A DNA stretch of 31,695 bases. It comes from Microcystis aeruginosa W13-11. GTDB taxonomy: Bacteria > Cyanobacteriota > Cyanobacteriia > Cyanobacteriales > Microcystaceae. The stretch lies in NCBI GenBank assembly GCA_009995705.1, contig JAADBR010000032.1, positions 1-31,695 on the forward strand. The letters run 5' to 3'. Below the pieces are notes generated by a model. The model was not told the DNA's origin, ran no database searches, and worked only from the letters and a program-made list of their open reading frames with translations. Below are positions 1 through 31,695 of this stretch, piece by piece (within the stretch, counting starts at the first letter, position 1; every line of letters begins with the position of its first letter). A program made the position numbers and the translations under genes.

Positions 1-113
1 AATAAATCTATCTGTCGGGTTTCATCGCTGACTTCTTTGCTGATTTCGACGGTTCCCAGGGGAGAAAGTAATTGTTCAAGGTAATTTTTGGCAAATTGGT
101 CATGGGGTTTCAT
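1..113 (-). CDS. Rpn-like PD-(D/E)XK nuclease family protein, N-terminus only (runs off the left edge)
   Basis: The minus strand from an ATG at 113 reads MKPHDQFAKNYLEQLLSPLG followed by TVEISKEVSDETRQIDLF and leaves the window. The same residues from GTVEISK onward start the gene just upstream (110-910), so this is a second copy placed directly downstream of it. Its ATG overlaps the stop of that copy by four bases (ATGA), so translation could be coupled. Unlike the upstream copy it has the natural-looking N-terminus (D..AK.YLEQLL). The family resembles the Rpn/transposase-like PD-(D/E)XK proteins abundant in cyanobacteria; the E and D of VEISKEV...QIDLF fit the start of such a nuclease core. 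Family assignment is from memory of the pattern, and the rest of the gene is not visible. Confidence 0.6.
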   Translation of the reverse strand, partial: MKPHDQFAKNYLEQLLSPLGTVEISKEVSDETRQIDL

Positions 114-910
114 GAAGTTTCTTGCGTAGCTTGTCGGACTTGTTCTAAGTCTAAATCCAAAGCTTGAGCGATTTGTTCCACACTTAAACCCAAAGCCAGC
201 AAACGGGGAATAGATTCCAGTTTAGCCTCTAGTTTTCCTCGCTCTAGTCCTTGTTCTAGTCCTTCCCGTTTAGTTGCTTCCTTCCATTCCTGATAGGTTT
301 GAGATAAAGTCATAAACACCTCTCTATCCTCAATTTCTAGGATGTTATTTATTTCCATACTAACCCGCCAACTAATCAATAATTCCAGCACATTTTCCCG
401 GAAAGCATTACCTTGAGGTAATTCTAACAATTCTCGCACCGCTTGGTCTTGAGTTTTTCCCCGTCCCAATAATCTTAACCAGAGAGTCTCAGTCGTCACA
501 GGCAATTGATTAATAGTGATAATTGCCGTGCGATAAAGCGAGGGAAGAAAATAGACTCCTTCTGGCCAATCTGGCTCTAATTTTGCCCCAAGACTCTCTA
601 AAAGAGTCAGACTAGCGGAAGGGGATAAAATCCACAAGCAAGGGGCATTGTCTTCATTGTAGCTCTGATTTTCTCGTTTAGCTTGTCTTTGCAGTTCGGC
701 TAAAATCGCCAAAAGTTTCGCTAAACAATTACGAATCTCGCTCCGACTGGGAGGATTGCGATAGGGTTCAATTAAGACAGTATTAAGGACGATTCTGCCT
801 AATAATCCCAGATAATCGGGGTTTGGTTCGGGATTGGGGGAAAAAAATAAATCTATCTGTCGGGTTTCATCGCTGACTTCTTTGCTGATTTCGACGGTTC
901 CCAGGAACAA
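110..910 (-). pseudogene. Rpn-like PD-(D/E)XK family protein, copy lacking its N-terminus
   Basis: The frame encodes up to 266 residues from a TTG at 910. It matches the downstream copy from GTVEISKEV onward but lacks the first ~19 residues (MKPHDQFAKNYLEQLL). Upstream of 905 the sequence is unrelated and has no in-frame ATG before a stop, so the 5' end was lost at a recombination junction at 905/906. Visible parts are a nuclease-like core (QIDLFF, later LIEPYRNPPS), a long helical middle (ENVLELLISWRVSMEINNI), a charged coil rich in EG/LE, and a C-terminal helix-turn-helix-like tail (ALGLSVEQIAQALDLDLEQV). Proteins of this type are usually 280-300 residues. It may still be translated as a shortened protein, but I regard it as a truncated duplicate. 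A third, shorter relic lies at 2349-2668. Confidence 0.6.
846..905. repeat. 60-bp direct repeat of bases 1-60
   Basis: Bases 846-905 are identical to bases 1-60, an offset of 845 bp. Identity stops sharply after the shared CCCAGG: base 61 continues into the true N-terminal codons of the left copy, while 906 continues into unrelated DNA. The repeat reaches the window edge, so its full length is unknown. It is the visible part of a tandem duplication of the Rpn-like gene. Confidence 0.9.
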
Positions 911-969
911 AAATGTCAGATATTTCAGACATCCCTTGACAAATAAAAATCAGTTTTGTTAACTTACGA

Positions 970-1452
970 TTGTCTTCGATAAATTTCCTTGAGCATTATG
1001 GCATTAGCAACACTTATAAAAAATGGGGGGGGGAGAAGAAACACTTATATAATTCCCTCCTTCAGGTCTTTTCTCTAGTAACAACTGCGGCGATCGGATA
1101 TACTGCTATAGCTACCAGTGCCACAGCCGAAATTAGTCAGCAAGATCACCTTATTATCGCTCAATTTGCTCCTCGTGGTCGTGAATTTGTTTGCGAGTTT
1201 AAGGGAAGATACGATAATCTGACAATTACACCAAATATACCAGGGTCTTTTATTCATCGTGGATATTGCTACATTCCCGCCGAAGGAAGAAAATGTGTTT
1301 CTGTGTATGATAAAGTATATCAACCAATACTTGATGGTACAGAGTGGACAAAAGATTGTGGAGGACGTGTGCCGATAGTTAACGATCCTAACACGGGAAA
1401 AAGTTACTATCAATTGAATACTTTTAGCAGAAGGTTCATTTTCTCAAAATAA
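970..1452 (+). CDS. Small secreted cysteine-containing protein, start unclear (G9 tract at the 5' end)
   Basis: The open frame ends at 1452; the only in-frame start candidate upstream is a TTG at 970 (160 residues). A hydrophobic segment (LLQVFSLVTTAAIGYTAIA) followed by TSATAEIS looks like a signal peptide with a cleavage site near ATA/EI, but it sits ~28 residues inside the TTG-start product, which is too far. The mature part (about 105 residues) has four cysteines (FVCEF, GYCYI, RKCVS, KDCGG), fitting a small exported disulfide protein. Two ATGs lie upstream in other frames (998 and 1023). The one at 1023 would give MGGEKKHLYN plus signal peptide if the nine-G run had eight G; the one at 998 would join with ten G. 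The actual start is therefore tied to the G-run length. I do not recognise the family. Confidence 0.5.
   Translation: MSSINFLEHYGISNTYKKWGGEKKHLYNSLLQVFSLVTTAAIGYTAIATSATAEISQQDHLIIAQFAPRGREFVCEFKGRYDNLTITPNIPGSFIHRGYCYIPAEGRKCVSVYDKVYQPILDGTEWTKDCGGRVPIVNDPNTGKSYYQLNTFSRRFIFSK
1025..1033 (+). repeat. Run of nine G at the start of a signal-peptide gene
   Basis: Nine consecutive G follow the ATG at 1023 directly. With nine G that ATG hits a stop after nine codons; with eight it opens into the signal peptide and the whole secreted protein. The ATG at 998 gains the same frame with ten G. Such runs slip readily during replication (and in sequencing). Confidence 0.85.
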
Positions 1453-1497
1453 TCTATGAGCTAAAAATTTGACAATAAAAGCGATCAAGTTTTGGGG

Positions 1498-1857
1498 CTA
1501 TTTATGTCTAACCTCTTTTTCTTTGATCGCTTCACTTGCATCTTCTGGAGCCAAAAGTCGTTGCTGTTTTTCACTAAAGTAAAATATTTGGTAATTGGTT
1601 GATAATTCCTCTTGTAATTGCTTCCAAATATTGATCCCTTCCTTCTCAAAATTGTCTTGACTTGCTGCATCAAAAAAACGTGAATCGGCGGGATTGTCCC
1701 AATTTATAATTTGATTATAAATCTCTGCCCAATTACTTAACTTCTTTTGGATAGAACTCGATAAAGGTAACTCATCTAAGTCAAGGTTATCAGCAGTTTC
1801 CATATCCCAAAGAGGCGAATAGTTATATTCTGCCATTAGTTTAATTTTTCTTTTCAT
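1498..1857 (-). CDS. Hypothetical acidic protein, candidate immunity partner of the upstream gene
   Basis: This encodes 119 residues. An AGGAGAA sits seven bases before the ATG at 1857, supporting this start, and it overlaps the end of the upstream gene by 17 bp; a second Met (MAEYNY) lies seven codons in. The protein is acidic early on (PLWDMETADNLDLDELPLS), followed by helices (IQKKLSNWAEIYNQII) and a C-terminal FEKEGINIWKQLQEEL. The pattern PLWD...L.LDELPLS...L..W...Y...F..EG..L...L..EL recurs in a widespread family of small uncharacterised bacterial proteins. Overlap with a small toxin-like gene suggests an antidote/immunity role, which is inference only. Confidence 0.6.
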   Translation of the reverse strand: MKRKIKLMAEYNYSPLWDMETADNLDLDELPLSSSIQKKLSNWAEIYNQIINWDNPADSRFFDAASQDNFEKEGINIWKQLQEELSTNYQIFYFSEKQQRLLAPEDASEAIKEKEVRHK

Positions 1858-2260
1858 AAAGGTCTTCTCCTAAGAAACGTTGGATGAGTTTTCGGGGAGT
1901 GGGATTCGCACTAACTACATAACCATTACTACCAATATCGATAGAAATGTATTGAATTTCTCCTTGATAATCAACTTTATAAATACTTCTGCTGGTTCCT
2001 TGAGTGCCGATTAATTGACCCATTGTAATTGCTTTCATCAAGAAATAAATAATATTATTAATCGCAATCCCTTGACGCTGAAAATCTTCTCCATGTTTAT
2101 TAAGAATATGTTCCCAACCCGATGAAGAATTACCGATTTCCAAAAAGATTATCCGCCCGTTGTCTAATTGAGTAATGGCAATAATATCTTGGGAATTGTG
2201 TTTAATATTTCTAAGCTTTAGTTCGTTAATTAACTCCTCAAAACTATTTTCATCGGGCAT
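1841..2260 (-). CDS. Small toxin-like protein resembling C-terminal domains of polymorphic toxins (BECR-type RNase candidate)
   Basis: From the ATG at 2260 the gene encodes 139 residues (MPDENSFEELINEL); a TTG at 2278 would add six. The centre has GWEHILNKHGEDFQRQGI and the C-terminal half ends in YISIDIGSNGYVVSANP. A mid-protein HI..RH/KH motif followed by a strand-rich end with GSNGYVVSANP is typical of stand-alone or C-terminal nuclease toxin domains of the barnase/EndoU/colicin E5-D/RelE fold group. The immediately following overlapping gene encodes an acidic protein, the usual toxin-then-immunity order. There is no signal peptide or delivery domain, so it could be an orphan toxin tip or an intracellular toxin-antitoxin unit. 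The fold assignment is by pattern and needs a profile search. Confidence 0.5.
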   Translation of the reverse strand: MPDENSFEELINELKLRNIKHNSQDIIAITQLDNGRIIFLEIGNSSSGWEHILNKHGEDFQRQGIAINNIIYFLMKAITMGQLIGTQGTSRSIYKVDYQGEIQYISIDIGSNGYVVSANPTPRKLIQRFLGEDLYEKKN

Positions 2261-2348
2261 TGGTTTTTTCAAGGACAAAAATGCTTAAATCGGCGTTTTA
2301 ACCAGAATCTTGATTGATTTTGACTCAGACTATAGTTAAATCAATTCT

Positions 2349-2668
2349 CTACCCTTGCGTAGCTTGTCGGACTTGTTCTAAGTCTAAATCCAAAGCTTGA
2401 GCGATTTGTTCCACACTTAAACCCAAGGCCAGTAAACGGGGAATAGATTCCAGTTTAGCCTCTAGTTTTCCTTCCTGTCGTCCTTCCTGTCGTCCTTCCT
2501 GTCGTCCTTCTAGTTTTCCTTCCCGTTTAGTTGCTTCCTTCCATTCCTGATAGGTTTGAGATAAAGTCATAAACACCTCTCTATCCTCGGTTTCTAGGAT
2601 GTTATTTATTTCCATACTAACCCGCCAACTAATTAATAATTCCAGTACATTTTTCCAGAAAGCATTAG
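2349..2668 (-). pseudogene. Rpn-like family relic, C-terminal half only
   Basis: The reading frame from 2668 to 2349 matches the C-terminal ~105 residues of the 110-910 gene (NVLELLISWRVSMEINNILE...SIPRLLALGLSVEQIAQALD). Homology ends abruptly at about 2668, within the codons matching GNAF, and a stop lies just upstream in frame, so the nuclease core is gone. An 88-residue piece could start at an internal Met at 2615. Compared with the 110-910 copy, the charged coil is longer through a 12-bp repeat (EGRQ units). The sequence 5' of the break (GAACTCTTGCAAA) resembles the end of a small inverted-repeat element (compare 30544), so an element insertion or deletion may have removed the front. Confidence 0.7.
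2470..2505 (-). repeat. 12-bp in-frame tandem repeat (three units, EGRQ)
   Basis: CCTTCCTGTCGT occurs three times in a row at 2470-2481, 2482-2493 and 2494-2505 with a partial fourth unit. On the coding strand each unit gives the four residues E-G-R-Q within a predicted coil. The paralogue at 110-910 has a different, non-repeated coil here, so the unit number is variable in this family. Confidence 0.9.
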
Positions 2669-2704
2669 AACTCTTGCAAATTAATTATATGTTATAATGC
2701 TGGG

Positions 2705-2734
2705 TTAACTAATTTTTTGGGGAAAATTAGTTAA
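2705..2734. other. Perfect 12-bp hairpin
   Basis: TTAACTAATTTT (2705-2716) pairs perfectly with AAAATTAGTTAA (2723-2734) around a six-base loop. It is AT-rich and flanked by short T/A runs. It could be a bidirectional terminator or the end of a mobile-element relic; no gene with a clear function ends here. Confidence 0.7.
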
Positions 2735-3012
2735 TTGGTACATCGGGGTGAGAGCATCTCAAACGCTAAAAAAGGTAAAAATTTCGGCTCTTCGTTACTT
2801 GTTATGGTTCGATAGGGGGGCATAAATTGACTAAATCCTTCTCTGGCAAGAGACTTAATTGATGAGTTCGCTCTAGATAAAAAACAATTGACAAAAATCG
2901 CCAAATGCCTTTCTAAATAAGGGTTCCATCCCTTATAACCCCAGTCCATTGCATAACACAAACCGGAGAACCAAGATTTCCATTATACCATAAAAAAAAT
3001 ATGCAAGACGTA
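2735..3012. other. Stretch without a recognised gene; possible insertion-sequence relic
   Basis: A 76-codon minus-strand frame (2731-2961, MCYAMDWGYKGWNPYLERHL...) is the only open frame of note and matches nothing I recognise. At 2787 the plus strand reads GGCTCTTCGTTACTTG, which resembles the GGCTCTTC ends of ISL3-family elements, and the frame runs through that site. The segment lies between an abruptly broken gene (to 2668) and argG. I read it as decayed mobile DNA, with low certainty. Confidence 0.25.
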
Positions 3013-3013
3013 C

Positions 3014-3052
3014 ATTATTGTAGGGACGAATTGCCTTCGCTCCTACAATAAT
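3014..3052 (-). terminator. Hairpin downstream of argG, likely terminator or repeat element
   Basis: ATTATTGTAGG (3014-3024) pairs with CCTACAATAAT (3042-3052), and the loop holds a nested CGAA/TTCG stem. It lies 33 bp past the argG stop on the minus strand, and about 10 bases beyond it that strand has a run of eight T (near 2991-3000). The GTAGGGACGAA wording recurs in another hairpin of this window (24639-24710, GTAGGGGCGAAG), so it may also be a dispersed palindromic repeat. Confidence 0.5.
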
Positions 3053-3084
3053 AATTATTAACGATATTAGCAGAGGATTGTTGA

Positions 3085-4290
3085 TTATTTTGCTCTAGTT
3101 TTTTCAGCCCAAACTTTGCTGGGTAATCCCCAAACATAGATGAAACCTTCGGCAGCTTTATGATCAAACTGATCCTCGGCTCCGTAGGTAGCTAAATCGG
3201 GAGAATAGATAGAATTGACTGACTGACGACCGACCACTTTAGCGTTACCTTTAAACAGTTTCACTCGCACCGATCCCGTCACCTGTTCTTGGGTTTTGAG
3301 GATAAAAGCATCGATCGCTTCCTTTAGGGGACTGTACCACAATCCTTTATAAATCAGCTGTCCGTAGGTATCTTCAATTGCCCGTTTATATTGGGTAACA
3401 TCTCCAGTTAAAGTCAAACTTTCTAAGTCCCGGTGAGCATCAATTAAAACTAATAAAGCTGGGGCCTCGTAAATTTCTCGCGATTTAATTCCCACTACCC
3501 GGTTTTCGATCATATCTAAACGACCAACTCCGTGTTTACCCACTAGGTCATTTAATTGACTAATTAGCGTGACAGAATCGAGATTTTCTCCGTTTAAACT
3601 GACAGGAATCCCCTGATTAAAACCAATATCGACGTATTCCGGCTCGTGGGGAGTATCGGCGATCGCTTTGGTCATTAGATAGATTTCTTCTGGGGGTTCC
3701 GTCATCGGATCTTCCAAGGGACCGGCTTCAATACTGCGCCCCAACAGGTTACGATCGATACTAAAAGGCGAGGATTTTTTCACGGGAGACTCGATCCCGA
3801 ATTTTTCCCCGTAGGCGATGGTTTCTTCCCGGCTCATGCCCCATTCCCGGGCGGGAGCGAGAACTTTTAAACTAGGATTAAGGGTCATAATGCCCACATC
3901 AAAACGCACTTGATCGTTACCTTTGCCAGTGCAACCGTGAGCGACGGCATCGGCCCCGTATTTCTCGGCGGCCTCTACTAATAATTTAGCGATTAAAGGA
4001 CGAGCCAGGGCGGTAGAAAGGGGATAGCGATTTTCGTAGAGAGCATTAGCTTGAATTGAGGGAAAAGCGTATTCTTTGACGAATTCTTCCTGAGCATTGA
4101 CCACTAAGGATTCGATCGCTCCACAGCGTAGGGCCTTTTCTTGAATTGGTCCTAATTCGTCTCCCTGTCCTAAATCGGCGGCTAGGGTAATCACTTCTTC
4201 TACTCCCCATTCCTGTTTGAGATAGGGAATACAGACGGAAGTATCGACTCCTCCGGAATAAGCTAAAACCACTCTCTTGGCGCGTCCCAT
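3085..4290 (-). CDS. argG: Argininosuccinate synthase
   Basis: This 401-residue protein joins citrulline and aspartate with ATP to argininosuccinate, the penultimate step of cytosolic arginine synthesis. It starts [20 protein letters not shown], carrying the N-type ATP pyrophosphatase loop SGGxDTS at residues ~14-20. Further family signatures are [14 protein letters not shown] (~118-131), the citrulline/aspartate region [15 protein letters not shown] (~174-188) and [17 protein letters not shown] (~256-272). The length is usual for bacterial ArgG (about 400). It stands alone on the minus strand; upstream are ~270 bp of AT-rich DNA with a heptamer repeat, downstream a hairpin. It carries a HIP1 site at 3659. 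Nothing looks damaged. Confidence 0.97.
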
Positions 4291-4453
4291 AATTTTTTCA
4301 CCTAAAAACGACTAATTGATTACCCTTTTAAGTTTAGTATATATCCTCGGGATTGGATGCTTCTTTTTTAATGCTTTTTTGTTTAGTTTTTGATGAAGAA
4401 ACGGAATATGAAGTCATACTAAATCCGTTAAGTATATGCTATATATCAGGACA

Positions 4454-4488
4454 GGCAAAAGGCAAGAGGCAAGAGGCAAAAGGCAAAA
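4454..4488. repeat. Heptanucleotide tandem repeat, five units
   Basis: GGCAAAA, GGCAAGA, GGCAAGA, GGCAAAA, GGCAAAA follow without gaps. It lies in the 277-bp gap between the 5' end of argG and the 3' end of the histidine kinase gene. Short 7-bp tandem repeats in gene gaps are well known in cyanobacteria; a role is not established. Confidence 0.9.
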
Positions 4489-4567
4489 GGGGGAATACAT
4501 AATCAGTTTTTAAAAACTGGATTTAGTGTTACGAGCAAAGAGCCAAAACTAAACGGGCAACCAGCCG

Positions 4568-6559
4568 CTATTTACGTTTACTGGCAGCACGACGGGGGGA
4601 TTTTTTCGGAGCGGTATTTGGGGGATTATCGTTAGTTTTATCTTTAAATATTGGAATAGTAAAATGAAACTGACTGCCGTGATTTTTACCCTGGGATTCT
4701 GCCCAAATTTCGCCACCCCAACCATTAACGATCTGACGACAGATAGCCAGTCCTAATCCGGTTCCACCAGCACTGCGTCGCAGGGCCCCTTCCTCTTGGT
4801 AAAAGCGATCAAAAACCTGTTCTAAACGATTGGGTTCGATCCCGCGTCCGGTGTCAGAAATGGTCACTTCTAGAGTTTTTGGTTTTCCCGAAGCGACTTC
4901 GATCGAGACATTTCCCTCCCGTCCGGTAAACTTACAGGCATTATCGAGAAGTTTGGAGAGTAATTCCACTAACCACTCGCCATCGGCCAAAACAAAGGGC
5001 AGATTAGGAGGGACAAGATTGATAATTTTTGGGGTTTCGTTGTTGAGATTGCGGGAGTGAACGTGACTGATGGCTAATTCCACACATTCCGATAAGGATA
5101 AAGCTTCGGGATTCCAATTAACCCGGCCACTTTCTAACCTAGAGAGAGTTAAAAAATCTTGGATTAATTTACGCATTCGTTCCGCATCTTTCAGGGCAGT
5201 ATCAAGCATAATTTGGCGCATTTCCGCCGGCATATCCGGTTCCGAGGCCAAACTTTCTAGACAGACTTGAATGGTGGACAGGGGGGTGCGTAATTCGTGG
5301 CCAGTAATGGCGACTAAATTAGAACGAGTGCGATCGAGGGCAGCTAATTGTTCATTTAAATCCTGTAAATTAGCGTAGGCTTCGGCTTGAATGAGAGCGA
5401 CTCCGATTTGAGTGGCCACCGCGTCCACAAGGGCGACATCCTCGCTCTTCCAAGTGGTGGTATAGGGTCCACAGTGATGCAGTTCCAACATTCCCAAGAG
5501 ACGAGTTTGGTAAAAAATCGGCACTAATAACCAAGAATAGATGGAACATTCCCGCACCAGATTTTGAATGGAATCTCCAGGGAGACGAGGATCGTGAATA
5601 GCGTCTTCAATTTTCAGGGATTCTCTCAATTCCAGCACTTCCTGAAAAAGAGGGTTATTTTTCAGGGGCCATTTTTGTCCTTTGATGGAAGTAATGCCGG
5701 AGTTTAAAAATTCGTGTTCGATGGTGGCGTTAATGTCGGCTTCCTTACAACGATAGACCACACAGCGACAGACTCCCAATCCTTCCCCCAATTTCCGCAC
5801 TGCCACCTGGAGGATATCTTCCGGATCGAGGGAACGACGGATCGCCGCTGTCACCGAGTTGATCAGTCTTTCCTTGTGTTCTTTCGATGCCAGGGAACGA
5901 TTGGCTTTCAGCAGTTTATACTGTCCCGCTTGCAAATAAGTGACCAATCGCTGGACAAAGGGATCCGGTTCCTCTTGATGATCCCTGTCCGTCAGTTCAC
6001 AGATCAGGTATTCTTCTTGAGCGCGCCTAATTTTTTCCGCCAGTTCGGGACGATAATCGAGAATATGATTTAAGAGAATTTGGGCGGCCTGTTGACTCAC
6101 ATGGCGATCACTTGTCCAAATCCCCTCAAAACGGCGATTATTATCCATAGCTGCCCTATTTTCCCCTTCGGCTACCAGATGGGTTCGCTCCCGACAGATT
6201 AAACAACTAGCATAATGGCGACTGATAACCACTAGATGCCATTCTTGGGCTAAACTGTCCTCCGGTTGAAAAGCGATCGTCTCGTAAATGTCGGAACTAT
6301 GCTTAAAATCGGTTTCTGGGGCTGACAAAACATAGACTTGCCCGCTTTTGTGGGCAATGCGTCGGTAGCGATGGGCCTCTTGACGATAAAAGCGCTCACG
6401 CTGAAAACTGGCAATCACTAACGGTTGATCGTCTTCCGCTAAAACCTGATCCTCCATGGCGTGGGATAGCGCGGTCAGGGATGCTTTGAAGTACATCTGC
6501 GATCGCCATTGGGGGAGTAACTGCAACAGTTCTGTTAAAACAGAAGTTGATCTGCTCAT
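4568..6559 (-). CDS. Sensor histidine kinase with DICT, GAF, HisKA and HATPase domains
   Basis: The 663-residue protein has no transmembrane segment and should be a cytoplasmic two-component sensor. Order: DICT sensory domain (~1-130, with LVIASFQRERFYRQEAHRYR), linker, GAF (~230-395, ILQVAVRKLGEGLGVCRCVV...LLVPIFY), short coil (~396-412), HisKA with phospho-acceptor H421 in GHELRTPLS, and HATPase with N-box LLDNACKF (~537-544), G1 DTGRGIEP (~569-576) and G2 GGTGLGL (~598-604). The tail is lysine/arginine-rich (KKSPRRAASKRK). DICT domains are found in cyanobacterial signalling proteins and are linked to light/redox-type sensing. C118, C122 in SCLICRERTH and C264/C266 in GVCRC could bind metal or sense redox (inference). 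No response regulator lies nearby, so its partner is elsewhere. Confidence 0.9.
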   Translation of the reverse strand: MSRSTSVLTELLQLLPQWRSQMYFKASLTALSHAMEDQVLAEDDQPLVIASFQRERFYRQEAHRYRRIAHKSGQVYVLSAPETDFKHSSDIYETIAFQPEDSLAQEWHLVVISRHYASCLICRERTHLVAEGENRAAMDNNRRFEGIWTSDRHVSQQAAQILLNHILDYRPELAEKIRRAQEEYLICELTDRDHQEEPDPFVQRLVTYLQAGQYKLLKANRSLASKEHKERLINSVTAAIRRSLDPEDILQVAVRKLGEGLGVCRCVVYRCKEADINATIEHEFLNSGITSIKGQKWPLKNNPLFQEVLELRESLKIEDAIHDPRLPGDSIQNLVRECSIYSWLLVPIFYQTRLLGMLELHHCGPYTTTWKSEDVALVDAVATQIGVALIQAEAYANLQDLNEQLAALDRTRSNLVAITGHELRTPLSTIQVCLESLASEPDMPAEMRQIMLDTALKDAERMRKLIQDFLTLSRLESGRVNWNPEALSLSECVELAISHVHSRNLNNETPKIINLVPPNLPFVLADGEWLVELLSKLLDNACKFTGREGNVSIEVASGKPKTLEVTISDTGRGIEPNRLEQVFDRFYQEEGALRRSAGGTGLGLAICRQIVNGWGGEIWAESQGKNHGSQFHFTIPIFKDKTNDNPPNTAPKKSPRRAASKRK

Positions 6560-6724
6560 CGATGATCTGTTTCGAGTCGAGTGTGACTAGCAAGCGCAAT
6601 AGAGGGAACTAGCAATTTCTCCCTTGACCCTATCCTACAGGCTCAAGGGGACAAGAGGTGAGATCGTGATGGCAAGAAACTTAAACCGAGTGATGCCAAA
6701 AGTGAGCGAAATTATTCTAGTTAA

Positions 6725-6859
6725 CTAGATGTAGGCGACTTTCATTGCCCAAAGAATCAGAGCAATAATACTACCGATAACGATAATCGACGATATCGCC
6801 ACTACTGCTGGTTTATCGGCTCCCTCGAATTTCATGATGCCACGATTTAAGTCTGACAT
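6725..6859 (-). CDS. 44-residue single-membrane-helix protein, possibly a small photosynthetic or NDH-1 complex subunit
   Basis: I take the ATG at 6859, which has AAGGAG eight bases upstream; the longer frame back to 6913 is unlikely. The product is MSDLNRGIMKFEGADKPAVV followed by one hydrophobic helix (AISSIIVIGSIIALILWAMK) and VAYI. Its size and one-helix layout resemble low-molecular-weight subunits of thylakoid complexes; the ...LILWAMKVAYI ending made me consider NdhP, but I cannot confirm it. The next gene diverges from it, and the two 5' ends are at most 18 bp apart if both upstream starts are used, so promoter and neighbour coding sequence would overlap. Confidence 0.6.
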   Translation of the reverse strand: MSDLNRGIMKFEGADKPAVVAISSIIVIGSIIALILWAMKVAYI

Positions 6860-6877
6860 TGCTTTTAACTCCTTTTC

Positions 6878-7876
6878 ATGAGATGGATAAAGTATGAGAC
6901 ACTTTCGGATCATAAATTAGCGAACTCTCATCTATCCGTGTTATTAGAAATTGGTATCATTCGGCTGTCTTTAATCATTCTAGGCGTTCTTTTCCTTCTT
7001 GGCCTTCTCCTTGAGGCTATTTTAAGAATTGTCTTCGGGTTCGGTAATCCGCTTATTTACAAAACCGATGCCGAAATTGGCTATCTTTTGGCTCCTAATC
7101 AACAAACGCGCCGGTTTTCCAATTTTATCGCCGTTAATCAGTATTCGATGCGGAGCGATCCGATTACACCCCAACGGCCCCCAGAGACGACGAGAATAAT
7201 GTTAATCGGTGATTCGATCGCTAATGGCTCCTGGTGGACAGATCAAAAAGAGACCATTGCTGCTTTAATCACCAAAAATTTAGGACAATATCTGACGGGT
7301 TCAGTGGAAGTTCTCAATGCTTCGGCTAATTCGTGGGGACCGCGCAATCAATCGGCCTATCTGCGACGTTTCGGCACCTTTGAATCTCAGGTGATTGTGT
7401 TATTAATGAACACCGATGATCTGTTCGCTTTAGCTCCTAGTTCGGCGGTGGTGGGACGAGAAATTAATTATCCCGCTCGCCGGCCAGCTTTAGCTTTAAT
7501 CGAATTATATGATCGATATTTTGAGCGTTATCCTCCCCTGCCACCGGTGCAAGAAGGAGGCGATCGAGTGGGCAATAATTTAACCGCTCTTGCCCAAATT
7601 CAAGCCCTTGCTCAGGCTAATCAAGCCCGTTTAATTATCGCTATTACCCCCCTCATTCGCGAAGCTCAAAAACAGGGGCGAGATTATGAATTAAAAGCCC
7701 GTCAAAGACTAGCGGATTTCACCAGCAACCAGCAGATTTTTTATCTAGATTTTCTGCCCATTTTTCAAGCCCATCCCAATCCCGATTCTCTCTATATCGA
7801 TAATATTCATCTCAGTGGATACGGTAACGATTTAATCAGTCAAAAACTGACCGAGGCAATCAAAAAGGTCTTTTAA
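6878..7876 (+). CDS. Membrane-anchored SGNH/GDSL-type hydrolase
   Basis: Up to 332 residues. One N-terminal membrane helix (~29-50, RLSLIILGVLFLLGLLLEAI) anchors a periplasmic or lumenal SGNH hydrolase domain. Block I is LIGDSIANGSW (~109-119) with the catalytic Ser; the Asn block is near NASANSWGPRNQ; the C-terminal Asp-His pair is in IDNIHLSGYGN (~310-320). These enzymes are esterases, acyltransferases or lipases; the substrate here is unknown, and polysaccharide or lipid acyl editing are the usual options. The ATG at 6878 has no clear ribosome site and leaves only 18 bp to the divergent gene; a GTG at 6938 (VLLEIGII...), right before the helix, is a reasonable alternative start. Confidence 0.8.
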   Translation: MRWIKYETLSDHKLANSHLSVLLEIGIIRLSLIILGVLFLLGLLLEAILRIVFGFGNPLIYKTDAEIGYLLAPNQQTRRFSNFIAVNQYSMRSDPITPQRPPETTRIMLIGDSIANGSWWTDQKETIAALITKNLGQYLTGSVEVLNASANSWGPRNQSAYLRRFGTFESQVIVLLMNTDDLFALAPSSAVVGREINYPARRPALALIELYDRYFERYPPLPPVQEGGDRVGNNLTALAQIQALAQANQARLIIAITPLIREAQKQGRDYELKARQRLADFTSNQQIFYLDFLPIFQAHPNPDSLYIDNIHLSGYGNDLISQKLTEAIKKVF

Positions 7877-7889
7877 TTAGGGTTTGCTG

Positions 7890-7923
7890 AATCAGTAATC
7901 AGTAATCAGTTCACTGATTACTG
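7890..7923. terminator. Heptamer repeat forming a perfect hairpin between convergent genes
   Basis: AATCAGT repeats three times (7890-7910). CAGTAATCAGT (7900-7910) is followed after two bases by its exact complement ACTGATTACTG (7913-7923), an 11-bp stem with a 2-base gap. It sits between the SGNH hydrolase gene (ends 7876) and the end of purK (7949), where a bidirectional terminator would be expected. There is no strong T-run, so termination is an inference; it belongs to the heptamer-repeat class seen at other gaps here. Confidence 0.6.
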
Positions 7924-7948
7924 TTCACTGAAAATACACCCCACTTTC

Positions 7949-9076
7949 CTAACAACCATACCAAAGCTTTTCTATTTGTTTTGCTAGGGCCAATAACTCA
8001 GAGCGATCGCTTGTATCCCTTAAGAGGGTGACATGGCCTAATTTTCGACCGGGACGGGATTTTTTACCGTACCAAAAAACGTGAGCGTCTGGAATTGCCG
8101 CTAAAACTGCTCTTTTTTCGCCATAATCACCGTCACTATCCTCAAAACCCAATAGATTAACCATGACTGCCCCGGCAGATTTTAAATCCGTGGCTCCGAG
8201 GGGCAAATTAGCCACTGCTTGCAGTTGTAGGGCAAATTGGGAGGTAAGACAGGCAGAAAGGCTGTAATGACCCGAATTATGGGTACGGGGAGCGATTTCA
8301 TTAATCAATACCTCTCCCTGGGGAGTGACAAATAACTCCACCCCGAAAACACCCACCGCCGACAAACTGCTTAACAGATGATGGGCGATAGGTTCGGTTT
8401 GAGCCTGTAAAGATTGGTTAAGAGCGGCGGGAGCGATTACCCAGTGACAGACTTGCTCCTCTTGATGGGTTTCCACCACCGGATAGGTGACGATTTCCCC
8501 AGTTAATCCCCTAGCGGCAACGATGGCTAATTCTCGCTCGTAGGGAATATAAGCTTCTAACATCAAGTCAAGACGCTCTAATTGTGGCTTTTTGGCGTTT
8601 AATTCTTCAGGAGTGCGGATAATAAAGGTTCCTTGACCATCATAACCGTGTCGTCGCGCTTTCAGCACTAGCGGAAAAGGATAATTTTCTAGCTGGGATA
8701 AATTATCTATCGCCCAAAAATCAGGCACAAGCAACCCTAGAGAGCGTAAATAACATCTTTGCTCGTATTTGTCCAATAGGGGGCGCAGATTTGCCAAACT
8801 AGGATAGAATTTAACTCCTGTGGCCGCTAATTCTTCTAGGGCATCTAAATTAACAAACTCATTTTCAAAAGTGATTAGATCACAATGTTGAGCTAGTTTT
8901 TTTGTGCCTTCCACGTCGGCTATTTCCGCAAAAACAACCCCGTCAGCTAAAGCAACGGCGGGATCGTCGGGGTGTGGTGTTTGTACAATTAGAGAAATGC
9001 CTAATTTCTTGGCTTCCTGTGCCATCATCCATGCTAATTGTCCACCACCAATAACACCAACCCGGGTTTGCATCAT
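7949..9076 (-). CDS. purK: N5-carboxyaminoimidazole ribonucleotide synthase (PurK)
   Basis: This 375-residue ATP-grasp enzyme carboxylates 5-aminoimidazole ribonucleotide with bicarbonate and ATP in purine synthesis. Visible signatures: the N-terminal nucleotide-type fold [20 protein letters not shown] (~6-25), [20 protein letters not shown] (~104-123), the ATP-grasp loop [14 protein letters not shown] (~137-150) and the metal-binding end [17 protein letters not shown] (~256-272). Two Met codons open the frame (9076 and 9073). The start overlaps the stop of the pentapeptide-repeat gene upstream by four bases (ATGA), so the two are probably one transcript with coupled translation. The length is normal. 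It ends facing the SGNH hydrolase gene. Confidence 0.95.
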
Positions 9077-9582
9077 TGATCACATCCTAAAGATTCCGGG
9101 GTAGAGATGCCGGTTTTTGAGTTGACACCCTCGGCTCTTTCACAGAGATTTTTGATTTGTTGAGCGTCAAGCACGGCAAAACTAAAATCAGCACCGTTGA
9201 TATTTACTCCCTCAAAAATGGTACGCAGCATAATTGCTTCGGCAAAAATGGCATCGCTTAAATCGGAATTTTTAAAGGTACTCAGATAGGCTAACCCATT
9301 GGTTAAGTCCGCTCCATGAAAGTTGCCTTCGATGATAGAGGCTCCGTTAAACACCGCCCCGCGCAAATCGGCAGAACTAAAGTTAGAATCTTGCAGATTA
9401 ACGTTAGTAAATTGGGCAGATTGCAAATTTTGTCCCGAAAAATCCTTTCCTGTCAGATTCTGGTTTTCATAACTGGCATTGGCTCCTGTGACAGCAGCAG
9501 AACTGGCAGCTAAGGCATTGACAGGAGATAGGATAAATAGTAAGGCAAAAAAAGCGATCGCTAATCGAAAGATAGTCTTCAT
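9073..9582 (-). CDS. Exported pentapeptide-repeat protein (probable thylakoid lumen or periplasm)
   Basis: This 169-residue protein starts with a clear signal peptide ([20 protein letters not shown], cleavage near ALA/AS at ~26). It continues with a right-handed quadrilateral helix of A(D/N)LXX-type pentapeptides: [40 protein letters not shown] and ADLTN, later [10 protein letters not shown] and [11 protein letters not shown]. Two cysteines near the end (LCERAEG, LGCDQ) could form a disulfide, as in lumenal pentapeptide proteins. The molecular role of such proteins is mostly unknown. It is translationally coupled to purK downstream; I see no functional reason for this pairing. The upstream gap 9583-9852 contains a GC-rich palindromic patch (CGGCCGTCAG...CCGGCCG, ~9633-9658) and a TATAAT at 9685. 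Confidence 0.85.
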
Positions 9583-9852
9583 TGGCGGAAAATTCCATCA
9601 GTGGGCATTCTTGATTTTATAGCAGTAAGCCATCGGCCGTCAGCTTGCCGCCGGCCGCCAGAAATTGCTGGCACACAAACCTTTATAATAGCTGTCTGAG
9701 CCTATACTGTCATGCAATTTGGTCTAAACAAAAATATTTAAGCAACGGGCTGTCAGCTTTCAGTTAAATAAGGTAAAAGACAAAAGTTAGTTAATTTTCT
9801 CTCTCCTGACTTCTATTTCTAAGGACAATTTCTGATTTATACAAGAGGTTTG

Positions 9853-10716
9853 ATGGATACACCGCAACTTTTATTCAATGGTTTAGCCGTCGGTAGTATT
9901 ATTGCTCTGGCTGCTGTCGGGTTAACCCTTACCTGTGGCATTTTGCGTCTGTCTAATTTTGCCCACGGCGATTTTATGACTTTAGGTGCTTACATAACTT
10001 GGCTGGTAAATGCTCAAGGGATTAATCTCTGGTTAGCGATGCTGGTGGGGGCAGCGGTGACAGCTATTGCCATGCTCATTGCCGAGAGATTATTATGGAA
10101 ACCTATGCGCGATCGACGGGCTGATTCCACCACTTTAATTATTATTTCGATCGGTTTGGCTTTATTTCTTCGCAATGGTATTTTAATGATCTGGGGCGGC
10201 AGTAATCAACGTTACGATCTGCCTGTGATCACCGCTACAGAAATTTTGGGGATTAAAGTAGCTTTCGATCGCTTGTTAGTTATTGGTTTGGCAATTATAG
10301 TTATTATTGCCCTCCATTTTTTATTACAAAAAACTAAGATCGGTAAGGCGATGCGTGCCGTAGCCGACAGCAACGATTTAGCTAGAGTAACTGGAATTAA
10401 CGTCGAATGGGTTGTCTTCTGGACATGGATAATTACGGGGGTTTTAACTGCTTTAGCCGGAGCGATGTTCGGGTTAGTTACTGGGGGAGTACGTCCCAAT
10501 ATGGGCTGGTTTTTAATCTTACCAATGTTTGCGGCCGTTATTTTAGGTGGTATTGGTAATCCCTACGGAGCGATTGCTGGGGCTTTAATTATTGGTGTTG
10601 CTCAAGAAATTAGTGTTCCCTTAATTGGTTCTGATTATAAATTGGCCGTGGCTTTATTAATTATGATCTTGCTGTTATTATTCCGTCCCCAAGGTTTATT
10701 TAAAGGCACGGTTTAA
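9853..10716 (+). CDS. Branched-chain/neutral amino-acid ABC transporter permease, LivH/NatD type
   Basis: I start at ATG 9853 (AGAGG five bases upstream) rather than the TTG one codon earlier: 287 residues with about eight membrane helices. The opening LLFNGLAVGSIIALAAVGLT and the LSNFAHGDFMTLGAY motif (~36-50) are hallmarks of LivH-type permeases, as are the cytoplasmic coupling segment GKAMRAVADSNDLARVTGIN (~173-192) and the ending LFRPQGLFKGTV. In cyanobacteria this type is a subunit of the N-I neutral amino-acid system (NatD) whose genes are often dispersed, which fits the absence here of the ATPase, binding protein and second permease. A urea-permease role is less likely but not excluded. 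Membrane-located. Confidence 0.9.
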   Translation: MDTPQLLFNGLAVGSIIALAAVGLTLTCGILRLSNFAHGDFMTLGAYITWLVNAQGINLWLAMLVGAAVTAIAMLIAERLLWKPMRDRRADSTTLIIISIGLALFLRNGILMIWGGSNQRYDLPVITATEILGIKVAFDRLLVIGLAIIVIIALHFLLQKTKIGKAMRAVADSNDLARVTGINVEWVVFWTWIITGVLTALAGAMFGLVTGGVRPNMGWFLILPMFAAVILGGIGNPYGAIAGALIIGVAQEISVPLIGSDYKLAVALLIMILLLLFRPQGLFKGTV

Positions 10717-10821
10717 CAGTTATCAGTTATCAGATGTAAGTTTTAAGTTTTAAGTTATTTACTTATTTATCTTCATCTTTATCCCTGTTTACTGTTTACT
10801 GATTACTGTTTACTGATCACT
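10717..10821. repeat. Three heptanucleotide repeat runs between convergent genes
   Basis: Right after the permease stop, CAGTTAT occurs twice (10717-10730); AAGTTTT twice plus AAGTTAT follow at 10738-10758; then GTTTACT, GTTTACT, GATTACT, GTTTACT, GATCACT at 10787-10821. The left CAGTTAT units and the right-hand units are roughly complementary and could pair across the gap. It separates this gene from the convergent DUF4346 gene and may act as a transcription barrier (inference). Confidence 0.85.
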
Positions 10822-10835
10822 GAAAAGCCCAATTT

Positions 10836-11219
10836 TTAATCCTGAATATATTCTTCTCCGGTGATTAAAGCGTATTCAGCGCGGGTAAATTCTCGACCTA
10901 AATAAGCAGCATGATCGAACATAGTAATGGGACAAGGTTGGGTTTCTTCGATCACTTTGACGGCTAATTCTTTGGCAGTCCTGGCGGTGTAAATAGACTC
11001 AGGATTGCGATCAAGTTTTTGCCTAACACCGATAACTTTTCCCGTTTCTGGATCGACGGCTAAACCTTTTTCATTGATAATATTGCTGTAATGTTTGGCA
11101 CAGATTAACCCTGCTTCTCGGTCTAGATAAATAATAAAATATCCTGCGGGATCGAGAGCGATCGGACGTTTGGAAAGTTGATAATCAATAGCTGTGATTT
11201 GGGATTTTAATTCGCTCAT
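10836..11219 (-). CDS. DUF4346 family protein
   Basis: I take the ATG at 11219 (MSELKSQITAIDYQLSKRPI, 127 residues); the frame could extend to 11264, but those residues are unlike the family. The C-terminus DHAAYLGREFTRAEYALITG then EEYIQD is the signature of DUF4346, with the earlier ALDPAGYFIIYLDREAGLIC also typical. In cyanobacteria it is a free-standing ~120-residue protein; elsewhere it is found next to dihydropteroate-synthase-like domains. Its function is unknown. It converges on the permease gene and has no operon partner. Confidence 0.85.
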   Translation of the reverse strand: MSELKSQITAIDYQLSKRPIALDPAGYFIIYLDREAGLICAKHYSNIINEKGLAVDPETGKVIGVRQKLDRNPESIYTARTAKELAVKVIEETQPCPITMFDHAAYLGREFTRAEYALITGEEYIQD

Positions 11220-11368
11220 TTTCTTGACAAAATTACTTAAATATGTAGTTGAAAGCAAGAGCAAATTATATCACATACCATCATCCTTTTTCTAGAGCAT
11301 TTTGTAGATATAAGTTGTATTTACCGAGAATTTCCCCCTAGATTGTCTGGGAATGAGCGGTGAAAGTG

Positions 11369-11557
11369 TTAATCTTGAGAAGGGGATGATGGGAGTGGGT
11401 TACGATGATGAAACGCCTCGATCGCTTTCTCTAGGGTTGCATAAATACGTTCAGTCGAGATATTCTCGGATGGGTCTCCTTTTTTTAATTGCTGATCTAA
11501 ATCTTGCTTCACCCGTGCCATGGCAAAAGTAACCATCGTCATATCTTCTCTTGTCAT
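11369..11557 (-). CDS. Small hypothetical protein, weak support
   Basis: A 62-codon frame (MTREDMTMVTFAMARVKQDL ... TERIYATLEKAIEAFHHRNP) with a helical, mixed-charge composition. No ribosome site is clear. An overlapping frame (11451-11672) begins MTKTWANKFLGSRKNRVKPA and runs into it, so the two could be one gene with a frameshift near 11560, or one of them may be spurious. I do not recognise either. Confidence 0.35.
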   Translation of the reverse strand: MTREDMTMVTFAMARVKQDLDQQLKKGDPSENISTERIYATLEKAIEAFHHRNPLPSSPSQD

Positions 11558-11817
11558 CGAAAATGTCCCGAAAATCTCGCCAGTGGATCAACTGGCGGTA
11601 GGAATACTTTTTCGCTGGTTTAACCCGGTTTTTTCTAGAACCGAGAAATTTATTCGCCCAGGTCTTAGTCATACCAAAGTAAATTGTATTCAGTAAGGAT
11701 TAGGGGAAATCCTGTGAGAGAAGCAACCCTCTGGGGAGGGTTAACTTCTTAAAAAGTTCATCTACTTTGACTTCTAACGCGCCTAGGGTGATGGGAGCGT
11801 CAATTGATAAATATTCT
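11558..11817. other. Gap with a 7-bp stem hairpin downstream of the cyclase gene
   Basis: AACCCTC (11725-11731) pairs with GAGGGTT (11736-11742) around TGGG, 76 bp past the end of the minus-strand cyclase gene. It could be its terminator, although no T-run follows on that strand. Nothing else is recognisable, apart from a start-less open stretch noted under rejected items. Confidence 0.35.
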
Positions 11818-13782
11818 CTAATTTCTTAAGCCATAATTAAAACTCAATAACTTCAACCAGAGGCGGGGATTGTCTTTTTCTAGCCAGCTTTGGGAGTTTT
11901 TTAACCATTGGGGAAACCAGGAACTAAAAAACAGATTTTTGACTCCATCAAGGCTAAAATCGAGATAGGAACCCAACCAACGTATTAAATCCTGACTGCC
12001 GGCCATTTCTGCTATCCATAACAGTAAAGCAGGGTTTTTTCTAGCCGCTTTAATTGCTAAACGGCTAAAGGTCAACCAATCGGTTTTATCCTTAATAAAG
12101 GTTTCAGAAACCTCCGGCGGTTCGCCGGCCAATAAACCGAAAAATGTGTTTAACATGGCGTTAATTCTTTGGGGGGGTAAGGTTTTTCCCGTGGGAACCA
12201 TCATTCCTTTAGAAAATAACCAAGTTACCGCCACATTACTTTGATAGGCCCGCACGTTTTCTAGGTCTTTAGCTGTTAGTAAATCGTGTTTCAAGGCCGT
12301 ATCCAAAAGATGGGTTAAGCGCTCTAAATTACGGACCAAAGAACCGAAACCAGTAAAGATTAACGGTGATTGCAGGGAGGCGGCATCACCGATGGCTAAA
12401 ATGCGATTAAAGGAGACAATTCGATCTTTTTTCCCTGTGCTAAAATGCCCAGGTATATAACCAAAGGTGGGTTTTTTCCAAGTTAATTTTTCTGGATCAC
12501 ACTGTCGATATTCGGGCAGAATAGTAAAAAAATCTTCGTACATTTCTAACAGGGAACCGGGGTTATCGGGATGGACTTGATGATAGTGGAATAGATAAAA
12601 GGTTAATTCTTTTCCTTCCCCCGGAAATAGTTCCCAAATTAGTTGTCTGCCTTTGGAAATATCGCCATGGGAATTTAAGACATCGCCATAGTGAGAATCC
12701 CACACCACCGGATCGAATCCTTCTACTACTGCCCCCACTGTCGGACAGACACTATCAAAGGCACGCACTCCGTTTAATTGCCAAGCAATGGGGGAAGCAG
12801 AACCCATAGCATCAATCAATAAACGACCTTTTATCTGTTGAATTTCTCCACCATGATTGAGGGTGACAGTAACACTATTGGCGGTAATATCAGCCTTAAT
12901 AAATTCGGTTTGATCGAGAATTTTACCACCATGATCCTGTATTTTTTTAGCGCAGGATTGCAGCAATTGATCGGAATTAATGGCGATATTTAAAACCGTG
13001 GGAGTATGGAGAATTTTGGCTTTCAGATGGGGGGGATTATTGCCATCAAAAAACTTATTAAAGCCATCGATGTATTCTTGGAAGATTAATTCCTCGAATT
13101 CTTCGGCCGTAAATAGTCCTAAATTAATTAAACTTTGAAACTCCGAGCGAGAGATATTCCATTCCCGATTCATCCGTCCGAAAGGTAGTCTTTCTACTAA
13201 GAGGACTCGATAACCCAATTTGGCCATCTGTGCCGCATGAATTGCCCCCAAGGCACCACCAATATAAATTAAGTCGTAGGTGATGGGATGATCATTTTCC
13301 TCACTGCTAGAGAAAATTACCGGCTGCGGTTGTTGGGGATTTTTGGCACTGTCGCGCCAACGTTTTTCCCACCAAGACAAACGTTCTAAATCTGCCTCTC
13401 CTTGGGGCATTTTGCGGAAGTAGTGAACCGTTAGGGGATAGTCCGCTTCTAAAGCTGTAAAAATTGAGTGATTTTTTTGATCGATATTTGGTATCGTGTT
13501 ATACTGCGGCGGAAAACGCTTTTGTAAAGCTCGATCAAGCTGCCGAGTCAGGAATATTTCTTGATCATGCGATCGCTCACCCCAGCGGAAAACTTTTAAA
13601 TAAGTAGTCCGTTGCAGCGTCCAGACAAAAATCGACAATTCGATCGCCTCCGATAAGCGCAATCTCACCCCGTTAGGTGTATTTGTCTTAACACCGTTTG
13701 CGGGTTGCCAATCGGATTGTAACCACTGACAAACGGCGATCGAGTCAGGAGTCGGAATTTCTCTGTAAAGTATTTCTCTCAT
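11818..13782 (-). CDS. cruA: FAD/NAD(P)-binding oxidoreductase, CruA-type lycopene cyclase
   Basis: The 654-residue protein has an N-terminal extension of ~165 residues, then a Rossmann dinucleotide-binding site YIGGALGAIHAAQMAKLGYR (~173-192) followed by LLVERLPFGRMNREWNISRS (~194-213). The NREWNISR...F..L..LGL..A.EFE motif is shared by the CruA/CruP group and separates it from CrtL cyclases. DAMGSASPIAWQL and FNRILAIGDAASLQSPLIFT near residues ~325 and ~455 are the later FAD-contacting segments. CruA enzymes cyclise lycopene to beta/gamma-carotene in cyanobacteria and green sulfur bacteria and are about this length; the related CruP is shorter (~500). It acts at the membrane on carotenoids. 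It stands alone, with a HIP1 site at 13569. The family is secure; CruA over CruP rests on length and the long N-terminus. Confidence 0.8.
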   Translation of the reverse strand: MREILYREIPTPDSIAVCQWLQSDWQPANGVKTNTPNGVRLRLSEAIELSIFVWTLQRTTYLKVFRWGERSHDQEIFLTRQLDRALQKRFPPQYNTIPNIDQKNHSIFTALEADYPLTVHYFRKMPQGEADLERLSWWEKRWRDSAKNPQQPQPVIFSSSEENDHPITYDLIYIGGALGAIHAAQMAKLGYRVLLVERLPFGRMNREWNISRSEFQSLINLGLFTAEEFEELIFQEYIDGFNKFFDGNNPPHLKAKILHTPTVLNIAINSDQLLQSCAKKIQDHGGKILDQTEFIKADITANSVTVTLNHGGEIQQIKGRLLIDAMGSASPIAWQLNGVRAFDSVCPTVGAVVEGFDPVVWDSHYGDVLNSHGDISKGRQLIWELFPGEGKELTFYLFHYHQVHPDNPGSLLEMYEDFFTILPEYRQCDPEKLTWKKPTFGYIPGHFSTGKKDRIVSFNRILAIGDAASLQSPLIFTGFGSLVRNLERLTHLLDTALKHDLLTAKDLENVRAYQSNVAVTWLFSKGMMVPTGKTLPPQRINAMLNTFFGLLAGEPPEVSETFIKDKTDWLTFSRLAIKAARKNPALLLWIAEMAGSQDLIRWLGSYLDFSLDGVKNLFFSSWFPQWLKNSQSWLEKDNPRLWLKLLSFNYGLRN

Positions 13783-13903
13783 CTTGATTTAGTTATTAAA
13801 CCCAAAAATCGTCTGATTACGCTAGACTACACAAAAAGTTTTCTGAAAAAAGTTTAAAAAACTTTACATACCCAGATTAATACACAGCCTACCCCATCTG
13901 ATT

Positions 13904-14146
13904 ATGAATTATCCCATCCCGACTACCCCCGAAGAAATTGCCGCCCTCCGACAGCGTCCCGTCGATGAGGAGATGATCGCTGCCGTGATTGCGGGAATTA
14001 TTAGAATGGCCCACGCTCAGGGTCAATCTCTCGATGATCTGACTGAAGAAATTCTCGCAGAAGACCCGATTTTAGATCAAGTGCAACGACGTTGGTTAAG
14101 TGAGCTTTTCACTAATGCTTGGCAAAATTTAGCTGGATGGGTGTAA
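13904..14146 (+). CDS. Conserved cyanobacterial hypothetical protein, 80 residues
   Basis: Begins MNYPIPTTPEEIAALRQRPV and continues DEEMIAAVIAGIIRMAHAQG ... DDLTEEILAEDPILDQVQRR, all helical and acidic, without signal or membrane segment. The stop lies 7 bp before the next gene, so the pair is probably co-transcribed. I do not know a function; the composition is that of a small soluble helical protein. Confidence 0.75.
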   Translation: MNYPIPTTPEEIAALRQRPVDEEMIAAVIAGIIRMAHAQGQSLDDLTEEILAEDPILDQVQRRWLSELFTNAWQNLAGWV

Positions 14147-14153
14147 TTGAGCG

Positions 14154-14969
14154 ATGGAATGGCTAACAATCACTCTCGCTAGTGTTTTGACCCTGTTAAC
14201 TCCCGCAGGGGCAATTATTGATACGGTTTTAGCCCATACCCTTCGCTCCCAAGTCCAAAAAGTGGAACAATTGGCCGTGAGGGTCGATAATACTCCCAAT
14301 TATCAGGTTCTGCAAGGCAAAATCGATCGAGTTCGCATTTCTGCACGGGGAATTTATCCCCTTGCTGGTGTTCGCATTGAGAAGATCGAGCTAGAAACTG
14401 AGCCAATTAGCCTCGATTTGCGGCGATTACAGCAAAAAAACAGCAGTTTAGCCGCCGCACTGCGCCGACCGGCTGCGGGAGCATTGCATCTTGTCCTCAC
14501 GGAAACTAATCTTAATCAAGCTTTACAATCAGCAGCGGTCAAAGAACAAATTCAGACCCTGATTAATAATCTGATTCCCTCTAGGGAAGAATTTGGCAGC
14601 ACAAAATATCAACTTAGTCAAGCAAGTTTTAACTTTCTTAATAATAATCGAGTCGCTCTCAGCCTGCAGCTGGAGACCCAAAGGCCAGACGAACCAGCAG
14701 CCACCCTCAATCTGAGCTTAGAAGTGGGATTTAAGCTAGTGCAGGGGCGAAAAATCGAGCTTATTGACCCCACAGCCACTCTTAATGGTCGTCGCATCTC
14801 CTCGCGCCTTCTCAAGGGGTTTGCCGAGGGTATATCCACCCAGTTAGATTTAAAAAACTTCGAGAAACAAGGAATTATCGCCCGCCTTCTCCAATTGCAG
14901 ATCGACGATGATAAGCTAAGTATAGCGGCTTTCGGCAGAATTGAACCTCGATCGGGGAACCCCAATTAA
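14154..14969 (+). CDS. DUF2993 (LmeA-like) exported lipid-binding-type protein
   Basis: This 271-residue protein has a signal-like N-terminus (MEWLTITLASVLTLLTPAGA). The body fits DUF2993: VEQLAVRVDNTPNYQVLQGK (~37-56), IDRVRISARGIYPLAGVRIE (~57-76), then ELETEPISLDLRRLQQKN, and the late segment RISSRLLKGFAEGISTQLDL. LmeA, the characterised member, binds phospholipid in mycobacterial envelope assembly; cyanobacterial members have no assigned role. It follows the 80-residue gene by 7 bp. Periplasm or thylakoid lumen is inferred from the N-terminus. Confidence 0.8.
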   Translation: MEWLTITLASVLTLLTPAGAIIDTVLAHTLRSQVQKVEQLAVRVDNTPNYQVLQGKIDRVRISARGIYPLAGVRIEKIELETEPISLDLRRLQQKNSSLAAALRRPAAGALHLVLTETNLNQALQSAAVKEQIQTLINNLIPSREEFGSTKYQLSQASFNFLNNNRVALSLQLETQRPDEPAATLNLSLEVGFKLVQGRKIELIDPTATLNGRRISSRLLKGFAEGISTQLDLKNFEKQGIIARLLQLQIDDDKLSIAAFGRIEPRSGNPN

Positions 14970-15002
14970 ATTTAACGGTCAGAAAAGAGGAGATATTTCA
15001 GT

Positions 15003-15102
15003 GGTCAGTAATCAGTAATCAGTGAAAAGAAAACTGCTATTTAGTACTGCTCACTTAAAACTCAAATCTGATAACTAATAACTAATAACTGATAACTGAA
15101 TT
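15003..15102. repeat. Heptanucleotide repeats reaching the start codon of the next gene
   Basis: GGTCAGT, AATCAGT, AATCAGT (15003-15023) are followed 45 bp later by CTGATAA, CTAATAA, CTAATAA, CTGATAA, CTGAATT (15068-15102), ending on the base before the ATG at 15103. The two runs are roughly complementary. The second occupies the place of the ribosome-binding site, and no Shine-Dalgarno is visible. Confidence 0.85.
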
Positions 15103-15783
15103 ATGCCTAGTTCTCGCTCTAGTGATAAAATCTCTTTGCCTTGGATAATTGGTATCGGCCTCGCTTTATTTACTGCCGGTGGGTCCACTGCTTGGTTTGC
15201 TGTCCATCACCTATCTTCTCCCCAGAAAACCAGCGAAAACCCGATTGAATCTCCTACTCCGGCGCCGATAAGTCAATCACCAATTGTTGAACCGTTTTCT
15301 TCCGGTCCAGTGAAGACAAGTCCGACAGCAACTCCTGCAGCTATTCCTGTTAGGGAAACTCGACAGGTTTATTGGTTAAAAGTGAACAATACGGGTAATC
15401 AATTAGTCACCCAAGAAATTACCGTTCAAAAAGCCGATAGCCGCGAGGAGGAGTTAACAGCAGTATTGAAGATTCTATTAACTGGTCCTAGTAATCCTCA
15501 GGATATGACTACTATTCCTTCCGGGACTAAATTACTTGATTTAAAAGTAGATAAAATGGGAATTAAGATTAATCTCTCGCGCGAGTTTGGCAATGATGAT
15601 GGACCTGATATGTTAGTAGGTCGTTTGGCACAAATTATCTATACTACTACTACCGAGGATCCCAATGCAAAAGTCTGGATTCAAGTGGAAGGAAAACCTC
15701 TGGAATTATTAGGAGAAGGCCACGGTATTGAAGTTGCCCAACCGATGACTCGTAAGTTTTTTGAGGAGAATTACCAGTTGTAA
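15103..15783 (+). CDS. GerMN-domain membrane-anchored protein
   Basis: 226 residues: one N-terminal membrane helix (~14-33, WIIGIGLALFTAGGSTAWFA), a proline/serine/threonine-rich linker (~38-85), and a GerMN domain (~90-215) with RQVYWLKVNNTGNQLVTQEI, LTAVLKILLTGPSNPQD and IPSGTKLLDLKVDKMGIKIN plus LSREFG. GerMN (sporulation/germination) domains occur in cell-envelope proteins of many bacteria including non-sporulating cyanobacteria; they are thought to bind envelope components or partners. The protein faces the periplasm. The start is preceded by heptamer repeats rather than a ribosome site. Confidence 0.85.
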   Translation: MPSSRSSDKISLPWIIGIGLALFTAGGSTAWFAVHHLSSPQKTSENPIESPTPAPISQSPIVEPFSSGPVKTSPTATPAAIPVRETRQVYWLKVNNTGNQLVTQEITVQKADSREEELTAVLKILLTGPSNPQDMTTIPSGTKLLDLKVDKMGIKINLSREFGNDDGPDMLVGRLAQIIYTTTTEDPNAKVWIQVEGKPLELLGEGHGIEVAQPMTRKFFEENYQL

Positions 15784-15827
15784 GTTGTCCGCGCATTTCA
15801 ATTGTTTGTTGCGATAGTGAATTGAAG

Positions 15828-16889
15828 TTAACTAGAGGAATTAGCGGGGGGATAGGGAAAAAAAATCGGATAGGGAATTTTAATTCCTTCTTGCTGATAG
15901 CGTCGGTGTAGGAGTTTAATAAATTGGTGTTTAATGGTGAGATGTTGAAAAAATTCTTCTTCTACCACCTTGAGATAAACTGTTAGCACAATGCTATAGT
16001 AATCGAGTTTACTATAAAGAATCAAGGGTTGATAGTCACCGAGGTGAGGTTGCAATAACTGAGCGATTTCTTGCATAACTTCTCGGGTAACTTTTTCGAC
16101 TTTTTCTAAGTCACTATCGTAACTAATGCCCACTTCCACGGGAATCAGTAGGGAGTTATCTGGTAAACTATAGTTACGGAAACTAGAAGAAATGATCTGA
16201 GCATTGGGAATGACCAAAAGATTATTGGTAATTTCTTCGATGACTGTGCATCTTAAATCCACATCTCGCACATAACCAGCTTCTCCCGTTCTCAGTTCAA
16301 TATAATCTCCCGGTCTAACTTGTTTAGAAGTGATAATATTAATCCCTGACATTAAATTAGCTAGGGTATTTTGCAGAGCTAAACCGAGGGAAACACCCCC
16401 AATACCAAAGGCAGTAAGCATCGGAGTTATCGAAATGCCAATCGAGCTTAAAATCAGCAAAAAACCGCAGCTAAAAATCAGAACTTTGGCGAGAAATTCA
16501 AATAGGGAAGTTAGGGAAGAAATGCCATCATCTCCCGTGGCATAAAATCGTAATATTTCCACAGATAATTGAGCAACACCCCAAGTAGCCGAAGCTAAAA
16601 AAGCCACTAGCAGAAATTTTTGGCTCAGGAGAATCAGGTAGGGAAAGAGAGGAAGATTGGGAAGGGAGAGGGCAATATTTAAACCCAAAAGTCCGAACCA
16701 AAGTATGCTTAATCCACGAAGGGAACGTAAAACCCCTTCCGAGAAACGCAGGTTTTTTTCTCTGGCAATCGATAAAAGTTGACTGACAACGCGCTTTTCT
16801 ACGAGCCATCCCAATAGCAGGAAACTGAGGAGGATGGTGATAGGTAGGATAATATAGGGCCAATCTTCCAGTCTGGTTAATAGGTTCAT
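15828..16889 (-). CDS. MscS-family small-conductance mechanosensitive channel
   Basis: 353 residues with about four membrane helices (~11-30, 50-76, 85-110, 130-150) before the MscS pore helix. The pore region LTAFGIGGVSLGLALQNTLA (~158-177) then NLMSGINIITSKQVRPGDYI (~178-197) has the glycine/alanine spacing of TM3, and the beta domain follows (GYVRDVDLRCTVIEEITNNL, VIPNAQIISSSFRNYS). Family members release solutes on membrane tension. The C-terminal part (VEVGISYDSDLEKVEKVTRE) is the alpha/beta cage domain. Divergent from cytM; their 5' ends are 136 bp apart if cytM starts at 17026. Confidence 0.9.
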   Translation of the reverse strand: MNLLTRLEDWPYIILPITILLSFLLLGWLVEKRVVSQLLSIAREKNLRFSEGVLRSLRGLSILWFGLLGLNIALSLPNLPLFPYLILLSQKFLLVAFLASATWGVAQLSVEILRFYATGDDGISSLTSLFEFLAKVLIFSCGFLLILSSIGISITPMLTAFGIGGVSLGLALQNTLANLMSGINIITSKQVRPGDYIELRTGEAGYVRDVDLRCTVIEEITNNLLVIPNAQIISSSFRNYSLPDNSLLIPVEVGISYDSDLEKVEKVTREVMQEIAQLLQPHLGDYQPLILYSKLDYYSIVLTVYLKVVEEEFFQHLTIKHQFIKLLHRRYQQEGIKIPYPIFFPYPPANSSS

Positions 16890-17025
16890 TGCTAGAGGGT
16901 TAGAAAAAGATGCAGTTTTGTCTTATATTATTCTCCATTTGCCTATCTCTAGCAGCGGCGGTGGAATTTTCGGGCAAAAAGTTGCAAAATGTAAAGAGAA
17001 ACTCATCTTTCCTTCGGCGGCCTTC

Positions 17026-17409
17026 GTGAATAGTCAGTTAGTTAAACCAAAATTCGGGCTTTATCGATTCTTAATGGTTATAATCGTAGGTTTGTTGCTG
17101 ATTAGCACCTTTTTAATCGCTTTTCATCTGGCTAAGATGTCGGATCCCTACATTAAGGAGGTGTTATCCCGACAAGGTAATGTGAGTCGCGGTTACGAAA
17201 TCTTTCAAATTAACTGTGCTGCTTGTCACGGTCAGTTTGCTGATGGCATCGTCGGACCAAGTTTAGAGGAGGTTTCCCATCGCAAATCGAGAATCAGTCT
17301 GATTGAACAGGTAATTAGCGGGAAAACCCCGCCAATGCCCAAATTTCAGCCCGATCCTCAAGCTATGGCCGATTTATTGGTTTATTTAGAACATCTTTCA
17401 AAAAACTGA
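17026..17409 (+). CDS. cytM: Cytochrome cM
   Basis: From GTG 17026 (VNSQLVKPKFGLYRF) this is 127 residues; the frame reaches back to a TTG at 16918, but those ~36 residues are unlike the family. One uncleaved membrane helix (FLMVIIVGLLLISTFLIAFH) is followed by MSDPYIKEVLSRQGNVSRGY. The single heme-binding motif CAACH lies in FQINCAACHGQFADG, and the axial Met in SGKTPPMPKFQPDPQAMADL. The stretch from NCAACHG to TPPMPKFQP matches my memory of cytochrome cM, a low-abundance cyanobacterial c-type cytochrome linked to stress and to limiting photosynthetic or respiratory electron flow in the dark. Membrane-anchored, heme on the lumenal/periplasmic side. The GTG start has no clear ribosome site. 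Confidence 0.88.
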   Translation: MNSQLVKPKFGLYRFLMVIIVGLLLISTFLIAFHLAKMSDPYIKEVLSRQGNVSRGYEIFQINCAACHGQFADGIVGPSLEEVSHRKSRISLIEQVISGKTPPMPKFQPDPQAMADLLVYLEHLSKN

Positions 17410-17765
17410 CTTGAAAGAGGGTGTAGGCTTCGGCCGTGAGCTCAGCCGAACGGGTGTGGGGTGTAGGGAAAGAAACCTCTTTCATCTGTGGGGGTGAAAA
17501 CTTTTTCATCGGGACTGACTCTTGGCTGACGTTGATGGTAAGCTAGGACTCGTTGAAACTGGGTAGAGAGTGGGAAGTGGGGGAATGGGGAATTTCAACT
17601 AAAACCCCAACCCCCCCGCAACGGCTCGACTGAGCATCGCCGAACGTCGCGCACGCAGTGACCACCCCAAAACCCAACCCCTGAGAAACTGATAAATTTT
17701 ACTTATATAGAAAAATTTTGCCTCTATTTGGGTACGCTGGTAGAGACACTTAACGATAAATACTT
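17410..17765. other. 356-bp gap between cytM and the GT41 pair, no gene seen
   Basis: TTCGGC (17429-17434) pairs with GCCGAA (17445-17450) around a loop containing TGAGCTCA, 20 bp past the cytM stop; a weak terminator or repeat end is possible. Further on are a C-rich patch (ACCCCAACCCCCCCGC, ~17604-17619) and CGCCGAACGTCGCGCACGC (~17638-17656). The last 60 bp are AT-rich and should hold the promoter of the following pair. No RNA gene or open frame was convincing. Confidence 0.4.
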
Positions 17766-19916
17766 ATGTCTTGGCATTCCCAAGTTGAACCGGCAATTAT
17801 CCAAGGAGACTTCTGGCAAGTTAGCCAGTTTTACGAAGAACTGATAGAAAGAGAACCCTTAGAAATTAGTCATTATTGGTATTTAGGATTAGCCTATCTT
17901 TTGGAAGCTAGGGAAGAAGAAGCACAAACCACATGGTTATTCGTCCTCAGTCAAGGGGATGAACAGGAGGTGATGCTGTGGACAGTAGATTTAGTCAATA
18001 TTTTGGATGGGGAAGCACGCAGACAATTAGAGTTAGGCAATTTAGAAACCAGTTGGTTAATTCGAGGACATATTCGCGAGATTAGTCCCGATAATGTTGA
18101 TAATTTACTGCGGTTTATTTTATTAGGAATTAATTTGAATTATTTCGAGCAGGAGCAGTTAAAAGCTTGGTTATTTGTTGATGTGTTAAAAACAAATAAT
18201 TTCCAGAGTCTAGAGTCAAGTCTATTAGAGGAAGTTCTCGAAAAATTTTTCGATTCTCAGATACCAGAAACCGTCCCTTACTTAGAGGTAATATTTCAAT
18301 CTAACTGTCAGCGACAAACTTTTATCAAAGTAGTAGAAGCTAAAGTAACTTCTCTAGCCATGAATAATAAACCATTGGCTATTGATATTATTAATACTTG
18401 TTTAGCAGTAGAACCAGAGCAAATTTATCTGTTAGCTGAACTTTATCAATGTTATTTTGATAATCGAGATTTTGCTGCTGCTATCCAAGTAGCTAGTCAA
18501 TTAAAAACAAGTTGTCAAGGGTTGCCTTCTCAAGCTGTCGCTGATTTTATTGCTCTTTATGTCAAATTATTTAGTGGTGATTGGGTCGATATTAAGGCAG
18601 ATGTTGAAGAGTATACAGAATCCTTGCAAAAAAGCATCGCTAATCGAGAATGTCCAAGATTATTGGATAAAGCATCCTTAACAATTTTATCCCCCCTAAC
18701 TTACCTAGAAGATAACCCAATAAAAAACCGTTACATTAGTAATTGTGTTGGTCAACTTTTTCAGGAATATGTTTGCAATAATTCTAACTGTAATTATCAG
18801 CAAGAAGCGACTATTAAGGATACCAATAAAGTTCTAAAACTTGGCTATATTGGCCATACTTTATATAATCACTCTATCGGATTAATCTCTAGATGGTTAA
18901 TGAAGTATCATGACTATAATCAGTTTCACGTCTCGTTATACCTAGTATCTCAAAAAGAAGATTTTATCACTGAAAATTGTTTTAAAAATCAGGTAAATGC
19001 TTGCTATAACTTACCGATTGATCCTCGAATAATTGCTGAAAAAATTAGTCAAGATAATATTGATATTTTGGTAGATTTAGACAGCATTACCAATAACACA
19101 ACTTGTCAAGTCATGGCACTTAAACCCGCACCAATACAAGTGACTTGGTTAGGTTTTGATGCCTCAGGAATTCCAGCAATTGATTACTATCTTGCTGATA
19201 ATTACGTTTTACCAGCAGCTGCACAGGAATATTACCAAGAAAAAATTTGGCGCTTACCTAATTCCTATATTTGTGTGGATGGTGTCGAGGTTGCTTACCC
19301 CTCTCTCCGAAGAGATGATTTAGGGATTCCAGAGGATGCAATTAATTACTTAACCGTACAAACGGGGGTTAAACGTAACCCTGAAACTATTCGACTTCAG
19401 CTACAAGTTTTAAAGGCAGTTCCTAATAGTTATTTGAGTATCCAAGGGTTAAGTGATGCTAAATCAGTGGAAAAATTATTTTTCAAAATTGCCGAGGAAG
19501 AAGGAATTAATTATGAGAGATTAAAAATCTTACCCCTCTATCCCACAGGAATTTATCGAGCAAATTTAAGGATAGCTGATGTGGTTTTAGATACCTATCC
19601 TTTTACGGGAGGAATGACAACTTTAGATGTGCTGTGGATGGGGATTCCTTTAGTTACAAAAGTTGGTCAACAATGGTCATCGAGAAATAGTTATACTTTA
19701 ATGGTTAATGCGGGAATTAGTGAGGGTATTGCTTGGAGTGATGAGGAGTATATCGATTGGGGAATTAAATTAGGTAAGGATGAACAATTGAGACGCAAAG
19801 TTATCGCTAAATTAGATGAATCTAGAAAAACTTCACCGATTTGGAATGCACGTCAGTTTACTAAAAATGTGGAAAATGCCTATCGTCAAATGTGGCAAAT
19901 CTATTGTGAAAGTTAA
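17766..19916 (+). CDS. GT41-type (SPINDLY/OGT-like) glycosyltransferase, first tandem copy
   Basis: 716 residues. The N-terminal ~330 are helical and TPR-like (SHYWYLGLAYLLEAREEEAQ at ~35-54). The C-terminal ~370 form a two-lobed GT41 catalytic region: KLGYIGHTLYNHSIGLISRW (~358-377), DNIDILVDLDS, LKPAPIQVTWLGFDASGIPA (~455-474) then DYYLADNYVLP, YQEKIWRLPNSY, and the nucleotide-sugar end VVLDTYPFTGGMTTLDVLWM then GIPLVTKVGQQWSSRNSYTL. GT41 enzymes add GlcNAc or fucose to Ser/Thr of proteins. Where the second copy has RHPVG, this one has NHSIG; that His region is the catalytic neighbourhood of OGT. Its target is unknown. The promoter should lie just upstream; the second copy follows after 17 bp. 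Confidence 0.85.
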   Translation: MSWHSQVEPAIIQGDFWQVSQFYEELIEREPLEISHYWYLGLAYLLEAREEEAQTTWLFVLSQGDEQEVMLWTVDLVNILDGEARRQLELGNLETSWLIRGHIREISPDNVDNLLRFILLGINLNYFEQEQLKAWLFVDVLKTNNFQSLESSLLEEVLEKFFDSQIPETVPYLEVIFQSNCQRQTFIKVVEAKVTSLAMNNKPLAIDIINTCLAVEPEQIYLLAELYQCYFDNRDFAAAIQVASQLKTSCQGLPSQAVADFIALYVKLFSGDWVDIKADVEEYTESLQKSIANRECPRLLDKASLTILSPLTYLEDNPIKNRYISNCVGQLFQEYVCNNSNCNYQQEATIKDTNKVLKLGYIGHTLYNHSIGLISRWLMKYHDYNQFHVSLYLVSQKEDFITENCFKNQVNACYNLPIDPRIIAEKISQDNIDILVDLDSITNNTTCQVMALKPAPIQVTWLGFDASGIPAIDYYLADNYVLPAAAQEYYQEKIWRLPNSYICVDGVEVAYPSLRRDDLGIPEDAINYLTVQTGVKRNPETIRLQLQVLKAVPNSYLSIQGLSDAKSVEKLFFKIAEEEGINYERLKILPLYPTGIYRANLRIADVVLDTYPFTGGMTTLDVLWMGIPLVTKVGQQWSSRNSYTLMVNAGISEGIAWSDEEYIDWGIKLGKDEQLRRKVIAKLDESRKTSPIWNARQFTKNVENAYRQMWQIYCES

Positions 19917-19933
19917 TTAGGGAGAATTAAACC

Positions 19934-22108
19934 ATGTCTTGGCAAAATGAAGTTAAAACCGCTTTGGAAAACAATCAATACGATATTGTTAGTCAGTTTT
20001 ACGAAAAACTGATGGAAAGAGAAACCACAGAAATTAGTTATTATTGGTATCTAGGATTAGCCTATCTTTTACAAGATAGAGAAGAAGAAGCACAAGCTAC
20101 TTGGTTATTTGTGTTCACCCAAGGAGATGAACAGGAAACCGAGTCATGGCTGCTAGAATTAAGCAATATTTTAACTACCGAAGCTAACCGACAATTAGAG
20201 TTAGAAAATCTAGAAATTTCTTGGTTAATTCGTAAACATCTACAGGAAATTAATCCCGGTTATCTCGATAATTTACTACATTTAACCCTCATTGAAATCA
20301 AATTAAATAGATTTGATCCTCAACAACTGCAAGAATGGCAAATACTAGAATTAATTACCCAGGGTTCAGTTAACTCTCAATTATTGGAACGAGTAGTAAT
20401 TGCCGTCATACCTTACGCTCATAAATATACCATAGAATTAGTTCGGTTAAGTTTACCCTATCTTGACAATTCTCCAGAATTACTTAATCACGTCATCACT
20501 GTCACCCGACACTTTGCTTTTGAGAAATATCAACCTATTTATTCCGTTGACTTAGCGGAAGCTTTTCTTCCCCTTTATCCCGAAAATTTGTACTTAATAG
20601 CTAATTTATTTTGGTTTTGTGTCTCTGTCCCTAACTACCCAACAGGGATACATCTTATCAAAGAATTTAAAGATAAAAGTCAAACAATTGATTTAAAAAT
20701 GTTTAGTCAATCTCTTCTCTTTAATGGTTCTTTACGAGCATCAAAATGGAATGACATCCCTAGTATTTGTCAAGAGTATAAACACTTAATTAAACAATTT
20801 CTAAAAGAAAAGCCTCAAGATATACATCCCTTAGTTAGAGAAGGTTTACTAACAGTTATGAACCCGATTTCTTACTATGAAGATAACCCGAAAGAGAATC
20901 GACCGCTTTTAAGTCAGATTGGCAGTTTTTTTCAAGAAACCTACAAAGAAATGCTGGGTTTTCAGGAGGAAAGTTTTGACAAACCTAGAGAATATAATCC
21001 CAATAAAAAACTTAAAATTGGTTACATTGCCCAAACCTTAAAACGTCATCCCGTCGGTTTATTGAGTCGTTGGACTATTAATTATCACAATCGTGAACAG
21101 TTTGATATTCACCTTTATATGGTGAATCAACCTGTGGATGAAATAACTCAACAATGGTTTTCTAATCCCGCAGATAAAATCTATCATGCTACTGCTGATT
21201 CCCTAGCAACTTATCGCAAAATTAAAGAAGATAACATCGATATTCTGGTAGATTTAGATAGTGGGACTGGACCCATGGTTGTCCAAGTTATTGCCTTAAA
21301 ACCTGCTCCTATTCAAGTTAACTGGTTAGGTTTTGATGGTTCCGGTTTACCCGCAGTAGATTATCTTTTAGCGGATCCTTATGTATTGCCAGAAAATGCC
21401 CAAGAATATTATCAAGAAAAAATCTGGCGTTTACCTAATGCTTTTGTCGCTGTGGATGGTTTTGAAATAGCCGTTCCTACCCTACGAAGAGAAGATTTAG
21501 GTATTAATAACGATGCGGTTATTTATCTAAGTTCTCAAACAGCAATTAAGCGTAATCCTGCGATGATTCGCTTACAAATGCAAATCATTAAATCTGTACC
21601 CAATAGTTATTTCCTGATTCAAGGAGTTGCTGATGATAATTCCCTCTGGGATTTATTCTGTCAAATTGCCGCAGAAGTTGGGGTAGAAACTAATCGAATT
21701 AAGATGCTTCCTCTCTATCAGACGGAAACCTACAGGGCAAATTTAGCCATCGCTGATGTGGTTTTGGACACCTATCCCTTTAACGGTGGTACAACCACCT
21801 TAGAAACCCTCTGGATGGGAATTCCTCTGGTGGTTAAAGTGGGGCAACAATGGTCATCCCGCAACGGTTATACTTTAATGATGAATGCGGGAATAACTGA
21901 GGGTATATCTTGGAGTGATGAAGAATATGTGCAGTGGGGAATTAAGTTAGGATTAGATAAAAATTTGCGGGAAGAAGTCCGTTATCAATTACGTCAATCT
22001 CGTCATACATCTCCCCTCTGGAATGCCAAACAATTTACCAGAGATTTAGAAAATGCTTATCGGCAAATGTGGAATATTTGCAGCCTTTCCCCTCAAGATG
22101 AAGTCTAA
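19934..22108 (+). CDS. GT41-type (SPINDLY/OGT-like) glycosyltransferase, second tandem copy
   Basis: 724 residues, homologous to the preceding protein over its full length, including the start (MSW..EV) and the helical N-terminus (SYYWYLGLAYLLQDREEEAQ). GGAG lies nine bases before the ATG. Catalytic landmarks: KLKIGYIAQTLKRHPVGLLS (~357-376), ALKPAPIQVNWLGFDGSGLP, YQEKIWRLPNAFVAVDG, DVVLDTYPFNGGTTTLETLW and GQQWSSRNGYTLMMNAGITE. The RHPVG form matches the H-P-x-G of canonical OGT better than the first copy does. The middle of the N-terminal domain (~150-330) is the most divergent part between the two copies, which may give different acceptor choice (inference). One operon with the first copy. 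A hairpin follows at 22127-22149. Confidence 0.85.
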   Translation: MSWQNEVKTALENNQYDIVSQFYEKLMERETTEISYYWYLGLAYLLQDREEEAQATWLFVFTQGDEQETESWLLELSNILTTEANRQLELENLEISWLIRKHLQEINPGYLDNLLHLTLIEIKLNRFDPQQLQEWQILELITQGSVNSQLLERVVIAVIPYAHKYTIELVRLSLPYLDNSPELLNHVITVTRHFAFEKYQPIYSVDLAEAFLPLYPENLYLIANLFWFCVSVPNYPTGIHLIKEFKDKSQTIDLKMFSQSLLFNGSLRASKWNDIPSICQEYKHLIKQFLKEKPQDIHPLVREGLLTVMNPISYYEDNPKENRPLLSQIGSFFQETYKEMLGFQEESFDKPREYNPNKKLKIGYIAQTLKRHPVGLLSRWTINYHNREQFDIHLYMVNQPVDEITQQWFSNPADKIYHATADSLATYRKIKEDNIDILVDLDSGTGPMVVQVIALKPAPIQVNWLGFDGSGLPAVDYLLADPYVLPENAQEYYQEKIWRLPNAFVAVDGFEIAVPTLRREDLGINNDAVIYLSSQTAIKRNPAMIRLQMQIIKSVPNSYFLIQGVADDNSLWDLFCQIAAEVGVETNRIKMLPLYQTETYRANLAIADVVLDTYPFNGGTTTLETLWMGIPLVVKVGQQWSSRNGYTLMMNAGITEGISWSDEEYVQWGIKLGLDKNLREEVRYQLRQSRHTSPLWNAKQFTRDLENAYRQMWNICSLSPQDEV

Positions 22109-22454
22109 CCTAATTTGCCATCGCCGACCGAAGACCGACTCCCTTCGGTTTGGTGGGTACAATGTATTCTAAGATACAGTGCTGCTGGCGAGCGAGTGCA
22201 AGGAACCACAGAGACACAGAGGACACAAAGATCGATCCTATGTAAGTTAAACTTATCACACAGAACCTAGAAGACCCCCCAAAAGAAAAACTTCGTACCT
22301 TATCACTAAGATAACTGTCATGGGTTGACTCGCTCGCTCCCACCAGTATTATGACCACAGAGATCATAATAGCTACAGAAACTGCACGATTAGATACCAA
22401 AGTCCCTCACAGATAGAAGATAATCAATATTTATCAGTATTGGAAGCCTTCAGC
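22109..22454. other. Gap with a probable terminator hairpin and a dispersed repeat motif
   Basis: ACCGAAG (22127-22133) pairs with CTTCGGT (22143-22149), 19 bp after the GT41 operon; it may end that operon, although only a short T stretch follows. At 22202-22229 the sequence reads as the complement of CTTTGTGTCCTCTGTGTCTC plus TGTGGTTC, a motif I have seen repeatedly between cyanobacterial genes. The minus-strand open frame across this gap (22110-22400) does not look like a protein. The last ~60 bp before 22455 should hold the promoter of the malic enzyme gene. Confidence 0.4.
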
Positions 22455-23846
22455 ATGGTTCATTTAACGCCCAATCCTAGCTATAGTTTAAGTCTCAAGA
22501 TAGAAATCCCCAATCAAGCGGGAACCTTCGCTTCTGTCCTCAATGCGATCGCCGATGTGGGGGGGAATTTAGGGCAAATTTCTCTAATCGAACGCAATTT
22601 AAAGATTAGCACCCGCGAGATTATGGTTGATGCCGCTAGTACCGACCAAGCGGAACAGATTATCGCTGCAGTTAAAGCTCTACCAGATGTTAAACTCCTG
22701 AAAGTTTCCGATCGCACCTTCGACCTCCATCGTCGGGGTAAAATCTCCATTGAAAGTCGTATTCCCCTCACCTCCCAAGATGACCTGGCCATGGCCTACA
22801 CCCCCGGAGTTGGTCGCATCTGCACCGCTATTGCCCACCAACCCGAACAAGTGTACTCATTGACCATCAAGGGCAACACCGTCGCTGTTGTCACCGATGG
22901 TAGCGCCGTATTAGGATTGGGAAATCTCGGGCCAGAGGCTGCCCTACCAGTAATGGAAGGGAAAGCGATGTTATTCAAGGAATTCGCCGGAATTGATGCT
23001 TTTCCCATCTGTTTAGCCACCCAAGACCCCGAAGAAATCATCGCAACCGTCAAAAGAATCGCTCCGGTTTTTGGGGGTATTAACCTAGAGGATATCGGCG
23101 CTCCACGCTGTTTTGAAATCGAGAAACGTCTGCGAGCGGAATTAAACATTCCCGTTTTCCACGATGATCAACATGGTACAGCGATCGTTTCCCTAGCTGC
23201 CCTGATTAATGCCCTCAAATTGGTCAAAAAATCGCTTGATACAGCCAAAATCGTCATTAATGGTGCAGGCGCAGCGGGAATCGCCATCGCTACTCTCTTT
23301 AAAACCGCAGGAGCTACAGATATAACCCTCTGTGATTCCCTTGGTATCCTCTCCCAAAACCGGGACGATTTAACCCCAGAAAAACAAGCTTGGGCCGTGG
23401 CCGCCAATGGTAAGCTAGGGGATGCTCTTAAAGGCGCTGATGTCTTCTTGGGGGTGAGCGCACCGGGGGTATTGACTCCCGAAATGGTCAAGGGAATGGC
23501 TAAAAATGCGATCGTCTTTGCCATGGCTAATCCGATTCCCGAAATTCAACCGGAATTAATCAATGATTTGGTGGCAGTGGTGGCTACCGGACGCAGCGAT
23601 TATCCCAATCAGATTAATAATGTTCTCGCTTTCCCCGGATTATTTCGCGGGGCCCTGGATTGTCGCGCTAGGGCAATCACCGATAATATGTATCTGGAAG
23701 CGGCCAAAGCGATCGCTTCTTTGATCACTCCTGCTAATCTTGATCGAGAGAATATTATTCCCTCGGTTTTTGATGGTCGTGTGGTTACGGCTGTGGCCGC
23801 CGCCGTTCAACACGCTGCTCGTCAAGATGGAGTGGCCGGGGAATAA
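22455..23846 (+). CDS. NAD(P)-dependent malic enzyme with N-terminal ACT domain
   Basis: I start at ATG 22455 (MVHLTPNPSYSLSLKIEIPN, 463 residues); a TTG five codons earlier is unlikely. An ACT domain (~10-85, GTFASVLNAIADVGGNLGQI) precedes the malic enzyme body. The N-terminal catalytic region has YTPGVGRICTAI (~114-125) and VTDGSAVLGLGNLGPEAALP (~145-164) with MEGKAMLFKEFAGID. The metal/substrate site follows in GINLEDIGAPRCFEIEKRL and VFHDDQHGTAIV, and the NAD(P) fold is IVINGAGAAGIAIATLFKTA (~272-291). It decarboxylates malate to pyruvate with reduction of NAD(P). The ACT domain suggests control by a small ligand such as an amino acid. A HIP1 site lies near each end. Confidence 0.93.
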   Translation: MVHLTPNPSYSLSLKIEIPNQAGTFASVLNAIADVGGNLGQISLIERNLKISTREIMVDAASTDQAEQIIAAVKALPDVKLLKVSDRTFDLHRRGKISIESRIPLTSQDDLAMAYTPGVGRICTAIAHQPEQVYSLTIKGNTVAVVTDGSAVLGLGNLGPEAALPVMEGKAMLFKEFAGIDAFPICLATQDPEEIIATVKRIAPVFGGINLEDIGAPRCFEIEKRLRAELNIPVFHDDQHGTAIVSLAALINALKLVKKSLDTAKIVINGAGAAGIAIATLFKTAGATDITLCDSLGILSQNRDDLTPEKQAWAVAANGKLGDALKGADVFLGVSAPGVLTPEMVKGMAKNAIVFAMANPIPEIQPELINDLVAVVATGRSDYPNQINNVLAFPGLFRGALDCRARAITDNMYLEAAKAIASLITPANLDRENIIPSVFDGRVVTAVAAAVQHAARQDGVAGE

Positions 23847-23877
23847 TGTAATTATCGTGCAGGAGGGCCAGTAAACC

Positions 23878-24612
23878 GTGAAACCGATCGATGATATTCC
23901 CGAAGCTTTGCGGGACAGCCAGTACAGAAAAACTACTAATCCTAATGGTCTCATAGCGATCGCAAGCGGTTTACTCGCTCTGGTGGGAACCGGCCTAATT
24001 GCCATAGCAGTCTTGAATCGTCCCCCTGCTACCGTAAAAAAACCAGTTATTAACCCCTCCCCCCTGATTAAAGCCACTCCTAGCCCCATTGAGAACATTC
24101 TAGGTCATTTACCCTACCAAGAGGCTCCGGAGACGGAATTAGCCCCTATTACTGGGGATGGTGGTATGCGTTTAAGGAAGGCAGCAGCCAAAGCTTTTAT
24201 CCAGATGCAGAGTGACGCGAGAAGGTCGGGGGTGATTTTAATGCCGATTTCCGCATTTCGATCGAAAGCAACCCAAGAAAAGCTCTTTTTTGAAGTTAAA
24301 AAACAACGCAATCAGCAAACCCGCAAACGAGCAGAAGTGAGCGCACCTCCGGGTTACAGCGAACATCATACCGGTTATGCGATCGATATTGGCGATGGTC
24401 GCACCCCAGCCACAAATTTAAGTACCAGTTTTGATAATACTGCCGCTTTTCGTTGGTTGCAAAATAACGCTGCCCAGTATAGTTTCGAGTTATCTTTCCC
24501 CGAAAATAATCCCCAGGGTATTAATTATGAGCCTTGGCACTGGCGTTTTGTCGGGGATAGTCACAGTTTAGAAACTTTTTATAAGGCTCAACAATTAGGA
24601 AAACAAAAATAA
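23878..24612 (+). CDS. VanY/DdcB-type D-alanyl-D-alanine carboxypeptidase (M15), membrane-anchored
   Basis: 244 residues from GTG 23878, with AGGAGG about ten bases upstream, 31 bp after the malic enzyme gene. A membrane helix (~27-48, IAIASGLLALVGTGLIAIAV) anchors a periplasmic M15B peptidase. Its zinc and active-site motifs are visible: MPISAFRSKATQEKLF (~122-137), SAPPGYSEHHTGYAIDIGDG (~155-174; zinc His and Asp in SEHHTGYAID) and the C-terminal EPWHWRFVG (~220-228; catalytic Glu and zinc His). Such enzymes remove the terminal D-Ala of peptidoglycan stem peptides. The last ~25 bp plus stop are duplicated 145 bp downstream around a hairpin element. Confidence 0.9.
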   Translation: MKPIDDIPEALRDSQYRKTTNPNGLIAIASGLLALVGTGLIAIAVLNRPPATVKKPVINPSPLIKATPSPIENILGHLPYQEAPETELAPITGDGGMRLRKAAAKAFIQMQSDARRSGVILMPISAFRSKATQEKLFFEVKKQRNQQTRKRAEVSAPPGYSEHHTGYAIDIGDGRTPATNLSTSFDNTAAFRWLQNNAAQYSFELSFPENNPQGINYEPWHWRFVGDSHSLETFYKAQQLGKQK

Positions 24613-24772
24613 GATAACCTTATCGGCAATTGCATCCTGTAGGGGCGAAGCATTCGGACAATAACCTATCGCTGAAACCAGAGATTTTCTATCCGAATGC
24701 TTCGCCCGTACTTTTTCAACTTTTTAGAAAAACCAACAATTAGGAAAACAGAAATAGGATAACCTTATCGGC
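24589..24772. repeat. Hairpin element (16-bp perfect stem) bracketed by a direct repeat of the preceding gene end
   Basis: GGGCGAAGCATTCGGA (24643-24658) pairs exactly with TCCGAATGCTTCGCCC (24692-24707), leaving a 33-base loop. The 38-base stretch starting CAACAATTAGGAAAACA at 24589 recurs at 24734 with a few mismatches. The first copy is the end of the carboxypeptidase gene with its stop; the second is non-coding. The layout is that of a small palindromic element within a local ~145-bp duplication. Confidence 0.8.
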
Positions 24773-24838
24773 GATCAATGGCATTTTCTGGAATTAATTA
24801 CTAAGATAGGATTACATTGTCTTGTGAGCGTTTCTGAT

Positions 24839-25183
24839 ATGTCCAAGCTGATAAAATACTTAACAAATGAGCAGGGAGAACGAGTCGGGGTTTTATTAGA
24901 CTGGAACACCTATTCTCGATTTGCCAATTCATTAGGACTCGATGAAGATTGTTTGGTTGGTTTGAGTGTGGATGAATTAAAAGCGCTGGCAAGTTGTCAA
25001 TTGTCCCTCGTAGAACAAACCCGTTTAGATGATTTAGTGACGAGAAATGCAGAATCTTTACTCTGCGCTGATGAGGTAGCGGAGTTAGATGAGTTGTTGG
25101 CAAAAACAGATCAATTAACAATTCTTAAAACTCGTGCCAGATATACGCTAAAGTGTTTGCAACAAGGTACGACAGCAGCGTGA
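24839..25183 (+). CDS. Antitoxin-like protein of a cyanobacterial small family
   Basis: From ATG 24839 (MSKLIKYLTNEQGERVGVLL, 114 residues); a GTG at 24824 would add five. The N-terminus LTNEQGERVGVLLDWNTYSR resembles the strand-helix opening of Phd/YefM-type antitoxins. The rest is helical and acidic: CLVGLSVDELKALASCQLSL, LDDLVTRNAESLLCADEVAE, LDELLAKTDQLTILKTRARY. Many cyanobacterial genomes carry this arrangement, and the ending DQLTILKTRARYTL is very typical of it. No toxin gene follows; the NACHT gene comes 155 bp later. Whether it acts as an antitoxin here is unproven. Confidence 0.65.
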   Translation: MSKLIKYLTNEQGERVGVLLDWNTYSRFANSLGLDEDCLVGLSVDELKALASCQLSLVEQTRLDDLVTRNAESLLCADEVAELDELLAKTDQLTILKTRARYTLKCLQQGTTAA

Positions 25184-25338
25184 GTGTTTATATTCGGATG
25201 GGGTTTTCCCTGTCTGACAGGAGAGGGATGCAGAAACTCCGATTCTATCTTGTAAGTCATGACCAAATCTTCTTAGCCTACAATTAAAAATATTAGAGAG
25301 TTTCATCGGGATTCCTTCTCGAACTAACAGACAAGTAA

Positions 25339-27093
25339 ATGATTGACTGGACTCCTTATCTCACATCAGTCTCTGAAAAGTACGCCCAGTGGGAGACATT
25401 TTACACCCTCACCGACGTAGAGGGAAAAACACGCCCGTCGAAAACTGCACCTTTGCTAAGGGATTTGTGGGTGCAGACGATTGAAAAAGAACGGGAAAAC
25501 CCGCAAGAAAGACCAGAAAGACCAGAAAAAACCGAAAGATTCACGGTTTTAGATGGTTTACGCAAGTATAAGGCTAATCACGTTCTTTTAAAAGGTCGTC
25601 CGGGTTCAGGAAAATCGACCGCTTTAGCAAGATTGTTATTAGAAGAAGCGCAAAGCTTGCGCCCAAATCAACAAAATCAGGCTAAAATCATTCAAATTCC
25701 CATTCTCATCGAATTACGCTTTTATGAAACCTCAATTCTTGATTTAATTTTACAATTCCTGAAACGCCATAAATTAATTATTGATAGTAATACCCTAGAA
25801 AGTTGGCTGTTAGAAAATCAGAATTTTAGACCATTATTATTATTTGATGGTATCAATGAATTGCCCTCAGATACTGCACGACAGAAATTAAAAAACTTTC
25901 GCCAGCAGTATGCAGAAATCCCGATGATTTTCACAACAAGGGATTTAGGCAGCGACGACTTAAATATTGAGAAAAAGCTGGAAATGCTCCCCCTGAGCGA
26001 ACCACAGATGCGGGATTTTGTCAAGTCCTATTTGCCCGAAAAAGGCGAAGAAATGCTTAAACAGTTGGGAAATCGTCTCAAGGAATTGGGAGAAACTCCT
26101 CTGCTTTTGTGGATGCTTTGTTCAGTTTTTGATAATAATGAGAACAAAATTCCTGCTAATTTGGGCTTAGTTTTCCAGATTTTTACAGGAATTTATAACA
26201 AGAAATTAAAAGCAGATGTTCCTACTTACCAAGAATCGCGGGATTGGTGGCGAGAATTGCTGCAAGTGTTAGCTTGGAAAATGACACAAGGGGAGTCAAA
26301 AACTGAGATTCAGGTGGCTATTTCCCGAACAGAAGCAGAGGAAGAATTAACGAAATTTATCAAAAATAAAGGATTTCCCGAATATTACGGTAAGCAGTGG
26401 TTAGAGGATTTACTGAAATATCATCTAATTCACCTAGAAGGTAATGATAAAATTGCTTTTCGCCATCAACTGATTCAAGAATACTACACGGCTGAGGAAT
26501 TACAGAAAAAACTACGCCATCTCAAGGATGAGCAGTTAAAGTGGGACTATTTGAATTATCTCAAATGGACGGAACCTGTGGCGTTACTGTTGGGAATGCT
26601 GGATAAAAAAACTGATGCCCTACGAGTGGTGAATTTAGCTTTAGTGGTTGATAAAAAGTTAGGAGCGAGGTTAGCAGGAGAGGTTAAAAAAGACTGGCAA
26701 CAGGAAACCGTTGCTTTAGTTTTAGGCTTAAATTTACCTCAATTGTTTACTATTGAATTGCTAAAAATGACTCGATCTGATGCGGCTATTTTTAGATTAA
26801 TTCAATTCTTAAAAAACTCTAATTCTGATGTTCGTAGAAATGCAGCAAAAGCTCTTTTTAAAATTGGTGGCTCAAAAATCATCATTCCAGAGTTAATTAA
26901 AGCCTCAGAACACTCCTATATTCCAGAGTTAATTAAAGCCTTAGAACATTCATATAAGAAGTATTTTTGTAGTCAAGCATCTCTGGTTAATATCAAATTA
27001 AAAGCCGCCATTTCTAGTTTAATTGAAGCCTTAGAAGACCCCTATAGCGGTATTCGCTTGAGTGAGATACAGACAAAGTCTTGCCTAGACTGA
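25339..27093 (+). pseudogene. NLR-like NACHT NTPase with HEAT repeats, 5' part of a gene split by a MITE
   Basis: 584 codons before a stop inside the inserted element. The NACHT NTPase has Walker A GRPGSGKST (86-94), Walker B PLLLFDGINELP (166-177) and sensor IFTTRD (197-202). A winged-helix-like region follows (~270-400, with HQLIQEYYTAEEL), then linker helices and HEAT repeats from ~490 (NSDVRRNAAKALFKIGG). The genuine sequence stops at about residue 568 (LEDP); the rest is read from the element. Without the 93-bp element and its TA duplication, the frame runs into 27140-28100 as one 888-residue NACHT-HEAT-TIR protein. Such STAND NTPases are bacterial relatives of NLR immune sensors: the HEAT part would sense, NACHT would oligomerise, TIR would be the effector. 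As it stands only a TIR-less sensor can be made, unless the element is spliced, skipped or excised. Confidence 0.85.
26884..26955 (+). repeat. 36-bp in-frame tandem duplication in the HEAT region
   Basis: Two 36-bp units (26884-26919 and 26920-26955), 33 of 36 bases identical, encode IPELIKASEHSY and IPELIKALEHSY. A HEAT repeat is ~31 residues, so this 12-residue duplication breaks the regular spacing locally. It looks recent and keeps the frame. Confidence 0.85.
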
Positions 27094-27137
27094 CTTATAG
27101 CTTGTTGCAGTATACCTCATTCGACTGCATACCGCTA
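27045..27137. mobile_element. 93-bp MITE with TA target duplication, inserted in the NACHT-HEAT-TIR gene
   Basis: The element starts TAGCGGTAT (27045-27053) and ends with its exact complement ATACCGCTA (27129-27137). Inward of these the arms remain partly matched (GAGTGAG against CTCATTC at 27060-27066 and 27116-27122). TA flanks it on both sides (27043-27044 and 27138-27139), the target duplication of IS630/Tc1-mariner-type elements. It encodes nothing. Deleting element plus one TA (95 bp) gives D-P-Y-K-Y-A-R-N-Q-S-A-E-A-L-F-K-I-G, a regular HEAT repeat in one frame, which confirms the borders. Its transposase would have to be supplied from elsewhere. Confidence 0.85.
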
Positions 27138-28100
27138 TATAAGTATGCTCGTAATCAGTCGGCAGAAGCCCTATTTAAAATTGGCACAGAAGCAGCGATT
27201 GCCAAGTTACTCAAGGCTTTAGAAGACTCTGATTGGGGTGTTCGTAGCAACGCAGCCGCATCCTTGGGTGAAATTGGCTCAGAAACAGCGATGACTGAAC
27301 TTATCAAATGCCTGAAAAATCCTGCTTTTGTCACATTAAATAATGGCGAGACTCTCTCTAAAGCTAGAGAAGCACTAGACACAATTCAAAACAAACTTAA
27401 ATACTATCACCCCCTCTGCCAACCCATGAATCAACAAGTTTACATCTCCTACAACTGGCAAGAAGACAGCAACGAAATGGCTAATCAACTCGTCCAAGCA
27501 TTTGCCGCTAAAGGAATTGAGATTATTCGGGATAAAACCCACACCATCTATAAAGACTCCATCAAAAACTTTATGCAGCAAATTGGACAGGGGAAATGTG
27601 TCGTCGCCGTCATCAGCGATAGATACTTAAAATCAGAAAACTGTATGTTTGAATTAGTAGAAATTGCTAGAAATGGTGACTTTTATCAAAGAATATTCCC
27701 GATTATTTTACCAGATGCCAGAATTTATAAAGACTTCGAGCGCATAGACTACCTGAAATATTGGGAAGACGAAAAAGCAAAACTACAAGCAAAATACAAA
27801 CACATTGATTTAGCTAAAACTAATAGTATCTTGGCGACATTAAACTTATATGATGAAATCAGGGGCAATATTGATAATCTAACTAACATTCTTAAAGATA
27901 TGAATACTCTCAATATCGACTTACACCGCCAATCGGAATTTGCAGCTATGATTGAAGCAGTAGAAACTAAACTTGCAGAGGATGGTCAAACATCATCTAA
28001 TCAATCTCCAGTCAAGTCAGAATCTAAATATACTATCCATGCCAAAAACCTCCAGATTATTGAAAAAGGTGATGGCCAGATTCAGGATTCTAGTTCGTAG
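27081..28100 (+). pseudogene. HEAT-TIR 3' part of the split NLR-like gene
   Basis: The frame opens with a TTG inside the MITE (MPRLTYSL...), so its first ~20 residues are element-derived. Native sequence resumes at about 27140 with HEAT repeats (NQSAEALFKIGTEAAIAKLL; SDWGVRSNAAASLGEIGSE). An ATG at 27426 opens the TIR domain: MNQQVYISYNWQEDSNEMAN, then CVVAVISDRYLKSENCMFEL. The Glu of CMFEL is where TIR NAD-cleaving enzymes carry their catalytic Glu, so NADase activity is plausible. After the TIR (to ~residue 235 of this frame) come a helical stretch, a Ser/Gln-rich linker and the final motif SKYTIHAKNLQIIEKGDGQI. That motif recurs in the 29887-30471 protein. A TIR-only product from 27426 is conceivable, but no ribosome site is seen. 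Confidence 0.85.
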
Positions 28101-28206
28101 TTGTGCTTAAGCGGGTGCATCTCAGATTTGCAGAAATACCGAAAACTTTTCGCTTTAAAAGGCGAGGTTTTAGACCAGATTTTTTTGATAACTTTTAATT
28201 GCTGAC

Positions 28207-28467
28207 ATGACTAAATATCTAAACATTACTGAAACAGGACAAAAGCTGGTTGAATGGTCTGAGCAAATGACTGACGAACCTATTATTACCAAAGAAGGTC
28301 AACCCATTATGGTTGCCCTGAATTACGCTCAAATTGAATCTTGGTTAGAAACTCTTGATATTTTACAAGACAAAGAGTTTGCCGAAATCCTATCTGAAGC
28401 GATTCAACAGGATCAATCAGGACAAAGAATTACTTGGGAAGATGCTAAAAAACAACTCGGTTGGTAA
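28207..28467 (+). CDS. Phd/YefM-type antitoxin
   Basis: 86 residues: MTKYLNITETGQKLVEWSEQ, MTDEPIITKEGQPIMVALNY then AQIESWLETLDILQD. The block P(I/V)I.K.G.P..V...Y..(I/W) is the DNA-binding antitoxin signature, followed by an acidic helical toxin-binding tail (EFAEILSEAIQQDQSGQRIT). Such antitoxins normally precede a RelE/ParE-type toxin, but none follows within the next 200 bp. It may be an orphan left by deletion or may act on a toxin elsewhere. It lies 106 bp after the TIR gene. Confidence 0.85.
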   Translation: MTKYLNITETGQKLVEWSEQMTDEPIITKEGQPIMVALNYAQIESWLETLDILQDKEFAEILSEAIQQDQSGQRITWEDAKKQLGW

Positions 28468-28672
28468 CTGCTAAACCAATAGGTTCTTGCTGAATCGTCA
28501 GATATACACCTATTACTTTTTCAGAGATAGCTAGTTTTGGAGAGGATAGTCAAAATATTCCTACTTCTACTACAAAAACCTCGTCCTCATCATCTACTCA
28601 ATCTCAAGGACTGTAGGATGCTATACTTCTCACAGGGATAAACTGGTAAATTGGAGGAAAAATCCATCAATA

Positions 28673-28864
28673 ATGATACCCACCCCCGAACAGATGCTTA
28701 CTTGCCTTAGAATGTGTCAAACCCTGTCTAATTTCTATACCGATATTCATCTATTTCGCTATGATGAAAAACGAAAGGAGATTTATATACTAGCAGGTGA
28801 AACTCTTAGCTTTATCATATTAACTAACGGAAATGTGGAGTTTGAAGATGAATCATCAACCTGA
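28673..28864 (+). CDS. Small cyanobacterial protein, DUF6888-like
   Basis: 63 residues beginning MIPTPEQMLTCLRMCQTLSN and continuing FYTDIHLFRYDEKRKEIYIL, AGETLSFIILTNGNVEF. A GGAGG lies 15 bases upstream, farther than ideal. It overlaps the next gene by 17 bp in another frame, an arrangement I associate with paired DUF6888/DUF6887 genes in cyanobacteria. No function is known. The tight overlap suggests the two act together, for instance as an antitoxin/toxin-like or two-subunit unit (inference). Confidence 0.7.
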   Translation: MIPTPEQMLTCLRMCQTLSNFYTDIHLFRYDEKRKEIYILAGETLSFIILTNGNVEFEDESST

Positions 28865-29051
28865 TTTTTACCAAATGTCTCGCCCAGAATTAAGAAAATA
28901 TGTCCTCTCCCATCGAGAAGATGATGAAGCCTTAAGAATTTATATGGATAGAATGCGAACTGAACCAGGTGTAACTCGATTTACCCTGACTCCTAGTCAA
29001 GAAGACATGAAGAAATTAGAAGAATTTCTCAGGGCAAAAATGGATAAATAA
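28848..29051 (+). CDS. Small cyanobacterial protein, DUF6887-like
   Basis: From ATG 28848: MNHQPDFYQMSRPELRKYVL, SHREDDEALRIYMDRMRTEP, GVTRF, 67 residues. The pattern F..MS..ELR.YVL.HR.D..A...Y.DR is characteristic of this small family. It overlaps the end of the DUF6888-like gene, so translation is likely coupled. It is strongly charged, helical and probably soluble. The function is unknown; the next gene (HEAT repeats) starts 42 bp later and could be in the same transcript. Confidence 0.75.
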   Translation: MNHQPDFYQMSRPELRKYVLSHREDDEALRIYMDRMRTEPGVTRFTLTPSQEDMKKLEEFLRAKMDK

Positions 29052-29093
29052 AGTTAATTTTCCTTACCAACTAATCACCAAATAGAAAACAAT

Positions 29094-29885
29094 ATGATTA
29101 AAATTAATGAATATACCAAAATCGCCATTAGCTCCCTCTCTAAAAAACTAGATGATAACCACTCCGAAATTCGAGCGAAAGCGGCTGAATCTCTGGGAAA
29201 ACTTGGCAATGAAACCGCAATTCTTGCCTTAGCCAATAACTTAAATGATAGCCACATTAATGTTCGCCTAAAAATCATCCAAGCTTTAGGAGAAATTGGC
29301 AGTGAAACCGCTATCCCTAAATTAGCATCTACCCTCACCGATTCTAATCCTAGTATCCGCACAGCAACAGCAGCAGCCCTCGGTCAAATTGGTGGAGATC
29401 AAGCCATTTTATATCTTATTGAATTATTAACCCACGATCTGGAACCATCTGTTCGTATTGCCGCCGCACAGTCCCTCGGACAAATTGCTTCTGAAAAGGT
29501 AATTCCTCCTCTAGTTAATGCCTTAAAAGATAAGGACAGTCAAATAGTTCACTTTGCTGGACAGGGGTTAGCACAAATTCACTCTGAAAAATCGATTAAT
29601 GCACTAATTCAAGCTTTAGAAGAGCCTGACGAGCAAATTCGCAGCAGTGCAGCAGAAGCTTTAGGACAAATTACCTCCGAAAAAACGCTCAATGTTCTCA
29701 TAAAAACATTACAAAAAGATACCTCTCCTGAAGTGCGAACAAATGCGGCCAAATCCCTCGGAGAAATTGGCTTAGAAAATGCTATTCCCGCTCTAATAAA
29801 TGCTTTATCTGATACGGAAGATACTGTCCGTTTCAGTGCCACCGATGCCATTGGTAAAATCGGCTCGCGTTACGCTTTGAGCTAA
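29094..29885 (+). CDS. HEAT-repeat protein, eight repeats
   Basis: 263 residues made almost wholly of eight ~31-residue HEAT (PBS-lyase-like) repeats. Anchors are SEIRAKAAESLGKLGNE, INVRLKIIQALGEIGSE, PSIRTATAAALGQIGGD, PSVRIAAAQSLGQIASE, SQIVHFAGQGLAQIHSE, EQIRSSAAEALGQITSE, PEVRTNAAKSLGEIGLE and DTVRFSATDAIGKIGS. In cyanobacteria such proteins include phycobilin lyase subunits, but these repeats match those of the upstream NACHT-HEAT-TIR gene in wording (e.g. AAESLGKLGNE, NAAASLGEIGSE), and the neighbourhood is defence-like. It ends YALS-stop one base before the next ATG. A binding/scaffold role is inferred; no catalytic residues are seen. Confidence 0.85.
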   Translation: MIKINEYTKIAISSLSKKLDDNHSEIRAKAAESLGKLGNETAILALANNLNDSHINVRLKIIQALGEIGSETAIPKLASTLTDSNPSIRTATAAALGQIGGDQAILYLIELLTHDLEPSVRIAAAQSLGQIASEKVIPPLVNALKDKDSQIVHFAGQGLAQIHSEKSINALIQALEEPDEQIRSSAAEALGQITSEKTLNVLIKTLQKDTSPEVRTNAAKSLGEIGLENAIPALINALSDTEDTVRFSATDAIGKIGSRYALS

Positions 29886-29886
29886 C

Positions 29887-30471
29887 ATGGCACTCAAACC
29901 TGACTATTTACAGATAGTTATCGAAGTCTTTTCAAAAAGACTACAACATCCGAATGTTCAAATGCGGATAAAAGCCGCTCAATGTCTTAGAAATATTGGC
30001 AATGAATCAATAATACCTCTCCTATGCCAAGCATTAGAAGAAGAGAATAATCTCGATGTTAAATTCTCCATTATGGATGCTATAGTGTTAATAAATAACT
30101 TAACTTCAGAAACACCTATGTCAGAAAATCCTCAAGGCTCTAAATACAACATTGTTCAACCCCAAAACGTCCAGATTATTGAACAGGGTGATGGCATTAT
30201 TCATAATTACGCCACACCCCAAAATTTAGCCGAAGCCGCCCAAGAAATCCAACAACTTATCAGCCAACTCACTCAGAATTATCCCACTAATACCGAAGTT
30301 GAAAAACAAACTTTTGTCGCACAAGTTGACGCAGAAATCAAGAAAAATTCTCGCCTAAAAAGCATTTTAATCATGGGAGGAATTGAATTAATTAAAATTC
30401 TCTGTCCTCCCCTCGGTATTCCCGTTGAAATGGGTAAAAAATGGCTAGAAACTGCCAGTTTAAGTGATTAA
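29887..30471 (+). CDS. HEAT-start protein with a GDG-type motif and helical C-terminal domain
   Basis: 194 residues. Residues ~10-70 continue the HEAT pattern (NVQMRIKAAQCLRNIGNESI). Next comes a short motif (~84-104) SKYNIVQPQNVQIIEQGDGI, then IHNYATPQNLAEAAQEIQQL and a helical domain (~118-194) with a hydrophobic segment SILIMGGIELIKIL. The NYA..QNLAEAA.EIQQL module after a glycine-rich stretch is common in cyanobacterial proteins encoded beside NACHT/TIR-type genes, in my recollection. The motif is shared with the C-terminus of the TIR protein (28021-28090). One base separates this ATG from the stop before it, so it is coupled to, or a frame-shifted continuation of, the eight-repeat HEAT gene. 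Confidence 0.75.
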   Translation: MALKPDYLQIVIEVFSKRLQHPNVQMRIKAAQCLRNIGNESIIPLLCQALEEENNLDVKFSIMDAIVLINNLTSETPMSENPQGSKYNIVQPQNVQIIEQGDGIIHNYATPQNLAEAAQEIQQLISQLTQNYPTNTEVEKQTFVAQVDAEIKKNSRLKSILIMGGIELIKILCPPLGIPVEMGKKWLETASLSD

Positions 30472-30543
30472 ATAGAGCATCTCAATCTTATTAGTTAGAA
30501 ACGATTAAATCGGAATTATTCCATGATCAACATGATTTAAATA

Positions 30544-30678
30544 GACCTCTTGCATAAATCCGAAAACAAACGATAGAAACAATAATGGGAGGGACTTTCA
30601 GTTAATTATTTATTAGTAGTTTATAATCTTCAAAAATGTTGCTGTACAAGGATCGACTTAAGACTTTTGCAAGAGGTC
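30544..30678. mobile_element. 135-bp MITE-like element with 11-bp inverted ends and TA flanks
   Basis: GACCTCTTGCA (30544-30554) is the exact complement of TGCAAGAGGTC (30668-30678), and TA flanks both ends (30542-30543, 30679-30680), consistent with a TA target duplication. The interior is AT-rich and non-coding. The end sequence resembles the GAACTCTTGCAA found at the breakpoint of the Rpn relic (2668). Confidence 0.7.
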
Positions 30679-30775
30679 TAATCTATCAATTGTATAGATC
30701 GATCACCTCAAGTGCTTGGGAATCGTTAATTCAATAAAAGAAAAAATCGGAATCGAAGGTTAAAAGGCGTTGCAT

Positions 30776-30888
30776 GGCGTTGCTGATTTGAGATATGAAT
30801 CTTCTCTTGTGGGATTTTTAAAACCTAGACCCAAACTAACTTTTGGACGGGTGCAAGGTTGTCATTCATACCTTGATTCAGCAACGCC
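30776..30888. mobile_element. 113-bp element with 25-bp imperfect inverted ends
   Basis: GGCGTTGCTGATTTGAGATA (30776 on) matches the complement of the end at 30864-30888 (ATTCATACCTTGATTCAGCA then ACGCC), with 11 identical terminal bases and a few differences inward. An extra GGCGTTGC lies just before it (30766-30773). No target duplication is clear. The interior encodes nothing obvious. It is probably a MITE or the trimmed remains of an insertion sequence. Confidence 0.65.
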
Positions 30889-30916
30889 TAGACTTACAAC
30901 TTCAATCAATGTGCAT

Positions 30917-30974
30917 GGTGCGTTCCCCAAAAATCGATCGCTGGAGCGGTAGAAGTTGCATTAGGGAACGCACC
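30917..30974. repeat. 58-bp inverted repeat, 11-bp perfect stem
   Basis: GGTGCGTTCCC (30917-30927) pairs with GGGAACGCACC (30964-30974), leaving a 36-base loop. The GTAGGGTGCGTTCCC wording is a known kind of dispersed palindrome in cyanobacteria (from memory). It sits directly upstream of the truncated toxin gene. Confidence 0.75.
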
Positions 30975-31028
30975 CTACAGGGATAGCGATCGCAATTCAA
31001 ACTAACTTGCCTTTGCAGAATCAGCGCA

Positions 31029-31208
31029 ACTCAACTAAACTTAGTACTAGGGCAAGGCGTTTCGGAACTGCGGATTGATTATAGACCGGGGTATCGGGTG
31101 TATTTCATCCAGCGAGGTGAGACCTTAATCATCCTCTTGGCAGGAGGGGATAAACGGACTCAGGAAAGGGACATCAAAACGGCGCTAGGTTTGGCACAAG
31201 ACTTATAG
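31029..31208 (+). pseudogene. HigB/RelE-superfamily toxin remnant, N-terminus missing
   Basis: The frame ending at the TAG of 31206-31208 reads GQGVSELRIDYRPGYRVYFI, QRGETLIILLAGGDKRTQER, DIKTALGLAQDL, the C-terminal two-thirds of the addiction-module killer (HigB-type) family. The start region (normally ~35-40 residues before GVSELR) is absent: upstream the frame runs into unrelated sequence with no Met. Palindromic elements lie just before the break. The antitoxin gene follows nine bases later in the normal toxin-antitoxin order. Loss of the N-terminus should make it inactive. Confidence 0.8.
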
Positions 31209-31217
31209 GAGGTTTTT

Positions 31218-31504
31218 ATGGCTACTATCCAAACCCACCCTTGGGATGCGGCGGAACGGAAACAAAAGAAGATATAGCTGCATATCTTGAAGCTGCCCTT
31301 GAAGATGGCGATCCAAGCTTAGTCGTAGCAGCATTAGGTGATATTGCTCGATCTAAAGGGATGACAAACATTGCCAGTGAAACAGGATTGGGGCGTGAAA
31401 GTCTCTACAAAGCTTTGTCAATCGAAGGTAATCCAGAGTTTGCCACGGTTATTAAGGTTATACAATTGCTTGGGTTACGTCTCCAAGTTGTACCAATTGC
31501 CTAA
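31218..31504 (+). pseudogene. HigA-type antitoxin with a frameshift near its N-terminus
   Basis: AGGAGG lies five bases before ATG 31218, which starts MATIQTHPWDAAE and then meets a stop at 31272. The family sequence continues in another frame: ETKEDIAAYLEAALEDGDPS, LVVAALGDIARSKGMTNIAS, ETGLGRESLYKALSIEGNPE, to the stop at 31502-31504. Against the usual D.A..L...EDIAAYL spacing, two residues are missing between AAE and ETK, where only two bases remain, so about four bases were lost at 31257-31258. The helix-turn-helix (MTNIASETGLGRESLYKALS) is intact, and a TTG at 31241 could yield an 87-residue product, so partial function is possible. The rest of the window (31505-31695) shows no recognisable gene. 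Confidence 0.8.
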
Positions 31505-31695
31505 CTTCACCGTTATCCCGCAGATCTATGGGCTCTTGTTCGTGAAGATTTTCTGTATTGCCTTGCTATACAGGCAGTATTTTGTAACCCACATTCCGCA
31601 CCCTCAACTGTCACAGATCAAAAAAGCCATTAAAGTAGTACATAATAACTAAAATTAATTCAAAGGTTAAAAGGGTTAATGAGAATATATAGCAT

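Follow-up and report, generated by a model that had tools for sequence, protein, structure and literature searches.

A Microcystis gene of NLR-like design has very probably been split by a MITE of IS630/Tc1-mariner derivation, which hit a TA in its HEAT-repeat region. To all appearances the inactivation is genuine, of recent date and of a rather ordinary sort. The gene lies in a 31,695-nucleotide stretch of Microcystis aeruginosa W13-11 DNA (hereafter the window), for which a first-pass annotation had claimed an element of 93 bp whose inverted ends are perfect over 9 bp, with a TA on either side. All of this can be read directly at positions 27043-27139 (Table 1). The inverted arms are 27 nt long and 78% complementary, with the outer 9 bp perfect, and the fold of the element was matched by 1 of 200 shuffled sequences (z -2.76). 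Short, with inverted ends and without a transposase gene, the element is a MITE. It had also been described as lacking coding capacity, which holds insofar as it contains no gene, but the upstream ORF enters it and stops after ~15 element-coded residues, which are thereby added to the truncated product; the C-terminal open frame is listed from a TTG at 27081, within the element. No promoter-like site lies in the element. The interval 26950-27450 holds a single such site (27376-27405, against 1.1 expected), which falls outside the element, and no terminator, and we therefore rejected the element as a source of either. No Rfam family reached its gathering threshold in the window.

Table 1. Coordinates of the split gene, the inserted element and the upstream neighbors in the window.
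Feature	Position	Strand	Basis or remark
MITE, 93 bp	27045..27137	.	9-bp perfect inverted ends TAGCGGTAT/ATACCGCTA, read from sequence
TA, target duplication, left copy	27043..27044	.	compared with empty site of L051
TA, target duplication, right copy	27138..27139	.	compared with empty site of L051
N-terminal half, NACHT NTPase and first HEAT repeats, 584 aa	25339..27093	+	ORF and domain search; ends inside element
C-terminal half, HEAT repeats, TIR domain and short tail	27138..28100	+	ORF and domain search
Upstream neighbors, ORFs 22440-23846 and 23878-24612	22440..24612	+	same order in relatives

An uninterrupted allele exists in a related strain, M. wesenbergii FACHB-1317 (L051), in which a gene is 94-95% identical to the N-terminal half. 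The two loci are identical over 347 bases (26700-27046) and 94.5% identical over 362 bases from 27138, and at the site itself L051 is exactly 95 bp shorter than the window. Because the empty site reads GACCCCTATAAG, the target duplication is a 2-bp TA, in agreement with what had been proposed. The frame in L051 is open for 853 codons, its upstream neighbors (presumably a malic enzyme and a carboxypeptidase) are those of the window, and identity over 22300-28300, taken 300 bp at a time, is 93-100%, save for one bin of 88% at the gene start. For a NACHT-HEAT-TIR gene of the one-protein kind, nature thus offers a split allele alongside an uninterrupted one, if not a clean isogenic pair, because downstream identity is 94.5%. 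Among the best 120 of the 947 database proteins passing the limit, 11 span the insertion site, all of them uninterrupted, and the tail encoded by the MITE is absent from all 120; the remaining 109 lack the site sequence and are uninformative either way. The joined reading expected on removal of the element, EDPYKYARNQSAEALF, is present uninterrupted in L051 and in the 11 proteins, and the figure of 888 codons given for the joined frame is correct by coordinate arithmetic. The 95 bp are therefore not shared by all homologues, and a TA-bounded empty site and many further copies of the element both exist. That the insertion at 27045-27137 is recent, as the annotation had held, is supported by the empty site in a close relative and by an identical family copy.

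In profile searches of the window, the two halves matched NACHT (PF05729, 33.3 bits; cut-off 26.7) and TIR (TIR_2, 53.7 bits), respectively. Bacterial NACHT/STAND immune proteins carry a STAND NTPase, repeats and an effector in one chain. The intact gene would likewise encode a one-protein NLR-like product, with a NACHT switch, a HEAT solenoid and a TIR effector on a single chain; it differs in that the TIR domain is C-terminal, after the HEAT repeats, and in that PADLOC returned weak matches in the window, limited to mad8, bSEFIR and PDC-S66. The Walker motifs and the TIR glutamate, which we take to be the catalytic residue, are invariant in 22 aligned relatives that we selected from the hit list. 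The TIR domain aligns weakly with plant TIR domains, including that of L6 (E 1e-4), and its glutamate aligns with that of L6. We infer an immune role for the gene. By analogy with TIR NADases, its product probably acts as an immune effector that cleaves NAD under the control of the NACHT switch.

The element belongs to a multicopy family, which bears out its earlier identification as a MITE: a copy in G008 is identical to the window over 97/97 bases, and copies sit at TA-flanked sites. The nearest genome compared (G001, with 31% of sampled 31-letter words in common with the window) holds 20 copies, and the family occurs in 12/12 Microcystis species genomes, with 2-29 matches each (E<=1, lone ends counted). 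Likeness to the window copy reaches 90% or more in 29 of the parsed copies (15 in G010, 10 in G001, two in G008, one in G009 and the window copy itself) and stays below 90% in 67, most at 80-85%. An order-wide search of 195 genomes (E<=1e-5) gave seven with a match, of which three were Microcystis; the other four matched at 73-77% across most of the element or at 91-97% over 29-33 end bases. In plasmid searches, a Microcystis plasmid gave one partial match to the MITE (84.1% over 65% of its length), and a Calothrix plasmid encodes one relative of the protein, at 40%. Spread by phage was considered and rejected, as 50,697 phage records contained no match to the MITE and no relative of the intact protein at E<=1e-10. 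Nezha, reportedly described by Zhou in 2008 (a work cited in PMC10969869), is said to be an IS630/Tc1-mariner-type MITE of cyanobacteria; the present family, 93-94 bp long, resembles cyanobacterial MITEs of this type in being short and non-coding, with inverted ends, many copies and a TA target.

Two variants of the element were seen in G012. Twelve copies (L099-L110, including the reference L099) carry a ~200-bp unit consisting of the MITE plus ~104 bp at varied sites, with a less exact fit at L104, and a composite MITE may be spreading there. In L063 (1238-2489), an ORF for a PhyH-like dioxygenase (1452-2384) has a complete MITE on one side and an isolated matching end on the other, a possible cargo unit.

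An IS630-type relative, which the annotation had also postulated, is present in the genus. An element of ~1.08 kb in G003 (L065) is flanked by TA and encodes an open transposase of 321 codons, which scores 200.7 bits against the NCBIfam IS630 model (cut-off 100). Of 29 end bases, 23-25 agree with the MITE, so that the ends are similar though not identical. This supports classing the MITE as a non-autonomous IS630/Tc1-mariner derivative, which an IS630-type transposase may have mobilized in trans. Relatives of the G003 transposase occur in 11/12 Microcystis genomes (E<=1e-30), and among the 12 genomes G003 alone has a full-length match without an internal stop at that threshold. The mobilizing enzyme is not proved, since G001 combines its many copies with no match to the G003-type transposase at E<=1e-30.

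We propose that the transposase of an IS630 relative would have moved the MITE in trans into a TA within the HEAT-repeat region, duplicating the TA and splitting the frame. Because the NACHT and TIR parts now lie on separate chains, we infer that the insertion inactivates the gene; function would return most simply by recombination with an intact allele. The two separate products could retain some activity.

To see where copies land, we took 99 of at least 108 full-length family matches together with the window. These 100 loci gave 96 distinct parsed sites, leaving out L116, L138 and L063 (unparsed) and L019 (a duplicate). TA stood on both sides at 95 of the 96, and the remaining one had GA and TA. 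Both flanks of a parsed site were common to one genome pair alone (L017/L114). Sites were scored as splitting an ORF if at least 70 open codons lay on both sides on one strand, a test that insertions near gene ends escape. Four of the 96 did so, whereas 537 of 2000 positions drawn at random from these loci passed (25.8 expected under this null, P 6e-9), and ORF-splitting insertions are therefore usually purged. The four split ORFs are the window gene, a NACHT-GUN4 gene in G005 (L125), a TPR gene in G010 (L083) and a transposase in G012 (L113). For the NACHT-GUN4 gene, exact empty sites exist in G002, G006, G007 and G008, and the G006 copy has a stop inside its NACHT match. For the TPR gene, an exact empty site was sought and set aside: its homologues differ in their repeat arrays, and the site is inexact.

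The orthologous gene is also broken elsewhere in Microcystis. A close N-terminal half (76-95% identity) was found in 8 of the 12 genomes and not detected in the other four, in one of which (G009) the contig ends inside the gene. The gene is uninterrupted in G011 (853 aa), G001 (1157), G004 (1313) and G012 (922, TIR not found), and the ORF in G007, of 1085 codons and lacking TIR, stops 144 bases short of the contig end and is assigned neither as intact nor as broken. In G002, the HEAT array is interrupted by an IS701 element that has inverted ends of 12 bp and has duplicated 4 bp, TTAG; in G003, ~274 residues remain and the rest is lost, with an IS630-like fragment below the NCBIfam cut-off nearby; and in G010, an internal stop is combined with loss of everything past ~residue 433. 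Breakage thus affects 3 of the 8 close orthologues, or 4 of 9 with the window, a rate that need not be high for an accessory gene. These sequences hint that the NACHT-HEAT-TIR locus may have been lost again and again in bloom-forming Microcystis. As the orthologues are broken by other lesions, the gene is easily lost, being dispensable or at times costly. Four database proteins of 409-459 residues with odd ends (P0071, P0074, P0081 and P0082) are perhaps further truncated alleles.

On balance we favor, with some reserve, a neutral loss, in which a MITE landed by chance in a dispensable gene of a repeat-rich genome. Such a loss is consistent with the variability of the locus, including the four genomes with no close N-terminal half and the varying HEAT number and C-terminal domain among orthologues, although the deficit of ORF-splitting sites indicates that insertions of this kind are seldom tolerated. 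We hold it doubtful that, as the annotation suggested, the insertion would have been selected to escape self-toxicity or another cost of an intact TIR gene. The three other broken orthologues and the second NACHT gene split by the same MITE family, in G005, speak for selection, but repeated breakage fits dispensability as well as it fits escape from self-toxicity, and insertions gather in dispensable genes too. Moreover, two of the four split ORFs are NACHT genes, which looks striking, but once the window copy is excluded from the count because it was picked for its location, one of three is a NACHT gene. The chance of this is 0.037-0.058 under a rough null, which takes the 12 genomes to have 108 NACHT genes of 700-1100 codons and assumes a pass rate of 0.85, and the NACHT excess among MITE-split ORFs is no more than a hint. 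Should this gene prove to be broken more often than other dispensable genes, genomes could serve to measure what NLR-type immunity costs bacteria. A broader scheme, in which small mobile elements repeatedly switch off Microcystis NLR-type genes that are harmful at times and bloom alleles restore them by recombination, seems to us rather improbable; if true, it would amount to a population-level on/off cycle of immunity through MITE/IS insertion and recombination.

It is very improbable that the split gene still works as separate NACHT-HEAT and HEAT-TIR proteins: both halves are otherwise open and internal ATG codons precede the TIR part, but the element lacks a promoter-like site and 4 of 8 close orthologues keep the uninterrupted form. 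Reactivation by precise excision, which the annotation had envisaged, found no support, and a phase-variable switch in which clean exit of the MITE restores the gene is very unlikely. For the related ISY100, transposase cleavage is described as exact at the 3' ends but displaced inward by two bases at the 5' ends (PMC2170065), and this pattern, as given there, predicts extra bases left as a scar rather than clean excision. The insertion is also the derived state among the 11 homologues spanning the site, and G001 lacks a transposase match (E<=1e-30); the scarless empty sites in relatives are equally expected if nothing was ever inserted. An assembly artefact from a repeated element can practically be dismissed, given the exact TA duplication, the clean 95-bp difference and the unique site. 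The reading in which an IS630/Tc1-mariner-derived MITE split the gene is the one we retain.

MITEs in Microcystis are mentioned in PMC11448079, where sbp in dmcyB of strain PCC 7806 is described as split by a 187-bp ISL3-type MITE, with an uninterrupted allele known. As described, that case resembles ours in being a MITE that splits a Microcystis protein gene, and differs in element family (ISL3), duplication length (8 bp) and target (a transport gene). The window has a likeness to the same element at 2731-2961, where MPPYRTITSNEE occurs in an ORF and GGCTCTTCG once in the DNA (2786), two sequences named for that MITE (PMC11448079). IS and MITE insertions have been published for cas genes (PMC10359306), likewise bacterial immunity genes inactivated by mobile elements, there of CRISPR-Cas; by that account such inactivation is already known, and the window adds a NACHT-HEAT-TIR case. 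Among the top-ranked matches of our literature search, where absence is not proof, we found no MITE splitting a bacterial NLR-like gene.

The tail that follows the TIR domain (28026-28100, KYTIHAKNLQIIEKGDGQI) resembles a motif, KYNIVQPQNVQIIEQGDG, in a downstream HEAT protein (29887-30471) with a hydrophobic C-terminus. The G012 gene without TIR has a different tail, YDFRGATIGNLAHNVQG, and its adjoining gene carries a matching YDLRGANIANFADTVQG. In a comparison of the window with L056-L062, tail types agreed in 4 of 5 loci read for both genes (window, L058, L059 and L062) and not in L060, where the partner is truncated. Such matched tails recall the BASS amyloid signaling pairs, as these are described in PMC8086366. 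Beside the split gene, 28207-29051 holds small genes with a weak, below-cut-off match to Phd/YefM antitoxin and with DUF6888 and DUF6887. At 17766-22108, two adjoining similar long ORFs of 716 and 724 aa are apparently a tandem duplication.
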